The notes beneath the pieces are model-generated. The model searched no databases. It was not told where the DNA came from and was given only the letters and a program-made list of their open reading frames with translations. 64,000 nucleotides of DNA from Sulfurimonas hydrogeniphila. Lineage in GTDB: Bacteria; Campylobacterota; Campylobacteria; Campylobacterales; Sulfurimonadaceae. The position numbers and the translations under genes were made by a program. This document shows positions 1 through 64,000 of this stretch, in pieces. Within the stretch, counting starts at the first letter, position 1; the number at the start of each line of letters is the position of its first letter. Location of the stretch: the NCBI RefSeq assembly GCF_009068765.1, contig NZ_CP035534.1, positions 248,001 to 312,000 on the forward strand, read 5' to 3'.

Positions 1-587
1 TTTTCAAGACGCAGTTCTCTTAAAATATCCTGTGTGACATTGTCTGTTGAAGTTGCGGTAAAAGCGGCGATTGTCGTATGTGGAAAGTTGTGTTTGAGAT
101 TTCCCAAGGCACGATAATCATCACGAAACTCATGTCCCCACTGCGAAATACAGTGTGCCTCGTCAATCACAAAAAAGTTTACATGTAAACCGTGCAGCAG
201 TTCAATGGTATGTCCGTTGTTTAAGCGTTCGGGAGAGAGATACAAAAACTTTAAAGCACCGCTGTATGCCTGTGATATAATATCCTGCACCTCTTCATAA
301 CTTTGTGCCGAGCTTATCATTTGTGCAGATATGTTTTGTGCCTGCAGTGCGCGTACCTGATCCTGCATCAGGGCGATAAGAGGAGAGATGACAATAGTAA
401 TGCCCTCCATCATCATCGTCGGGAGCTGATAAACAAGAGACTTTCCGCCGCCGGTTGGCAGTATCATCAGTAAATCCTGCCCCTTTAAGATGGCATCCAC
501 ACCCTCTTCCTGGAGTTCTCTAAAGCTGTTATGTCCGAAATTGTCTTTTAATATCTGATTTTTGATTTGTACTCCATTAGTTGTCAA
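1..587 (-). CDS. recQ: ATP-dependent DNA helicase RecQ, N-terminal part (gene runs off the left edge)
   Basis: Reverse-strand reading gives the helicase core of RecQ, a 3'-5' DNA unwinding enzyme of recombination and repair. Visible are the Walker A motif LPTGGGKS, motif Ia ISPLIALMQDQ, the DEAH box followed by CISQWGHEFRDDYR, and the motif III stretch AAFTATS. The remainder of the helicase and any RQC or HRDC domains lie outside the window. There is no in-frame ATG near the N-terminus; the best start is TTG at 587, which gives the usual RecQ opening (a short lead then FGHNSFRELQEE). The ribosome binding site is weak. The start sits just downstream of a repeat element between recQ and ribE, so the original start region may have been altered. 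Family assignment is firm, the exact start is not. Confidence 0.88.
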   Translation of the reverse strand, partial: MTTNGVQIKNQILKDNFGHNSFRELQEEGVDAILKGQDLLMILPTGGGKSLVYQLPTMMMEGITIVISPLIALMQDQVRALQAQNISAQMISSAQSYEEVQDIISQAYSGALKFLYLSPERLNNGHTIELLHGLHVNFFVIDEAHCISQWGHEFRDDYRALGNLKHNFPHTTIAAFTATSTDNVTQDILRELRLE

Positions 588-611
588 CTTTTTTTCTGCA
601 CAGCTGATTGT

Positions 612-735
612 TGTTGCTTTGACTCTCAGCCCACCCTGAAGGATGGGTTCCTGGCATTTATTTTCCCGGAATCGGTACTTCAGTGCCGACTGCCACAACT
701 TTCCTGCCGTTTTCAGCCCGCACTACAGAAAAAAA
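612..735 (-). repeat. REP/BIME-like intergenic repeat, copy A (two units)
   Basis: Fills the gap between ribE and recQ. Read on the minus strand it has a T-tract, a GTGCGGGCTGA-type arm, the hairpin CGGCACTGAAGTACCG, then a second unit with the hairpin CCCATCCTTCAGGGTGGG. The same module recurs at about 8376, 10792, 28849, 32358 and 50569. The second hairpin here has a different stem sequence but keeps the pairing and the TC loop. The element begins directly after the ribE stop codon. Confidence 0.8.
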
Positions 736-1350
736 TTAATAATTTGCACTTATTCGATCTACTTCATCCCATGAGAGTGAAGTTGATTTTTGATGTTTGA
801 TGATATGTGCGACGTACCGGGCAAACATATCTGTCTCGACATTGACACGACTGCCTTTTTTGTAGTTCTTAAAAAGTGTCTCTTTCATTGTATGCGGAAT
901 GATAGTCAGACGAAAACTGTTTTCGTCGACATCATTGACCGTAAGGCTGACCCCGTCAATGGTAATGGAGCCTTTTGGCACAATATAGGGAATAAATTTC
1001 TTCTCTACTGTTATAAAAACATCATAAGAGTTGCCGTTGTTTTTGATCTCTTTAATGGTGCCTACAGTATCAACATGTCCCTGAACGATATGCCCCTCAA
1101 ACCGGTCACCCATTTTCATAGCAGGTTCTATATGCACCTCGTTTTTATAATTTTCAATGGCCAAAAGTTTTTGGCTCTCAGGAGAGAGTTCTACGGCAAA
1201 GCCGTCTGGATTTACTTTTACTACGGTTAAACAGGCACCGTTTACGGCAATTGAATCACCGATACCGGCTTTGTATGTTGCTCTGATACTGAGAGTGGAA
1301 CCCACAAAGCTTTTCACTGTTGCAACTTCTCTGATTAGTCCTGTAAACAT
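736..1350 (-). CDS. ribE: Riboflavin synthase, alpha chain
   Basis: Catalyses the dismutation of two 6,7-dimethyl-8-ribityllumazine molecules to riboflavin and a pyrimidine, the last step of riboflavin synthesis, in the cytoplasm. The 204-residue product has the two lumazine-binding barrels of the family: the N-terminal one opens with the canonical MFTGLI and contains GDSIAVNGACLTV, the C-terminal one contains KGSITIDGVSLTV. Length is as expected. I chose the ATG at 1350 because the next codons give MFTGLI and an AGGAG sits just upstream; an in-frame start eight codons earlier would add a non-family extension. The stop codon abuts a REP-like repeat. Upstream is the Sel1-repeat gene on the same strand, 75 bp away; I see no FMN riboswitch. 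Confidence 0.96.
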   Translation of the reverse strand: MFTGLIREVATVKSFVGSTLSIRATYKAGIGDSIAVNGACLTVVKVNPDGFAVELSPESQKLLAIENYKNEVHIEPAMKMGDRFEGHIVQGHVDTVGTIKEIKNNGNSYDVFITVEKKFIPYIVPKGSITIDGVSLTVNDVDENSFRLTIIPHTMKETLFKNYKKGSRVNVETDMFARYVAHIIKHQKSTSLSWDEVDRISANY

Positions 1351-1425
1351 ATATCTGTTTCTCCTCTGCCTCATGAGAGGCTAGCGCAGTTAATCGGGAC
1401 GTGTTCCGATTCACGTGTTAAAAAA

Positions 1426-2112
1426 CTAGAAGACGATTTTACCGTCTTCTTGAAGACCCTTAATGATAGCTTTGGCTTTTTCATGTCCTTGATAGGCAGC
1501 TTTTCGGCACAGGTCAAGGGCTTTGTCATGATCCTCTTCACAGCCTATTCCCTGATCATACAGGAGTCCAAGATTATACAGCCCTTCTGTGAGTCCGCCA
1601 TCAGCTGCACGCTTGAAACAGATAAAAGCTTTTGCATCGTTCTGTATCACGCCATGGCCCTCTTTGTAGAGTGCGCCAAGATTGTTAAATGCCTGCAAAT
1701 GTCCGCGTTTTGCCGCCTCTTCATACCAAAATGCGGCTTCTGAGTAGTTTTGCATACAGCCAAGCCCGCGCTCAAGCATAAGCGCAACTTCATACATGGC
1801 AGGCGGAACGCCTCTTGTTGCCGCTTCCATATGCAGCTCATATGCTTTGAACATGTCATGTTTGACACCGCCAATACCGTTTTCATATAAAATAGCGAGA
1901 TTAAAAAGGGCATAAGGCTGTTTTGCCTCGGCTGCCTTTGTGTAGAGCTCCAGTGTTTTTGCCTCATCCTTTTCACACCCCTGTGCCATTTGGTGCATAT
2001 AGCCCAAAGAGGTTTGTGCATCGGCATTGCCTTCTTGGGCAAGCTGTGTATAAAGTTTGTATGCAGTTTCAAAATCACCGGAATTATAGGCTTCGTTTGC
2101 TTTTTGTATCAT
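1426..2112 (-). CDS. Sel1-repeat (TPR-like) cytoplasmic protein
   Basis: A 228-residue protein made almost wholly of about six Sel1-like repeats of some 36 residues, seen as recurring AxxxLGxxYxxGxGVxxDxxKAxxxxxKAAxxG patterns, for example DAQTSLGYMHQMAQGCEKDE and QAFNNLGALYKEGHGVIQND. Sel1 repeats form alpha-solenoid scaffolds for protein-protein contacts. There is no signal peptide, so unlike the secreted cysteine-rich Sel1 proteins of Helicobacter this one is probably cytoplasmic. Its ATG overlaps the stop of the small upstream gene (TAATG), so the two are translationally coupled. The partner protein cannot be told from the sequence. Confidence 0.85.
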   Translation of the reverse strand: MIQKANEAYNSGDFETAYKLYTQLAQEGNADAQTSLGYMHQMAQGCEKDEAKTLELYTKAAEAKQPYALFNLAILYENGIGGVKHDMFKAYELHMEAATRGVPPAMYEVALMLERGLGCMQNYSEAAFWYEEAAKRGHLQAFNNLGALYKEGHGVIQNDAKAFICFKRAADGGLTEGLYNLGLLYDQGIGCEEDHDKALDLCRKAAYQGHEKAKAIIKGLQEDGKIVF

Positions 2113-2315
2113 TATTCTTCATTCTCCGTACGAATTGGTTGTCTAAAAGTTGTTGTATTGCCTTTGGCGGCTGCTTTTGCTTTTCTTACTTTTTCTAATA
2201 ATTTTTCTTTGCTGCTGAGATGTTCGTCCCGTATTTTATGCTTGTAACTGCCGTCAATTTCTGGGTCATAAACCAGTATTTCGGGTACATAATCTTGAAA
2301 TAAATCTGTACGCAT
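2112..2315 (-). CDS. Small unknown protein coupled to the Sel1-repeat gene
   Basis: A 67-residue, charged, soluble product with no signal peptide or membrane segment. The N-terminal half is rich in acidic and aromatic residues (DLFQDYVPEILVYDPEIDG), the C-terminal half is a lysine/alanine-rich helix (KEKLLEKVRKAKAAAKG). I do not recognise a family. It is believable as a gene because its stop overlaps the Sel1 start by one base in the pattern of a coupled operon, and because it is the first gene after the intergenic region. It could be a small partner of the Sel1 scaffold, but that is only a guess from position. Confidence 0.6.
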   Translation of the reverse strand: MRTDLFQDYVPEILVYDPEIDGSYKHKIRDEHLSSKEKLLEKVRKAKAAAKGNTTTFRQPIRTENEE

Positions 2316-2407
2316 CTTAAAAACCTCAGGTAATTTACTTTATATTATGCAAATGATACTGAAAAATGATAAAATTCGCATTAATAAAGTAAGTTTATAT
2401 AAGTAAT

Positions 2408-2681
2408 TTAAGGGCATCTCTAAAAACCCTGATATCCCTCAAAGCCAAAAAGAGGAGTGAGATTGTGCAAAACTTTTCTTGAAGCATAGCCGTAGCTACG
2501 GTGATCGAAAATTTTGTGCAAGATTGCTTCTCTTTTTGGCTCCGGCAGGGCATTATAGCAAAAGCACTACTGCTTCGTTAAAACCACTTGAAGCTACTCG
2601 TAGCTCCTGCGTAGTTTTGCCTTGCATTAGTACCTTCGCTATAATGTTGAGATATATCAGGGTTTTTAGAGGTGCCCTTAA
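2408..2681. mobile_element. MITE-like element with TTAA-flanked terminal inverted repeats
   Basis: A 266-bp non-coding block bounded by near-perfect inverted repeats: the left end reads GGGCATCTCTAAAAACCCTG and the right end is its complement with one change. Each end is flanked by TTAA (2408-2411 and 2678-2681), which fits a target duplication. Inside are two further long imperfect hairpins, one from the AGCCAAAAAGAG arm (about 2441) to its complement (about 2540), and one between the CATTATAGC and GCTATAATG arms (about 2551-2646). No credible reading frame is present. The ends resemble those of IS5-type transposons, so a non-autonomous derivative mobilised in trans is the likely identity; that family link is from memory and unverified. 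It lies between two divergent genes and may carry or separate their promoters. Confidence 0.75.
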
Positions 2682-2743
2682 TTAGCCCATTCTCAAAAAA
2701 TTAAACTACTTATATAAACAAGCTATGCTAACAGGATGTATAA

Positions 2744-4621
2744 ATGAATTATGATGTAATAGTAGTAGGCGGTGGACATGCCGGTATAGAGGCTTCTTTG
2801 GCGGCAGCTCGAATGGGGAACAAAACACTGATGATTTCCATGCTTGCGGAAAATGTCGGGGCAACTTCCTGTAATCCTGCCGTAGGCGGACTCGCAAAAG
2901 GGCATTTGGTACGTGAGCTTGATGCACTCGGCGGCGAAATGGGACTCATTACCGATGAAGCGGGCATACAGTTTCGCATACTCAATCAGACAAAAGGGCC
3001 TGCAGTTCGCGGAAGCCGTGCACAGATAGATATGGACAAGTACCGTGTAATCGCCAGAAATGTTGTACTCAATACGCCTAATCTTGATTTGGCACAGGAT
3101 ACGGTTGAATCATTAATCATAGAAGAAGATGAGGTAAAAGGTGTCCGCACAGCATTGTTAAATGAGTACAGAGCCAAAAAAATCATCATTACTTCGGGGA
3201 CATTTCTCAACGGTATAATCCATATAGGCGAGGTGCAGCAAGAGGGCGGACGTTTTGGAGAACCACGAAGCGTCGGACTTTCTGCTTCGCTTAAAAATGA
3301 TGCAGGGCTGAGTATGGCACGCCTCAAAACCGGTACCTGTGCGCGTATTGACAGTTCAAGTATTGATTTTTCTGTCATGGAAGAACAGGATGGGGATGCC
3401 TTGCCGAATCCTTTCAGTTTCAGAACAGACAGAGAAAAATTCCGTGTGACAAAAAAACAGTTGCCGTGCTATATCGCCTATACAAATGAAACGACACACA
3501 AAATCATTGAGAGCAATTTTTACAGAGCCCCTCTTTTTACGGGTCAGATTGCAGGAAAAAGTCCAAGATACTGTCCTTCTATCGAAGATAAAATAGACAA
3601 GTTCCCTGATAAAGAGCGACACCATCTCTTTTTGGAACCGCAAACCATGGACAATACAGAGATCTATGTCAACGGGCTCAGTACCTCTTTGCCTCCTGAA
3701 GTGCAAAGAGAAATGATTCATTCGGTTAAAGGAATGGAAAATGCAAAAATTGTCCGTTACGGCTATGCCATAGAGTATGATTTTGTCGATCCGCGTGAAC
3801 TGAAGCACTCGCTTGAAACCAAAAAAATCAAAGGTCTGTATCTTGCCGGACAGATAAACGGGACAACAGGCTATGAAGAGGCGGCAGCACAGGGAATTAT
3901 GGCGGGAATCAATGCCTCTTTGGCATTGCAAAACAAAGAACCGCTTATTTTACGTCGTGATGAGGCATACATCGGTGTACTGATTGATGATCTGGTCACA
4001 AAAGGAACGAACGAACCCTACAGAATGTTTACTTCGCGTGCAGAGTACAGACTCCTTTTGCGTGAAGAATCAGCGGATGTACGACTGGGAAAATACGGAC
4101 ATGAACTTGGACTCATCTCCGATGAACAGTATGAAAAAATCAAAATAAAAGCCCAGCAGATACAAGAGGGTGCCAAACTTTTGGAAGAGACAAAATTTAC
4201 ACCAAACAAAGAGTTTAATGCACTGTTGGCATCTATGGACGAACAGCCGCTCAAGGATGTCTCAACTGCACAGCAGCTTATTGCCCGTAAAACATTTGAT
4301 GTGCAGAAGATGGTCACGATTGTGCCGGAACTTGACAAGTATGATGACTATATAAAAGAAGAAATTTTGGTGGAGGGAAAATATGCCCGTTACGTTGACA
4401 AACAGAGCCAGGAAATAGAACGTATGAAAAAATATTTGAAAGTCAAAATACCCGAAGGGTTTGATTTTACGGGTGTGAGCGGGCTCTCCAAAGAGGTACA
4501 GGAAAAACTGGCGGCTTTTTCTCCTCCGACACTCCAGGCAGCGATGAATATCAGCGGAATTACACCCGCAGCAATTGAGATACTGCATATATATATCAGA
4601 ATGGCTGCAAAAAAACTATGA
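2744..4621 (+). CDS. mnmG: tRNA uridine-5-carboxymethylaminomethyl modification enzyme MnmG (GidA)
   Basis: FAD-dependent subunit of the MnmE-MnmG complex that installs (carboxymethyl)aminomethyl groups on wobble U34 of certain tRNAs. The 625-residue product has the full family length. The N-terminal dinucleotide-binding motif [11 protein letters not shown] is at residues 7-17; [23 protein letters not shown] follows at about residue 42 and the second conserved block around [21 protein letters not shown] lies at about residue 366. The start ATG is preceded by AGGA. The gene is 62 bp past the MITE-like element and its stop overlaps the next gene by 4 bp (ATGA). Confidence 0.97.
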
Positions 4622-5484
4622 GAACTTTTTATTATGTGCATACGGGGCACAGAATAGGCCTGGACAGATTTCGCAGGGCAGTGGCGATATTCAATGCTTT
4701 AAAAGATGAAGATATTACACTGTTGACAAGTGATTATCGCATTGCACAGGCGGCACGTGATTTTGGCATACAAAAGAGTGTGGGGATTGATGTTGTCAGA
4801 AATATCCCCCAAATTGCCCATAACGGCGACAAGCTGATTTTTGATTCTGCAGAGGCAAATCCTGTCATGCTTGAGGATATGCGAAACTATTTTTCAAGAT
4901 TTGTGAGAATCAGCGATAAGCCTGATGAGGTAAAAGCGGAGAGTGAATTTTTGCTCTCTCCCTATTTGGAAGATGAAGGTATCTGCAAAGCCGTGGTTGT
5001 AGCTGACAAATACTTTACATGTAAAGAAAAGACAGTACCACTCTCCTATTTTTTCGGAGATGATGATTATGAAAAAGATTTGGAAAAACATTTAGATTTT
5101 ATAGAAGATTTACGTCCACATTTGCAGCTTGGATTTTATTATTTTCTAGATTATGAAGAAATGTTAAAAACAAGATTCGTTCATTATTTCGAATTTGAAG
5201 AGTATGATGAAATGATAATGCAGAGTGAAGTTTTAGTTACAGCTTCGCCACAGGCAGTGCTGGATTCTTTAGCCTCTGGCGGGAAACCTGTTTATATACA
5301 GAGAGAAGATTACACACGGGATTTTATTCCTCTGTTTGAAAGCTTAAATATTCCTGTCGTTTATAATTATGATAAAAATCACTTAAATGTGATATTAGAG
5401 ACTGTTTTTACGAGAAATTATGAAATAATTGAAAAAAATAGTAACAAAACAGCAAACTTTCTAAAGGAAAGCTTAAATTTATAA
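4618..5484 (+). CDS. Unknown protein, possibly GT-B fold (PseG/MurG-like)
   Basis: A 288-residue soluble protein overlapping the mnmG stop by 4 bp, hence co-translated. I do not firmly recognise it. The start [21 protein letters not shown] followed by an alternating beta/alpha pattern, and the late [20 protein letters not shown], resemble nucleotide-sugar enzymes of the GT-B fold, where a Gly/Ser-rich loop then a GKP turn lies near the donor site (PseG, MurG). The first half lacks a clear acceptor site and no catalytic residue can be named. A role in surface sugar metabolism would fit the phylum but the pairing with mnmG does not point that way. It carries one exact TTACATGTAA site (5015-5024). 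Confidence 0.55.
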
Positions 5485-5505
5485 ATAATTAAAACTTATT
5501 TGGTA

Positions 5506-5511
5506 TATAAT
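5506..5511 (+). promoter_or_regulatory. Predicted -10 box for petABC
   Basis: TATAAT in an AT-rich stretch about 35 bp before the petA start, within the 61-bp gap after the preceding gene. In Campylobacterota the -35 element is usually weak or absent, so a -10 box with an upstream T-rich tract is what can be expected. Inferred from sequence only. Confidence 0.5.
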
Positions 5512-5545
5512 AAGGATTGAAAATTGAATAAAGAAGAGAGAAAAC

Positions 5546-6082
5546 ATGAAAAATAATAGCCGTAGAGGTTTTATGGGCAAAGCGTTTGGTGCTGTTGCCG
5601 GTGTGGGTGCTGTCGCTTCATTGTACGCGATGAAGAGATCATGGGATCCTTTACCGAGCGTCAAAGCAGCCGGATTTACTACTCTTGATATGTCGCAGTA
5701 TAAAGAGAATGAGTTGGTAACAGAAAAATGGAGAGGGAAGCCTATTTTCGTTTTAAAGCAAACTGCAGAGATGGTTAAAAAAGCAGAAAAAAATCCTAAA
5801 GATTTAGAGAGACTTATTAAAATTGGAAATGATTACTTTTTAGTATGTCTTGGTCTTTGTACACATCTTGGTTGTATCCCTGGGTACAATCCTGACGAAA
5901 AAAGCTTTTTGTGTGCATGTCATGGTGGTATGTATGACTTTACAGGGGAGGTGACAAAAGCTCCGCCACCGCGTGGGCTTGATATTCCTCCATTTAAAAT
6001 TGATGGAGATAAACTGGTTTTAGGTGAAGAAGGACCTGAATATAAGAAGATGCTTGAAAATGGCATAACATTAAAAGCATAA
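5546..6082 (+). CDS. petA: Ubiquinol-cytochrome c reductase, Rieske iron-sulfur subunit
   Basis: Iron-sulfur subunit of the bc1 complex, moving one electron from (mena)quinol to cytochrome c. The 178-residue product begins with a twin-arginine signal-anchor (NSRRGFMGKAF then a hydrophobic segment to about residue 28). The Rieske motifs are CTHLGC (C105, H107, C110) and CACHGG (C123, C125, H126): by family precedent C105, H107, C123 and H126 bind the 2Fe-2S cluster and C110-C125 form the disulfide. The second motif has Ala and Gly where mitochondrial proteins have CPCHGS. It is first in a three-gene operon, 14 bp ahead of petB. Confidence 0.96.
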   Translation: MKNNSRRGFMGKAFGAVAGVGAVASLYAMKRSWDPLPSVKAAGFTTLDMSQYKENELVTEKWRGKPIFVLKQTAEMVKKAEKNPKDLERLIKIGNDYFLVCLGLCTHLGCIPGYNPDEKSFLCACHGGMYDFTGEVTKAPPPRGLDIPPFKIDGDKLVLGEEGPEYKKMLENGITLKA

Positions 6083-6096
6083 GCAAAGGAAGATAA

Positions 6097-7311
6097 ATGG
6101 CACATTTTACAAAAGCAAAAAATTTGCACGATTGGCTTAATCAACGACTTGCGATTGATACGCTTAACCGTGTTTTAGCTACGGAGTATTGGATTCCTAA
6201 AAATATTAACTTTTTATGGGCAATGGGTATGATACTTGCGATTACATTCGGACTGTTATTGATATCGGGTATCTTTTTACTGATGTATTATCAACCGAAT
6301 ATTGATTTGGCATTTGACAGTGTAAACTACACGATAATGCAGGAAGTCGGTTACGGTTGGTTATGGAGACATGTTCACGGTGTAGCGGCATCTGTAGTGT
6401 TCCTGATAATCTACATTCATATGTTCACAGGGATATATTACGGTTCATATAAGAACGGTCGTGAAATGATTTGGATTTCAGGGATGCTTTTATTTGTTGC
6501 GTTTTCAGCAGAAGCATTTTCAGGATACATGCTCCCATGGGGTCAAATGTCTTATTGGGCTGGTATGGTTATTACAAATCTTTTTGCTGGTGGTAGTTTA
6601 CATGCTGATGGCTTAGTTGAGTGGATACGCGGAGATTATATTCCTGCTCAAGCATTTTTAAATCGTTTCTTTATGTTACATGTATTGTTGATTCCTTTGG
6701 CAATTATCGGTCTTATCGGATTACACTTCGGTGCGCTTCGTATTCCACATGTAAACAACCAGGACGGTGAAGAGATTGACTTTGATGCTGAAGCGAAAAA
6801 ATATTTGGCCGGCGACAAAGCAAATTCAAAAGTAATTCGTTTTATGAATGACTTTTTGGCAAAAGATATGATGGTTGTGGGAATTTTCCTCATTCTTTTC
6901 TTTTATCTTGTCTTTTATCATTATGATTTTGCAATGGACCCTGTAAACTTTGACCCTGCAAACGGTCTGAAGACGCCTGCGCATATTTATCCTGAGTGGT
7001 ATTTCTTATGGTCTTATGAGATTTTACGTCCATTTTCAACAGATGTTGGACTGATTGCATTTGCTTTTGCACAGGTAATTTTCTTTCTGTTACCATTTTT
7101 AGACAGAAGCCCAAATGCAGTGCCTGCGTCACGTCGAGGTCTGTTCAAATACTGGTTCTGGGCAATGTTGATTGACATGATTATACTGACGGCAATGGGT
7201 AAAGTTCCGCCAGAAGGTGTATTTAGCGCTATCGGTTTTTACGCGGCTATAACGTTTATCGGTTTATGGATTATACTTCCATTTATCACAAAATTTGAAA
7301 AAAAAGTTTAA
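6097..7311 (+). CDS. petB: Ubiquinol-cytochrome c reductase, cytochrome b subunit
   Basis: Membrane di-heme cytochrome b that holds the quinol oxidation and reduction sites of the bc1 complex. The 404-residue product has eight or so membrane segments. Candidate heme ligands are H94/H108 in the second helix and H195/H210 in the fourth; the second pair is one residue wider apart than in mitochondria, as in b6-type proteins. The quinol-oxidation motif PEWYFLWSYEILR is present in the C-terminal half. A GGAAG ribosome site precedes the ATG. The spacing to petC is 10 bp. Confidence 0.96.
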   Translation: MAHFTKAKNLHDWLNQRLAIDTLNRVLATEYWIPKNINFLWAMGMILAITFGLLLISGIFLLMYYQPNIDLAFDSVNYTIMQEVGYGWLWRHVHGVAASVVFLIIYIHMFTGIYYGSYKNGREMIWISGMLLFVAFSAEAFSGYMLPWGQMSYWAGMVITNLFAGGSLHADGLVEWIRGDYIPAQAFLNRFFMLHVLLIPLAIIGLIGLHFGALRIPHVNNQDGEEIDFDAEAKKYLAGDKANSKVIRFMNDFLAKDMMVVGIFLILFFYLVFYHYDFAMDPVNFDPANGLKTPAHIYPEWYFLWSYEILRPFSTDVGLIAFAFAQVIFFLLPFLDRSPNAVPASRRGLFKYWFWAMLIDMIILTAMGKVPPEGVFSAIGFYAAITFIGLWIILPFITKFEKKV

Positions 7312-7321
7312 GGAGTAAACA

Positions 7322-8290
7322 GTGAAAGAATTATTTATATTAGTGGTCGTAACTGTATTTACTCTTGTGACATACTATTTGGTTGAACCGTTTGCACATT
7401 CGCAAATGCACAAACACATAGAAAGTGAAGGGTTTACATACAAAGATTTACCGGCATTGACAAAAAAAGGTGATGCTGCACGTGGAAAAGACCTGGTCAT
7501 GGGTGCAGGTGCCTGTGTTGGTTGTCACAGTATTGAGGTTGCCGGTATGCCGGCTCCGATGGATCCTGTAACTGCAGCACAAAGCTACGGTGTAAACCCA
7601 CCGGATTTATCAAATGCAGGGGTTGTTTTCGATGCTAAATTTTTAGCAGCACTCATTAAAAACCCTGCACATGCTTTAATGCTTGAGCATAAATACAATG
7701 AAAAAAGCGGTAAATCTTATCCGATGCCACAGTTCTACGGAGCCGGCGGAGATATGGATCAGGAAGTGGCTGACATGGTTGCCTACTTACAGTCAATTGC
7801 AGTACCGCAAGAGAAATTAACGCCAAATATGGCATTTGAAGTTGCTTGTGGACGATGTCATGCAATTCATTATCAGTATAATTTAGACGGAAAGCTTCAT
7901 GCACCGTGGACACAAATCGGAGAAAAACCGACATTCAAACACAAACAGGATGAGTTGGCATTTGAAACAAAAGTGCTTGATTATCAAGACGCTTTAACAA
8001 AATATCTCGGTACCTTGCCACCGGATTTAAGTATGTATATCCGTTCTCGCGGAGAGCACTACATCAAAACTTTTGTTGAAGATCCTCAAGCGTATCTTAA
8101 AGGAACTGCGATGCCTCGTGTAGGTGTGACTGCAGAAGCTGCTGATAAAGTGATTGAGCATCTTGAAAATGTCGGAGATTCCAAACGTCACAAAAGAGAA
8201 GAAATCGGTAAATATGTTATGATATATATTATTATCTTTGCAATATTTGCTATTCTTTGGAAAAAAGAAGTGTGGAGAGACTTGCACTAG
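7322..8290 (+). CDS. petC: Di-heme cytochrome c subunit of the bc1 complex
   Basis: Electron acceptor subunit replacing cytochrome c1. The 322-residue protein has an N-terminal signal-anchor (residues 4-20), two heme c attachment motifs, CVGCH at 65-69 and CGRCH at 176-180, and a C-terminal membrane helix (about 298-313) followed by KKEVWRDLH. Two c-type hemes in this subunit are characteristic of the Campylobacterota complex, unlike the mono-heme c1 of other proteobacteria. The start codon is GTG with AAGGAG eight bases upstream. It is last in the operon. Confidence 0.94.
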   Translation: MKELFILVVVTVFTLVTYYLVEPFAHSQMHKHIESEGFTYKDLPALTKKGDAARGKDLVMGAGACVGCHSIEVAGMPAPMDPVTAAQSYGVNPPDLSNAGVVFDAKFLAALIKNPAHALMLEHKYNEKSGKSYPMPQFYGAGGDMDQEVADMVAYLQSIAVPQEKLTPNMAFEVACGRCHAIHYQYNLDGKLHAPWTQIGEKPTFKHKQDELAFETKVLDYQDALTKYLGTLPPDLSMYIRSRGEHYIKTFVEDPQAYLKGTAMPRVGVTAEAADKVIEHLENVGDSKRHKREEIGKYVMIYIIIFAIFAILWKKEVWRDLH

Positions 8291-8350
8291 TCTTTTTCTT
8301 TGGGTTTCCATACTTTGTGTGGGAATCCATTCCTTGGTTATTACAATCAA

Positions 8351-8477
8351 TGTTATTAAGTTAAGCGACTTTTGAGAACCCGTACTTCAGTGCGGGCTGA
8401 GAGTGGCAAGAATATTGCAACAGCCGGTACTGAAGTACAGGTTCCGAAAAAGTATTAATTTTTTTAACTTAATAACA
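8351..8477 (+). repeat. REP/BIME-like repeat, copy B, inside a 14-bp perfect inverted repeat
   Basis: Between petC and the RDD gene. The core (8376-8446) has a CCCGTACTTCAGTGCGGG hairpin, a spacer GAGTGGCAAGAATATTGC, and a CGGTACTGAAGTACAGG hairpin, the second half being an inverted copy of the first. The whole is bracketed by TGTTATTAAGTTAA (8351-8364) and its exact complement (8464-8477), so the region can fold into one long stem. A weaker related hairpin lies just upstream (about 8300-8328). Confidence 0.8.
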
Positions 8478-8524
8478 CTGCGCTATTACCCCTCCTAAAG
8501 TTAAGCTTTGATATAATCTTTTTT

Positions 8525-8989
8525 ATGAGATTTAGAGATATCAAAAAAAACACAAAACATCAAAAACAACAACAAAAGAGACCTCACATACGTTATGCGC
8601 GTTATCCGGATAGAATAAAAGCACTCATTACCGACTTGTTTATGATATATGCACCTATTTTATATATTATTGCTTATATTGTTATGGGAAGCAAAGAAGC
8701 ATTTCAGTCTTCGCAATGGGCACCATTTTTCGGGGTAGCAACATATGGATTGATTTACGCCGTTCTTCTGGCAAAATTTGGACAGACTCCGGGAAAAAAA
8801 GCCTATAAAATTAAAGTAGTTGACGATAAAACATATAAAAATATAGGATTTTTTCGGGCTTTGTGCCGTTTTACAGTTTTTTTGTTTTCTGCAACAATTC
8901 TTTTAGGATTAGCAATTCCATTTTACAGAAAAGACAAAAAAGCATTGCATGATATAATATGCGCAACTGTAGAAATTGAAGTTGATTAA
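8525..8989 (+). CDS. RDD family membrane protein
   Basis: A 154-residue integral membrane protein. The first 35 residues are basic and rich in Lys/Gln (KKNTKHQKQQQKRPHIRYAR), then comes YPDRIKALITDLF, the Arg-Asp-containing helix start typical of the RDD family, followed by three or so membrane helices. The GQTPGKKAYKIKVVDD loop between helices is a family hallmark. Function of RDD proteins is mostly unknown; some are Na+(Li+)/H+ antiporters. It stands alone after a repeat and 54 bp before moaA. Confidence 0.8.
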   Translation: MRFRDIKKNTKHQKQQQKRPHIRYARYPDRIKALITDLFMIYAPILYIIAYIVMGSKEAFQSSQWAPFFGVATYGLIYAVLLAKFGQTPGKKAYKIKVVDDKTYKNIGFFRALCRFTVFLFSATILLGLAIPFYRKDKKALHDIICATVEIEVD

Positions 8990-9043
8990 GAAGTGCATCA
9001 ACTCTAAAAGATATAATGACAAGAATTAAAATTAGGAAATATA

Positions 9044-10009
9044 ATGCTTATTGATAGCTATGACAGAGTGGTAGATTATTTAAGAGTTTCTGTAACCGAA
9101 CGATGTAATTTTAGATGTCAGTACTGTATGCCCGAAAAACCGTTTTCATGGGTTCCAAAAGAAAACTTATTGAGCTTTGAAGAGCTGTTTGAATTTATGA
9201 AAGTGGCTATTGACGAGGGTGTGAAAAAGATTCGCATTACAGGCGGAGAACCGCTTTTGCGCGAAGATCTGGACAAATTTATTCAAATGATTTATGATTA
9301 TGAACCTGCGATAGATTTGGCAATGACAACCAATGCTTTTTTGCTCAAAGGCACGGCACAGCGGCTTAAAGATGCAGGGCTTAAACGCATTAATGTCAGT
9401 ATTGATACTCTTAAACCGGAAGTGGCACAGGCTATAGCGGGAAAAGATGTTTTGAAAAATGTACTTGAAGGCGTGGATGAGGCACTCAAAGTAGGGCTGA
9501 AAGTCAAAGTAAACATGGTACCTATGAAAAACATGAATGCTGATGAGATTGTGGATGTGCTGGAGTATTGCAAAGAGCGTGATATGAGTGTGCGTTTTAT
9601 AGAGTATATGGAAAACAAATTTGCCAAAGCGGATATTTCAGGGCTGAAATCATCAGAGCTTCTGGAAATTCTCAGAGAAAAATATGAATTTGAAGATGAA
9701 GGTTTTGACGGTGCCTCGCCATCGCATTATTACAGAATGAAAGACGGATACCGGTTTGGTATTATTGAACCCTACGGAGATGATTTTTGCAAGCAGTGCA
9801 ACCGAATAAGACTGACTGCCGAGGGTAATCTGATACCGTGCCTGTATTTTGATGAGGCAATGAGCATTGCGGAGTCGATTAAAAAGGGTGATATCAAAGG
9901 GGCGGCAGCTGTTTTAAAAGAAGTAGTACGCACAAAACCGGAAAAAAATCGCTGGGGCGGAGAAGATGATGAAGTTTCCAACCGGGCTTTTTACGAGACG
10001 GGTGGATGA
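9044..10009 (+). CDS. moaA: GTP 3',8-cyclase MoaA
   Basis: Radical SAM enzyme that converts GTP to the cyclic precursor of molybdopterin together with MoaC. The 321-residue protein has the N-terminal radical SAM motif CNFRCQYC (Cx3CxxC) in [21 protein letters not shown]-like context, the SAM-binding TGGEPLLR, and the C-terminal second cluster motif [18 protein letters not shown] that binds GTP. Length matches the family. It is coupled to queE by an ATGA overlap, not to other moa genes; moeA lies about 6 kb downstream on the other strand. The product serves the formate-dehydrogenase-like enzyme in this window among others. Confidence 0.95.
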
Positions 10010-10764
10010 TCTACCTCGTTGAGCATTTTTACTCTATTCAGGGGGAGGGCAAGTATGTAGGCACGCCTTCTCTTTTTTTCCGTTTCGGCGGCTGCAATAT
10101 GAAGTGCGAAGGTTTCGGGTGTAAAGAGACAGCAAACGACGGTACAGAAGTTGTCGGCTGTGATACTGTTTATGCCGTCAATAAAGAGCATTTTTTACAG
10201 AGTTGGGTGCCTGTTTATAAAGTAGAAGAACTGCTCAATATTCTCTCTTTGTATGATTTGCCCGAAGCGGTAGACATTGTTTTGACAGGCGGTGAGCCTC
10301 TGATTTATGCCAACGATACACTCTTTGTTGCTTTTTTGGAAGCCTTGGTGGCAAAGGGACATCAGATAACTTTTGAAACAAACGGTTCTTTAGCGGTTGA
10401 TTTTGAAAAATATCCTGTATACAAAGAGTGTGTGTTTGCTCTGTCAGTGAAGCTTTTTAATTCTGGGGAATCCCTGAGTAAACGTCTGCGCGGTGATGTG
10501 ATTTACAATATTGCCGCAAATGCAAAAGATGCTTTTTTTAAATTTTCCATTGACAAAGAGTCTATAAATATAGCTCTGGAAGAGGAGATACAAAGAGTCA
10601 CCATACATTCCCCTCAGACCAAGGTTTACTGTATGCCTGTAGCAGGAAGCAAAAAAGAGTTGGAAGAAAATACCGAAGCGCTGATAGAGTTCTGCAAGGC
10701 AAAGGGGTACAATTTCAGTGACAGACTGCACATAAGAATCTGGGATGCCAACAAAGGTGTATAG
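10006..10764 (+). CDS. queE: 7-carboxy-7-deazaguanine synthase QueE
   Basis: Radical SAM enzyme of queuosine/7-deazapurine synthesis that contracts 6-carboxytetrahydropterin to 7-carboxy-7-deazaguanine. The 252-residue protein starts with [20 protein letters not shown], the usual QueE opening, and has the [13 protein letters not shown] motif. The cluster motif is unusual: cysteines are at 30, 34 and 39 (Cx3Cx4C), with another at 52, where radical SAM proteins normally show Cx3CxxC. Queuosine context is supported by queD only 180 bp downstream. No queC or queF is in the window. Confidence 0.88.
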
Positions 10765-10791
10765 CATCAAGGCAGTTTCATATGTTTTGTC

Positions 10792-10914
10792 GGAATCCGT
10801 ACTTTAATGCTCAAACATGATTTGAGAGAAAAACTAAATTTTTTTCTGCAGTCCGGGCTGAGAGTGGCAAGGCTATTGCAACAGCCGGCACTGAAGTGCC
10901 GGCTTTGTGTCTTT
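10792..10914 (+). repeat. REP/BIME-like repeat, copy C (long form)
   Basis: Between queE and queD. It starts GGAATCCGTACTT, carries the AT-rich insertion GAGAAAAACTAAATTTTTTT found also in the copies at 32358 and 50569, then the GGGCTGAGAGTGGCAAG spacer and the perfect hairpin GCCGGCACTGAAGTGCCGGC. The long form seems to be the short hairpin with about 40 bp inserted in its loop. Confidence 0.8.
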
Positions 10915-10942
10915 AAAAATAGGTGAACAAGAGGGATTTATC

Positions 10943-11524
10943 ATGATTATCAGAAAACTTTTTAAATTTGAAAATGCACATATTGTACGGGGATGCTCAA
11001 CTGTAAAATGCAGAAGTTCGATTCACGGGCACTCTTACAAAGTGGAACTGCTTTTTGCATCCAACTTTTTGGATAACGGACAGATGGTCTATGATTTTGG
11101 ACTGATGAAGCAAAACATGAAAGATCTCGTGGAGAGTTTTGATCATGCGATTGCTCTGTGGCGTGATGATGATCCGGAGTTTGTCCGTGATATGAAAAAA
11201 CACTCTGCGCGATGGGTCCAATTGCCGGTGTCGCCTTCTGCAGAGCAGTTTTCACGCGTCATTTTTGTGATGATAGAGAGACTTTTGTCGCTTACATCAA
11301 CACAAAACGGAGAAAAAGAAGTACGCCTTGAGAGCGTCATAGTGCATGAAACAGCCACAGGTTATGCACAATGTTTTCGTGAAGATGCCCACTCAAAAAA
11401 CATGGGTGAAATCAAGCTTGAAGAGATTGTTTTTTCTGTGCAGGTTTTAGAGGATTTTAAAGATAAAGACCTATTTGAAAAGATAAAAAGAGGAGAAACT
11501 TTTTTAAATCCTGCAAGTGTCTGA
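10943..11524 (+). CDS. queD: 6-carboxytetrahydropterin synthase QueD
   Basis: Zinc enzyme converting 7,8-dihydroneopterin triphosphate to 6-carboxytetrahydropterin, the step before QueE. The 193-residue product has the metal-site histidines in FKFENAHIV and IHGHSYKVEL and the catalytic cysteine region CSTVKCRSS between them. It is longer than the 120-residue E. coli enzyme, with extra residues after the HGHSY strand and at the C-terminus, as in other Campylobacterota 6-pyruvoyl-tetrahydropterin-synthase-like proteins. I chose the ATG at 10943 because GAGGGA precedes it and the family match begins there; an in-frame ATG-like start 12 codons earlier would run into the repeat. Confidence 0.9.
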   Translation: MIIRKLFKFENAHIVRGCSTVKCRSSIHGHSYKVELLFASNFLDNGQMVYDFGLMKQNMKDLVESFDHAIALWRDDDPEFVRDMKKHSARWVQLPVSPSAEQFSRVIFVMIERLLSLTSTQNGEKEVRLESVIVHETATGYAQCFREDAHSKNMGEIKLEEIVFSVQVLEDFKDKDLFEKIKRGETFLNPASV

Positions 11525-11555
11525 GCCCTCTTAATATTTTTTAATAATAGAGTGC

Positions 11556-11561
11556 TATACT
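11556..11561 (+). promoter_or_regulatory. Predicted -10 box for the suf operon
   Basis: TATACT with an upstream T-rich stretch, 55 bp before sufB in the 91-bp gap after queD. No IscR- or Fur-type palindrome is obvious to the eye in this gap. Confidence 0.4.
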
Positions 11562-11615
11562 TAAAGCAAACAAAAATATAAAACACTGTTCTTTTGGTAT
11601 AAAAGGAGAAGAGAT

Positions 11616-13049
11616 ATGGCACAGGAAGAGATTAACAAAGCTGTCTCGGGCGAGTATAAACTCGGATTTGAGATAGATATAGAACAGGACACACTGCCTC
11701 CCGGGTTAAATGAAACAACCGTTCGTTTCATTTCCCAAAAGAAAAATGAACCGGAGTGGATGACGCAGTGGCGCTTAAATGCTCTTGAAAAATGGCAGAA
11801 AATGCAAGAGCCCCACTGGGCACATGTAACTTACGAACCTATAGACTACCAATCAATTTCTTATTTTTCGGCTCCAAAAAAGGGAGCAAATTCTCTTGAT
11901 GAAGTTGATCCAAAAATTCTTGAAGCCTATAAAAAACTCGGCATTCCTTTGGATGAACAAAAACAGCTGCAGGGGATTGCCGTAGATGCCGTTGTGGATT
12001 CTGTTTCTGTAAAAACCACATTTTCTGAGGAGTTGAAAAAGCACGGGATTATCTTTTGTTCTATTTCTGAGGCCCTGCAGGATTATCCTGAACTTGTTAA
12101 AAAGTATATGTTCAGTGTCGTACCGATGAATGACAACTATTATGCAGCCCTGAATGCTGCTGTTTTTACAGACGGCACCTTTGTCTACATTCCAAAAGGG
12201 GTTCGCTGTCCGATGGAGTTGAGTACCTACTTTCGTATCAATGCACTCAACACAGGACAGTTTGAGAGAACACTGATTGTTGCAGACGAAGGAAGTTATG
12301 TAAGCTACAATGAAGGCTGTTCCGCACCAATGCGGGATGATTCACAGCTGCATGCCGCAGTTGTGGAACTGATTGCGATGAGGGATGCGGAAATCAAATA
12401 TTCTACCATTCAAAACTGGTATCCCGGTGACAAAGAGGGCAAAGGCGGCATTTACAACTTTGTTACCAAACGCGGTCTTTGCAAGGGAGACAATGCGAAA
12501 ATTTCCTGGACGCAGGTGGAGACCGGTTCCGTCATCACCTGGAAGTATCCAAGCTGTATTTTGCAGGGAGACAACAGTGTGGGTGAGTTTTATTCAGTTG
12601 CCGTGACAACGCTTGCACAGCAGGCAGATACAGGAACAAAGATGATTCACCTGGGAAAAAATACAAGTTCTACCATCATCTCAAAAGGAATTTCTGCGAT
12701 GCGGGGACAGAACAGTTATCGCGGACTAGTCAAAATGGCGGCCAAAGCTGAAGGTGCACACAATCGAAGCGAATGTGATTCCCTGCTTATAGGAAGCGAG
12801 TGCGGGGCACATACATTTCCTTATTTGGAGAACAAAAGTGCCCATGCCAAGGTTGAACATGAGGCAACAACAACAAAAATCAGCGACGAACAGCTTTTTT
12901 ATCTGCGTCAACGGGGTATCAGCGAAGAGGATGCTGTGAGCATGATAGTACACGGATTTTGTAAAGAGGTGTTTAACCAACTGCCGATGGAGTACGCGGT
13001 AGAAGCCAAAGCGCTCTTAGAATTAACATTGGAGGGAAGTGTAGGATGA
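11616..13049 (+). CDS. sufB: Fe-S cluster assembly scaffold SufB
   Basis: Scaffold subunit of the SufBC2D complex on which Fe-S clusters are built. The 477-residue protein is full length for SufB; recognisable blocks include the [15 protein letters not shown] segment, [26 protein letters not shown], the [18 protein letters not shown] strand, and the C-terminal [31 protein letters not shown] precedes the ATG. It is first of a tightly packed operon with sufC (4 bp overlap), sufD, sufE and a DUF59 gene. No cysteine desulfurase gene (sufS) is present in the operon. Confidence 0.96.
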
Positions 13050-13798
13050 GTACAATGATGGAAATAAAAAATTTGCATGCAAATATAGGTGAAAAAAATA
13101 TTTTAAAAGGATTGAATCTTTCACTCGAAACAGGGAAAGTTCATGTCATTATGGGGCCAAACGGTGCAGGGAAGTCGACACTCTCCAAAGCCATTGTCGG
13201 GCATTATGATATCAGTGTCGGTGAGGGCGATATTGTTTACAAAGGAGAAAGTATTGTTGAAGAAGCACCGGAAATGCGTGCGCTCAAAGGTATATTTTTA
13301 AGTTTTCAAAATCCTGTAGAGATTCCGGGTGTGAGCAATGCCTATTTTTTACGAACAGCGGTGAATGCAAAAAGAAAGTTTGAAGGCAAAGAAGAGCTTA
13401 ACGCTGCAGAATTTTTACGCGAAGCAAAGCGTCTGGCAACGGAACTCGGAATGAAACCTGAGCTCATTACCCGTTCACTCAACGAGGGTTTTTCGGGCGG
13501 CGAGAAAAAACGAAACGAAACACTGCAGATGCTGATGCTTGAACCTGATTTTATTATTTTGGATGAGATTGATTCCGGACTTGATATTGATGCTCTGCGG
13601 GCAGTAAGTGAGGGGATTAACAAAATCAGAGATGAGAAAAGAACCTTTTTGATTATCACACATTACAGCAGAATTCTTGAGTATGTGAAACCTGACTATG
13701 TGCATGTTCTCAAAGACGGCAGAATTGTTAAAACTGCGGGTCCTGAACTTGTGGCAGAGTTGGAAGAGAAGGGATATACAACTCTTGAGGAGTTTTAA
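13046..13798 (+). CDS. sufC: Fe-S cluster assembly ATPase SufC
   Basis: ABC-type ATPase that drives conformational changes of SufBC2D. In the 250-residue product the Walker A is GPNGAGKST (residues 34-42), the signature region is [12 protein letters not shown], Walker B runs into [14 protein letters not shown], and the H-loop is ITHYSR. The EIDSGLDID sequence is typical of SufC rather than of transport ATPases. The stop is one base before the sufD ATG. Confidence 0.96.
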
Positions 13799-13799
13799 A

Positions 13800-15032
13800 A
13801 TGAAACAGATAGTTTTGGCAAATATTTTAGCAAATCTTTCTTCTGTGGTCTCACAAGAAACAGCAGCTGCGGCATCCCGTCTGCAACTACTCGGACTGCC
13901 TACGAAAAAAACAGAGCAGTACCGGTATTTTCCTATTGAAAAACTCCTCAATGCAGAGTACAGAGCAATCGCAAAAAAAGAGTCTGAAATTGAAGAAGCT
14001 GATTTTGTGGAGATAGTTGATGGTGTTGTAGTACGTGCGCCAAAGGGCTTGAAAATCGGCTATACAAAGAGGCGTACTATTGCTGAAGAACATTTTGACC
14101 CGCTCTATTATCTTGGGCATCTGCTCTCTTTGGAAGTCATTGAAATCAATTTTGAAAATGACAGCAGCATAAAGATTTTACACAGATATACCCAGGAAAA
14201 TGCGCTTATTGCCTACAGGGTAGTTGTGCAGACTGCACCAAATATAAAAGTGACACTTTCTGAATCTTTTATAGGCTGTGATGCAAAAGAGAGTTTGGTG
14301 CTCTACGGCTGTGATATCCGCCTTCAAAGAGATACGCGATTCACTTTTATAAAAGATGAAACACTCGTTGAGGGTATCTATATACCGGTCCATTCACATT
14401 ATATAGAGCTGGCAGAACAAAGCAGTGCAGACTTTTTCAGTTTTGATTTTGGCAATGCCGACGGGCTTCAGTTAATACAGGCAAAACTGATGCACTCAAG
14501 TGATTTCAGGGCACATCATCTTTTATATACAAAGGGAGAGAGCAAAAGAGGCACAGTTTCCCAGATTGTGCATGCGGCAAGGGAGGCAAAAAGTTCCCAA
14601 AAAGCAAAAACAATTTTAGGAGAGAGCGGACGGGGAATTTTTGATGCGCTCATTAAAATCAAAGCAGAAGGGAGCGGTACAAAAGCCTACCAAAACTCCC
14701 AGGCCGTTTTACTCAATGACGGGGCCTACATGGCGAGTAAACCACAGTTGGAAATTTATATAGATGATGTGGAAGCCAGTCACGGTTCAACGATAGGGGA
14801 GCTTGATGCACAACAGCTTTTTTATCTTCGCTCACGTGGTATTATGCTTGAAGAGGCCAGAAAAATGTTGATTTTGGCTTTTGCAAATGAAATCATTGAT
14901 GCGATAGAAGATGAAAAAACAAGAGAAAATGTGCACCTTTCTTTTGAAAAGGTTTATTACGGTCATGGACAGTTGGAGTGTATAGCCACCTGCCATCACT
15001 GCTGTGAGACTGTGTTTGGAGAAGAGTTGTGA
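13800..15032 (+). CDS. sufD: Fe-S cluster assembly protein SufD
   Basis: SufB-like partner subunit of SufBC2D, thought to help iron entry and to form the cluster site with SufB. The 410-residue product diverges at the N-terminus but its C-terminal beta-helix is clear: IDDVEASHGSTIGELDAQQ then LFYLRSRGI, where the SHGST histidine is the conserved site. I take the ATG at 13800, one base after the sufC stop; an in-frame start at 13698 lies inside sufC and gives 34 residues without family similarity. The C-terminus carries CHHCCE, an unusual cysteine cluster of unknown meaning. Confidence 0.92.
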   Translation: MKQIVLANILANLSSVVSQETAAAASRLQLLGLPTKKTEQYRYFPIEKLLNAEYRAIAKKESEIEEADFVEIVDGVVVRAPKGLKIGYTKRRTIAEEHFDPLYYLGHLLSLEVIEINFENDSSIKILHRYTQENALIAYRVVVQTAPNIKVTLSESFIGCDAKESLVLYGCDIRLQRDTRFTFIKDETLVEGIYIPVHSHYIELAEQSSADFFSFDFGNADGLQLIQAKLMHSSDFRAHHLLYTKGESKRGTVSQIVHAAREAKSSQKAKTILGESGRGIFDALIKIKAEGSGTKAYQNSQAVLLNDGAYMASKPQLEIYIDDVEASHGSTIGELDAQQLFYLRSRGIMLEEARKMLILAFANEIIDAIEDEKTRENVHLSFEKVYYGHGQLECIATCHHCCETVFGEEL

Positions 15033-15451
15033 GTGTTAGGGACAAAGTAAATTATTACAAAGAAGATCTGGAGATGTTTGAAACACCAAACGAAAAGTTT
15101 GAATATATTTTTGATTTGGGAAAAAAACACACTGTCTTGCCTGAAGAAGAAAAAAATGAAGCAACATTTATAGAAGGCTGTTCTTCTCCTGCCTGGCTTG
15201 TCGGTGAGTGTAAAGATGGTAAGCTTGTTTTAAGAGGTGAGGGCAGCAGTGAAATGGCAAAGGGAATGCTGAGTCTGCTTTTAGATATTTTCAGCGGACA
15301 GGAGGTGGATGATATTCTTGCCTTTGATTCCAAAGAGCTTGAAAAACTGGGAATAGTCGAGCACCTTTCTCCTGTACGTCAACAGAGTTTAGAGGCTTTT
15401 TTAAACAAAGTATACAGTTATGCAAAAAGATGCAAAGAGGAGGAAAAATGA
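15029..15451 (+). CDS. sufE: SufE-like sulfur acceptor protein
   Basis: Takes sulfur from a cysteine desulfurase as a persulfide and hands it to SufB. The 140-residue product is the normal SufE length. The catalytic cysteine is in FIEGCSSPAWLV, matching the family GCxSxxW pattern. The start is GTG, overlapping the sufD stop (GTGA). A desulfurase partner must be encoded elsewhere, since none is in the operon. Confidence 0.9.
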   Translation: MSVRDKVNYYKEDLEMFETPNEKFEYIFDLGKKHTVLPEEEKNEATFIEGCSSPAWLVGECKDGKLVLRGEGSSEMAKGMLSLLLDIFSGQEVDDILAFDSKELEKLGIVEHLSPVRQQSLEAFLNKVYSYAKRCKEEEK

Positions 15452-15798
15452 GCGATATAAGAGATATAAGTCCGCAAGAGAGCGAAGCACGGGTTATTGA
15501 AGAATTAAAGAAGATATATGATCCTGAACTTCCGGTAGATATTTACAATCTTGGTCTGATTTATGATGTCAAGTGTGAAAAAGATCCGGTGAGCAAATTA
15601 AACAGATGCAAAGTTGTCATGACGCTTACCGCACCAACCTGTTCGATGAGCCAGGTCATTATAGATATGGTGAAAAATATTGCCAATACGATAGAAGACG
15701 GTTCCGTTGAAGAACTTGATGTTGAGGTCGTGTATGATCCGCCATGGGATCAAAGCAAGATGAGCGAAGAGGCAAAACTTGCTATGGGGATGCTGTAA
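15448..15798 (+). CDS. DUF59 / MIP18-family protein (SufT-like)
   Basis: A 116-residue protein of the DUF59 (FeS assembly SUF system/MIP18) family, cytosolic, involved in maturation or targeting of Fe-S clusters. The family core is IYDPELPVDIYNLGLIYDV and the conserved cysteine motif TLTAPTCSMS; the DPPWDQSKMS stretch near the C-terminus is also typical. The ATG at 15448 has AGGAGG ahead of it and overlaps the sufE stop (ATGA), so it belongs to the suf operon and ends it. It faces moeA with a gap of 10 bp. Confidence 0.9.
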   Translation: MSDIRDISPQESEARVIEELKKIYDPELPVDIYNLGLIYDVKCEKDPVSKLNRCKVVMTLTAPTCSMSQVIIDMVKNIANTIEDGSVEELDVEVVYDPPWDQSKMSEEAKLAMGML

Positions 15799-15808
15799 AA
15801 TTACGCTG

Positions 15809-17020
15809 CTAACTTAAAGGTATAAAGTCTGCACTGCAGAAGCTGAACTTTGTACTGATTGTCTTTACCGGGGTTTCTTTTGGAATTTCTGTACAGTTTT
15901 CATCAGTGATGATAAAACTGTTCGCCTCTGCGAGAGGAGAAATCATTCCCGGAGCATACTGCTCACAAACCGTAAAATATTCACCGTCAAAATAGCCGGG
16001 AATGACTGTTCTTCTTCCTGCGCGCAGTGTGACATCATTTTTCATTTTGGCAGTAATGGGGTTGATGTATTTGTCTTTTTGTCCGCTCATTGCATAAATA
16101 ATGCTTCTTCCGAAAAGCTCAAAATTTAGAGCTGCTGCGAGCGGATTTCCAGGCAGATTCAAGATGACTTTGTTTCCGATTTTTCCAAAAGTAGTCGGTT
16201 TTCCAGGTTTGATGGCTACTTTGTCAAAAAGAATTTCATACCCGAAGGCGCCAAACGCCTCTTTTGTAAAGTCGGCATCTCCGACACTTACTCCGCCGCT
16301 TGTAATGATAAAATCACAGTCAAGTGCACTCCTTATGTGTGTATGAATATCTTCGAGGGTATCTGCGGCAGTACCGATAAACTCCACTTCACAGCCGAGT
16401 TCTTTGACACGGGAGAGGAGAGTCGGTGTATTTGTATTGTAGAGTTGATACTCTGTAATCTGCTCAAAGTGCATTTTCAGTTCATTCCCTGAAGCAAACA
16501 GAGCGACACGGGGCTTTTTGTACACTTTGACATGGCTGATGCCCTGGGATGCGAGCAGTGTAATCTGATGCGCATCGATTTTGTCACCGACACAGAGCAA
16601 GAGAGTCTCTTTTTTGATATCTTCACCGCTGAGACGGATATGCTTTGAGATGACAAGATTGTCGGGAAGTTTGACACCGTTTTGGCACTCCTGTGTATCT
16701 TCAACCGGTACGATACACTGGGTTCCAAGCGGAATTCTTGCTCCTGTCATGATTTTGATGGCTTCTCCGTGTCTGAGTTCACCCTGAAAATCATCCCCTG
16801 CAAAAATTGTACAAGACACCGTAACACATTTGTCAGAGTCTTCTATCTTTACCGCATACCCGTCCATCGCGGAATTGTCATAAGGCGGGAGATTGTGTGT
16901 TGCTGTAATATTTTCGGCAAGTACATAGCCCAAAGCTTCTTCAATGGGCAGTATTTTGAGCGATTTTCGTTTCGTATTTGTATAAATCAGTTCGAGTGCT
17001 TTTTCAATGCTTACAGTCAT
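15809..17020 (-). CDS. moeA: Molybdopterin molybdenumtransferase MoeA
   Basis: Inserts molybdate into adenylylated molybdopterin, the last step of molybdenum cofactor synthesis. The 403-residue product has the N-terminal MoeA domain (YDNSAMDGYAV near residue 47), the central MoCF-binding fold with TSGGVSVGDADF and KIGNKVILNLPGNPLAA, and a C-terminal beta domain. Length is normal. It is transcribed away from the divergent membrane-protein gene at 17081 with 60 bp between starts, and converges on the DUF59 gene. Confidence 0.94.
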   Translation of the reverse strand: MTVSIEKALELIYTNTKRKSLKILPIEEALGYVLAENITATHNLPPYDNSAMDGYAVKIEDSDKCVTVSCTIFAGDDFQGELRHGEAIKIMTGARIPLGTQCIVPVEDTQECQNGVKLPDNLVISKHIRLSGEDIKKETLLLCVGDKIDAHQITLLASQGISHVKVYKKPRVALFASGNELKMHFEQITEYQLYNTNTPTLLSRVKELGCEVEFIGTAADTLEDIHTHIRSALDCDFIITSGGVSVGDADFTKEAFGAFGYEILFDKVAIKPGKPTTFGKIGNKVILNLPGNPLAAALNFELFGRSIIYAMSGQKDKYINPITAKMKNDVTLRAGRRTVIPGYFDGEYFTVCEQYAPGMISPLAEANSFIITDENCTEIPKETPVKTISTKFSFCSADFIPLS

Positions 17021-17080
17021 AATAGTATATCCTTTGTGCAGACTCTTTGTTTAATGGACATATTATAATATAATTTCGTT

Positions 17081-17494
17081 ATGAATGAAATGTATAATAT
17101 GGGTTTAAGCCTACATAGTTGGTCTGCGGTTGTAATTTTGGTGATGATTTTTGTAAATCTTTTTTTTCTGATAAGTTCTCAGGAGCTTGCCAGATACAAA
17201 AGGGTCAACTCTTTGTATTTGACACCTTTGACAATGACAATACTTGGTTCGCTTTTGTTTACCGGTATTGTGATGATGGCGGCAAAGCACCTGCACTTCA
17301 GTATAGAAAATATTGCTATGATTTTTTTAGGTGTTGTATTGATTGTTTTGGAAACAAAAAGGTTAAAAGCCCTGAAATATCTGAGTATGAAAAAAGAGCA
17401 TGCTTTTAACGCATACAAACCGTTTGCAAGAACAATTTTGCAGGCAGAATTTGTTTTGGTGCTTTTGATGTCACTGTGGATGTGGTTTTTGTAA
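17081..17494 (+). CDS. Four-helix integral membrane protein, unknown
   Basis: A 137-residue protein with four predicted membrane helices (about 12-32, 47-68, 76-93 and 117-136) and short basic loops such as KRLKALKYLSMKKEH. I do not recognise a family. It is co-transcribed with rsmE, starting divergently from moeA and ending one base before the rsmE start region. TATAAT-like sequence lies in the 60-bp gap to moeA. Two further in-frame ATGs at 17090 and 17099 are possible starts. No conserved catalytic residue stands out. Confidence 0.7.
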   Translation: MNEMYNMGLSLHSWSAVVILVMIFVNLFFLISSQELARYKRVNSLYLTPLTMTILGSLLFTGIVMMAAKHLHFSIENIAMIFLGVVLIVLETKRLKALKYLSMKKEHAFNAYKPFARTILQAEFVLVLLMSLWMWFL

Positions 17495-17495
17495 A

Positions 17496-18167
17496 ATGGT
17501 ATATCTTTTCAATGCAGAAGCAGGCAAAGACTCTTTACATGTAAAGAGCGAAGATTTTAAATATCTTATAAAAGTACGCCGCCACAAAGTCGGTGACGAA
17601 CTGGGTTTTCGCAATAAAGAAGATATAGAGAGGCTGCATATATACAGGTTGCAGAAAATCGAACCAAGAACGGCAGTGTTTGAGCGTATTTCTTCAGAAA
17701 TCCTGAGAGTCAAAGCAGAAAAAGAGTTGCATATCGGCTGGTGTGTCATTGACAACAGGTCTGTTGAAAAAGTACTGGCAAGTCTGAACGAAACAGGGGT
17801 GAAAAAGATTACTTTCATCTACTGCGAGCGCAGTCAGAAAAACTTTAAGCCTGATTTCAAGCGGTTTGAACGGATTTTGCAGGCTTCAAATCAGCAGTGC
17901 GGGCGTACAGAGTTTATGGAATTTGCTACATGTAAAGGGCTTGAAACATTTATCAAAGAAAATCCGGATACAAAAGTTTTTGATTTTACAGACAAAATAC
18001 TGGAGTGTGAGAGTGATTTTACAACAGTACTGATAGGCTGTGAGGGCGGGTTTTCAGCCAAAGAAAAAGAGTTTTTGAAAAATCAGGAAGTGTTCCGGCT
18101 GGATACACCTATGATTCTTCGTTCTGAGAGTGCAGTTTTAGCAGTTGCAAGCAAAATATTGCTTTAA
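17496..18167 (+). CDS. rsmE: 16S rRNA (uracil-1498-N3)-methyltransferase RsmE
   Basis: SPOUT-class enzyme methylating U1498 of 16S rRNA. The 223-residue product shows the N-terminal PUA-like domain with HYLIKVRRHKVGDEL-type sequence and the C-terminal knotted SAM site: LIGCEGGFSAKEKEFL and LDTPMILRSESAVLAV, where RxETA is usual and here reads RSESA. It contains an 18-bp perfect palindrome around an exact TTACATGTAA site (17531-17548). It follows the four-helix protein in the same operon. Confidence 0.92.
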   Translation: MVYLFNAEAGKDSLHVKSEDFKYLIKVRRHKVGDELGFRNKEDIERLHIYRLQKIEPRTAVFERISSEILRVKAEKELHIGWCVIDNRSVEKVLASLNETGVKKITFIYCERSQKNFKPDFKRFERILQASNQQCGRTEFMEFATCKGLETFIKENPDTKVFDFTDKILECESDFTTVLIGCEGGFSAKEKEFLKNQEVFRLDTPMILRSESAVLAVASKILL

Positions 18168-18190
18168 GAGAAGCGTGATATAATTTTTGA

Positions 18191-19867
18191 ATGAAGAGTT
18201 ATAATATAATTTATAAAGATGAAAAAACATTTCAAAAATTTGTAAAAAAGTATAAACTGAAAGAGGAAAAGGCACTTCTTGTTCAGGTATTGAGCGGGAT
18301 TACAGAGGAAGAGTTCTGTCTCTCTCTTGCACAGTTTATCAAAAAAGAACTCCCCTATGCAAATATCATCGGTACCACAACGGCCGGCGGCATAGCGAAT
18401 GCTGTCATGTATGACAAAGAAGTTGTGCTCTCTTTGAGTCTCTTTAAAAAAAGTACAGTCGCTTCGAAACTTTACTCTTTTGAAGATGATTTTAATGTTG
18501 CAATGATGCAAAAAGCGCTGGTACGGGAAAATACAAAAGCGATGATAATTTTCAGTGACGGATTTAAAAGTAACGCTGAAGCATTGATAGAAAATATTCA
18601 CAGGACCATGCCAGATATTGTCATTGCAGGAGGAAGAGCCGGTGATGAATTTTTTCAAAAAACATTTGTTTTTGACGAGAAAAATTACAGTGACAACGGA
18701 TGTGTGATAGCAACATTAAGCGGTGAGGAACTGCATGCCAAGAGTGATTATATTCTTGCCTGGACCCCTATCGGCAAAGAGATGATAGTGACAAAAGCAC
18801 AAGAGACAGTTTTGTATGAACTTGACGGAATCCCTGTTTTGGACATATACAAGAGATACCTGGGCAAGCATATTTTGGAAAAAATTCCTGAAGCATGTGC
18901 TCCTTTTCCTTTGTTGCTGAAAAAAGGAGACATTACTGTAGCGCGGGATCCTATTGCTGTGACGCAAGAGGGCTTTTTGCAGTATGCAGGCAGATTTGAA
19001 GTAGGCGATGTTGTGCGGTTTGGTTTTGCCGACATTGAAGATTTGACAGATCATCTTGATGAACTCTACGGTGCTTTGAGCCGGCACTGCGCAGAAACAA
19101 TCTTTATATATTCCTGTGTCGCACGAAAAGCACTTTTAGGAGAAAAACTCGAAGATGAACTGGGTGTTTTGGAAGCCATTGCACCGACAGGCGGTTTTTT
19201 TACTTTTGGTGAATTCTTTCAATCTTCTGAGATGGCAGAGTTGTTAAATGTCACGACAACAGCGCTCTTCTTGTCAGAATCAGACTATACAGAGTGCGAG
19301 AAAAAAAGTTTTGCACCAAAGCATACTTTTGACTCTATAAAAAAATCATTAACCCATCTGGTCAAGATGACATCCCAGGAGTTGGAAACCCTGACCATTC
19401 ATGATCCTCTGACTGCCTTGTATAACCGACAGGAGTATATCCGTATAGTTACAAAGAAGATAAAAAGTGCAAAACGGTATGGCGAAGTGTTTGGCATGAT
19501 GATGATTGATATAGACTTTTTTAAACTGGTCAATGACAATTACGGACACGATGTCGGAGATCATGTCTTGAAAAAAATTGCACAAATTTTGCTGAAAAAT
19601 GTACGTGAGGATGATTTCGTTGCACGATGGGGCGGCGAAGAATTTATTATTGTGAAAAACGCCAAAGTAGAAGCTTTGGAAAAAGTAGCACAGAAGATTC
19701 AGAAAAAAATGCTTCAGGAATCTTTTGCGCCGGTGCCAAAGGTGACGCTTTCCTTCGGATTAACGCTTTACTGTGAGGGAGATGATGAGGATGCACTCTT
19801 TAAACGTGTAGACAATGCACTCTACAGAGCAAAAGAGAATGGAAGAAATCAGTATATCATCGGATAA
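18191..19867 (+). CDS. FIST-domain diguanylate cyclase
   Basis: A 558-residue soluble signalling protein. Residues about 1-380 are a FIST N plus FIST C sensory module (for example IIGTTTAGGIANAV and the VAGGRAGDEFFQKTFVF-like block), thought to bind small molecules such as amino acids. After a linker, residues about 395-558 form a GGDEF domain with intact active site ARWGGEEF and an upstream inhibitory site RxxD (REDD, five residues before the GG), so it should make cyclic-di-GMP and be product-inhibited. No membrane segment is seen. It starts 23 bp after rsmE. Confidence 0.9.
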   Translation: MKSYNIIYKDEKTFQKFVKKYKLKEEKALLVQVLSGITEEEFCLSLAQFIKKELPYANIIGTTTAGGIANAVMYDKEVVLSLSLFKKSTVASKLYSFEDDFNVAMMQKALVRENTKAMIIFSDGFKSNAEALIENIHRTMPDIVIAGGRAGDEFFQKTFVFDEKNYSDNGCVIATLSGEELHAKSDYILAWTPIGKEMIVTKAQETVLYELDGIPVLDIYKRYLGKHILEKIPEACAPFPLLLKKGDITVARDPIAVTQEGFLQYAGRFEVGDVVRFGFADIEDLTDHLDELYGALSRHCAETIFIYSCVARKALLGEKLEDELGVLEAIAPTGGFFTFGEFFQSSEMAELLNVTTTALFLSESDYTECEKKSFAPKHTFDSIKKSLTHLVKMTSQELETLTIHDPLTALYNRQEYIRIVTKKIKSAKRYGEVFGMMMIDIDFFKLVNDNYGHDVGDHVLKKIAQILLKNVREDDFVARWGGEEFIIVKNAKVEALEKVAQKIQKKMLQESFAPVPKVTLSFGLTLYCEGDDEDALFKRVDNALYRAKENGRNQYIIG

Positions 19868-19892
19868 ATTTTGTATTAAGAAAAAATTTGGT

Positions 19893-19898
19893 TATAAT
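19893..19898 (+). promoter_or_regulatory. Predicted -10 box upstream of rpmE
   Basis: TATAAT in the 112-bp gap before rpmE, preceded by a T-rich tract. It would give a leader of about 80 nt containing the hairpin at 19943-19966. Confidence 0.5.
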
Positions 19899-19942
19899 TC
19901 CATTCAGAAAATCTGCCCCCATACGGATTTAAAAAATATATA

Positions 19943-19966
19943 GATATTCGTACTTCGACGAGTATC
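19943..19966 (+). promoter_or_regulatory. Leader hairpin before rpmE
   Basis: GATATTCGT, loop ACTTCG, ACGAGTATC: a 9-bp stem with one G-T pair ending four bases before the AAAGG ribosome site. There is no T-run after it, so it is not an intrinsic terminator. It could be an autogenous translational control site for L31; this is inference. Confidence 0.4.
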
Positions 19967-19979
19967 AAAAGGTAAAAAG

Positions 19980-20180
19980 ATGAAAAAAGGTATTCACCCT
20001 CAGTTAGTTGACTGTACTGTAACATGTGCATGTGGAAATAGTTTTGTAACAAAAAGCCAAAAGCCGGAAATGAGAATTGATATTTGTAATGAATGTCACC
20101 CGTTCTTTACAGGCGAAGAGCGTATGGTTGATACGGCTGGTCGTATCGAGAAATTTAACGCACGTTACAATAAAAAATAA
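19980..20180 (+). CDS. rpmE: 50S ribosomal protein L31
   Basis: Large-subunit ribosomal protein that helps bridge the subunits. The 66-residue product is of the zinc-binding (C+) class, with cysteines in CTVTCACGN and [21 protein letters not shown] is the typical central region. The ribosome site is AAAGG. It is followed after 9 bp by rsmI. Confidence 0.96.
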
Positions 20181-20189
20181 TTTTTTAAC

Positions 20190-20999
20190 TTGCTGACTCT
20201 TGTTCCAACTCCGATTGGAAACATCGGCGATATTTCACTCAGAGCGATTGATGCTCTGAGAAATGCCGATACACTTTTATGCGAAGACACCCGCGTTACC
20301 AAAAAACTCATCCATATTCTTAAAGAACGCTATAATACAGAATTTAAAGAGAACCAAAAGTTTATTGCTCTGCATTCTCATAATGAACAAAGTTTTGTTG
20401 AAAAACTTTCTCCCTCTTTTTTTGAGCAAAATATTGTCTATGTCAGTGATGCCGGCATGCCCGGTGTGAGTGATCCCGGACAGGCCTTGGTTGCCTATTG
20501 TCTGGAACATGATATTTCCTATGATGTGCTTCCTGGTGCCAATGCCGTGCTTACTGCTTTTGTTGCCAGTGGATTTTGTGAAACAAAAATGCTGTTTTTA
20601 GGATTTTTGGACCATAAAGGAAGCAGTCGCAGTGAAGGTTTGCAGCGTGCTTTGCACAGTGGCTATACAACAGTTTTATATGAGTCCCCCCACCGTTTGG
20701 AAAAACTGCTTTTAGAAATTGCAAAAGAAGCACCTGAAAGAGAAATATTTCTGTGTAAAGAGCTGAGTAAGAAATATCAAAGATACCTGCGTGGCACTGC
20801 AGCTGAAATAGTTGTAAAACTTGATGGAAATTTTCGTGGCGAATGGGTTGTGGTGATTCAGGCAGCCAATGAACAAAACAGTTCTGCCGTTAGTGAAAAC
20901 GATATACTGGCACTGGACTTGCCTAAAAAAGTGCAGGCAAAACTTATCAGTAAAATTACAGGTGAAAATACAAAAGAGATCTATCAAAGATTAATGTAA
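20190..20999 (+). CDS. rsmI: 16S rRNA (cytidine-1402-2'-O)-methyltransferase RsmI
   Basis: SAM-dependent enzyme methylating C1402 of 16S rRNA at the decoding centre. The 269-residue product has the family opening LVPTPIGNIGDISLRAIDAL, then CEDTRVTKKL, and the SDAGMPGVSDPG SAM loop, ending with a short helical domain. The start is TTG, chosen because the family match starts at the second residue and no ATG or GTG is available between it and the rpmE stop. The ribosome site is poor, suggesting coupling to rpmE. Confidence 0.93.
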   Translation: MLTLVPTPIGNIGDISLRAIDALRNADTLLCEDTRVTKKLIHILKERYNTEFKENQKFIALHSHNEQSFVEKLSPSFFEQNIVYVSDAGMPGVSDPGQALVAYCLEHDISYDVLPGANAVLTAFVASGFCETKMLFLGFLDHKGSSRSEGLQRALHSGYTTVLYESPHRLEKLLLEIAKEAPEREIFLCKELSKKYQRYLRGTAAEIVVKLDGNFRGEWVVVIQAANEQNSSAVSENDILALDLPKKVQAKLISKITGENTKEIYQRLM

Positions 21000-21047
21000 A
21001 TTTATGAAAAAATTTTAAATAAACACTTTTTTGGATAAAATACTCTC

Positions 21048-21734
21048 ATGTTAATTTATGCCAAACAACCAATATATTATCTTATCAACAACTATCCGCA
21101 AAAAATAAAGACTCTGTATCTTGCAAAAGAACTTGAGAAAAAAGAGTACTCCCGCCTTATGAAAATGGATTTTGCAATTAAACGCATTCCAAATGAAGCA
21201 GCCGTTAAAATGAGTAAAAATGCCAATCACCAGGGATTTTTGGCTGAAGTTGAAGATTACAAACTCCATAATTACCAGACATTTTTAGACAAAGAGTTTG
21301 TAGTTGTTTTGGCAGGGCTCACAGATGTCGGCAATATTGGCGCCATTGTACGAAGTGCTTATGCCTTGGGTGTGGATGCGATTATTGTCAGCGGGATCAA
21401 ACATCTTGCTGTTGAACCATTGCTCCGTACAAGTACCGGTGCACTTTTTGATATGCCTTTGGCTGTTGAAAATAACATACATAACTTATTGAATGATTTT
21501 AAGATGTCCGGTTTTGTCAGCTATGGTGCTGATATGGGCGGTATTGATATCAGAGAAGCAAAAATTGCGAAAAAAAGGCTTTTGGTCCTGGGCAATGAAG
21601 GAGAAGGTCTGACCGCAAGAGTAAGCGCAAAATTAGACAATATAGTCAGTATAAAAATGGCACATGATTTTGATTCACTGAATGTAAGTGTTGCCGGAGC
21701 TATTTTAATGGACAGGATGAGATATGAACAATGA
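21048..21734 (+). CDS. rlmB: TrmH/SpoU-family 23S rRNA 2'-O-methyltransferase (RlmB-like)
   Basis: Knotted SPOUT methyltransferase, most similar to RlmB, which methylates G2251 of 23S rRNA. The 228-residue product has the N-terminal substrate-binding domain (KRIPNEAAVKMSKNANHQGFL) and the three catalytic motifs: DVGNIGAIVRSAYALG, VLGNEGEGL and IKMAHDFDSLNVSVAGAI. In the third, AHDFDSLNVS replaces the more common MxGxxxSLNVS. Target-site assignment within the family is less sure than the fold. It overlaps the following gene by 11 bp. Confidence 0.85.
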   Translation: MLIYAKQPIYYLINNYPQKIKTLYLAKELEKKEYSRLMKMDFAIKRIPNEAAVKMSKNANHQGFLAEVEDYKLHNYQTFLDKEFVVVLAGLTDVGNIGAIVRSAYALGVDAIIVSGIKHLAVEPLLRTSTGALFDMPLAVENNIHNLLNDFKMSGFVSYGADMGGIDIREAKIAKKRLLVLGNEGEGLTARVSAKLDNIVSIKMAHDFDSLNVSVAGAILMDRMRYEQ

Positions 21735-22506
21735 CGGGTTGCAAAAATTAAAAGATATCGGCGCACAGAAAATTTATGAAGATACACACATACCGGTAGG
21801 ACATATACAGGCAATTTTACATGCAAGTTTTGACGGTTTGAACAAAATTCAGTTTATTGGTTTTATTTCGATACTCCAAAGAGAGTACAACATTGATTTG
21901 AGTGAATTGAAAAATGCCGGAACTGCCTACTATAATGAAAAAAATCCTGTTGAGACAACCACTGAAGACGGGATTTTTATAGCACCGAAAAAAAAGAAAA
22001 ACTTCACACTTTTATATATTTTACTTACAATGGTTGCTCTGCTTGCTGCTTTGTATTATACAGTGGAATATACAGATGAAGAGATAAAGACTCCTTCTCC
22101 AAAACAAAGCAATATTCAGATTTTATCTGTTGATACAAATGTCAGTCAGAAAAAAGATGAAAACAAGACACTCAAAGATGCAAACACGACACAGGAAACT
22201 GCAATAAAAAAAGAAAAAGCCGTAGAGAAAAGTTTTAAAATTATTGCAAGATCAAAAGTCTGGATGGGTTATATTGATGTTGCAACAAACAAGAAATATC
22301 AAAAGACATTTACGGGAGAGTTTGATCTTGATCCAGACAAAGAGTGGCTTTTGATTTTTGGGCATGGCTACATAGATGTTGTCACGGATACAGAGAAAAA
22401 GGAATTTAATTCGAAAAAAACATTAAGACTCCTGTATAAAGAGGGTGCAGTGAAGGAGTTGACTTTTGAGGAATTTAAAAGACTCAACAGAGGTAGTGCA
22501 TGGTAA
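21724..22506 (+). CDS. Single-pass membrane protein with RodZ-like layout
   Basis: A 260-residue protein: an N-terminal helical cytoplasmic part (about 1-95) with a pattern like a small helix-turn-helix (GAQKIYEDTHIPVGHIQAIL), a basic stop (PKKKKN) and one membrane helix at about 98-114, a Lys/Thr/Asn-rich linker, and a C-terminal beta domain (about 165-260) with SKVWMGYIDVATNKKYQKTF and ELEWLLIFGHGYID-type strands. This order and the C-terminal domain resemble RodZ, which links MreB to the envelope; I cannot confirm homology by eye. It overlaps rlmB and the next gene, so the three are one transcript. Confidence 0.6.
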   Translation: MNNDGLQKLKDIGAQKIYEDTHIPVGHIQAILHASFDGLNKIQFIGFISILQREYNIDLSELKNAGTAYYNEKNPVETTTEDGIFIAPKKKKNFTLLYILLTMVALLAALYYTVEYTDEEIKTPSPKQSNIQILSVDTNVSQKKDENKTLKDANTTQETAIKKEKAVEKSFKIIARSKVWMGYIDVATNKKYQKTFTGEFDLDPDKEWLLIFGHGYIDVVTDTEKKEFNSKKTLRLLYKEGAVKELTFEEFKRLNRGSAW

Positions 22507-23333
22507 AAGTCTTTGTTCTCATGGCACTCTTTTTTGGTTTTGCAAATTGTGCTGATATAACACAAGACTCATTGGATGTGAAAATTAAAAGCTTTTTAGG
22601 TGAGAAATCCTATAAGACAAACAAAGATTTTATCAATGTGATTTTTGAACCGAAATCCTCTTTTTATGTCAAAGACAGGGTCAATGCGGTAAAAGTCATA
22701 CAGACACTCAAAGACAATGGTCTGTTAAATCTTTTTTTTCGTTCACCACAGGATTTTCGGCTCAATTTTAAAACAAGCGGGTATCCTCTCTTTTTTGTAA
22801 AAATTATGGAAGACACGCTGCAAAACCTGGGCTATTTCAGATATGTGACAACAGCATCAAATTTTGACAGTTCAGAATTTTCCTGGAGTATTAATCTCAC
22901 ATCAGAGTATGCAACCGACCCTTTGATACTGCAAAACGAACTGCAAAAAAGCGGTTGCAGGATTGTTGATGTAGAAAAAAATTCTCTCAAAGAGTGGACA
23001 TACACCATTGACATAAGCAACGGATATCTCAATGTCGTGCAGCTGCATACAGGCGAAGAGATGAAACTAAAACGCTCTTTGTATGCCCACTGGCTTGATA
23101 TTTCAAAGATCAGAAGTCTGACGATCAAAAGTTCAAGAAGAAACAGATGGTATCCGTATATTGCTTATTATGATGCCTCTTTGCATCTTTTAAAACTTTT
23201 TAAAAAAAATAAAATTTATAAAAAACTGACACTTATCATGCCCAAAAATGCGAAATATATCAAAATATCGGATATGCATACACTCAAAAATGTCAAAGAT
23301 TCTCTTGTTTTATATCCAAAGGGCAAAAGATAA
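22500..23333 (+). CDS. Predicted periplasmic protein, unknown
   Basis: A 277-residue protein with an N-terminal signal peptide (VFVLMALFFGFANCADI; cleavage near residue 18, the Cys could also allow lipoprotein processing). The mature part is an alpha/beta protein rich in Lys and Phe without motifs I recognise. It overlaps the stop of the RodZ-like gene by 7 bp, so the pair is likely to be functionally linked, perhaps as a membrane protein and its periplasmic partner. Confidence 0.65.
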   Translation: MVKVFVLMALFFGFANCADITQDSLDVKIKSFLGEKSYKTNKDFINVIFEPKSSFYVKDRVNAVKVIQTLKDNGLLNLFFRSPQDFRLNFKTSGYPLFFVKIMEDTLQNLGYFRYVTTASNFDSSEFSWSINLTSEYATDPLILQNELQKSGCRIVDVEKNSLKEWTYTIDISNGYLNVVQLHTGEEMKLKRSLYAHWLDISKIRSLTIKSSRRNRWYPYIAYYDASLHLLKLFKKNKIYKKLTLIMPKNAKYIKISDMHTLKNVKDSLVLYPKGKR

Positions 23334-23407
23334 TTTACAGACCGTAACTTTATTCTAATAATTTTTCGCTAAAATAGCACTAAATATTTCATGTTATAGG
23401 GTAAACA

Positions 23408-24640
23408 ATGTTTGATGAGTTTAATTTTAATAGAGTTGAGAGACTTCCAAAGTATGTATTTGCGGAAGTTAATGATATAAAAATGGCAGAACGCCGTGCC
23501 GGTAAAGATGTGATAGATTTTTCTATGGGAAATCCTGACGGACCGACGCCGGAGCATATACGAAACAAACTTGTCGAATCAGCCCAAAAGACAAAAACAC
23601 ACGGATACTCTTCTTCAAAAGGGATTCCGAAACTCCTCAAAGCAATTGCAGACTGGTATGAACGCCGTTATGACTGCAAGCTTGATCCTGAAACAGAGTG
23701 TGTGGCGACAATGGGTTCCAAAGAGGGGTATGCACACCTTACCTATGCCATTACAAACATAGGAGATGTGGCGGTTGTACCTGATCCTACCTACCCGATT
23801 CACGAATACTCTTTTATTCTGGCCGGAGGCAATGTTATCAAATTCGGTATAGAATTTGATGAGCATTACCGGGTAAATGAAGATCACTTTTTTGAGAGTC
23901 TGGAAAAGGTTTTCAAAGAGAGCTCCCCGAAACCAAAATATGTTTTGGTCAATTTTCCGCACAATCCGACAACGGCAACGGTTACGCCTGAGTTTTATGA
24001 ACGTTTGGTTGCAATGGCAAAAGAGAAAAGATTTTATGTGATTTCCGATATTGCCTACGGTGACATTACCTTTGACGGCTATAAAACACCTTCTATTATG
24101 AGCGTAGAGGGTGCAAAAGATGTGGCAGTCGAGTCGTTTACGCTTTCAAAATCGTACAATATGGCAGGTTGGCGTGTAGGCTTTTTTGTAGGAAACAAAA
24201 AACTCATAGGTGCCTTGCAAAAAATCAAATCATGGTTGGATTACGGTATGTTTACACCTATTCAGGTGGCGGCGACGGTTGCACTGAACGGCGATCAGAC
24301 CTGTGTGAGCGAGATTACCCAAAAATACAATCACCGCCAGGAGGTGCTTATAGAAGCATTCGGGCGTGCAGGCTGGCATATACAAAAGAATGAGGCAACA
24401 ATGTTTTCCTGGGCAAAAATTCCTGAGTGTGTCGCACATCTCGGTTCTTTGGAGTTTTCGAAACGTCTGTTGATTGAAGCAGGTGTTGCCGTGGCTCCGG
24501 GAATCGGTTTTGGAGAATACGGTGAGGGCTATGTTCGTATAGCACTCATTGAAAATGACAACAGGATTCGTCAGGCTGCCAGAAATATAAAAGAATTTTT
24601 AAAACAGTTTGACGGCTGTAAAAAAGAGAGTAAAAAGTAA
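23408..24640 (+). CDS. alaC: PLP-dependent aminotransferase, AlaC type
   Basis: Class I aminotransferase. The 410-residue sequence closely follows the alanine aminotransferase AlaC pattern: the opening RLPKYVFAEVNDIKMAERR, DFSMGNPDGPTPEHI, THGYSSSKGIPKLLKAI and VPDPTYPIHEYSFILAG. The PLP lysine is in TLSKSYNMAGWRVGF (about residue 249) and the substrate carboxylate arginine in GYVRIALIEN. It probably makes alanine from pyruvate and glutamate; related enzymes act on LL-diaminopimelate or aspartate, so specificity is not certain. It is coupled to hom by a one-base overlap. Confidence 0.87.
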   Translation: MFDEFNFNRVERLPKYVFAEVNDIKMAERRAGKDVIDFSMGNPDGPTPEHIRNKLVESAQKTKTHGYSSSKGIPKLLKAIADWYERRYDCKLDPETECVATMGSKEGYAHLTYAITNIGDVAVVPDPTYPIHEYSFILAGGNVIKFGIEFDEHYRVNEDHFFESLEKVFKESSPKPKYVLVNFPHNPTTATVTPEFYERLVAMAKEKRFYVISDIAYGDITFDGYKTPSIMSVEGAKDVAVESFTLSKSYNMAGWRVGFFVGNKKLIGALQKIKSWLDYGMFTPIQVAATVALNGDQTCVSEITQKYNHRQEVLIEAFGRAGWHIQKNEATMFSWAKIPECVAHLGSLEFSKRLLIEAGVAVAPGIGFGEYGEGYVRIALIENDNRIRQAARNIKEFLKQFDGCKKESKK

Positions 24641-25902
24641 TGATAAAAGTCGGAATAATCGGTGTCGGAACAGTCGGAACAAGTGTAGCACAAATTTTAA
24701 AAGAGAATGCGGATGTGATTTCTGCCCGTGCGGGTGTTGATATTGTCGTCAAAAGCGGTATCGTGAAAAATCTCAAAAAAGAGCGGGGTCTGGACATTGT
24801 ATTAACAGATAATGTAGATGATATTTTAAATGATGAAGAAATAGATATTGTCGTAGAATTGATGGGCGGAGTAGAAGAGGCATTTGAAGTGGTAAAACGC
24901 GCACTCAAAGCCGGTAAGTCTGTTGTAACTGCAAACAAAGCGCTGCTGGCATACCATCGTTATGAATTGCAGGAGATTGCAAAAGACAAAGCCTTTGAAT
25001 TTGAAGCGAGTGTTGCCGGAGGTATTCCAATCATAACGGCACTTCGTGACGGTTTGTCAGCCAATCATATAGAGTCGATTATGGGTATTATGAACGGTAC
25101 ATGTAACTATATGATGACAAAGATGACGAATGAGGGTGTGGCATACGATGACATTTTAAAAGAGTCTCAGGAACTCGGCTATGCCGAAGCTGACCCGACT
25201 TTTGATGTGGGCGGATATGATGCTGCGCACAAGCTGCTTATTTTGGCTTCCATTGCCTACGGCATTGATGCAAAACCCGAGGATATTCTGATAGAGGGCA
25301 TTGAAAATGTGACGCAGGACGATATTGCATTTGCCAAAGAGTTCGGTTATGCCATCAAACTTTTAGGGATTGCAAAAAAAGACAAAAATGAAGTGGAACT
25401 GCGAGTACATGCCTGTTTGATTAAACAAGAAGAGATGATAGCAAAAATAGACGGCGTGATGAACGGTATATCTGTTGTCGGCGACAAAGTCGGCGAAACA
25501 CTCTACTATGGTCCGGGTGCAGGCGGCGATGCAACGGCTTCGGCAGTTGTGGCAAACATCATAGATATAGCAAGAAGCGGAAAATCGACGCCGATGCTTG
25601 GATTTAACCGACCGATGGAAGGCAATCAGCTGACACTCAAACCAACGGAAAAAATCGAGTCCAAATACTATTTGAGAGTCAATGTCTCAGACAGAACCGG
25701 TGTTTTGGCAAGACTGACAAAAATATTTGAAACACACAATATCTCTATAGAAACCATGCTGCAGCGTCCAAGTGACAATGAAAGTGCAAACCTGTTGATA
25801 TCAACACATACAGCCGTGGAAAAAGATATACAAAATATGATAGGCGAACTTGAAGCACTTGATTTTATAAATGCAAAACCTTCTATGATCAGGATAGTGT
25901 AA
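24640..25902 (+). CDS. hom: Homoserine dehydrogenase
   Basis: NAD(P)H-dependent reduction of aspartate semialdehyde to homoserine, branch point to threonine and methionine. The 420-residue monofunctional enzyme has an N-terminal nucleotide fold (GIIGVGTVGTSVAQ), ANKALLAYH and FEASVAGGIPII, the catalytic GIMNGTCNYMMTKM and ELGYAEADPTFDVGGYDAAHK region, and a C-terminal ACT domain (about 345-420, YYLRVNVSDRTGVLARLT) that suggests allosteric feedback by threonine. It follows alaC on one transcript. Confidence 0.95.
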   Translation: MIKVGIIGVGTVGTSVAQILKENADVISARAGVDIVVKSGIVKNLKKERGLDIVLTDNVDDILNDEEIDIVVELMGGVEEAFEVVKRALKAGKSVVTANKALLAYHRYELQEIAKDKAFEFEASVAGGIPIITALRDGLSANHIESIMGIMNGTCNYMMTKMTNEGVAYDDILKESQELGYAEADPTFDVGGYDAAHKLLILASIAYGIDAKPEDILIEGIENVTQDDIAFAKEFGYAIKLLGIAKKDKNEVELRVHACLIKQEEMIAKIDGVMNGISVVGDKVGETLYYGPGAGGDATASAVVANIIDIARSGKSTPMLGFNRPMEGNQLTLKPTEKIESKYYLRVNVSDRTGVLARLTKIFETHNISIETMLQRPSDNESANLLISTHTAVEKDIQNMIGELEALDFINAKPSMIRIV

Positions 25903-25910
25903 CTTTTAAG

Positions 25911-26642
25911 ATGAAAATCCTGATTACAGGGGCAAGCTCCGGTCTTGGTGCGGAATTTGCACGTCAATATGCGAACAAAGATACTGAACTTATTTTGTTG
26001 GCACGCAGAGAGCAAAAACTGCAAAGCCTGCAAAAAGAACTCGCTCCAAAATGTAAAAGTATTACTTTGCTTGTTGTGGATGTAACTGATTTTGTTCAAC
26101 TTCAGAAAAAAGTCAGGTCAGTCGGAGCAGTTGATTTGCTTCTGTTAAATGCAGGAATATCGCTTGGACATACGCAAACTATTCCAACGATACATGATTT
26201 TCAAAATCTTTACAATGTCAATGTGCTGGCAAATCATGCGATTTTAGAAGTGCTTTTACCGCAACTGCAGGCACAAAAAAGCGGTCATATTGTATTTGTT
26301 TCATCGCTTTCGTCACTTTTTACTATGCCGAGTGCAAAAGTGTATGCTTCGTCCAAACGTGCTTTAAATGCCTATGCGGAGGGTATATTTTACAAGTATG
26401 CAAAAGACGGTTTACATGTAAGCATACTTTTGCCGGGATTTGTCAAAAGTGAAATGACTGACAAAAATGAATTTAAGATGCCGTTTTTGCTGGATACTGC
26501 AGAGGGAGTCAAACGTATGAAAAAGGCAATAGAAAAAAGAAAAAAGTTTTATGCCTTTCCTCTTAGATTTTATTTAATCATTCGTTTTATGAATTTACTT
26601 CCATCAGCTTTAAGTCAAAGAATTGTAAACTACCTTTCATAG
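25911..26642 (+). CDS. Short-chain dehydrogenase/reductase
   Basis: A 243-residue classical SDR. The NAD(P) motif is TGASSGLGAEFA (residues 5-16), LLNAGISLG is the structural NAG motif, and the catalytic set is S (FVSSLSS), Y and K in YASSKRAL. The basic residue after the second strand (ARREQKL) suggests NADP. The C-terminus PFLLDTAEGVKRMKKAIEKRK and a hydrophobic end resemble the YqjQ/DltE-type SDRs acting on lipids or unknown ketones. Substrate unknown. It follows hom by 8 bp. Confidence 0.85.
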   Translation: MKILITGASSGLGAEFARQYANKDTELILLARREQKLQSLQKELAPKCKSITLLVVDVTDFVQLQKKVRSVGAVDLLLLNAGISLGHTQTIPTIHDFQNLYNVNVLANHAILEVLLPQLQAQKSGHIVFVSSLSSLFTMPSAKVYASSKRALNAYAEGIFYKYAKDGLHVSILLPGFVKSEMTDKNEFKMPFLLDTAEGVKRMKKAIEKRKKFYAFPLRFYLIIRFMNLLPSALSQRIVNYLS

Positions 26643-26654
26643 TTGTAAATTGCA

Positions 26655-26730
26655 GATTTTTTAAAAAACATATCTTAGAAGGCAAATCCTCGCTTTGCTC
26701 TGAGCTTCACGATATGCTTTTTAAAAAATC
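26655..26730. other. 76-bp imperfect palindrome before the formate dehydrogenase-like gene
   Basis: Two 20-bp arms (26655-26674 and 26711-26730) match in 19 positions as an inverted repeat of AT-rich sequence; the 36-bp loop contains a smaller GCAAA/TTTGC hairpin. It sits in the 122-bp gap between the SDR and the molybdoenzyme. It may be a transcription terminator in either direction, a regulatory cruciform, or a degenerate mobile element; nothing decides between these. Confidence 0.6.
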
Positions 26731-26764
26731 TTACTGAAAATACGGTAGTAGTTGAGGGTGGAAA

Positions 26765-28840
26765 ATGGAAAATATAAAAACAATTGACAGTGTGTGCGCA
26801 TACTGTGGCGTAGGCTGTGACATTGCCGCACATGTTGATGTCAAAGAGAACAAAATCAAGAAGATATTCGCACATCCCGACGGTGCTACATCAGAGGGAA
26901 AGCTTTGTATCAAAGGAACATACGGTTTTGACTTTGTTGATGCAAAAGAGCGTATTAAAAATCCCCGTATCCGAAAAAGCTTTTTGGAAAAGAATCCTCA
27001 TATCAAAGCTGTTATAGCTGATTCGCTTCATTCTCTGGATGAAAAATGGTATGAAACAAATTTGGAGAGTGCAACAACAGCCGGTGCAATGAAGCTCAAA
27101 GATATTCAGGCAAAATATGGCGACAAATCTGTCTGTTCGCTTGGCGGGGCAAGAAGCTCTTGTGAGAGTGCCTACTATTTTCAGAAATTTACGCGTTATA
27201 CACTGAACTCTCCACATGTGGACAACTGTGCGAGAGTCTGCCATTCCCCATCACTAAAAGGCATGCGTCTTACTATAGGCGAAGGGGCTGCCTCGAATCC
27301 TTTTGATGATATATACAAAACAGAATTTATGATCGTAATGGGCTCAAATACTACAGAAGCTCATCCTATTGTCGGAAACCGTATGATAAAAGCGGCACAA
27401 AAGGGCACGCCTATTGCATGTTTTGATGTTCGTGAGATAAAACTGCACAAGTTTTCAAAGTATAAAGCGGTAACACCGCATGAATCAAATCTGCTTGTTT
27501 TAAATATGATAGCCTACACTATCATCAAAGAAGAGCTTTACTGTAAAGATTTTATCAAAAACAGAACAAAGAACTGGGAACATTTCAAGGAAAACATATT
27601 AGCCGACCCGTATGCAAATCCGGAGTTTTTCAGAGATGTAGAAGGGTATGAGTATCTTGCGGATATGCTTCCTGAAATTGCCCGTGAGTATGCGGCCAAA
27701 AAGTCTTTGATTCTCTGGGGTCTCGGGATTACCGAACATGTGGACGGTTCCTATGCTGTTATGGCCATAGTGCATTTGGCACTAATGACCGGAAATATAG
27801 GTAAAGACGGAGCCGGTGTTATGCCGCTTCGCGGACAGACCAATGTACAGGGTGTCTGTGACATGGGAATGCTTCCGTATTATGCGCCTGATTATACAGC
27901 TCCAAAAGAGGTAGGGCTAATGACACCCCAACTGGTTGACGGAATGCTTGACGGCAGTATAAAAGGTGTTCTCAACATTGGTGAGGATCTGACACACATT
28001 CATCCGAATCTTAACAAGATTACGAAAGCCTTTGAAAATTTGGAACTGATATTTGTGCAAGAGCTTTTTATGACAGATATTGCCGAACGTGCCGATATAG
28101 TGGTAGGTGTAAAATCAGCCTACGAAAAAACAGGTGTTTATATCAATGCCATGAGAAAAGTACATCTTTCAAGACCTTTGGTAGAGTGTGATTTACCTGA
28201 TGACTGGGAAGTGATCAAACTGCTTGATGAAAAGATGGGCGGCGGTTTTGGTTTTGACTCGTCCGAAGCAATATGGGAAGATGTCAGAAAAACAGCGACA
28301 AACAGATTTAAAGGCGCTTCTTACAAAGTGCTCAGAGAAAATGAAAAAAAAGGCATTTCCTGGCCGATAACCGAAGAGGGAGAGGGCACTCCTGTACTGC
28401 ATCGCGAAGATTTCAGAACACGTGACGGCATTGGTGCTTTTAGATACCACGGATACAAACTCTCAGGGATGGTAGAAGAGATTTTAAACAAAAATCTCAA
28501 AGGATACCATCTTACAACAGGCCGTGCTATGGCACATTACAACAACTCTGCACAAACAAAATATACCGAAAAACTGATGAAACGCTATACAGAGGATCTC
28601 TTGTTGGTACATGAAGAGGATGCGGCAGACTTTGTGAGCGAAAAGGTGATTCTAAAAACAGAGTTTGGTCAGACAAATCCTCTTCGTGTAAAGTTTACCA
28701 ACAAAGTCCGTCCAAAAACGCTTTATACAACATTTCATCATGCAGATTCAAAACTGAACAATATATTTGGAGACAAGAGTGATGAGCTGATTATGACAGC
28801 GGCATTTAAGTCTATACAAGTTGAAATAATAAACTGCTAA
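26765..28840 (+). CDS. Formate dehydrogenase-like molybdopterin oxidoreductase, cytoplasmic
   Basis: A 691-residue enzyme of the DMSO reductase family. The N-terminal 4Fe-4S site is C11, C14, C18 and C48 (CAYCGVGC). The metal-ligand region NCARVCHSPSLKG has Cys159 followed by His160, the arrangement of formate dehydrogenase H where the Cys is selenocysteine; GSNTTEAHPIVGNRM and MPLRGQTNVQG are further FDH blocks. There is no twin-arginine signal, so it is cytoplasmic, unlike the exported FdhA of this phylum. No iron-sulfur, diaphorase or hydrogenase partner gene is adjacent, so its electron partner is unknown. It could oxidise formate or reduce another substrate. Confidence 0.82.
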   Translation: MENIKTIDSVCAYCGVGCDIAAHVDVKENKIKKIFAHPDGATSEGKLCIKGTYGFDFVDAKERIKNPRIRKSFLEKNPHIKAVIADSLHSLDEKWYETNLESATTAGAMKLKDIQAKYGDKSVCSLGGARSSCESAYYFQKFTRYTLNSPHVDNCARVCHSPSLKGMRLTIGEGAASNPFDDIYKTEFMIVMGSNTTEAHPIVGNRMIKAAQKGTPIACFDVREIKLHKFSKYKAVTPHESNLLVLNMIAYTIIKEELYCKDFIKNRTKNWEHFKENILADPYANPEFFRDVEGYEYLADMLPEIAREYAAKKSLILWGLGITEHVDGSYAVMAIVHLALMTGNIGKDGAGVMPLRGQTNVQGVCDMGMLPYYAPDYTAPKEVGLMTPQLVDGMLDGSIKGVLNIGEDLTHIHPNLNKITKAFENLELIFVQELFMTDIAERADIVVGVKSAYEKTGVYINAMRKVHLSRPLVECDLPDDWEVIKLLDEKMGGGFGFDSSEAIWEDVRKTATNRFKGASYKVLRENEKKGISWPITEEGEGTPVLHREDFRTRDGIGAFRYHGYKLSGMVEEILNKNLKGYHLTTGRAMAHYNNSAQTKYTEKLMKRYTEDLLLVHEEDAADFVSEKVILKTEFGQTNPLRVKFTNKVRPKTLYTTFHHADSKLNNIFGDKSDELIMTAAFKSIQVEIINC

Positions 28841-28848
28841 GCAAACAC

Positions 28849-28932
28849 CAGCCCAGGTTAAAACCTGGGTTCCGAATAAATATAAGCATGTCAAGATATC
28901 GAGGAACCAAGACTTCAGTCTGGGCTGAGAGT
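28849..28932 (+). repeat. REP/BIME-like repeat, copy D (variant stems)
   Basis: Between the molybdoenzyme and yraN. Two inverted units: CAGCCCAGG...CCTGGGTTCCGA (28848-28876) and GGAACCAAGACTTCAGTCTGGG (28903-28924). The outer AGCC/GGTTCCGA and GGAACC/GGGCTGAGAGT edges match the other copies, but both stems have changed to CCCAGGTT/AACCTGGG and AGACT/AGTCT while keeping the pairing. Confidence 0.75.
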
Positions 28933-28966
28933 TGCTTTGAAAATTGCCAAGAAAGGACATAAACCC

Positions 28967-29296
28967 ATGAGCAGAGCAAAAGGAAATATAGCAGAAGAAA
29001 AGGCTGCTCTATTCCTGCAAGAACATGGGTATACTATTTTAGAAAAGAATTTTTATTCCCGTTTTGGCGAATTGGACATTATTGCCTTCAAAGATAATAT
29101 CCTGCATTTCATAGAAGTAAAAAGCGGTGAAAATTATGAACTAGCCATTCAAAACATAACACCGGCAAAACTCTCCCGTCTTATAAAAACCGCACAGGTC
29201 TATATGAAAAAAAATACTCTGGATCCTGAGTATATGTTTGATGCACTGATAGTCACCCCGAAAAACATAGAAATATTGGAAAATATTACAATTTAA
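28967..29296 (+). CDS. yraN: UPF0102 protein YraN (endonuclease-like fold)
   Basis: A 109-residue protein of the YraN family, small restriction-endonuclease-like fold proteins of unclear role, possibly in DNA processing. Seen are GNIAEEKAALFLQEHGY, LEKNFYSRFGELDIIAF and HFIEVKSG, which carry the E-D-ExK pattern of the fold. I start at the ATG at 28967, which gives the conserved opening and has AAAGGA upstream; an in-frame start ten codons earlier lies in the repeat. Confidence 0.88.
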   Translation: MSRAKGNIAEEKAALFLQEHGYTILEKNFYSRFGELDIIAFKDNILHFIEVKSGENYELAIQNITPAKLSRLIKTAQVYMKKNTLDPEYMFDALIVTPKNIEILENITI

Positions 29297-29347
29297 TTTA
29301 ATTTTTGCTAAACTGTAGAAAGTGATATTTTTTTTACAGGTTTTTTT

Positions 29348-30436
29348 ATGAAAAATAATTTTTTGAATGACACAATGAATAAAGACTATTTGCTCAAAAC
29401 ATTTGACAGAGATGTCATTTTTTCTGCAACTGATTTGCAGGGAAAAATTGTATATGCCAGTGAGGCATTTTGCAGAATAAGCAAATATTCAAAAGAAGAA
29501 CTTTTAGGAAAAAACCATAATATTTTAAGACATAAAGATATGCCAAAAGAGCTGTTTGCAGATTTGTGGGCTACTCTCAAAGCCGGAAAAGAATGGTATG
29601 GCGAGATAAAAAACAGGGCCAAAGACGGCAGTTTTTATTGGGTGTATGCGCATATCGGACCATATACCAATGAGAGCGGAGAAGTTGTCGGCTACCATGC
29701 ATTGAGAGAAAACATTACAGACAAAAAAGCTTTGCAGGAGCTGCAGAAAAATATGGAAAATATGAATGAGTATCTCAAAGAAGAGGTACACCGCAGAATC
29801 AAAGATATTGTAGCACTCAACAAAGATATACGCGAAACACAAAAAGAGATCATATTTACAATGGGCACAATCGGTGAGAGCCGTTCCAAAGAGACAGGAA
29901 ATCATGTAAGGCGGGTTGCAGAGTATTCCCGCTTGTTGGCGGAGTACAGTGGTATGGATAAATTTCATGCGCAGATGTTAAAAGAAGCAAGTCCAATGCA
30001 TGACATAGGAAAAGTAGGCATACCCGATGCTATACTCAACAAACCCGCAAGACATACAGCCCAGGAGACTGAAATTATGAAGACACATACTACTCTGGGG
30101 TATGATATGCTTAGACACAGCGACAAAGAACTTTTACAGATTGCAGCTACGATTGCGTATGAGCATCATGAAAAATATGACGGCTCTGGATATCCCAGAG
30201 GTTTGGCAGGAGAAGAGATAAGCATATATGCAAGAATTACCGCTGTAGCAGATGTATTTGATGCGCTTGGAAGCGAGAGAGTGTATAAAAAAGCCTGGAA
30301 GGATGAAGATATTGTTGCAATGTTTCAAGAAGAAAAAGGAAGACACTTTGACCCTCTGCTTGTTGATATATTTTTAAATAATATTGCGGACTTTAAGAAA
30401 ATAAGAGACCGATATTGTGATGTTGCCTGCTCTTAG
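29348..30436 (+). CDS. PAS-HD-GYP cyclic-di-GMP phosphodiesterase
   Basis: A 362-residue soluble protein. Residues about 20-130 are a PAS domain of the Aer-like type ([30 protein letters not shown]), which often binds FAD or heme for redox sensing. A helical linker leads to an HD-GYP domain (about 180-350): the HD pair in [19 protein letters not shown], then [14 protein letters not shown], the full GYP motif. It should hydrolyse c-di-GMP. It ends convergently on the thioredoxin-like gene, sharing the TTAG at the stop. Confidence 0.92.
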
Positions 30437-30831
30437 TTATTTGTATTTAAATCGGCTTCGTCTAAAAGGGTAAAAAAGCCTGCGGGCTCAAGCACTCCGA
30501 AACTTTCAAATAAAATTTTTCCCTGTGAATTAAGAAAATAGTGTCTTGGAACGCCGAATCTTTGGAATTTTTTTGGAATGAAGTGCCGGTCACGTGAGAG
30601 ATATACAAGAATATAGTCTTGACGAAGCCTCTGTATGACTTTTTTTTGAGAGAGTGTTACTTCTTTAAATCTTTTGCAAAAATGGCATCTGTCCGCTCCG
30701 ACAAAGAGGTAAATGTTTTTGTGCGCTTTTTGTGCTTGATTTACTGCCGTATTGTAATCATGCAGCCATTTGTCTGTTTCAAATCCAAAAAGAGAAGATG
30801 CTAAAAATAGGATAGTTATAAATGTTTTCAT
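30433..30831 (-). CDS. Periplasmic thioredoxin-fold protein
   Basis: A 132-residue exported protein: signal peptide [18 protein letters not shown], then a thioredoxin fold with the redox motif CHFC in [13 protein letters not shown], and the cis-Pro strand [13 protein letters not shown]. This is the small DUF255/thioredoxin_7-like type found in Campylobacterota, probably keeping periplasmic thiols reduced. The ATG at 30831 is preferred over a TTG two codons earlier. It diverges from the aldehyde dehydrogenase. Confidence 0.82.
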
Positions 30832-30901
30832 AATCAAATTGTATTAGGATTACAATTAAAATGATATAATTTTCCTAATATAAAATGATATCTTAGGAAA
30901 A

Positions 30902-32323
30902 ATGATGAAAGAAGCAAAAATATTTTTCGGTTCTAAAGAAGCAGAAAAAGCAGAAGTAAGCCAAAGAAAATCGCCTTACAGCGGGGAAGTGGTTTCAACT
31001 GCTCCTGTATGCAGTGAAGAGGATGCAAAAAAAGCATTGCAGATTGCCAAAGATGCCGCTGTATTTGCCAAAAAAAGTACTTTGGCACAGCGTTGCGCAT
31101 GGCTGCTTGATGTTGCCAAAAAACTTCAAGAAAACAAAGAAGATTTGGCAAAAACCATTACGGATGAAGTAGGGAAGCCTATCTCTTTTTCACGTATAGA
31201 AGTTGAACGTTGTATTGAAACCATAACGCTTTCAGCAGAGACAATGCGGACAATGCACGGTGAAACGATCAACACTGATGCCATGCCCAGCGGAAAAAAA
31301 ACGCTTAGCTTTTTTCGACGCGAACCTGCCGGTGTTGTTGTGGCAATTACGCCTTTTAATTTTCCTTTAAATCTCGTGGCACATAAACTCGGACCGGCAC
31401 TTGTCGCAGGTAATGCCGTAGTGCTTAAACCGACACCCGAAGCACCTCTGACCGCATACAAGTTTGCAAAGCTTTTTATAGAGAGTGATTATGCCGTACC
31501 TGATGCATTAAGTGTTGTTTACGGTGATGCAGAAGTTGGTAATGCACTAATTACAAGCGATATTCCCCGTGTTATCAGTTTTACAGGCAGTGTTCCTGTC
31601 GGCAATATTATTACAAAGAATGCCGGTATCAAAAAAATAGGACTTGAACTCGGAGGCAATGCCGCGACATTCATAGAAAAATCGGCTGATCTGGCCTATG
31701 CTGCAACGAAATGCGCCATGGGTGCTTTTGTCAATTCGGGACAGGTGTGTATATCGCTGCAGCGTATTTATGTGCAAGAAGATATATATGATGAATTTGC
31801 AGAACTTATGGCAGCGGCTACAAAAAAACTCAAAGTCGGCAGCCCTTATGATGAGGAGACATTTATGGGACCGCTCATAGACGATGAATCATGCCAGCGT
31901 GCTATGGGTTGGGTTGATGCCGCTATAAAAGAGGGTGCAATTCCTTTACTGGTTCCGCGTTTGGAAGGCAGAACATTTTATCCCTGTGTCATGGCAAATG
32001 TAAGGGATGATATGGCAATTGTCTGCGAAGAGGTCTTTGCACCGATAGTTTCGCTGGTAAAAGTGATGGATTTTGATGATGCTGCCCTAAGAATGAATGA
32101 CTCGCCTTACGGTTTGCAGTTTTCGATTTTTACGAACGATTTAAGCATTGCAAACCGTGCAATAGAGGAGCTTGATGCGGGCGGAATAGTTATAAACGAT
32201 ATGCCGACACTTCGTTTTGACATACAGCCCTACGGCGGGGTGAAACTCAGCGGAGTAGGACGCGAAGGTCCGCGTTTTGCCATAGAAGAGATGACGGAGT
32301 TGAAGTCTATTGTCATTTGTTAA
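30902..32323 (+). CDS. NAD(P)-dependent aldehyde dehydrogenase
   Basis: A 473-residue soluble aldehyde dehydrogenase. Seen are TPFNFPLNLVAHKLGPALVAGN, the cofactor loop FTGSVPVG, the general base in LELGGNAA, the catalytic cysteine in NSGQVCIS (about residue 282), and EEVFAPIVSL. The sequence is of the succinate-semialdehyde/lactaldehyde/non-phosphorylating GAPDH group rather than the betaine group; substrate cannot be named. Two adjacent ATGs follow AGGA; either may be the start. Confidence 0.9.
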   Translation: MMKEAKIFFGSKEAEKAEVSQRKSPYSGEVVSTAPVCSEEDAKKALQIAKDAAVFAKKSTLAQRCAWLLDVAKKLQENKEDLAKTITDEVGKPISFSRIEVERCIETITLSAETMRTMHGETINTDAMPSGKKTLSFFRREPAGVVVAITPFNFPLNLVAHKLGPALVAGNAVVLKPTPEAPLTAYKFAKLFIESDYAVPDALSVVYGDAEVGNALITSDIPRVISFTGSVPVGNIITKNAGIKKIGLELGGNAATFIEKSADLAYAATKCAMGAFVNSGQVCISLQRIYVQEDIYDEFAELMAAATKKLKVGSPYDEETFMGPLIDDESCQRAMGWVDAAIKEGAIPLLVPRLEGRTFYPCVMANVRDDMAIVCEEVFAPIVSLVKVMDFDDAALRMNDSPYGLQFSIFTNDLSIANRAIEELDAGGIVINDMPTLRFDIQPYGGVKLSGVGREGPRFAIEEMTELKSIVIC

Positions 32324-32357
32324 ATGACAAGTGAAATTTAGACTTTTGTACCCTAAG

Positions 32358-32462
32358 AGTCGGCACTAAAGTACCGATTCCGATGAAAGAGCTTTTGGGA
32401 ACCCGTACTTTTAACGCTAAAGCGTAACTTAGAAAAAACTAAATTTTTTTCTGCAGTGCGGG
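32358..32462 (+). repeat. REP/BIME-like repeat, copy E (long form)
   Basis: After the aldehyde dehydrogenase. It has AGTCGGCACTAAAGTACCGA (hairpin unit) and then GGGAACCCGTACTT, an internal TTAACGCTAAAGCG hairpin, the AGAAAAAACTAAATTTTTTT tract and CTGCAGTGCGGG. Here the units occur in the order opposite to copies B and C. Confidence 0.75.
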
Positions 32463-32488
32463 TTTTGTTTTTTACAAGAGAGGGCTGT

Positions 32489-32953
32489 ATGAAAAAAAAA
32501 GTAATCGTTTCTGCCTGTTTACTCGGTGAGTGTTGCCGTTATGACGGTAAAACAAAAAAGACAGATGTGGTAGAAGAGGCTTTAAAGGAGTATGAAATCA
32601 TTCCTTTCTGCCCTGAAGCACCGCTTTTTGGAACGCCGAGAGAACGTATCAATGTTTTGGAAATACACGGAAAAAAGAGAATCGTGACAGATGAGACAAA
32701 CAAAGACGTTACACAGCTTTTGGAAGACGAAACAAACGCTTTTATGAAACTGCATCCAAAGGTTGAGCGTATCATTCTCAAATCAAAGTCACCAAGCTGC
32801 GGATATGGTACGACTCCTGTTTTGAATGAGAAAAAAGAGACTGTGAAACTCGGCAACGGAATCGCTGCAGAGCTTATGAGCAAATATTACAAAAATATCA
32901 AAATCGAAGATGAATTAAATTTTATGAAACATAATCCAAACGAGTCAGGTTGA
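32489..32953 (+). CDS. DUF523 family protein
   Basis: A 154-residue cytoplasmic protein of the DUF523 family, function unknown. The family cysteine motifs are clear: VSACLLGECCRYDGK near the N-terminus, CPEAPLFGTPRERI, and SKSPSCGYG near residue 108, suggesting a metal or thiol site. The ATG at 32489 after AGAGAGGG begins the family match; an in-frame start eleven codons earlier lies in the repeat. Its 3' end overlaps the opposite-strand small gene by about 30 bp. Confidence 0.87.
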   Translation: MKKKVIVSACLLGECCRYDGKTKKTDVVEEALKEYEIIPFCPEAPLFGTPRERINVLEIHGKKRIVTDETNKDVTQLLEDETNAFMKLHPKVERIILKSKSPSCGYGTTPVLNEKKETVKLGNGIAAELMSKYYKNIKIEDELNFMKHNPNESG

Positions 32954-33155
32954 CATACCAGTCATCTCTGTAATAATGGCGTGACGGTTTCAGATAGACT
33001 TTAAAAGCATCCTCAAAACACTCGATTTTTTTGATAAAATTCTCAGGGATTCCAAGCGTGTTTTCGCAAATGCTTTTGGCGCAGGCATCATCCAGATCAT
33101 AAAAAAACTCTAACTCGGGATTGTTCGCATCTATCGTAAACTCTCTCTCATGCAT
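32922..33155 (-). CDS. Small acidic protein, unknown
   Basis: A 77-residue soluble protein starting MHEREFTIDANNPELEF, with a mixed acid-aromatic composition and no known motif. A GGAG nine bases before the ATG at 33155 favours that start; an ATG five codons earlier is possible. It converges with DUF523 and overlaps its last 32 bp. Coding is likely but function unknown. Confidence 0.55.
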   Translation of the reverse strand: MHEREFTIDANNPELEFFYDLDDACAKSICENTLGIPENFIKKIECFEDAFKVYLKPSRHYYRDDWYVNLTRLDYVS

Positions 33156-33241
33156 TTTGTTTTTCTCCATTTTCAGTGGGTTTGAAAATTGTAGTATTTT
33201 TTTATTCCATTTTGGTTACAAAGAGTGACACATATTCTCTG

Positions 33242-33709
33242 TTAATCTCCTACAGGAATATAGGCAAAACCGTCATTTTGTTTGTTGATAAGTCCTATGG
33301 TAGAGTTTGGAATAATTTTTACAAAAGGAACAATGTCATCTTTTGTAAGCCTGTTGCGGTCCATTGCCGCTCCACACATTAGAAATTCCACATCGTAGGT
33401 GTCAGCCATTGTGGCGATACGCTGCTTGAGCTCTTTGTAGGCTTTTTGAAGTTTTTGATCATTTTTAAAGATGGTAGTGTCCAGATTTTTTACAAAAAAC
33501 CTGTAGGCTCCTCCATGGATAACAACGGCCACATCAAGCTCTTTGAGCTGGTTTGCATAGAGTGTTTTGTTGAAAACAATTCCTTTGAGTATATTTCTTT
33601 CAAATTTTGCCAAATTTTTTGTTGTCAAATCATACACTGCCTTTGCATTTTCATCTTCGGCCTGAACCAGACTAAGAAGTAAGGTTAAAATCAGTATCAC
33701 TTTTTTCAT
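33242..33709 (-). CDS. Periplasmic DsrE-like protein
   Basis: A 155-residue exported protein with signal peptide MKKVILILTLLLSLVQAED. The mature part follows the DsrE/F fold used in sulfur transfer: VAVVIHGGAYRFFVKN, an alpha/beta arrangement, and a single cysteine in FLMCGAAMDRN, the position of the sulfur-carrier cysteine in DsrE. Together with the adjacent rhodanese-type gene (74 bp upstream, same strand) this suggests periplasmic persulfide handling. Confidence 0.8.
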   Translation of the reverse strand: MKKVILILTLLLSLVQAEDENAKAVYDLTTKNLAKFERNILKGIVFNKTLYANQLKELDVAVVIHGGAYRFFVKNLDTTIFKNDQKLQKAYKELKQRIATMADTYDVEFLMCGAAMDRNRLTKDDIVPFVKIIPNSTIGLINKQNDGFAYIPVGD

Positions 33710-33783
33710 TTATACATTCCTTTTGAATTAATGGCATTGGAGATGCCCTTATATTATCCCAGATAAGTAAAATTTATGTAAAA

Positions 33784-34254
33784 TCACTTTTCTTTTTTTA
33801 GTACAACTTCACCCAGACCTGTTTTTACAGGGTATCCTGCTTTTACCCAGCCTTTGAGCCCGCCTTTGAGCGTGGTTACATTTTTGTAACCCATTTTTTT
33901 CAACACTTCGGCTGCCAATGCCCCTCTGCCTCCGCTTCGACAATATGTTACTATCAGGACATCAGGATCTTTGATCTTTTTCGCCGCTTCCCATTCCAGA
34001 TTGCCGCGTGTAATGGCTACAAAGTTTTCTTTGTTGAACTCATCATAGGGAATACTTCCCTCGGCTCGCTGTTCACTCTCTCTTACATCCAGAACAATGA
34101 CGTCTTCACCCTCATCAAGCAAAGCTTTAAGCTGTTTTGCAGGCATCTCTCCCACACTTTTTCTGGCTTCTTTGATAAGCACCATTTTATTTGCAATATC
34201 TGCCATAAGCAGGTTGGTACTCAACAATGCAATGATCAACAACAATTTTTTCAT
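33784..34254 (-). CDS. Periplasmic rhodanese-domain protein
   Basis: A 156-residue exported rhodanese-like protein. The signal peptide is MKKLLLIIALLSTNLLMAD; then the fold appears as VIVLDVRESEQRAEGSIP, and the active-site loop is TYCRSGGRGALAA, with the catalytic cysteine in CRSGGR. It could move sulfane sulfur to the DsrE-like protein encoded just downstream. The upstream region holds a 14-bp palindrome and then the IS110-type element. Confidence 0.88.
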   Translation of the reverse strand: MKKLLLIIALLSTNLLMADIANKMVLIKEARKSVGEMPAKQLKALLDEGEDVIVLDVRESEQRAEGSIPYDEFNKENFVAITRGNLEWEAAKKIKDPDVLIVTYCRSGGRGALAAEVLKKMGYKNVTTLKGGLKGWVKAGYPVKTGLGEVVLKKEK

Positions 34255-34277
34255 TGTTATTCCTCGTATAATAAATT

Positions 34278-34315
34278 TATCAAATCATTACATCCAAAGG
34301 AGTAGTGATTTGATA
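34278..34315. promoter_or_regulatory. 14-bp inverted repeat upstream of the rhodanese gene
   Basis: TATCAAATCATTAC (34278-34291) faces GTAGTGATTTGATA (34302-34315), 13 of 14 pairing, with a 10-bp spacer, 24 bp upstream of the rhodanese start. It may be an operator of that operon. IS110-family elements often insert next to palindromes, so it could also mark the target. No experiment is implied by the sequence. Confidence 0.4.
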
Positions 34316-34347
34316 TTTATTTTTTAGTTTTTGATAAAGTTGTTATG

Positions 34348-34389
34348 TTTGTCAAATACTAAAACAACTTACAGTTAAAGAGTTGAATG
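34348..34389 (+). repeat. Left inverted repeat of the IS110-type element
   Basis: Imperfect partner of 35796-35837; the conserved inner core is ACAACTTA then GTTAAA then AGTTGAAT. It lies 161 bp before the transposase start, leaving room for a noncoding RNA. Confidence 0.75.
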
Positions 34390-34550
34390 ACAGTCATTTT
34401 TCCTTATGAGGTGTAATGCCAACTATCTAAGAAAGCATACTGCGTTTAACCTGAGTAACTTACCCATAGGATGCCAGGATGAGTTCTATCTCAATCCTCT
34501 ATCGTTACGAGGCTGTAAGAAAAAAGTTAAACATACGAAAGGATGTACAG
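34390..34550 (+). ncRNA. Candidate bridge RNA region (left noncoding end)
   Basis: Noncoding 161 bp between the left repeat and the transposase. It can form hairpins, for instance GGATGAG-TTCTAT-CTCAATCC and CCTC-TATCGTTAC-GAGG. In IS110-group elements the guide (bridge) RNA is made from this position (established for IS621). Whether this element follows that layout or the IS1111 layout with the RNA at the other end cannot be told here. Confidence 0.35.
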
Positions 34551-35789
34551 ATGCACTATTATGTAGGTATAGATATAGCAAAAGGTTTTCATGTTGCCTG
34601 TGTGGTTAATCAAGATGATAAAGTGATAAAGAAGTCACTTAAGTTCAGCAATGATGAGAATGGCTTTAATGAGCTACTTTTACTTTTAAACTCCATTGAT
34701 GAAGTATCAACCTTTACCATTGGTATGGAAGCCACTGGAATTTTCTTTGAAAATCTCTATCTTTATCTGAGTGAAAAAGGATTTAATGTACTATTACTCA
34801 ATCCTTATCAAACAAATAGATTTAGAGAGATGGACAGCATGAAGAAAGTAAAAAATGACAACATTGATGCTTTAATGATAGCAGCTCTTATTAAATCAGG
34901 CAGATACTCTAAAGCCTATGTAAGTGAAGATACTTATCAGAGTATCAAATCACTCTATAGACATAAGAATAATCTACTTGAAGAGATGAAAAAGCATAAA
35001 AGACAAATCTCTACACTCTTAGCTGTGGTATTCCCAGAGATGGAACAAGTGATAAGAGATCCCTTTAATGTGACAGGCTTGGCACTTTTAGAGAAGTATC
35101 CAACTGCAAAGCATTATCATCATGCGAGTGTAGAGAGAATACTAAAAACCTTTCGGGGTATCAAAGGCAATAACTTCAATGAAGAAAAAGCTACAAAGCT
35201 TTTAGAGTTAGCCAAACACTCTGTTTATCAAGGCAATGGTGTAGATGAGAGAGCTTATGTTATTAAATCTCATATCCGAGTGATTAAGCTTCTACAAGAG
35301 GAGCTTAAAGAGCTTGAGAATGAGATGTTAAAGCTTTTTAATCAAACACCGCAACTTGAGAGTAATGAAGAGCAAGAGATTATGAATATTATTGATAATC
35401 TTAGAACCATACCAGGTGTGAGTGATAAAACCATCTTTGCTCTTATTAGTGAGTGTGGAGACTTAGCGCGATTCAAAAATAATTCTCACTTCATTGGTTA
35501 TTTAGGTCTTTATCCTACACTAGAGCAATCAGGTAATAAACTCACCTACGGTGCAATCGCAAAAAGAGGTGCAAAGCTTGCTAAAAAAGCTCTCTATCAA
35601 GCCGCTATTGCTGCCATTAGGCATAATGAGCAACTCAACAAGCTTTTTCTTGACAAGGTCTCTCAAGGTAGAGCCAAAAAGGAAGCTGTTGTGATTGTTG
35701 CAAGGAAGCTTGCACATATCATTTTAGCTATATATAAAAACAATGTTGCCTATAACCCACAAAGGGTATTTCAAGCATCACTATCCTAA
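34551..35789 (+). CDS. IS110-family transposase (DEDD recombinase)
   Basis: A 412-residue DEDD/serine recombinase. The N-terminal RuvC-like part shows YVGIDIAKGFHVA, GMEATGIFFENL and VKNDNIDALMIA (the acidic residues), and the C-terminal Tnp_20 part has TIPGVSDKTIFALISE, FIGYLGLYPTLEQSG and KRGAKLAKKALYQAA, where the serine-bearing segment is expected. I start at the ATG at 34551, which gives the canonical MxxYVGIDIAK opening; an upstream in-frame start would add 24 residues from the noncoding end. The gene looks intact. Confidence 0.93.
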   Translation: MHYYVGIDIAKGFHVACVVNQDDKVIKKSLKFSNDENGFNELLLLLNSIDEVSTFTIGMEATGIFFENLYLYLSEKGFNVLLLNPYQTNRFREMDSMKKVKNDNIDALMIAALIKSGRYSKAYVSEDTYQSIKSLYRHKNNLLEEMKKHKRQISTLLAVVFPEMEQVIRDPFNVTGLALLEKYPTAKHYHHASVERILKTFRGIKGNNFNEEKATKLLELAKHSVYQGNGVDERAYVIKSHIRVIKLLQEELKELENEMLKLFNQTPQLESNEEQEIMNIIDNLRTIPGVSDKTIFALISECGDLARFKNNSHFIGYLGLYPTLEQSGNKLTYGAIAKRGAKLAKKALYQAAIAAIRHNEQLNKLFLDKVSQGRAKKEAVVIVARKLAHIILAIYKNNVAYNPQRVFQASLS

Positions 35790-35795
35790 AGTTTA

Positions 35796-35837
35796 ATTCA
35801 ACTATTTAACAATAAGTTGTTATAGAACTTGATAAAC
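35796..35837 (-). repeat. Right inverted repeat of the IS110-type element
   Basis: Begins 6 bp after the transposase stop, inverted to 34348-34389. In IS1111-group elements the noncoding RNA lies at this end, see the next entry. Confidence 0.75.
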
Positions 35838-36119
35838 ACTATATAGGAAATTATATAAATTGTCCTATACCCTCAAGGGGCACCTAGTACCTTATCATTG
35901 TCAACCAAACAGTTTTTAGGTGTTTGATCATTGAAACACTTGAGTCAAATTCTAGATAATGACTTTAATAAAGTGCTTCAAAAATCAAACAATCCCAAGA
36001 GTTTTATACTCTTGAAAATGTTCTTTGAGGTTTTATTGTTACTGGGCTATTGTTTTTTTTATTTTTTTACTCCGTTTAAGTTATTCTTTATAGGATTCCT
36101 TTGTTTTGAAATAACCTAA
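35838..36119. other. Noncoding tail after the IS110-type element
   Basis: No gene is supported in this 282-bp stretch. The first part forms hairpins: TATAGGA (35842-35848) with TCCTATA (35863-35869), CCCTCAAGGGG (35870-35880), and GTGTTTGATCATTGAAACAC (about 35920-35939). It could be the structured right end of the element, including a possible bridge RNA, followed by AT-rich sequence before the regulator. A 62-codon reading frame from 35931 with a TTG start and no ribosome site is not convincing. Confidence 0.4.
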
Positions 36120-36149
36120 TAGTTAAATGCTTAATTAGGCATTTAACTA
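36120..36149. promoter_or_regulatory. Palindromic operator candidate before the ArsR-type gene
   Basis: TAGTTAAATGC and GCATTTAACTA pair perfectly around an 8-bp AT-rich centre. It lies 17 bp before a TATAAT (36167-36172), where a repressor would block transcription; autoregulation by the ArsR-type protein is the likely use. Confidence 0.55.
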
Positions 36150-36166
36150 AATAGATGAGAGTATGG

Positions 36167-36172
36167 TATAAT
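36167..36172 (+). promoter_or_regulatory. Predicted -10 box of the ArsR-type gene
   Basis: TATAAT 28 bp before the start; a second TATAAT is at 36175-36180. The operator palindrome lies immediately upstream. Confidence 0.5.
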
Positions 36173-36199
36173 TTTATAATTAAAATGTCAAGGACAACA

Positions 36200-36559
36200 A
36201 TGCTGGATATGCAACAAAAAATCAAGATATTCAAGGCGCTTGGGAATGAAACACGTTTTTTAATTTTTAAAAATGTTTTTACGGGCGGATATACATGTTC
36301 TCTTGATAAAAAAGATCCAAAGGTCAAGGTCAGTCCCCATGCAACCTGTGTAAGCACCATTGCCGAGCATTTTGATTTTTCACTGCCTACGATCTCAAAA
36401 CATTTAAAAGAACTTCGAGAAGCCGGTATCATCACAATGGAAAAAAAATCAAATAAAATCTATATAGAACCGAATATGGAAACAATCCGGGAACTAGGGG
36501 GCTGTTTCAATACTTTGGTTGAAAATTTTGAAGCCAACCGGGAACTTTTTTTCACATAA
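36200..36559 (+). CDS. ArsR-family winged-helix regulator
   Basis: A 119-residue metal- or redox-responsive repressor. KIKIFKALGNETRFLIFKNV is the ArsR opening, and [30 protein letters not shown] is the helix-turn-helix with the recognition helix. A 20-residue loop with DKKDPKVKVSP is inserted before it. Cysteines at CSLDKK, ATCVST and GGCFN could form the sensor site, though the classical ELCVCDL is absent. The ATG at 36200 is preceded by AAGGA. No arsenic or metal genes are next to it; rnz converges on it after 16 bp. Confidence 0.85.
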   Translation: MLDMQQKIKIFKALGNETRFLIFKNVFTGGYTCSLDKKDPKVKVSPHATCVSTIAEHFDFSLPTISKHLKELREAGIITMEKKSNKIYIEPNMETIRELGGCFNTLVENFEANRELFFT

Positions 36560-36575
36560 GACAAAGCGTGTAAAA

Positions 36576-37526
36576 TTACAACTTTTGAAGTTTCTTCTTC
36601 CTGTCAAGATAAAAAACATCAAAATCAGCGGCAACAAAACATTCCCCTTTATAGGCAAACTTTATCTCCCTGCAAATCATTTCTGCATCGCAGGAACTTC
36701 CCCGTGAATATCTTGGACTGATGTGGGTAGCTATAAGATTTTTTATGTGATGTTTCTGTGCCGCTTCACCCAGTTTTTTTGCTGTAGTATGAAGAAATTT
36801 TGTCTTTAATGCATCGTATACTTTCTGTGTGTAGGTACTTTCATGCACCAGCAGATCAAGATTCTCCAGATAAGCGCCTAAAATATCAGGTTCACTGTTG
36901 TCTCCGGCTATTATGAGGCTTCTTCCCGGCAGGGGAGACAGCATATAGTCCTTTGAGAGAAACTCTTTTCCTTTGTGCATAATGCTGTTTCCGCGTTTAA
37001 GCTCTCCATAAAGAGGCGAAGGCTCGAGTCCCGCCAGGCGCAGCTTTTGCTCATCAAGTTTGTCTGTTGTGTCATGCTCTTGTATAAAATAGGCAAAACT
37101 TTCCATAGAGTGTACAAGCGGGAGAACACGGAGGATGAATTTGTCAAAGATTATTCTGCTGTTTGCTTCTGTCTCAACTATTTTGAGCGTATATCCCAGA
37201 TGCTCTTGGGAAGTGTCTGTAACACATTCAATGAAATGTTTGATTCCTTTTGGTCCATATATCGTCAGAGGAGAAAAGGCTTTGTCGAGTTTTTTTGAAG
37301 AGAGCAGTCCGGGAAGCCCGTAGCAATGGTCGCCGTGGAGATGGGTGATGAAGACTGTAGAGAGTTTTCCAATGCAAAGAGAGGTTCTGAGTATCTGATG
37401 CTGCGTAGCTTCCCCGCAGTCAAAAAGATACCATTTGTTGTCCTGGTCAAATTCGAGTGCAAGGGCTGTGACATTTCTCTCTTTTGTCGGTTTTCCGGCA
37501 CTTGTTCCTAAAAAAGTAAGTTTCAA
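36576..37526 (-). CDS. rnz: Ribonuclease Z
   Basis: Zinc metallo-hydrolase that trims tRNA 3' ends. The 316-residue enzyme begins LTFLGTSAGKPTKERN, and the metal motif is FITHLHGDHCYGLPGLL (HxHxDH). Later ligands appear in the IAGDNSEPD and ATHISPRYS blocks. The start is TTG with an AAGGA seven bases upstream and is the only position giving the family opening. It is divergent from the oleate hydratase gene. Confidence 0.93.
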   Translation of the reverse strand: MKLTFLGTSAGKPTKERNVTALALEFDQDNKWYLFDCGEATQHQILRTSLCIGKLSTVFITHLHGDHCYGLPGLLSSKKLDKAFSPLTIYGPKGIKHFIECVTDTSQEHLGYTLKIVETEANSRIIFDKFILRVLPLVHSMESFAYFIQEHDTTDKLDEQKLRLAGLEPSPLYGELKRGNSIMHKGKEFLSKDYMLSPLPGRSLIIAGDNSEPDILGAYLENLDLLVHESTYTQKVYDALKTKFLHTTAKKLGEAAQKHHIKNLIATHISPRYSRGSSCDAEMICREIKFAYKGECFVAADFDVFYLDRKKKLQKL

Positions 37527-37590
37527 TGCGTATTCCTTATATTTGCCCTATAATGATAATAGTGAAATTTTATACAAAGGATACCCAATC

Positions 37591-39303
37591 ATGAATAATT
37601 ATCAAAGAGTCCATCCGCACAAACCCGCAGGTATTGAAAACAAACGAGCTTTTTTGATTGGTTCGGGGATAGCTTCTTTGGCTGCTGCCGAGTATTTAAT
37701 GCGTGACGGATATATGCAGGGTCATCAAATAACGATATTTGAAGAGAGCAGTGTGGCCGGTGGTGCGCTTGATGGCGCAGGCAATCCCCAAACGGGCTTT
37801 GTAGCGCGCGGAGGACGGGAGATGGAAGAGCATTATGAGTGTTTGTGGGATTTGTATGCCGGGGTCCCATCTCTGGAGGAGGAGGGAAGAACTGTTCTTG
37901 ATGAGTTTAAAGAACTCAATGACATTGATCCGAATTTTTCAAAGGTACGCGTAATATACAACAGGGGAGAAAAACAGCGTTCAACAGGTTTGGGACTGGA
38001 AGAGAAACACATAAAAGAGTTGACAAAACTGCTTTTGAAAAAGGAAGAGGATTTGGGAACTATGAGTGTTGAAGAGTATTTTGAGGCATCCTATTTTGAG
38101 ACAGACATGTGGCTGTACTGGAGAAGCATGTTTGCTTTTGAGCCGTGGCACAGTGTTGTCGAGATGAAGCGCTATATGCACCGTTTTATGCATCTTTTGC
38201 CGGGAATGAGTACGATGAGGGGCCTGGTGTTTACCAAGTATAACCAATACGATTCTTTGACCCTTCCGCTGAAAAAACTTTTAGAGGACAAAGGTGTCAA
38301 TTTTGTTTTTAACACCAAAGTAAGTGATCTGGAAGTAGATATTCAGGAAGAGAAAAAGACGATAACCGCCATTCATCTGCTGCAAAACTCCAAAGAAGAA
38401 GTTATTGAGACATGTGAAAATGATTTGGTATTTTTTACCAACGGCTCAATGGTGGAAAACTCCTCTTTTGGAGATATGAAGAGGGCTCCTGTTTTAAATA
38501 GAAAAGAGGGTGCCTGCTGGGCTTTGTGGAAAAAACTGGCACAAAAAGATGCGTCTTTCGGCAAACCGGAAGTTTTTTGCAGTGATATAGACAAAACAAA
38601 ATGGGAATCGTTTACGATAACTGCCAGGGGACCAAAAATGCGTAAACTTTTGGAGAGTTTTGCCGAGAGAAAATTTTTGCCGCACAAAACGGCAACGGGC
38701 GGAATTATTACCATTAAAGATTCGAACTGGCTTATGAGTGTTACGGTAAACAGGCAGCCGCAGTATAAAAACCAGCCATTTGAGTATACGGTTGCCTGGG
38801 CATATGCACTCTATCCGGACAACAAAGGCGACTTTATCGACAAGAAGATGAGCGGATGTTCCGGAGAAGAATTGTTAAAGGAACTGTTATACCATTTTGG
38901 AATAGATGACAAGGATATGCAGGAATATGTTGAGGAGTGCATCGTGATTCCTGTGATGATGCCTTATATAACAAGCCAGTTTATGCCAAGGCTTCAAGGC
39001 GACAGACCGGAAGTTGTACCAAAAGGGAGTGTGAATCTGGCTTTTTTGGGGCAGTTCTGTGAGATTAAAGATGATTGCGTCTTTACTGTTGAATACTCTG
39101 TCCGTTCTGCAATTACCGCTGTGTATACACTATTGAAACTCAATAAAAATGTACCGGAGATATATCCGGGCCAGTATGATATTCGTGTGTTGGCAAGTGC
39201 TGTCAAAACGATGAAAAGTGAGCATGAAGGCTTGATAATGCGTTTGATTGAGAGTGTTGTCAAAAAGAAATTAAAAAATACCATTTTTGAAAAGTTGCTT
39301 TAA
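37591..39303 (+). CDS. ohyA: Oleate hydratase
   Basis: FAD enzyme that adds water to the cis-9 double bond of unsaturated fatty acids, giving 10-hydroxy acids. The 570-residue sequence matches the family: the dinucleotide motif GSGIASLAAAEYLMRDG, EESSVAGGALDGAGN, the catalytic region ARGGREMEEHYECLWDL with its glutamate, WYWRSMFAFEPWHSVVEM-type block, and GMSTMRGLVFTKYNQYDS. Predicted membrane-associated by family. Start at 37591 chosen from AAAGGA and the family match. Such enzymes are well known in Gram-positives and some Gram-negatives but unusual here; transfer is possible. Neighbours do not explain it. Confidence 0.9.
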   Translation: MNNYQRVHPHKPAGIENKRAFLIGSGIASLAAAEYLMRDGYMQGHQITIFEESSVAGGALDGAGNPQTGFVARGGREMEEHYECLWDLYAGVPSLEEEGRTVLDEFKELNDIDPNFSKVRVIYNRGEKQRSTGLGLEEKHIKELTKLLLKKEEDLGTMSVEEYFEASYFETDMWLYWRSMFAFEPWHSVVEMKRYMHRFMHLLPGMSTMRGLVFTKYNQYDSLTLPLKKLLEDKGVNFVFNTKVSDLEVDIQEEKKTITAIHLLQNSKEEVIETCENDLVFFTNGSMVENSSFGDMKRAPVLNRKEGACWALWKKLAQKDASFGKPEVFCSDIDKTKWESFTITARGPKMRKLLESFAERKFLPHKTATGGIITIKDSNWLMSVTVNRQPQYKNQPFEYTVAWAYALYPDNKGDFIDKKMSGCSGEELLKELLYHFGIDDKDMQEYVEECIVIPVMMPYITSQFMPRLQGDRPEVVPKGSVNLAFLGQFCEIKDDCVFTVEYSVRSAITAVYTLLKLNKNVPEIYPGQYDIRVLASAVKTMKSEHEGLIMRLIESVVKKKLKNTIFEKLL

Positions 39304-39379
39304 GGCACCCCGTAAAGGCTCCGGACAAGAGATACCTGATGAGAAATCAAAAGTATCAATTGTCACGCAAAAGAGCTTA

Positions 39380-40189
39380 TTACTGAAAAAGAGATGTAAA
39401 GTAGTCTTCAATATCTCCAGGTGTGCCTGAGATTGACATAAACTCACCCATGCTGAGGTTTGGATAGGCAATAGCAAGATAGTATTTCGGGTGTAGGATT
39501 TTTGCTGTGTCTCCTTCAACCATTACCATATAAGGTAAAAATGCACTGTGTTTTTCTCCTTTTATTTCAGAAACATAGTATTTTTCACCTTTCTTAGTCG
39601 GCATTGCTATACCATAAAGCGTTGCACTCCCGGTTTCTAATGTAAAAACAATGTTTTTTGCTGCATTTTTTTCCAGTTTCTCTTTGAGTTTTTCTCCTTT
39701 TGCAACTTCTATCATATCTTCATAATACGGCATAGCCATCATAAAGTGATACCCTGCAATATCGTCATCATCAAGAGCATCGTCTGAATTTTTGAGTGTG
39801 CCAAAAGCATTTGCAAGCTTGGTGTTTACTTTTTTTGCATGTGCTTTTTGAAAATCATCCTGCATAAAAGCATGTAAAAAATATTGTGGATTTGTAAGCA
39901 CGAGTTCATTGTCTTTAGTGTTTACGAGCACTTTTTGCACACCGGCAAATGCCCTGTCTTTTTTAGAAGCATCTTTTGTCAATGCAGGACATGTATAGGC
40001 TATGACATGATAATTTGGGTCCTGCATAGCATCATATTCGCCAACAACCTGTAAACCGTTTTTTGTAAGTGCCGTTTTTACATCATTTGCATTTTGAAAT
40101 GCCGCATATTCATATGTGCTTACTTTTTCAGCCAAAAGATTTGCTCCTATTATCATTGTTACCAAGCCTGTTACTACTGTTTTTTTCAT
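39380..40189 (-). CDS. Secreted protein, unknown (DUF302-like features uncertain)
   Basis: A 269-residue exported protein: signal peptide MKKTVVTGLVTMIIGANLLAE, then a mature part of two halves, TYEYAAFQNANDVKTALTKNGLQVVGEYDA and later KKNIVFTLETGSATLYGIAMP-like beta segments with hydrophobic strands. The N-terminal pattern VKTALTKNGLQVVG recalls DUF302, a fold found in heme- or copper-related proteins, but I cannot confirm it. It has good ribosome site AGAGA. Convergent with oleate hydratase, 76 bp apart. Confidence 0.6.
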   Translation of the reverse strand: MKKTVVTGLVTMIIGANLLAEKVSTYEYAAFQNANDVKTALTKNGLQVVGEYDAMQDPNYHVIAYTCPALTKDASKKDRAFAGVQKVLVNTKDNELVLTNPQYFLHAFMQDDFQKAHAKKVNTKLANAFGTLKNSDDALDDDDIAGYHFMMAMPYYEDMIEVAKGEKLKEKLEKNAAKNIVFTLETGSATLYGIAMPTKKGEKYYVSEIKGEKHSAFLPYMVMVEGDTAKILHPKYYLAIAYPNLSMGEFMSISGTPGDIEDYFTSLFQ

Positions 40190-40316
40190 TTTCTCTCCGT
40201 GAATTAAATTGAAAAATATTATAATTTATTATAGTTAAGAGGCACATTAATTTTAAAAAATTTGTTTAATTTGTAGAAAAAAGAGAATAAATTCAAAAAA
40301 TTTAGCTCCTTTTGGA

Positions 40317-40322
40317 TATAAT
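40317..40322 (+). promoter_or_regulatory. Predicted -10 box of the alaS operon
   Basis: TATAAT 28 bp before the alaS start in the 161-bp gap with the divergent secreted-protein gene. Confidence 0.5.
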
Positions 40323-40350
40323 CGCGTAATTTTATAAAAGAGAAACAACC

Positions 40351-42942
40351 ATGGATATTAGAGAAGAGTATTTAAAATTTTTTGAATCAAAACAACATAC
40401 AAGAGTTCCCTCAGCGCCTTTGGTGCCTGAAGATGCGACTCTGCTTTTTAACAACGCAGGCATGGTGCCTTTTAAGTCGATTTTTACAGGGGAGGTTCCT
40501 CGTCCCAAAAATCCTCGTGCCACATCCTGCCAGACTTGTATCCGTGCGGGTGGAAAACACAATGACCTGGAAAATGTCGGACATACAGCGCGTCATCATA
40601 CTTTCTTTGAAATGCTGGGAAATTTCAGTTTCGGAGACTACTTCAAGGAAGAGGCAATTGCCTATGCCTGGGAGTTTATCACTGAGATATTGCATCTGGA
40701 CAAAGACAAACTCTGGGTAACAGTGCATGAAAGTGATGATGAGGCTGAAGAAATCTGGAAAAAGCACATTGCGCCTGAGCGGATTATGCGTCTTGGAGAC
40801 AAAGACAACTTCTGGTCTATGGGTGATACGGGACCGTGCGGACCGTGTTCTGAAATCTTTTATGATCAGGGAGCAGAACATTTTAGCGGTCCCGAGGATT
40901 ATATGGGCGGTGAAGGCGACAGATTTTTGGAAATCTGGAACCTTGTTTTTATGCAGTATGAAGTCAAAGAAAAAGGCGGAGAGAGAATTCCTCTTGCACA
41001 TCCATCCATAGATACAGGAATGGGGCTGGAGCGTGTTGTAGCCATTAAAGAGGGTGCCATTTCCAATTATGGATCCTCTTTGTTTATGCCGATTATCCGA
41101 AAAGTCGAAGATTTGACAGGCAAAGAGTATGTGTACGCTACGGGTGCATCGTACCGTGTTATAGCAGATCATATCAGAACCGCAGTATTTTTACTCTCTC
41201 AGGGTGTAAATTTTTCTAATGAGGGACGCGGGTACGTGCTTCGAAGAATCCTGCGCCGTGCTGTGCGTCACGGATATCTTCTTGGATTCCGTGAGCCTTT
41301 TATGTATAAACTTGTCGATACTTTGGTTGATATTATGGGTGGTGAGTATGAGTATCTTCAGACCAAAGCAGAGGTTGTCAAAGAACAGATAGAGCTTGAA
41401 GAGGCACGATTTTTCAAGACAATAGAATCAGGCATAGCACTTTTTAATATGGAACTGCAAAATACCAAAGACAAGGCGAATGCCGAAGGCAGAGAAGGTG
41501 CCCTGGGGTATGTGTTTTCGGGTGAAGTGGCTTTTAAACTCTATGATACCTACGGCTTTCCGCTTGACTTGACAGAAGATATGCTCAAAGAAAAAAACCT
41601 CTCACTGGATACGGCAACATTTGAGAGCCTGATGAATGAGCAGAGAAGACGTGCCAAAGCTGCCTGGAAAGGGAGTGGGGATGATGCCATCAGCGGTGAC
41701 TTTAAAACACTGCTTGAGGAGTTTGGTGAAAACAGATTTGTCGGATATGAAACTATGCATCATGCAAGCAAAGTGCTGGCACTTTTAGATGAAAAGTATG
41801 TGCGTGTGGAAGAACTGCAAGCCGGAGAAAAAGGATGGGTATTTTTAGATATTACACCTTTTTATGCTGAGAGTGGCGGACAGTGTGGTGATATTGGAGA
41901 ACTTGAAGGCATTGCACAGGTAGTTGATACGAAAAAATTCTTTGGTTTGAATCTTTCGAAGATAGAGTTGCATGCCTCTCTCAAAGTCGGACAGCAGGTA
42001 GATGCAAAAGTGGATATTTCCAGAAATGAGATAACAAAACATCACTCGGCAACACACCTGTTGCATGCGGTACTTTTTGATGTGCTTGGAGAACATATTT
42101 CACAGGCGGGTTCTTTGGTTGAGGCAAATCGTCTGCGATTTGATTTTTCTCATCCAAAAGCGCTCAGTGAAGAGGAATTACATGTAATAGAAGAGCGTGT
42201 AAATGTTGAAATAATGCGTGCAATTCCTGCCCAAACCGAGGTACTGCCTATAGAAGAGGCAAAAAAATCAGGTGCGAAGAGCCAGTTTGGCGAGAAGTAT
42301 GGAGATGAGGTGCGTGTTGTTAAATTTGCAGACGCTTCTGTTGAGTTTTGTGGCGGAATACATGTAGACAATACGGCAAATATCGGTTCGTTTATCATTA
42401 CTAAAGAGAGCGGTGTGAGTGCCGGTGTGCGACGTATTGAAGCTGTGTGCGGCAATGCGGCGTATAAATACTTTTGTGAGCAAAGAGCACTTGTAAAAGA
42501 GGCGCAGAGTGAAGTGAAAAATCTTGATCTGCTTGCAGGAATCAGCAGGCTCAAATCAAATATAGCTGCTTTGAAAGATGAACTCAAAGAGGCACACGAA
42601 GCTGCAAAAGTTGAAATTAAAGCAGATGAGATAAACGGTGTGCCAGTAGTTGTGGATGAACTGCCTAACGGGGATATCAAAGAAAAGATAGATGAGCTGA
42701 AAAATCAAAATGACAAACTCTGTGCAATGCTTTTCCAGGTCAAAGGTGATAAAGTGCTCATAGCCGCAGGTGTCAAAGGGTGCGATGCGAAAGCGGGTGA
42801 TTGGATCAAAAAAATAGCACCGCTTCTTGGCGGAGGCGGTGGCGGTCGTCCTGACTTTGCCCAAGCCGGAGGAAAAGATGCTTCAAAACTGCCTGAGGCA
42901 AAAGAAGCAGCACTGAAATTTATTACAGAGGTATTGGATTGA
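40351..42942 (+). CDS. alaS: Alanyl-tRNA synthetase
   Basis: Charges tRNA-Ala. The 863-residue enzyme has the class II catalytic core ([36 protein letters not shown]), the editing domain with [12 protein letters not shown] and CGGIHVDNT, and the C-terminal C-Ala domain. The glycine-rich [15 protein letters not shown] near the end matches the family. It heads a run of seven coupled genes to 48815; its stop overlaps the next ATG. Confidence 0.98.
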
Positions 42943-43478
42943 TGAAAGATTTTATGATTGAACTTTTTGCAGATTACAGAACACAGATAGTCTTTTTACA
43001 TGTAATCTCTGCCGTTGTTTGGGTCGGAGGGATGATTGCCATGAAATTTGCAGCGCATCCTTCATTTATACAAATTGAATCGCCCTTACACAGACTCGAA
43101 CGAATTTCACAGGCACTCAACAGGCTCTTTATGATTGTTTTGCCTTTTGTTGCTATACTAATCATTACAGCAGTCATCATGGCTGTCGGACTTGGTTTTC
43201 GTGCGGCTGCCGTTGATGCAGGCGGCAATGTGATAGATGAGTATGCGATGCATATATATAATCTTGTGCATGTAAAAGAGGTGATCTGGATGATTATGGC
43301 GGCTAATCTTGCGGCTATGATTTTCAGACGCAACAAAGCACAGAAACTTTTACAAAAAGGTGATACAGCAGGTGCAAAAAAAGCGTTAGAGCTTATTGGA
43401 AAATATATGGTTCCCATCAATATCACACTTGGAATTATTGCAATTTATCTGGGAGTGACTCTGCGAAATGCCTATTAG
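42942..43478 (+). CDS. CopD-like four-helix membrane protein
   Basis: A 178-residue membrane protein with about four helices: VFLHVISAVVWVGGMIAMKFA, MIVLPFVAILIITAVIMAVGL, a third at VKEVIWMIMAANLAAMIF, and a fourth near the C-terminus. The H-x(7)-W-GGM pattern is typical of the CopD/DUF2269 family of heme- or copper-related membrane proteins. A TTG one codon earlier is also in frame; the ATG at 42942 is preferred. It overlaps alaS and maf. Confidence 0.72.
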   Translation: MKDFMIELFADYRTQIVFLHVISAVVWVGGMIAMKFAAHPSFIQIESPLHRLERISQALNRLFMIVLPFVAILIITAVIMAVGLGFRAAAVDAGGNVIDEYAMHIYNLVHVKEVIWMIMAANLAAMIFRRNKAQKLLQKGDTAGAKKALELIGKYMVPINITLGIIAIYLGVTLRNAY

Positions 43479-44025
43479 ACTCTGCTCATCATCTCAGACA
43501 CGCGCCATGCTTTTAAAAAAAGCAGGCATTGATTTTATTCAAGAGAGTGTTGATTTTGATGAAGAGAGTATTGTCGCAAACAGCCCGAAAAACTTTGTTT
43601 ATCAGGCAACTTTGGGCAAGTATGAAGCAAATCTCAGAGTATTTGGCTATGAAGAGTATCCGCTGTTGGTAGCCGATACTGTTGTTACAAGCCAGGGACA
43701 TATTTTAAGAAAGGCACGCTGCAAAGATGATGCCCGTAATATTTTAATGACGCAGAGCGGAAATATTACGAGTATCATTACATGTATGATATATCATGCA
43801 AAACAGCAAAAGATAATAGATATTTCAAAGACAGACTATCTGTTTGAACCATTTAATACACAAGATTTGGAACGTTACTTAGAGAGCGGAGAGTGGCGAG
43901 GCAAGGCTGGTGCCTGTATGGTAGAAGGGTTTTGCAAGCCCTACATCAAAGAAGTCAGAGGCTATGAGAGTACGGCAATGGGACTTTGTGTCGAAGTGCT
44001 GGAAACTTTTATGGAGCAAAACTGA
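43468..44025 (+). CDS. maf: Maf-type nucleoside triphosphate pyrophosphatase
   Basis: Removes non-canonical nucleotides from the pool. The 185-residue product begins RLCSSSQTRAMLLKKAG, the typical Maf opening SxSxxR, and has LVADTVVTSQG with the central aspartate and KAGACMVEGFC. Maf proteins are around 190-200 residues. It overlaps the CopD-like gene by 11 bp and the next ATG by one base. Confidence 0.88.
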   Translation: MPIRLCSSSQTRAMLLKKAGIDFIQESVDFDEESIVANSPKNFVYQATLGKYEANLRVFGYEEYPLLVADTVVTSQGHILRKARCKDDARNILMTQSGNITSIITCMIYHAKQQKIIDISKTDYLFEPFNTQDLERYLESGEWRGKAGACMVEGFCKPYIKEVRGYESTAMGLCVEVLETFMEQN

Positions 44026-45041
44026 TGTATTTTTATAAAAGATACAGTTTTTTTATTAATATACTGCTGGCATATCTCCTCGTACTTTTTGTCACATTGC
44101 AATTAAGTCTGGTTTGGAATGTTATTCTTGTCACACTTTTGTTTATGGGTATCAGTATTCTGTTTTATCGCTATGCCAAGCAAAAACACTATTATAAAAG
44201 TATCATTGACAACTCTACAAATATTGTCATTGTCAGTAATGAAAAAAAGCTTGTTTCTGCAAATAAAACTTTTTTTAAATATTTCAAAGGCTATAAAAAT
44301 ATAGAAGAGTTCTCACAAAAACACCATTGTATATGTGAATTTTTTGAAGAAGAAGAAGGATATATCGGCGCTGTAAACAATGGTCTGGGTTGGATAGAAT
44401 ATATTGTCAAAAATTCTGAGGTATATCACAAAACCAAAGTCAGGATTTACGACAAAGAGTACTATTTTGCTATTTCTGCTTCGGTTCTTGACAAAAAAGA
44501 CAATCTGTACGGAATTATACTGTCCGATATAACCGAACAGGAAAACTATAAAAAAGAGCTGGAGATTCTGGCTGTAAAAGATTCACTGACAAAGATCGGC
44601 AACCGGCGTTTTTTTCATAAAAAACTGGATGAACAGATTTTGCTGACACAGCGCTATCACCATCCGTTTTCGCTGATTATTTTTGACATAGATTTTTTTA
44701 AAAAAGTCAATGACAACTATGGGCACGATACAGGCGATAAAGTACTGGTAGAATATACAAAGTATATTGCTTCTATGTTGCGCGATACCGATATTTTTTG
44801 CAGAATCGGCGGAGAAGAGTTTATAGTGATCCTGCCAAATACTACGAAAGACAAAGCGTATGCCCTGGCACAAAAGATAAGAGAAAGTGTCGAAAAATAC
44901 AAAGCTGTTCTGCCTATTACCATGAGCTTTGGTGTTGCAGAGTATGAAAAAGGCGACGATGATATTTCTCTGTATAAAAGAGTTGATTTGGCTCTTTACA
45001 AAGCAAAAGAAACAGGGAGAAACAAGGTAGTTCTTGGATGA
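44025..45041 (+). CDS. Membrane PAS-GGDEF diguanylate cyclase
   Basis: A 338-residue protein with two N-terminal membrane helices (about 10-50), a PAS-like domain (about 60-170) with NSTNIVIVSNEKKLV, and a GGDEF domain (about 175-338). The active site RIGGEEF is intact and an RDTD inhibitory site lies five residues before it. It starts at the ATG at 44025, overlapping the maf stop. It sits among housekeeping genes in the alaS operon. Confidence 0.9.
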   Translation: MYFYKRYSFFINILLAYLLVLFVTLQLSLVWNVILVTLLFMGISILFYRYAKQKHYYKSIIDNSTNIVIVSNEKKLVSANKTFFKYFKGYKNIEEFSQKHHCICEFFEEEEGYIGAVNNGLGWIEYIVKNSEVYHKTKVRIYDKEYYFAISASVLDKKDNLYGIILSDITEQENYKKELEILAVKDSLTKIGNRRFFHKKLDEQILLTQRYHHPFSLIIFDIDFFKKVNDNYGHDTGDKVLVEYTKYIASMLRDTDIFCRIGGEEFIVILPNTTKDKAYALAQKIRESVEKYKAVLPITMSFGVAEYEKGDDDISLYKRVDLALYKAKETGRNKVVLG

Positions 45042-46135
45042 ATTTTTATGCTAAAGAGCTCAAAGCTCTTCAAAGAGCAGGGCGTTATCGGACACGTGAA
45101 ATTGTTGACAACACCCTGCATGATTTTGCCTCAAATGACTATTTGGGACTTTCGCACAACAAAGAACTTCATACGCTTACATGTAAAGAATTAGCAGAGT
45201 ATCCGCTCAACAATCCCAAGGCATCTATGCTGATAAACGGCTATCATCAGATACACAAGGATTTTGAAGAGGCTTTATGTGAAGCAAACGGCTTTGAGGC
45301 AGCAATAGTGCTTGGAAGCGGATTTAATGCAAATATTGCCTTGATTGAATCGCTTGTCCGTCGCGGTGATACGCTTTTTATGGATGAACTGTATCATGCC
45401 TCAGGTGTTTTGGCTTCCCAGTTACATAATATAGATGTAGTTTTTTTCAAACATAATGATATGCAGGAGTTGCAAAGCTTGCTAAAACATTCAACTGCCA
45501 AACGAAAGATCGTTGCAGTTGAGGGTATTTACTCGATGGACGGTGATTTGTGCGCAAAAGAGGTTTTTGATATATGTGATGAAGAGGAAGCGATTTTGAT
45601 AGTTGATGAAGCGCACAGCAGCGGAGTAGTCGGAGACAAACTGATGGGTGTTTTTGATTATTACGGTATTGCCGTAAAGCAAAACCATATTAAAATGGGA
45701 ACGCTCGGAAAAGCCTATGGCAGTTTCGGTGCTTTTATACTCTCATCAGAACATATATCACACTATCTTTTAAATCGTGCAAAACCGATTGTGTATGCGA
45801 CTGCTCTCTCTTTGTATGATACACTGTTGGCGCATAACGGACTGAAATATATTTTGCAAAACAGTGAAACACTGAAAAAAGAGATAATGCTTCGCCAAAC
45901 AATAGTCTCCCAAGAGTTAGGCTTACATGTAAAGGGTTTGATTGTGCCTGTTTGTATAGGAGACAATAGACAGGTCATAGATATTAAAAACAGGCTGTTG
46001 AAATCCGGTTACAGTGTGGGGGCGATACGCCAGCCTACGGTTGCTTCTGCAATAATTCGTCTGATTGCAAGACTCGGTGAAAAGAGTGATACGCTCAGAC
46101 TGGTTTGCAAAGAGTTGGCAGGAATAGAGTCATGA
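45038..46135 (+). CDS. bioF: 8-amino-7-oxononanoate synthase
   Basis: PLP enzyme condensing pimeloyl-ACP with alanine in biotin synthesis. The 365-residue alpha-oxoamine synthase has FASNDYLGLS, the ASMLINGY substrate loop, VDEAHSSGVVG with the conserved aspartate and histidine, and the PLP lysine in TLGKAYGSFG. No other biotin gene is here. It is coupled to the preceding and following genes by 4-bp overlaps. It holds two exact TTACATGTAA sites. Confidence 0.9.
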   Translation: MNFYAKELKALQRAGRYRTREIVDNTLHDFASNDYLGLSHNKELHTLTCKELAEYPLNNPKASMLINGYHQIHKDFEEALCEANGFEAAIVLGSGFNANIALIESLVRRGDTLFMDELYHASGVLASQLHNIDVVFFKHNDMQELQSLLKHSTAKRKIVAVEGIYSMDGDLCAKEVFDICDEEEAILIVDEAHSSGVVGDKLMGVFDYYGIAVKQNHIKMGTLGKAYGSFGAFILSSEHISHYLLNRAKPIVYATALSLYDTLLAHNGLKYILQNSETLKKEIMLRQTIVSQELGLHVKGLIVPVCIGDNRQVIDIKNRLLKSGYSVGAIRQPTVASAIIRLIARLGEKSDTLRLVCKELAGIES

Positions 46136-46821
46136 AAATGTCCAAACTCAAAATTATCTACAACAATAAAGCCTTGGTGGACATCTCCTTTGACATTTCC
46201 TCTTCATTGGCATTAATAGGGCAAAGCGGCAGCGGAAAAAGCCTGACAATCAAGGCGCTTCTGGGGATGCTGCCCAAAGAGATGAGAGTAGAGCTTGCAG
46301 ATAATTTTGATTTTGAACTCATAGTAGGAAAAACCCTCTCTTTTGTGCCGCAGAATCCTTTTACAGCACTCTCTCCACTGACAAAAATCAAAAAACAGTT
46401 TTTCAGTGAGCCAAAAAGAGTCAGGGAACTTTTTGATGAAGTCGGTCTGCATTACGATTTGCTCGAACGCTTCGCCCCCGAACTCTCAGGCGGACAACTT
46501 CAGCGTGTTGTCATTGCAATTGCGTTAGAATCAAAACCGAGGTTACTTTTACTTGATGAACCGACAACTGCACTTGATCCCCAGACAAAAGAGGTGATAC
46601 TTCAGCTTTTAAAAAAGTTGCAAAAAAAAGAGCAGTTTCAAATGCTTTTTGTGACACATGACATAGCTTCTGCCAAGGCACTGTGCGAAGATGTTGCTAT
46701 TATAAAAAACGGAAGAATAGTTGAAAGCGGAAAAATGCGTGAAATAATAGAGAATCCGCAACAAGAGTATACAAAAATATTAATAGAGGCCAGTTTTGCC
46801 AACAGGAAATTCAGAACATGA
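46132..46821 (+). CDS. ABC transporter ATP-binding protein
   Basis: A 229-residue single ABC domain. Walker A is GQSGSGKSLTIKAL (near residue 24), the Q-loop PQNPFTAL, signature ELSGGQLQRVVIA, Walker B LLLLDEPTTALDPQ, H-loop TH. The sequence type is that of peptide/nickel transporter ATPases (DppD/NikD). No permease or binding protein is next to it, so it is an orphan ATPase in this operon or works with one encoded elsewhere. Confidence 0.85.
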   Translation: MKMSKLKIIYNNKALVDISFDISSSLALIGQSGSGKSLTIKALLGMLPKEMRVELADNFDFELIVGKTLSFVPQNPFTALSPLTKIKKQFFSEPKRVRELFDEVGLHYDLLERFAPELSGGQLQRVVIAIALESKPRLLLLDEPTTALDPQTKEVILQLLKKLQKKEQFQMLFVTHDIASAKALCEDVAIIKNGRIVESGKMREIIENPQQEYTKILIEASFANRKFRT

Positions 46822-48815
46822 AAAAACTACTAAAAAGAACATTTGTAACCGTACTGATTTTAGGGTTTTTCTCACCCTTTATAATTCTTGGCTATTACCT
46901 GGTAAGCTATGATTATGATATCTCCTCCTTAGTAGACTACAAACCAAAACAGACAAGCAGAATATATGACAAAAACGGAGAAAAAATAGCAAATATTTTT
47001 GATAAACAGCATAGATATTATGCCTCTTTTAATGAGATTTCTCCAAGGGTGATTGAAGCACTTGTTGCCATTGAAGATACAACCTTTTTTGAACATTCCG
47101 GCGTTAATTTTGATGCAATTTTTCGGGCAGTTATCAAAGATATCAAAGCAGGAAAGATGGTTGAGGGTGCCAGTACGATTACGCAGCAGTTGGTAAAAAA
47201 CAAATTATTGACCCGGGAGAAAAAACTTTCACGAAAAATAAAAGAGTTGATATACTCTTTTAAACTTGAAAATGCACTGACAAAAGAGCAGATTCTGGAA
47301 CGGTATTTAAATGAGATCTATTTTGGGCACGGATATTATGGCATCAAAACAGCTGCAGACGGGTATTTTCACAAGAAGCTCTCTGATTTGACACTTAAAG
47401 AGATAGCCATACTTGTGGGATTGCCAAAGGCGCCAAGTACCTATGCGCCTACAAAAAACTATGATATTTCCATGGGCAGAGCCAATCGTGTTATTACAAG
47501 AATGTATACACTTGGCTGGATAGACGACGCAACATACAAAAAGGCATTGGCTGAAAATCCGGTAGTATATAATGATACACTGACACAAAACAGAGCCCCT
47601 TTTGTTGTGGATGAAGTTGCAAGAAGATTCAGAAATATGGGAATTGACGACTTAAAAACAGGCGGATATGAAATATATACAACGATTGATTTGAAACTGC
47701 AGGATATTGGAAGAAAATCACTGCAGTATGCGTATGACAAAGCTTTAGAGAGAATTGAAAAATATAAAGAAAAAGAGGCACAGGAAACAGAAGACGAAAC
47801 CTTTAAAGTCCAGGATGTCAATGTGTCACAGCTTAACGGTGCTTTGGTTTCTCTTGATTCCAAAACAGGGGATATTTTGGCACTGCTTGGGAGTGTAGAT
47901 TATAAAAAAAGCTCTTATAATCGTGCTACTCAGGGCAGGCGCCAGCCCGGTTCCGCTTTTAAACCTTTTATATATCAGGTAGCTATTGATTTGGGATATT
48001 CGGGTGCTACAAAACTTGTTGATATTGCCCAGACATATGCCTATGAAAAAAATGGTGAGGAGATGAAATGGCAGCCTAAAAACTATGAAAAAAACTATAA
48101 AGGTCTCATTACTCTCAGAGAAGCACTTATTCATTCAAGAAATTTAGCGACTATCAATCTTGTAAATGACATAGGCCTGTCACAGTTGTTGCGGGAACTG
48201 AAAAAATTTCATATTAAAAATCTGCCAAATGACCTCTCTATCGCTCTTGGAACCATGTCAATGTCACCGCTTGAACTTGCACAGTATTATACGTCATTTT
48301 CAAACTACGGGATTCAGGTAAAACCTCACTTGATTACAAGTATTGACCAAGGCGGCAGTACTGTTTATAAAAAAGAGGATGTTTCTTATTATATAACGGC
48401 TCCGACTCAGGCTTTTATAATGACGACGATACTGCGTGATGTTGTCACAAGAGGAACAGGACGAAGAGCAAGAGTGCGAGGCATAGAAATTGCAGGAAAG
48501 ACAGGAACAACAAATAATAATATAGATGCCTGGTTTGCCGGCTATTCCCCTACTGTTGAGACGGTTGTCTGGTTCGGCAATGATGACAATACACCGATGT
48601 ATCACAAAGAGACAGGAGGACGGGTTTCGGGTCCCGCCTTTGCTTATTATTTCAGAAATCTTTTGAAACTCTACCCTCAGATAAAGCGAAAATTTGATGT
48701 GCCTGAGGGAATTATTGAAGTGAAAATCAATGGAAAAAAAGAGTATTTCAGTGATATCTCAAAGCCGCCAAGAAGTGATTACAGTGATGAAACAGAATCT
48801 GAACTTCTTTTTTAG
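46818..48815 (+). CDS. mrcA: Penicillin-binding protein 1A
   Basis: Bifunctional peptidoglycan glycosyltransferase and transpeptidase anchored in the inner membrane. The 665-residue protein has one membrane helix (about 8-30), the GT51 motifs EDTTFFEHSGVNFDAI and GASTITQQLVKN, and the transpeptidase motifs SAFK (GSAFKPF), SRN (HSRNLAT) and KTGTT. It is full length for the Campylobacterota type. Ends the alaS operon and converges on leuA, sharing the TTAG stop overlap. Confidence 0.95.
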   Translation: MKKLLKRTFVTVLILGFFSPFIILGYYLVSYDYDISSLVDYKPKQTSRIYDKNGEKIANIFDKQHRYYASFNEISPRVIEALVAIEDTTFFEHSGVNFDAIFRAVIKDIKAGKMVEGASTITQQLVKNKLLTREKKLSRKIKELIYSFKLENALTKEQILERYLNEIYFGHGYYGIKTAADGYFHKKLSDLTLKEIAILVGLPKAPSTYAPTKNYDISMGRANRVITRMYTLGWIDDATYKKALAENPVVYNDTLTQNRAPFVVDEVARRFRNMGIDDLKTGGYEIYTTIDLKLQDIGRKSLQYAYDKALERIEKYKEKEAQETEDETFKVQDVNVSQLNGALVSLDSKTGDILALLGSVDYKKSSYNRATQGRRQPGSAFKPFIYQVAIDLGYSGATKLVDIAQTYAYEKNGEEMKWQPKNYEKNYKGLITLREALIHSRNLATINLVNDIGLSQLLRELKKFHIKNLPNDLSIALGTMSMSPLELAQYYTSFSNYGIQVKPHLITSIDQGGSTVYKKEDVSYYITAPTQAFIMTTILRDVVTRGTGRRARVRGIEIAGKTGTTNNNIDAWFAGYSPTVETVVWFGNDDNTPMYHKETGGRVSGPAFAYYFRNLLKLYPQIKRKFDVPEGIIEVKINGKKEYFSDISKPPRSDYSDETESELLF

Positions 48816-50470
48816 CCAAAGGTTCTGTTTAAAGCACAAAACATGGCTTTGATTGAGGCTACAGTGATGTCATTGTCTATTCCGACACCAAAACGTGAGA
48901 GTACCTCTTTTGTCTGAATTTCTATGTATGCTACTGCCTGTGCACTGCTTTTGTCACCACACGAGTGTTCCGAGTATGACTTAACAGTAAAATCATTTTT
49001 GTACTTTTGCATCAGTGCATTCTTGCAGGCATCAATCGGTCCGTTGCCTTCGCCCTCAGATGTAATGACATCTCCATTGTATTTGTACGTTAAGGTACAT
49101 GTAGCCTTCCCGTTATCTGAGGAGAGTGTAAAGTCTACAAAAGAGATATGCTCTTCAATATTGAAATAGGTATTTTTAAAAACTTCCAATATCTCTTCGG
49201 GTTCCAGTTCTCGTCCTTTTTCATCACTTAATGCCTGCACGGCACGACCGATTTCAGGATGCATGGCTTTTGGCAAATGGTAGCCGTAATTGTGTTCGAG
49301 TATATAAGCCACTCCGCCTTTTCCCGATTGTGAGTTAATACGGATGATACTTTCATACGTCCGTCCCACATCAGCCGGATCTATCGGCAGATAAGGCACT
49401 TCCCAAAAAGGGTCCTCTTTTGCCTGCTGATAGGCAAGCCCTTTGTTAATGGCGTCCTGATGGGAACCGGAAAATGCCGTATAAACAAGTTCTCCGACAT
49501 AGGGGTGTCTCGGGTGTGTCGGCAGTTCTGTACATGTTTCGACAACTCGCACCACTTCGTTGATATCCGAAAAATCAAGCCCCGTATCTATCCCCTGGGA
49601 GGTCATATTTAAGGCAAGGGTGATGATGTCTACATTGCCTGTCCGCTCTCCGTTGCTCAAAAGTGTTCCCTCGACTCTGTCTGCCCCTGCCAAAAGTGCC
49701 AACTCTGTTGCAGCGATGGATGTGCCTCTGTCATTATGCGTGTGCGTCGAGATGATGACATTTTCACGATTATCCAGGTGTCTGCCCATCCATTCTATCT
49801 GGTCTGCATAAATATTAGGCGTCGCCATCTCTACTGTTGCAGGAAGGTTTATAATCACCTTTCTGTTTTCGTTTATTCCCCAGCGAGCCGTTACGGCATT
49901 GGAAATCCGTGCCGCAAAATCCAACTCCGTTCCCGTAAAACTCTCTGGAGAATACTCTAAAAATATCTCTCCGTTATGATTGGCTTCATATTTTTTGACC
50001 AAATCAACACCCTCCAGGGCAAGGTCAATAATTTCATCCTGTGTTTTTGAAAACACTATTTTTCTCTGGGCAACCGAGGTTGAATTATACAAATGTACCG
50101 TTGCTTTTTGTACGCCTTCCAATGCTTCAAATGTTTTGGCAATCAAATGTTCTCTTGCCTGCACAAGTACCTGAATGGTCACATCATCCGGAATGAGATT
50201 GTCATTGACGAGTTTGCGCAAAAAATCAAATTCTATTTTGGAAGCAGAGGGGAATCCCACCTCTATTTCTTTGAAACCGAGTTTAAGTAAGAGTGCAAAT
50301 AATTCAAGTTTTTTCTTCATATCCATAGGATTGATAAGTGCCTGGTTGCCATCGCGCAAATCGACACTGCACCATATCGGTGCTTTGGTTATACTGTTGT
50401 CCGGCCATTTTCTGTCTGGCAAGTCTATTTTCGGATAAGGCTTGTATTTGCCTTTAGGAATATTCTTCAT
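48812..50470 (-). CDS. leuA: 2-isopropylmalate synthase (type 2)
   Basis: Condenses acetyl-CoA with 2-oxoisovalerate, first step of leucine synthesis. The 552-residue enzyme has the catalytic opening DLRDGNQALINPMD, the metal site HTHNDRGTS, and the NGERTGNVD motif, with a C-terminal regulatory domain (about 430-552) for leucine feedback. The N-terminal KPYPKIDLPDRKWPD belongs to the 550-residue LeuA2 type. Upstream is a large REP-like cluster. Confidence 0.95.
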   Translation of the reverse strand: MKNIPKGKYKPYPKIDLPDRKWPDNSITKAPIWCSVDLRDGNQALINPMDMKKKLELFALLLKLGFKEIEVGFPSASKIEFDFLRKLVNDNLIPDDVTIQVLVQAREHLIAKTFEALEGVQKATVHLYNSTSVAQRKIVFSKTQDEIIDLALEGVDLVKKYEANHNGEIFLEYSPESFTGTELDFAARISNAVTARWGINENRKVIINLPATVEMATPNIYADQIEWMGRHLDNRENVIISTHTHNDRGTSIAATELALLAGADRVEGTLLSNGERTGNVDIITLALNMTSQGIDTGLDFSDINEVVRVVETCTELPTHPRHPYVGELVYTAFSGSHQDAINKGLAYQQAKEDPFWEVPYLPIDPADVGRTYESIIRINSQSGKGGVAYILEHNYGYHLPKAMHPEIGRAVQALSDEKGRELEPEEILEVFKNTYFNIEEHISFVDFTLSSDNGKATCTLTYKYNGDVITSEGEGNGPIDACKNALMQKYKNDFTVKSYSEHSCGDKSSAQAVAYIEIQTKEVLSRFGVGIDNDITVASIKAMFCALNRTFG

Positions 50471-50568
50471 AAAGAATCCTTGTTCTTGAATTATTTAATA
50501 GCTGCACTCTTATACAGGACTATTATGTTTGCAATTATATCGAATTTTTGATTTAATGGGCTTTTATT

Positions 50569-50828
50569 TGGAACCCGTACTTTCTATGCTAACGCATGAC
50601 TTGTGAGAAAAACTAAATTTTTTTTCTGCAGTGCGGGCTGAAAGTGTCATGAAAGTAGCAACAGTCGGCACTGAAGTACCGATTCCGAGCAGAGGGGTGT
50701 TGCTTTTTGGAATCCATCCTTCAGTGCGGGCTGAAAGTGTCATGAAAGTAGCAACAGTCGGCACTGAAGTACCGATTCCGAGATATTTTGTCGGAACCCA
50801 TGCTTTAGCATAGAAAGTACGGGTTCCG
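50569..50828 (+). repeat. REP/BIME-like repeat cluster, copy F (largest)
   Basis: Occupies most of the gap between glnA and leuA. It holds a long-form unit with the AAAACTAAATTTTTTTTCTG insertion, a 61-bp stretch at 50629-50689 repeated exactly at 50722-50782 (93 bp apart), and an end GGAACCCATGCTTTAGCAT...GGGTTCC (50793-50827). Hairpins are as in the other copies. It is oriented opposite to the flanking genes. Short reading frames across it are not genes. Confidence 0.85.
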
Positions 50829-50863
50829 AAAAAGCTTAGAACATATAGCCTAAGCTAAAGTTC

Positions 50864-52294
50864 TTAGCACTGGTAGGTAGTTTTGAATTCGTATGCAGTC
50901 GGGCGACCTTCGTCCGGCCATACATCACGTTCAAATTTATAGTGCTGGTATGCTTCTATAAATTCAGATGTAAATACCGGCTTTAAGAATTCGTTGTCTG
51001 CAATAAGACCTTCTAATGCTTCACGAAGTGTGTGCGGCATTTGTGGAATGTTTTTTTCACGAATTTCATCAAGAGAAAGTTCAAACAGGTCTTCATCCAT
51101 CGGACCGACAGGGATTGTAGCATGTTTGATACCGTCTAGTCCCGCCATCATCATTACAGCAAAAGCAAGGTAAGGACAAGATGAAGAGTCCGGGAATCTC
51201 ATTTCAATACGTGTTGCTTTTTCACCTGCACCATACGGAATACGACAGGCAGCTGAGCGGTTTTGAGAAGAGTAAGTCAAAATGCTTGGTGCTTCAAACC
51301 CAGGAATAAGACGTTTGTATGAGTTTGTTGACGGGTTTGTAAATGCAGCAACTGCAGCAGCATGTTTGAAGATCCCACCTGCATAATGAATTGCCATTTC
51401 ACTTAGGTTTCCATAATTGCCTTCTTTATAGAAAAGGTTTTTGCCGTTTTTCCACAGTGACTGGTGAACATGCATTCCGTTTCCGTTGTCACCATATAAT
51501 GGTTTTGGCATAAATGTAGCAGTTTTACCGTTGAGGTGCGCTATCATTTTTACAACATATTTGTATTTTTGAACATTGTCACCAGCAGTGATGATGTCAC
51601 CGAAAACGATACCGATTTCACCTTGACCCTGGGCAACTTCGTGGTGTCCAAGAACAACTTCAAGACCAACCTGCTCTAACACCTGCATCATTTCAGCACG
51701 CATATCCACCATAGAATCTGTCGGTGCTACAGGGAAGTAACCGCCTTTTGTTCCCGGTCTGTGACCTGTATTGTACATTTCGTCATATCCGGTGTTTGAA
51801 TTCCATTCACCCTCTTCTGTGTCTACTTTGAATCCCATTTCATTGATATTGTCAACAAATTTAACATCATCAAAGATAAAAAATTCATTTTCCGGACCAA
51901 AGTATGCAGCATCAGCTATTCCGATCTCTTCAGCATATTTAAGTGCTTTTTTTGCGATTGAACGCGGACATCTTTCATATAATTCATTTTTGTAAATGTC
52001 ATATACATCACAGATAAGAATCACAGTAGGATCGGCAGTAAAAGGATCAAGAAATGCAGTCGGAACATCTGCTTTTAAAAGCATGTCCGATTTGTTAATC
52101 GGTTGCCAGTTTTCGACAGAAGAACCGTCAAACGGGAAACCGTTTTCTAAATTTTCTGCATTTACTGCACTGTAACGGTATGTAAGGTGGTGCCATGAAC
52201 CTTTAATATCACTAAATCTCAAATCTACAAATTGTACATCATTTTCATTACAAAATGTAAAGAACTCTTCTATGTTATTAACGAATTTTCCCAT
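50864..52294 (-). CDS. glnA: Glutamine synthetase type I
   Basis: ATP-dependent synthesis of glutamine from glutamate and ammonia. The 476-residue enzyme has [19 protein letters not shown], the ATP region [17 protein letters not shown], and the glutamate site NRSAACRIP. At the adenylylation position NLYDLP of enterobacteria the sequence is DLFELS, so the modified tyrosine is Phe and adenylylation control is unlikely, as I recall for H. pylori. The RBS is AGGAG; a 126-bp gap to the EAL/GGDEF locus holds its promoter. Confidence 0.97.
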
Positions 52295-52420
52295 TAATTA
52301 TCTCCTGAATTTTATCTGCATGTAGTATATCTTATTAAAACAAATTTATAACTTTGAGAATGATGAAAATATAATCAATTTCTCAGATTTGTTTCATATT
52401 GTGATAAAAATGAAAGTTTT

Positions 52421-53197
52421 TTAAATCAAAGAACTCACAGCAAGATGTTTTGGTTCATTTTTTGCAACTTTTTTTTGACAGGAAAGAATTGTATTTATAT
52501 GCTCTTCACTTATGAATGATTTTTTCTCTGGAGTGATAAGCAAGGAGGCACTTGCTGTGAGAAGCGGAAACCTGCATGTTTGCTCTTTTCTGTTTTTGGA
52601 AATGATATAGCCATTCTCTTTATCTTTTTTGTTATAAAATTCTTTTGCCGAGGAAGCAAATTTTTCCAAAATATTTTCTATCATTTTCATGTCAAAAGAG
52701 TTATGGGTAAAATCTTTATTCTCCCAGGCAACAAAAAAATCATCACCTCCTATATGGGCTTTGAAAACATCTTTTGGCAGTTCTTTTCTCATAATATCTG
52801 CAAAAAGCTGAATAATCCTGTCACCGTTTCGAAAACCGTACACATCATTAAAGGCTTTGAAATTGTCGAGGTCAAAATAGCACAGAAGATAGGATGCTGA
52901 GGATTGGGATACTTTGTATATGTATTTTTCAATCATTGTGTTTCCGGGAAGTTTTGTAAGCGGATTTTGGTCTCTGGCCTGAATCATGTTTTCCTGATGC
53001 ATCATGTTGATAATTGCTTTTGCGGACAAAAATCCATAATAGCCTGAATTTTTTGTAATAATAATGCCTGAAGATTCAGGATTGTTCGCAAAAAGTTCTA
53101 TAAGGGTAGTGGTGTTGCTGTTGATATCTGCATGCCCGCAGGGGTGAAGCAGGTTTTCCAGTTTTGAGTTATTCTGTTCATTTAAGAGTAAAGACAT
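52421..53197 (-). CDS. CBS remnant plus GGDEF domain, 3' part of a split EAL-CBS-GGDEF gene
   Basis: A 258-residue product if translation restarts at the ATG at 53197. Residues about 30-85 look like the second CBS repeat (SSGIIITKNSGYYGFLSAK), followed by DQNPLTKLPGN and the GGDEF domain with active-site HIGGDDF. There is no RxxD inhibitory site before it. It is in the same frame as the upstream EAL reading frame, separated only by TAG SPYG, so the two are very likely one original gene of about 586 codons. It could be active, or a broken remnant. Confidence 0.8.
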   Translation of the reverse strand: MSLLLNEQNNSKLENLLHPCGHADINSNTTTLIELFANNPESSGIIITKNSGYYGFLSAKAIINMMHQENMIQARDQNPLTKLPGNTMIEKYIYKVSQSSASYLLCYFDLDNFKAFNDVYGFRNGDRIIQLFADIMRKELPKDVFKAHIGGDDFFVAWENKDFTHNSFDMKMIENILEKFASSAKEFYNKKDKENGYIISKNRKEQTCRFPLLTASASLLITPEKKSFISEEHINTILSCQKKVAKNEPKHLAVSSLI

Positions 53198-53209
53198 GCC
53201 GTAGGGAGA

Positions 53210-54181
53210 CTAAAGAAACTCTTTGATGTCAGATTCAAGCAATATTCCCACAGGCTCATTTTGGGAATTTACAAGAGGAACAATGGGAACACTCTGATTC
53301 TTTTTAAAATACTCTATGACCAGATTCATTTTTGTTTTAAGTTTTAAAGGCTGAATTTTGTCTATATTGTTTTTCAGTAAAATATTTTTGTCACTTATCC
53401 GTCTGTCAAACTTTATAATGTCAATGATATTTGTGTATTGCTGATAAATTTTTTGTGTATTTTTTGTAGGTTTCTGAATAAGATAGCCCTGTGCCAAATG
53501 GCAGCCGATGTCTTTACATGTAAGGTACTCTTCTTTTGTCTCAACACCTTCGGCAATCACCTTAATGCCCAGTTGAATGGCAAGATGTGTGATGTTGCGA
53601 ACCATAAGCTTTTTTTTCATATTGGTCGCAAGTCCCTGCAGAAAAAATCTGTCAATTTTGATGATATCGGGTGTGGAATCATAAAAAAGTTTGTATCCGG
53701 AATAGCCGACACCAAAGTCATCTATTGCAATGGAAAAATCTTCATTTTTATAATGCTGGAGTATTTTTTCAAGGTCAAATTCACTGGAAATTTCCTGTCT
53801 TTCCGAAATTTCAAAACAGAGATTTTCTTTCTTTATATTGAGCTCTTTGAGAATTTTTGTTGTATTTCCTGTAGAAAAATTTTCCATTTCCAAAACCCGG
53901 TTATCCAGATTATAAAAGAGCTTTATGTTCTTATAGCTTTGTATCTGTGTGTATTTTTTTAAAGCTTTTTCTCTCAGTGCCAAATCAAAAGAGTACAAAA
54001 GTTTCTCTTTATAAACAGCATCAAAGAGTGCAAAGATAGATTTAAATCCGACATCCTGAAAATTTCTCAACAGGGCTTCGACACCGTAGAGTGTTCCTGT
54101 ATGGATATTGATGATAGGCTGAAAAGCCACATCAAGAATTTTAAGATTGTTTTTCCAGTGTTGGGTGAGTTCATTATTCAT
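53210..54181 (-). CDS. EAL phosphodiesterase domain, 5' part of a split EAL-CBS-GGDEF gene
   Basis: A 323-residue product. The EAL domain (about 10-250) is catalytically complete: GVEALLR, CFEISERQ, IDDFGVGYSG, IKIDRFF and IAEGVET. It hydrolyses c-di-GMP. The C-terminus begins a CBS repeat (VPIVPLVNSQNEPVGIL...DIKEFL) and stops at TAG (53210-53212), after which the frame continues SPYG to the GGDEF ORF. Its ATG overlaps the stop of the acyltransferase gene. It may work alone after truncation. Confidence 0.88.
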   Translation of the reverse strand: MNNELTQHWKNNLKILDVAFQPIINIHTGTLYGVEALLRNFQDVGFKSIFALFDAVYKEKLLYSFDLALREKALKKYTQIQSYKNIKLFYNLDNRVLEMENFSTGNTTKILKELNIKKENLCFEISERQEISSEFDLEKILQHYKNEDFSIAIDDFGVGYSGYKLFYDSTPDIIKIDRFFLQGLATNMKKKLMVRNITHLAIQLGIKVIAEGVETKEEYLTCKDIGCHLAQGYLIQKPTKNTQKIYQQYTNIIDIIKFDRRISDKNILLKNNIDKIQPLKLKTKMNLVIEYFKKNQSVPIVPLVNSQNEPVGILLESDIKEFL

Positions 54182-55893
54182 TATTTTAGATATCTCTTTT
54201 TTTGGGATTCTTTTATTTTTGAAATGTCGACGATTATAAAGCTGTCTATACAGTTGGAAAAATCACTGTCTATGTTGTAGGCGCAAAATTGTATGCCGCC
54301 TTTTTCACACAGATCGGCATACTGCTTGTAAAGCGTTGGAATATTTGTATTGATACTGCCAAGCGCTTTTTTGAGTGTTTTGAAATTCTCTTTGTATTCC
54401 GGTGCACTGAACTCTTTTTTAAGATTTGCCATGAGTGTTTCATCTGTTTTAAAGTTGTAGGGATTTTTTGCCCTGACAAGATTTTGTCTGTCTTGAAAGT
54501 TTTGATCATAAAAGTATAAAATCATATCTTTGGCTGTTTTGGCATAACTTTCACTCAGTGAAACCGGACCGTACATGTAACGGATATGCGAATTGTTTTT
54601 GAGATATGCACCTATGCCGTACCACAAATAATCAAGCGCCCGGGAACCCCAGTATTTTGGCTGGACAAAACTTCTGCCGAGTTCTATGGCATCGGGGAGG
54701 TAAGACAAAAATGCTTCGTTGTAATCAAAAAGTGTTGTTGTATAAAGGGCATCAACGCCAAATTTTTTTATGATATCCGTACATTCGGCTATACGGTATG
54801 CCCCGACTATTTCAAGATCTTCCTCATCCCAGAGTATAATGTGTTTATAGTATCTGTCATATTTGTCTATATCTCTTTTTTTGTTGATACCCTCTCCGAC
54901 TTTGCGAAAGGAGAGCTCTCTGAGCCGTCCTATTTCATTGATGATAATAGAGTTGTTGTCATTGCTGCTGTAGAGATAAATTTTTTTTCCGTCTTTTGTC
55001 TCTCCGAGCAGTTGTGATGATTTTAACTTTTTTTTGAGATCCCGTCTGTCTTCGGGATGGGCAATTGCTTTTTGGGTTTCAAAATAGCTCTCATTTCTTT
55101 TGAGGGCATACAGATGTTTTTTATAGAGTTTGAGGAGTTTGTCCTTTTGTATCCCCTTTGGCGTGATGTTTTCATAAGGAATGAGTTCGCCTACAATCAT
55201 CTCAATAGCTTTGTGTTTTTGTTTAAACATTTCGTGTGCAAGAAGCAGGGCTGCAAGTTTTTTGTTCAGCGCTGATACGGAGTAAAAGGTTTTGGAATTC
55301 TTCCCTCCTATAAATACGGGAAGTATAGGAGCATTGCCTTTTTTGGCAAATTTTAAAAAACCTTTGTGCCAAACCTTGTCTTTTATTCCTGTCGGAGTAG
55401 CCCGGCTTACTTCGCCGGAAGGAAAAATGATGACAGCCTCTTCTGCATCAAGTGCCGCATATACCTGTGTAACGGCTTCTTTTTTTTGCCGTGCTTTAAA
55501 ATTGTTGACATTGATTAAAATATTTTTTATGGGAGTGATGACTTCTAAAAAATCATTTGCAACAACTTTTATATCTTTTCTGACATTACTGACAAGTTTG
55601 ATAAGTGCGAGTGCATCCAAAGAACCAAGCGGATGATTGGCAATAATGACAACGCGTCCGGAGGAAGGAATGTTTTGAAGATCCTTGTCGGAGACGGAAA
55701 AATCAAAGTTGAGGTATTGCAATGCTTCGTCTATAAACTCAAAACTGCCCAAATGCCTGTTCTTTTTGATAAATTCATTGATTTGTTTCTCATGGACTAC
55801 AGAATCTGCAAATTTTGAAATTGCACCTTTGATTACCCTGGAGTTTTTAAGTTTGGGGTATTTTTTTATAATCATTTTTTCAACATCAATCAT
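54181..55893 (-). CDS. Bifunctional acyltransferase, OlsF-like (ornithine lipid synthesis)
   Basis: A 570-residue fusion of a PlsC-like lysophospholipid acyltransferase and a GNAT-type (OlsB-like) N-acyltransferase. In the first half NHPLGSLDALAL is the HX4D catalytic motif and IFPSGEVSRATPTG the second PlsC block. In the second half (about 300-570) VGAYRIAEC and ELGRSFVQPKYWGSRALDYLWYGIGAYL match the acyl-homoserine-lactone-synthase-like OlsB domain. OlsF-type proteins make ornithine lipid without phosphate; family assignment is by memory. Divergent from the REC-GGDEF gene. Confidence 0.78.
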   Translation of the reverse strand: MIDVEKMIIKKYPKLKNSRVIKGAISKFADSVVHEKQINEFIKKNRHLGSFEFIDEALQYLNFDFSVSDKDLQNIPSSGRVVIIANHPLGSLDALALIKLVSNVRKDIKVVANDFLEVITPIKNILINVNNFKARQKKEAVTQVYAALDAEEAVIIFPSGEVSRATPTGIKDKVWHKGFLKFAKKGNAPILPVFIGGKNSKTFYSVSALNKKLAALLLAHEMFKQKHKAIEMIVGELIPYENITPKGIQKDKLLKLYKKHLYALKRNESYFETQKAIAHPEDRRDLKKKLKSSQLLGETKDGKKIYLYSSNDNNSIIINEIGRLRELSFRKVGEGINKKRDIDKYDRYYKHIILWDEEDLEIVGAYRIAECTDIIKKFGVDALYTTTLFDYNEAFLSYLPDAIELGRSFVQPKYWGSRALDYLWYGIGAYLKNNSHIRYMYGPVSLSESYAKTAKDMILYFYDQNFQDRQNLVRAKNPYNFKTDETLMANLKKEFSAPEYKENFKTLKKALGSINTNIPTLYKQYADLCEKGGIQFCAYNIDSDFSNCIDSFIIVDISKIKESQKKRYLK

Positions 55894-56026
55894 ACATACT
55901 CTTTTTTGTATTGCGTTGAAAAATTATAGTAAAGAGAGGTTACACAGAGATTACATTTTTCCTTATATATAATTCAAGATAATTCTGTATACTTAATTTA
56001 GTGGAAAATATTGAAAAGGGATGCTC

Positions 56027-57307
56027 ATGCCTGAATATGCAAAACAGATAAGGATTTTGTATGTAGAAGATGAAGATGACGTGCGCGAAGGCTATGCCCG
56101 TGCACTCAAACGGATAAGCAAAGAATTATATACAGCCAACAACGGTATTGTCGGACTCGAATGTTTTAAAAAGTATCAGCCTGATATTGTTGTAAGCGAT
56201 ATTAAAATGCCTAAAATGAACGGTCTTGATATGATTCGGGCCATAAAAGAGAGGGACGCGGATGTAAAGGTTATATTTACAACAGCACACAGTGAAAGTG
56301 CCTATCTGCTTGAAGCGATAGAGTTGCAGGTGGAGGGATATCTGCTTAAACCTGTGCAAAAAAAATCCTTAACCGCTTTGATAGAAAAACTTGCCAAAAA
56401 TATCATTATTGAAAAAGAGTATGAAGAACAGAGAGAAATTCTGCAGTATATTATAGATTCTGAAAACAGTATATCTGTTATTGCAAATATTGAACATGTC
56501 AGTTTTGCCTCAAAATCTTTTTTGAAATACTTTGGAGTAGAGAGTGTAGAAGAATTTAATGAAAAATTTCATTCTATTATTAACATTTTTTCAAATGAAA
56601 AGGACAGTATCAATGCGAAAAACATACAGGCTTTCTTGGAAAAAGGCAGCAGTCTGTATGATTTTATAAACTCTTTGAATGAGACACAGAGAATTACAAC
56701 GATTGTAAACACTAAACATGAGAAAAAATCATTTTTGGTCAATATTTCCAAGATTAATGAAACACAATTTCTAATGAACTTTACAGATGTAACTGAAATA
56801 GAAAAACAAAGAGAAGCCATTACAAAAAAAGCCAACCATGATATGCTTACAGGACTCTATAACAGGAACAAGTTTGAAGAGATTTTTGCGTATGAACTTT
56901 CTCAGGTAAAAAGATATGGCTACCCCCTCTCTTTGGCTATAGCAGATATAGACCATTTTAAACTTTTTAATGACAAATACGGACACCTGGTTGGGGATGA
57001 TATTTTAAAACTTGTCGCCAATATACTGACTTCGTGTACCCGAAGTGCCGATACTATAGCAAGATGGGGCGGAGAAGAGTTTGTTATGCTTTTGCCGCAA
57101 ACAGCACTTAATGACGCACAGCAGCTTCTTGAAAAATGCAGAAAAAAATTTGAAGACCTTCATACTCAGGAATATGGAAAGATTACACTGAGCTTTGGTG
57201 TCACTGCTTATAAAAAAGGGGATACGCTCAAATCAATGCTCCAAAGAGCGGATGAAGCTTTATATAAAGCAAAAGCGAATGGAAGAAATCAAGTGGTAAG
57301 TAAATAA
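56027..57307 (+). CDS. REC-GGDEF response regulator
   Basis: A 426-residue response regulator with diguanylate cyclase output. The receiver (about 8-120) has the acidic pocket VEDEDD, phospho-acceptor D in VSDIKMPKMNG, T (IFTTAHS) and K (LLKPVQ). A PAS-like segment follows, then the GGDEF domain with intact ARWGGEEF and an RSAD inhibitory site. I start at the ATG at 56027, six bases after AAGGGA, not the ATG two codons before. The stop shares a base with the next ATG, so it partners the kinase. Confidence 0.9.
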   Translation: MPEYAKQIRILYVEDEDDVREGYARALKRISKELYTANNGIVGLECFKKYQPDIVVSDIKMPKMNGLDMIRAIKERDADVKVIFTTAHSESAYLLEAIELQVEGYLLKPVQKKSLTALIEKLAKNIIIEKEYEEQREILQYIIDSENSISVIANIEHVSFASKSFLKYFGVESVEEFNEKFHSIINIFSNEKDSINAKNIQAFLEKGSSLYDFINSLNETQRITTIVNTKHEKKSFLVNISKINETQFLMNFTDVTEIEKQREAITKKANHDMLTGLYNRNKFEEIFAYELSQVKRYGYPLSLAIADIDHFKLFNDKYGHLVGDDILKLVANILTSCTRSADTIARWGGEEFVMLLPQTALNDAQQLLEKCRKKFEDLHTQEYGKITLSFGVTAYKKGDTLKSMLQRADEALYKAKANGRNQVVSK

Positions 57308-59493
57308 TGCAACAGAAAATAAAATTTTTACTTTTATTTTTACTTTTGTTTGTGGTAAGCCAGTACCTGAACAACTATCATAAAAATCACTTAATTCAAA
57401 GAGAGCTCTCTTCGGTTCTCAGGCATTTGAAAATAAATTATGAAATTGTAAATGAGACAGACAAGGCAGATGCAGCCTCTTTAAATGCCTTTGTGTCTAA
57501 TGATGCAACGGTTTTGCATATATTGCAGGAGGCTTTACATGTAACGGAGGCAAAAAGAGAGTTCCTGCGTAAAGAATTGTATCAACATTTGAAAAAGCAA
57601 TACAGCGAAATTCGAAAACGCGGTGTTTTACAAATGCAGTTTGTATTCCCGGACAATGTCTCTTTTTTACGCATGCACAAACCGGACAGATACGGGGATG
57701 ATTTAACAGGTATTCGCTATACTTTTGAGTATGTCAATAAAACACATAAAGCGATTGCAGGGTTTGAGCAGGGGCGTATTGCGCATGGTTTTCGTAATGT
57801 TTTTCCTTTGTTTGACGGGGGAAAGTATATCTGTGCCTATGAAATATCTTTTTCCTCAGAATCTTTTCAAAACAGACTTGCCAAAGTAAACAGACTCTAC
57901 ACACATTTTTTGGTCAATAAAAAAGTATTTGATGTGAAATGGTATAAAGACAAAGAATTTTTAGCACACTATAAAACAAGTATAGAATCAGATGACTACA
58001 TGTTTGTTTATACAAAAAGTGTTCGACCACAGTATCTGCAGTATTTGAAAGAAAATATTATTCAAAAACATCAGCAGGAGATAGAAGAAAATATGCAAAA
58101 ATGCAAGGCTTTTTCTTTGTATCAAAAAACAGGAAAAAGTGTCAAAGTTGTCTCTTTTTTACCTGTTAAAAATGTAAAATCAAAGCAGACAGTAGCCTAT
58201 CTTGTGTTATATGCAGACAATTCAAATATCCAGTCCATTTTGTACAACTTCAAGCTTATCAGTCTGATTTTGCTTTTAGGATTGTTTTTGCTTGTGTATC
58301 TTTTTTATCTACAGTTTATTCGAAAAAAAGCACTTAAAGAAACAGCTCAGGAACAACAAAAACTCCTGGAACTTTTTGACAAAGGAGATATTGCTCTTTT
58401 TAGATGGCAAAATGATATTCACTGGAGTGTCGAATATGTCTCAAACAATGTTGCCTCTTTGACAGGATATACAAAAGAGGCGTTTGTAAACGGTGAAATC
58501 GAATATCCTGATTTGATAGATGCAGAGGATTTGCAAAACGCCCTCCATGAACTTACAGAAGCATTTGAAAAGAATTTAGATATTTTAAAACATCAGCCAT
58601 ATCAAATCACGACAAAAGATAAAACAAAAAAATGGGTAGAACAGACAACGCTTTTTATTCGTGATAAAAAAGGGAGAATAACGCACTTTTTAGGCTATTT
58701 GATAGATGTCAGCAAAAGACAGAAACTTGAGACACAACTGCAACAGCTCAATGAACACCTCATAGAAGAGATAGAAAAACGTACAAACGAGATACTGCAA
58801 AAAGACAAAATGCTCCAGGAACAGGCAAAGCTGGCTGCGATGGGGGAGATGGTCGGAGCCATAGCGCATCAGTGGAGACAACCGCTGAATTCACTCAATA
58901 TCAATATTCAAAATCTTGATGATGATTATGAGGAGGGCTTAATTGACAAAGAGTTTATAGATGAATTTATTGATAAACAGACACAGACAATAAACTTTAT
59001 GAGTCAAACCATAGATGATTTTAGAAACTTTTTCAGAGTCGATAAAGTCAAACAGGATTTTTGGGTAAAACAAAGCATTGAAAACACTCTTTCTTTGGTA
59101 AATGCACAGTTAAAAAGTCACAATATTGAAATGTCACTGCATGGAGAGGATTTTATGCTTCATGGGCTTGAAGGCGAGTTTCAGCAGGTTATTCTCAATA
59201 TTATATCCAATGCAAAAGATGCCATTGTCCACAACCGTAAAGAGTATGGAAAAATAGACATTATACTGAAAAACAAAAAGATAATTATCACAGATAACGG
59301 AGGCGGAATACCTCAGGAAATTATAAAAAGAGTGTTTGAACCCTACTTTACAACAAAAGAGCAGGGTATGGGTACAGGTGTAGGACTCTATATGTCAAAG
59401 ATAATAATTGAACAAAACATGGGCGGACATTTACATGCAAGTAATACAAAAGAGGGAGCTGAATTTATCATCGACTTTACGCAGGAGAGTTAA
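57307..59493 (+). CDS. Cache/PAS sensor histidine kinase
   Basis: A 728-residue hybrid-free sensor kinase. One N-terminal membrane helix, a periplasmic sensor of about 270 residues with the Cache-type RMHKPDRYGDDLTGIR pattern, a second helix (about 318-338), a PAS domain (about 360-470), then HisKA with AHQWRQPLNSLN (phospho-His) and HATPase with NIISNAKDAIV and GGGIPQEI and GTGVGLYMSK. It most likely phosphorylates the REC-GGDEF protein. The Cache ligand is unknown. Converges on the PhoR-like gene with a 4-bp overlap. Confidence 0.9.
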   Translation: MQQKIKFLLLFLLLFVVSQYLNNYHKNHLIQRELSSVLRHLKINYEIVNETDKADAASLNAFVSNDATVLHILQEALHVTEAKREFLRKELYQHLKKQYSEIRKRGVLQMQFVFPDNVSFLRMHKPDRYGDDLTGIRYTFEYVNKTHKAIAGFEQGRIAHGFRNVFPLFDGGKYICAYEISFSSESFQNRLAKVNRLYTHFLVNKKVFDVKWYKDKEFLAHYKTSIESDDYMFVYTKSVRPQYLQYLKENIIQKHQQEIEENMQKCKAFSLYQKTGKSVKVVSFLPVKNVKSKQTVAYLVLYADNSNIQSILYNFKLISLILLLGLFLLVYLFYLQFIRKKALKETAQEQQKLLELFDKGDIALFRWQNDIHWSVEYVSNNVASLTGYTKEAFVNGEIEYPDLIDAEDLQNALHELTEAFEKNLDILKHQPYQITTKDKTKKWVEQTTLFIRDKKGRITHFLGYLIDVSKRQKLETQLQQLNEHLIEEIEKRTNEILQKDKMLQEQAKLAAMGEMVGAIAHQWRQPLNSLNINIQNLDDDYEEGLIDKEFIDEFIDKQTQTINFMSQTIDDFRNFFRVDKVKQDFWVKQSIENTLSLVNAQLKSHNIEMSLHGEDFMLHGLEGEFQQVILNIISNAKDAIVHNRKEYGKIDIILKNKKIIITDNGGGIPQEIIKRVFEPYFTTKEQGMGTGVGLYMSKIIIEQNMGGHLHASNTKEGAEFIIDFTQES

Positions 59494-60869
59494 AAGACAA
59501 TAGTAAAACTGGAGCCTTCATTCAGTTTGCTTCTGATGACAAGTTTATAGTTGTGCAGCTGAATGATATTGTTCACGAGAAAGAGTCCCAGACCCAAAGA
59601 GTTGTTCCATCGGTTCGAGTGGACTCTGTAAAATTTGTTTGTAATGCTTTGCAAATCTTTTTCAGAAATACCTATTCCTGTATCAATAACTTCGAGTGAA
59701 TTTTGACTGATATTGACTATGACTTCATCTTCGGAATATTTAAAAGCATTTTCTATCAGGTTTGTAATGACAATGCCAAAAAGTGTCGGATCAATCTCTA
59801 TGGCCAGGGTTTTGTCTCCATTGACAATAATTTTTTTGTTTTTATAATGCAGTCCCAGGTTCTGTGCTGTTTCTTGTACCAGATTATATAAATTTACTTT
59901 GCGTGTATTTAAAGCCTGGTGCCCGCCATCAAGTTTCATGGAGAGTCTGAGGGTATCTATAAGCTCACTAAGTTTTGTACCGTTTGTATAGATTTTTGTA
60001 AGAAATTTTTTTCGTATACTCGGGTTGATGTTTTCATCATCAAGAAGTGTCTGTGAGTAGCCGTTTACAACCGCGATAGGGTTTTTAAACTCATGGGATA
60101 TCGCAGAAATAATATCATCTTTTTGTTCATTGAGTTTTTGGAGTTTTTGCGTATATTTTGTTTTTTGTTTCTCTTTTTTGACAAGAATCTGTGAAACTTT
60201 TGTAAGCAGGTTTGTTATATGGGAAAATTCCTGGGAAAAGTCAGATTTTATATAGGTATCTTTTTTCTTTTTTGTCAAAGATTTTAAAAAGTCCACTATT
60301 CTTTTTGTTTCATGTTGAATCTGTATATTTATTCTGTAGGACATGTAAAGAACGATAAGAAAAAAGAGCAGTAAAACAAAGGCTATTTTAATGCCAAGGT
60401 TGATGATTTCACTGCGGACACCTTTGATTTCACGTGCAACCCGTACATAGAGAACTCTGCCGTTGATGGTGTATTTTTTTGCCACATACTGCAGATCTTT
60501 GTCAAGGGTATGTGAGTGGCGTATGGTGTAGCCGTGTTTTTCCCTGTTTGCCTGTACAATTTCGTCTCTGTATTTATGGTTGTCCATAGTATCTTTGTCT
60601 TTGTCAGATTCTGCCAGGATATTGCCCTCTTCGTCTATAATAGTTAGGCGCAAATGGAGCTGTTTTTTTACCTTTTTTGCAAGTGCATCAAGGTCTGTGT
60701 CTTTGTTGATAGTGAAAGAGACAAGCTCAGTGGCTTGCATAAGTGCTTCTTTTGAAGAGTGAAGATAAAATTCATATACCCAATAGTAGACTATAGCACT
60801 CACTATTAAAAAGAGTGCTAAAAAGAGTGCTAAAAACTTCTCTAATACTATTCGGGAAATTTTTTTCAT
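59490..60869 (-). CDS. PhoR-like sensor histidine kinase
   Basis: A 459-residue kinase with two membrane helices (about 12-33 and 158-177) flanking a small periplasmic domain that contains the PhoR-like EEGNILAESD. HisKA: AISHEFKNPIAVVNGYSQT; HATPase: NLIENAFKYS and GIGISEKDL and GLGLFLVNNI. The ATG directly follows the phoU stop (TAAATG). Genes upstream are pst and phoU, so it probably senses phosphate limitation. Its response regulator is not in the window. Confidence 0.85.
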   Translation of the reverse strand: MKKISRIVLEKFLALFLALFLIVSAIVYYWVYEFYLHSSKEALMQATELVSFTINKDTDLDALAKKVKKQLHLRLTIIDEEGNILAESDKDKDTMDNHKYRDEIVQANREKHGYTIRHSHTLDKDLQYVAKKYTINGRVLYVRVAREIKGVRSEIINLGIKIAFVLLLFFLIVLYMSYRINIQIQHETKRIVDFLKSLTKKKKDTYIKSDFSQEFSHITNLLTKVSQILVKKEKQKTKYTQKLQKLNEQKDDIISAISHEFKNPIAVVNGYSQTLLDDENINPSIRKKFLTKIYTNGTKLSELIDTLRLSMKLDGGHQALNTRKVNLYNLVQETAQNLGLHYKNKKIIVNGDKTLAIEIDPTLFGIVITNLIENAFKYSEDEVIVNISQNSLEVIDTGIGISEKDLQSITNKFYRVHSNRWNNSLGLGLFLVNNIIQLHNYKLVIRSKLNEGSSFTIVF

Positions 60870-61529
60870 TTAATTGTGGATGTTTCCACCGATCTTGATA
60901 TATACCAGCAGGTTTGCCACGCTGATTGCCCTGCTGGCGATTTTTTCACTTTTTCGAAGTGCTCTGAGCATCTTGTGATATTTTTCAAAGGTACTCGAGC
61001 CTTCGGCCTGTTCTACAAGCTTTCGTTCTATCATTTCATACAGGTCATCAACTTTGTTTTCCTCGATAAGTACCTCTTCATACATCTCCTGAAGTTCATC
61101 CATGTCATCAACATTGATCATTCTTACTGTTGTTGTAATGGCTTTGACCGTTGAGGTCTGCATAAGGCTTGCATATTCGTTGATCTCTTTGACATCAAGG
61201 TCTTTGCATACATCAGTGAACCCCCGTATGAAACTTCTTGTATTGGAGCATGCGCGTGAGAGTTCATTGCTTATTTTAAAGTAGGCAACAACCTGTCGCA
61301 GGTCTCTTGCTTCGGGTGTATACAGAGCAAGGACTTTAATGATTGCATTGTCAATTTCATCCGCTTTTGCCGTAATGTTTTTGATGCTGTTTCTTGCATC
61401 ATTAAAAGTTTTTTCATCGCAGTTTTGTAATGCCTGGAGAATGAGTGTATTGGCAGTTACAAGATTTTCTCCGATATGTGTAAGTTTTTTTCTTATTTCA
61501 TCGAGGCTTGTTCTGAATGTCGGTAACAT
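60870..61529 (-). CDS. phoU: Phosphate-signalling protein PhoU
   Basis: A 219-residue protein made of two three-helix PhoU repeats, each with the E/DxxxD metal-ligand pattern (for example ARDLRQVVAYFKISNELSRACSN and KYHKMLRALRKSEKIASRAISVANL-type helices). It links the Pst transporter to the kinase and curbs phosphate uptake. It is 25 bp downstream of pstB and runs into the kinase gene. Confidence 0.92.
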   Translation of the reverse strand: MLPTFRTSLDEIRKKLTHIGENLVTANTLILQALQNCDEKTFNDARNSIKNITAKADEIDNAIIKVLALYTPEARDLRQVVAYFKISNELSRACSNTRSFIRGFTDVCKDLDVKEINEYASLMQTSTVKAITTTVRMINVDDMDELQEMYEEVLIEENKVDDLYEMIERKLVEQAEGSSTFEKYHKMLRALRKSEKIASRAISVANLLVYIKIGGNIHN

Positions 61530-61554
61530 TTTTGACTCCTTTGTTTTTTATAAT

Positions 61555-62337
61555 TTATCCGAATCTACCGGTAATGTAGTCTTCGGTTTTTTTCTCTTTA
61601 GGGTTTAAAAAGATGTTTTCGGTTTTATCAAATTCTATCAAATCTCCAAGGTACATAAATGCAGTATAGTCACTGATACGCGAAGCCTGCTGCATATTGT
61701 GTGTCACAATTGCAATGCTGACATCTTTTTTCAGTTCCACCAGCAGTTCTTCAATGGCACTTGTTGAGATGGGGTCAAGGGCGGAGGTCGGTTCATCAAA
61801 AAGAATGACTTCGGGTTTGACTGCTACTGCGCGGGCAATGCAGAGTCTCTGTTGCTGTCCGCCTGAGAGTCCCATTGCAGACTTGTTGAGCCTGTCATGG
61901 ACTTCTTTCCATAATGCACTGCCCTTGAGTGCTGCCTCTACGCGGTCGGCAAGTTCACTTTTGTTTTTGATGCCTGCAATTTTCAATCCGTAGGCAACAT
62001 TGTCAAAAATACTCATAGGAAAAGGTGTCGGTTTTTGAAAAATCATACCGACTTTTTGGCGGAGTTCTATAAATTCATTCTCTTTTTTAATTTCAAGAAT
62101 ATTTTGATATTTTCCGGTTGCTTCATTAAGTAACTCAATCTTTCCGTCATATTTATTACCGGGATACAGGTCATGTATACGGTTCATAGAGCGTAAAAGT
62201 GTTGATTTTCCGCAACCGCTCGGACCGATAAGAGCAGTAATTTTATTTTTCTCTATGGATAGATTTATATTTTTTAAAGAGGGTTCGTCGGCCCCAGGAT
62301 AGGTAAAAGAGAATTTTTTAATATTCATTACAGGCAT
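61555..62337 (-). CDS. pstB: Phosphate ABC transporter ATPase
   Basis: ATP-binding subunit of the high-affinity phosphate importer. The 260-residue protein has Walker [17 protein letters not shown], the [13 protein letters not shown] region typical of PstB, signature [16 protein letters not shown], and Walker [13 protein letters not shown]. It lies 17 bp downstream of pstA. Confidence 0.97.
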
Positions 62338-62354
62338 AATTTTTGTTTCCTTAG

Positions 62355-63161
62355 TTATTTGTGTTTGTTTCTTGTGATAAATCGACCCAGCAGGTTGATA
62401 ACTAAAACCATCATTGTCAGTATAAATGAAGCAGCCCAGGCAAGATCACGACTCGACTCTTCAGGTTCATTGGCAAGATTATAAATACTGACAGTCAAAG
62501 AGGGAAAACTCTGTGTGAGATCGAGACTGAAATAGTTACTTGTTTCACTTGTAAAGAGCAGCGGTGCCGTTTCACCGGCAATTCTTGCAAATGCCAAAAG
62601 AATACCTGTCATGATTCCCACTTTTGCGGCTTTTATAACGATGTCCAGGATAACACGGTATTTTGATGCACCAAGGGCAATACCTGCTTCTCGTAACTCC
62701 TTGGGGACAAGAGAGAGCATAGAGTCTGTTGTGTTGATGATGATAGGAACCATCATAATGGTAAGCGCTAAAATACCGGCAAATCCGTTGGCTCCTCCAT
62801 AAGGGGCAACAGCTATGGCATAGACAAAGGCTCCGATTACAATAGAAGGTGCGGACATCATGATGTCACTCAAATCCCGAATCAGTTCCGGATATTTTCC
62901 TCTTCCGTATTCGCGTATATAAATACCTGCAAGCATTCCCAGCGGTATTCCTATAGCACCTGCCAAAGAGGCAAGAACAAGCTGTCCCACCAAAAGATTT
63001 CTGAGTCCCCCGTCAACAAGGTCATTGAGAAAGAGGCTTAAATGAAGCGAAGAGAGTCCTTTGATAAAAAGGACGGCAAGAATCCATCCTAAAAAACCAA
63101 TGCCTATAAGTGCAGAAGTTACCGAAAGTGCCAAAAAGATTTTGTTTAGCAGAAGTCTCAT
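62355..63161 (-). CDS. pstA: Phosphate ABC transporter permease
   Basis: Inner-membrane permease subunit, 268 residues and about six helices. The family EAA loop is [35 protein letters not shown] and [16 protein letters not shown] are also typical. It overlaps pstC by 4 bp. Confidence 0.95.
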
Positions 63162-64000
63162 AATTTAGCCTTTTTCAAAAAGTAAAATTTGGCAACTGAA
63201 ATGATGATAAAACTCATTACAAAGAGAATCAGACCCAGATAAAAGAGTGCACTTTCTCCCAGTCCGCTGGCTTCGCCAAAGTTTACAGCCATAGCAACAG
63301 GAATGGAGATGGTAGGGTCAGTAATCTTTTCAGGCAGTGAATAGACTGCTCCAATCAAAAATGCAACAGCCATAGTCTCCCCCAAGGCACGTCCGAGTGC
63401 CAAGATGATAGAGCCTATAATACCAACCTTTGAGTAGGGAAATATAATATCTTTGACCACTTCAAACTTTGTGGCACCAAGCGCATAGGCAGACTCTTTG
63501 AGTACATCAGGGGTTGTATTCATACTGTCACGGGTGATGGCTGCCATAAAGGGAAGAATCATAATGCCAAGAACAAGTCCGGCGGTCAGCAAAGAGACCT
63601 GATAGCCGCCAAAGGTATCGGAGATAATGGGGGCAAAATAGTAGAGCCCCCACATACCAAAAATGATACTCGGAATTGCCGCCAAAAGTTCAATGGCCAT
63701 ACCGACAAACTTGGAGATGTTTTTTGAAGCGATTTCAGCCAGAAAAACAGCAATACCCATAGCAATAGGCAGTGCAAAAGAGAGGGCAATAAGCGTAGAA
63801 AGAATTGTTCCGACTATCGGAACAAGTCCGCCATAAAGTGTTTTTGTCTGAGACTCTTCATCTTCATCAAGAATCATATCATCTTCATCCTCGATGGCAT
63901 TTTCATCTGCGATGTTTACAGCAGTGTTTATTGTGCCGGCAGCACTCTCCACAGGAACCTCTTTGTTCCATGTCGGATCAACAAGAAAATGGAGTCCAAA
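63158..64000 (-). CDS. pstC: Phosphate ABC transporter permease, N-terminus off the window
   Basis: Second permease subunit. The visible 280 residues run from the loop FGLHFLVDPTWNKEV to the end, including the EAA loop (KESAYALGATKFEVVKDI). The frame stays open to the window edge, so the GTG at 63952 is not the start. Between the first helix and the rest is an acidic insert (about 20 residues, ADENAIEDEDDMILDEDEES) in place of the usual short loop. pstS presumably lies further upstream. Confidence 0.93.
   Translation of the reverse strand, partial: FGLHFLVDPTWNKEVPVESAAGTINTAVNIADENAIEDEDDMILDEDEESQTKTLYGGLVPIVGTILSTLIALSFALPIAMGIAVFLAEIASKNISKFVGMAIELLAAIPSIIFGMWGLYYFAPIISDTFGGYQVSLLTAGLVLGIMILPFMAAITRDSMNTTPDVLKESAYALGATKFEVVKDIIFPYSKVGIIGSIILALGRALGETMAVAFLIGAVYSLPEKITDPTISIPVAMAVNFGEASGLGESALFYLGLILFVMSFIIISVAKFYFLKKAKL

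Follow-up and report, generated by a model that had tools for sequence, protein, structure and literature searches.

An amber codon inside the CBS pair of an EAL-CBS-CBS-GGDEF gene of Sulfurimonas hydrogeniphila, probably an early step in a recurrent loss of the GGDEF arm

A gene of the EAL-CBS-CBS-GGDEF family in the deep-sea vent bacterium Sulfurimonas hydrogeniphila is interrupted by a single in-frame amber codon, and this interruption is probably an early step in a recurrent loss of the CBS2-GGDEF arm in which the phosphodiesterase is kept. The gene lies in the window, the stretch of 64,000 nucleotides analysed here (NZ_CP035534.1, positions 248,001 to 312,000), where one frame on the minus strand, 587 codons long with its terminal stop counted, runs from 54181 to 52421 with its domains in the order EAL, CBS1, TAG, CBS2, GGDEF (Table 1). 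A preliminary description of this DNA had reported a lone amber codon in an otherwise open frame and an ATG shortly downstream of it, and both are confirmed.

Table 1. Features of the interrupted gene and its upstream neighbour in the window.
Feature	Positions	Strand	Basis
TAG, codon 324	53210..53212	-	Codon comparison with nearest relative G108 (Tyr there)
ORF 1, 323 aa + TAG: EAL, then CBS1	53210..54181	-	ORF list, Pfam EAL
ATG (Met329), 12 bases past TAG, starting at 53197; possible reinitiation site	53195..53197	-	Sequence, codons of relatives
ORF 2, 258 aa counted from ATG: CBS2, then GGDEF (GGDDF motif)	52421..53197	-	ORF list, Pfam GGDEF
EAL domain, residues 16-238	53468..54136	-	Pfam, E 2e-46
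CBS1, about residues 262-323, ending right at the stop	53213..53398	-	Pfam, hhalign
CBS2-like repeat, about residues 330-403 (330-395 by a narrower delimitation)	52973..53194	-	hhalign against CBS1
GGDEF domain, residues 407-512	52646..52963	-	Pfam, E 2e-13
Acyltransferase/GNAT gene, upstream; its stop and the EAL start share one base (TAATG)	54181..55893	-	ORFs, Pfam

The two open reading frames represent one broken gene, because 38 one-piece homologues span the stop and at least 90% of the rows keep Tyr324 in a 39-row alignment of these homologues and the window protein, the latter with its stop read as Tyr. A chance pairing of two frames is ruled out, since the alignment of all 38 homologues runs through the stop over their whole length. 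By this end-to-end homology to one-piece members the gene belongs to the EAL-CBS-CBS-GGDEF family, and the continuous reading frame of such members is absent from the window gene, being broken at codon 324. A search of 135 genomes of the genus, with a match cut-off of E below 1e-60, returned matches in 75, most of them in one piece. Full-length identity to the window protein is 96% in the nearest relative, G108 (complete genome, 2,320,257 bases), and 48-79% in the other homologues; a scan of genome contigs added only one intact relative, which was already known. In G108 the gene is unbroken, has the same length and encodes Tyr at codon 324, where it differs from the window by one base. With one-piece homologues occurring throughout the genus as well, the stop is therefore, on comparative grounds, a derived nonsense change. 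This agrees with the preliminary description, which had proposed that a Tyr or similar codon became TAG. It had also considered homologues made up of two separate genes, and no evolved pair occurs among the 75 genus matches; independently damaged and EAL-only versions are seen instead. The junction, given there as DFKEYIYSPYG, is DIKEFLYSPYG or DIKDFLYSPYG in the closest homologues, and IKEYIYSPYG is found further out.

Both halves of the interrupted gene retain the signatures of their domains. All conserved EAL motifs are present (EALLR, YNLDN, EISER, DDFG, IKIDR, AEGVET and QGY, which are invariant alignment columns), and the GGDEF active-site motif takes the form GGDDF, invariant in all 39 aligned rows. 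The catalytic sites, which had been described as looking intact, are indeed unbroken (EALLR, DDFGVGYSGYK and HIGGDDF). Judged by these motifs, the EAL half is apparently a phosphodiesterase that would break down c-di-GMP, and the GGDEF half looks able to make it as a putative cyclase. There is no evident RxxD inhibitory site ahead of GGDDF in the segment 52646-52963.

The linker between the two domains is a tandem CBS pair, or Bateman module, an assignment that is firm at the family level. In the window protein alone the Pfam CBS match is weak (residues 288-323, E 0.008); among the family linkers 37 of 38 are matched, and profile-to-profile alignment of CBS1 with CBS2 gives an hhalign probability of 88 (E 2.9e-6). 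These two results place the stop between the repeats of one CBS pair. The break had been assigned to a CBS hinge, and the hinge position stands, with the correction that it lies inside the CBS pair and not at a border between EAL and a single CBS domain; each product would therefore carry half a Bateman module. A search of solved structures with the linker profile returned weak CBS matches only (best E 2.5e-4), and a structure prediction of the read-through protein from a two-row alignment was discarded at a pLDDT of 35. NCBIfam held no equivalog above its cut-off for this protein, and PADLOC found nothing.

The age of the stop can be approached through the selection acting on the two halves. 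Compared with G108, the window gene has a dN/dS of 0.080 in EAL and of 0.067 in CBS2-GGDEF, values that indicate strong purifying selection on both. For the second half, 4-6 non-synonymous and 10-20 synonymous changes are assigned to the window branch, against 37-74 non-synonymous changes expected if it had been unconstrained throughout that branch. The share of the branch free of constraint is at most about 6-27%, a range set by the split of unassigned changes. Because both halves show purifying selection, the stop is probably recent, which upholds the earlier remark that decay, if it is decay, is recent. The dN/dS pattern would fit a second half that is still made and selected equally well. 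Signs of decay are absent from CBS2-GGDEF itself, which would be expected too if this half were still made.

It is unlikely that the TAG codon stems from faulty sequencing or assembly, or from a mutation confined to the culture that was sequenced, even though the species is represented by a single assembly, PacBio SMRT is the only sequencing named for strain NW10 (PMC7952632), and every relative carries a sense codon at this position. Six neighbouring genes of G108 match the window at full length without a frameshift, and none of the other EAL or GGDEF domain matches in the genome contains an internal stop. Raw SMRT errors are dominated by indels, whereas the difference here is a substitution. 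The stop could be fixed only in the sequenced culture.

Translation beyond the stop was assessed in the complete genome of 2,342,011 bases. All 45 tRNAs were typed and none carries the anticodon CUA, and release factor 1 (RF1) is present, so the suppressor-tRNA readthrough that the preliminary description had listed as an alternative is not borne out. As to marks of amber recoding, there is neither a CUA tRNA nor an in-frame TAG conserved in the genus homologues; the stop occurs in no relative, which argues against conserved recoding. UAG is followed here by U, a context not known to be leaky. Readthrough is unlikely on these grounds, and it is highly improbable that a programmed or natural form of it keeps a low level of full-length enzyme, despite a frame that continues without gaps past the stop, the persisting constraint, and the full-length-sized bands reported for two nonsense-carrying Shigella DGC genes (PMC11327459).

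Reinitiation offers a different route to a second product. Termination at TAG followed by a restart at Met329 would yield EAL-CBS1 and CBS2-GGDEF proteins that rejoin through their CBS repeats or act apart. The ATG is close to the stop and in frame, as the preliminary description had pointed out in suggesting reinitiation, and the GGDEF half is still constrained. In addition, Shigella flexneri dgcM, dgcQ and others carry a nonsense codon with a Met soon after and give two products, c-di-GMP, or both (PMC11327459). Against this, no Shine-Dalgarno sequence precedes the Met329 ATG, with a duplex energy of +1.0 kcal/mol compared with -2.4 to -7.4 kcal/mol at seven nearby starts. The ATG is also ancestral, the same Met occurring in intact relatives, and was not gained along with the stop. 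No relative has an evolved gene pair, and recency explains the constraint equally well. Reinitiation at this ATG is therefore weakly supported but possible, given that stop-to-start coupling can occur without a Shine-Dalgarno sequence, and a functional split of this kind is rather doubtful. It is quite unlikely that one mutation has newly split the enzyme into two co-expressed one-CBS proteins, reassembling through the CBS pair or working independently; if true, this would be the very beginning of a two-component enzyme, in a genus that repeatedly breaks the gene at the same linker.

Early loss of the CBS2-GGDEF arm, the reading preferred here, has parallels elsewhere in the genus, where sister lineages, as judged from their genomes, have lost or damaged this half independently and several times. 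One case is G099, putatively S. autotrophica (2,153,198 bases), which encodes an EAL-only protein of 281 aa (L114, 3573-4418). Both genes share the locus, the upstream and downstream genes and the EAL domain, whereas the change in G099 is an in-frame deletion of about residues 266-572 (CBS-CBS-GGDEF) with the C-terminal tail KKHIAISSLI kept, and that in the window is a point nonsense change. Two further EAL-only forms, G120 and G155, fall in different clades of the EAL tree. Pairwise dN/dS for the EAL domain of EAL-only forms is 0.06-0.12 (about 0.09 for G120 and G155), rough values given that dS is high, which suggest that this domain is still under purifying selection.

Other relatives carry smaller lesions. 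In G004 (L041 end, L042 end) the gene is broken at about codon 320, some five codons short of where the window has its stop, by an interruption with inverted ends GAACCCTCTGAACAAA and a 4-base target repeat AATT, both contigs ending shortly inside it; it is read as an IS-like insertion sequence. In the complete genome G054 (L043), a 22-base deletion at about 320-327, in the same linker, removes the EYIYSPY stretch, and the gene is also frameshifted in EAL at about 173; it is an independent pseudogene. Both changes lie within about five codons of the window's stop site. Two adjacent working genes were considered for these relatives and rejected, since the G004 pieces flank the IS-like insertion at contig ends and the G054 pieces are frameshifted. 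G055 (L044) and G168 (L115) have almost coincident frameshifts at the HIGGDDF(F) active-site stretch of GGDEF, which are possibly genuine and possibly homopolymer errors of the draft assemblies, and EAL-side frameshifts occur in G169 (about 75) and G114 (about 220). Several of the comparison lesions come from draft assemblies, in which a frameshift may be an artefact.

On the tree, each of the 11 rows scored as broken calls for a change of its own, and supported branches make at least 8 of these 11 changes unavoidable. The G013 row reflects a contig end; the G013 match ends near that end and was left out as a break. Three of the eight small lesions fall within 9 codons at the linker, with a probability of about 0.03 under random placement in a test chosen post hoc; because the test was picked after the data and some lesions are in draft genomes, this clustering is not leaned on. 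Since G054, G169 and G114 are damaged in EAL instead, the bias toward GGDEF loss rests on few events.

Specifically, the proposed course of events begins with a single-base change that would have converted the conserved Tyr324 codon to TAG in an EAL-CBS-CBS-GGDEF gene of the S. hydrogeniphila NW10 lineage, after its split from the nearest sequenced relative. Translation would then stop at TAG and release a 323-aa EAL-CBS1 protein with conserved EAL motifs, and CBS2-GGDEF would be left unmade or be produced at a low level through unassisted reinitiation. In this way a bifunctional enzyme, presumably balanced through ligands bound by its CBS pair, would become a phosphodiesterase with half a Bateman module. 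The window gene would represent an early stage on a route whose end point, an EAL-only gene, has been reached at this locus in S. autotrophica. The genome holds a dense c-di-GMP network of 27 EAL and 48 GGDEF domain matches in 2.34 Mb, so one GGDEF domain could easily be spared.

Comparable c-di-GMP proteins and interruptions have been described in other bacteria. DdpB (BB2957) of Bordetella, a cytosolic protein, carries a pair of CBS domains between its GGDEF and EAL domains (PMC12805831). It resembles the window gene in the position of this CBS pair between the two c-di-GMP domains and in the same GGDDF variant, but its EAL motif reads ESL, whereas the window gene has EAL with all conserved motifs. 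DdpB is also described as one protein, whereas the window gene is interrupted; the likeness is one of architecture and motif. In Shigella flexneri, the degenerate diguanylate cyclases dgcE, dgcM, dgcN and dgcQ carry nonsense codons before GGDEF, and nonsense-carrying DGC genes in which a Met follows within a few codons yield additional proteins and in some cases c-di-GMP (PMC11327459). Like these, the window gene has its nonsense codon upstream of a GGDEF domain that is intact, and an in-frame Met nearby (TAG at 324, Met at 329). It differs in that the Shigella stops lie between an N-terminal sensor part and GGDEF, whereas the upstream product in the window is itself to all appearances a whole EAL phosphodiesterase; in Shigella the products have been demonstrated, whereas the window gene is known from sequence. 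Nonsense-interrupted c-di-GMP genes are thus already known and the mechanism here is ordinary. The case looks like ordinary loss at an early step rather than a new genetic device.

As a single case this is a recent nonsense mutation, and its value lies in the natural series that it joins: within one genus the bifunctional enzyme occurs whole, newly stopped, hit near the same linker by an insertion or by a small deletion, frameshifted in GGDEF, and fully reduced to EAL. Such a series makes it possible to test if losing the GGDEF arm is neutral or advantageous, and if the GGDDF domain has any cyclase activity worth losing.

The order acyltransferase gene, EAL gene is common to the window, G108 and G099, and the upstream acyltransferase/GNAT gene and the EAL gene are likely to share an operon. 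The acyltransferase + GNAT fusion overlaps the EAL start by one base; the junction reads TAATG in both the window and G108, and TGATG in G099. The EAL-only genes of G155 (L117) and G120 (L118) lie directly upstream of a DnaX-like gene, recognized from its translation by eye, which is possibly the usual neighbourhood of that sub-lineage.
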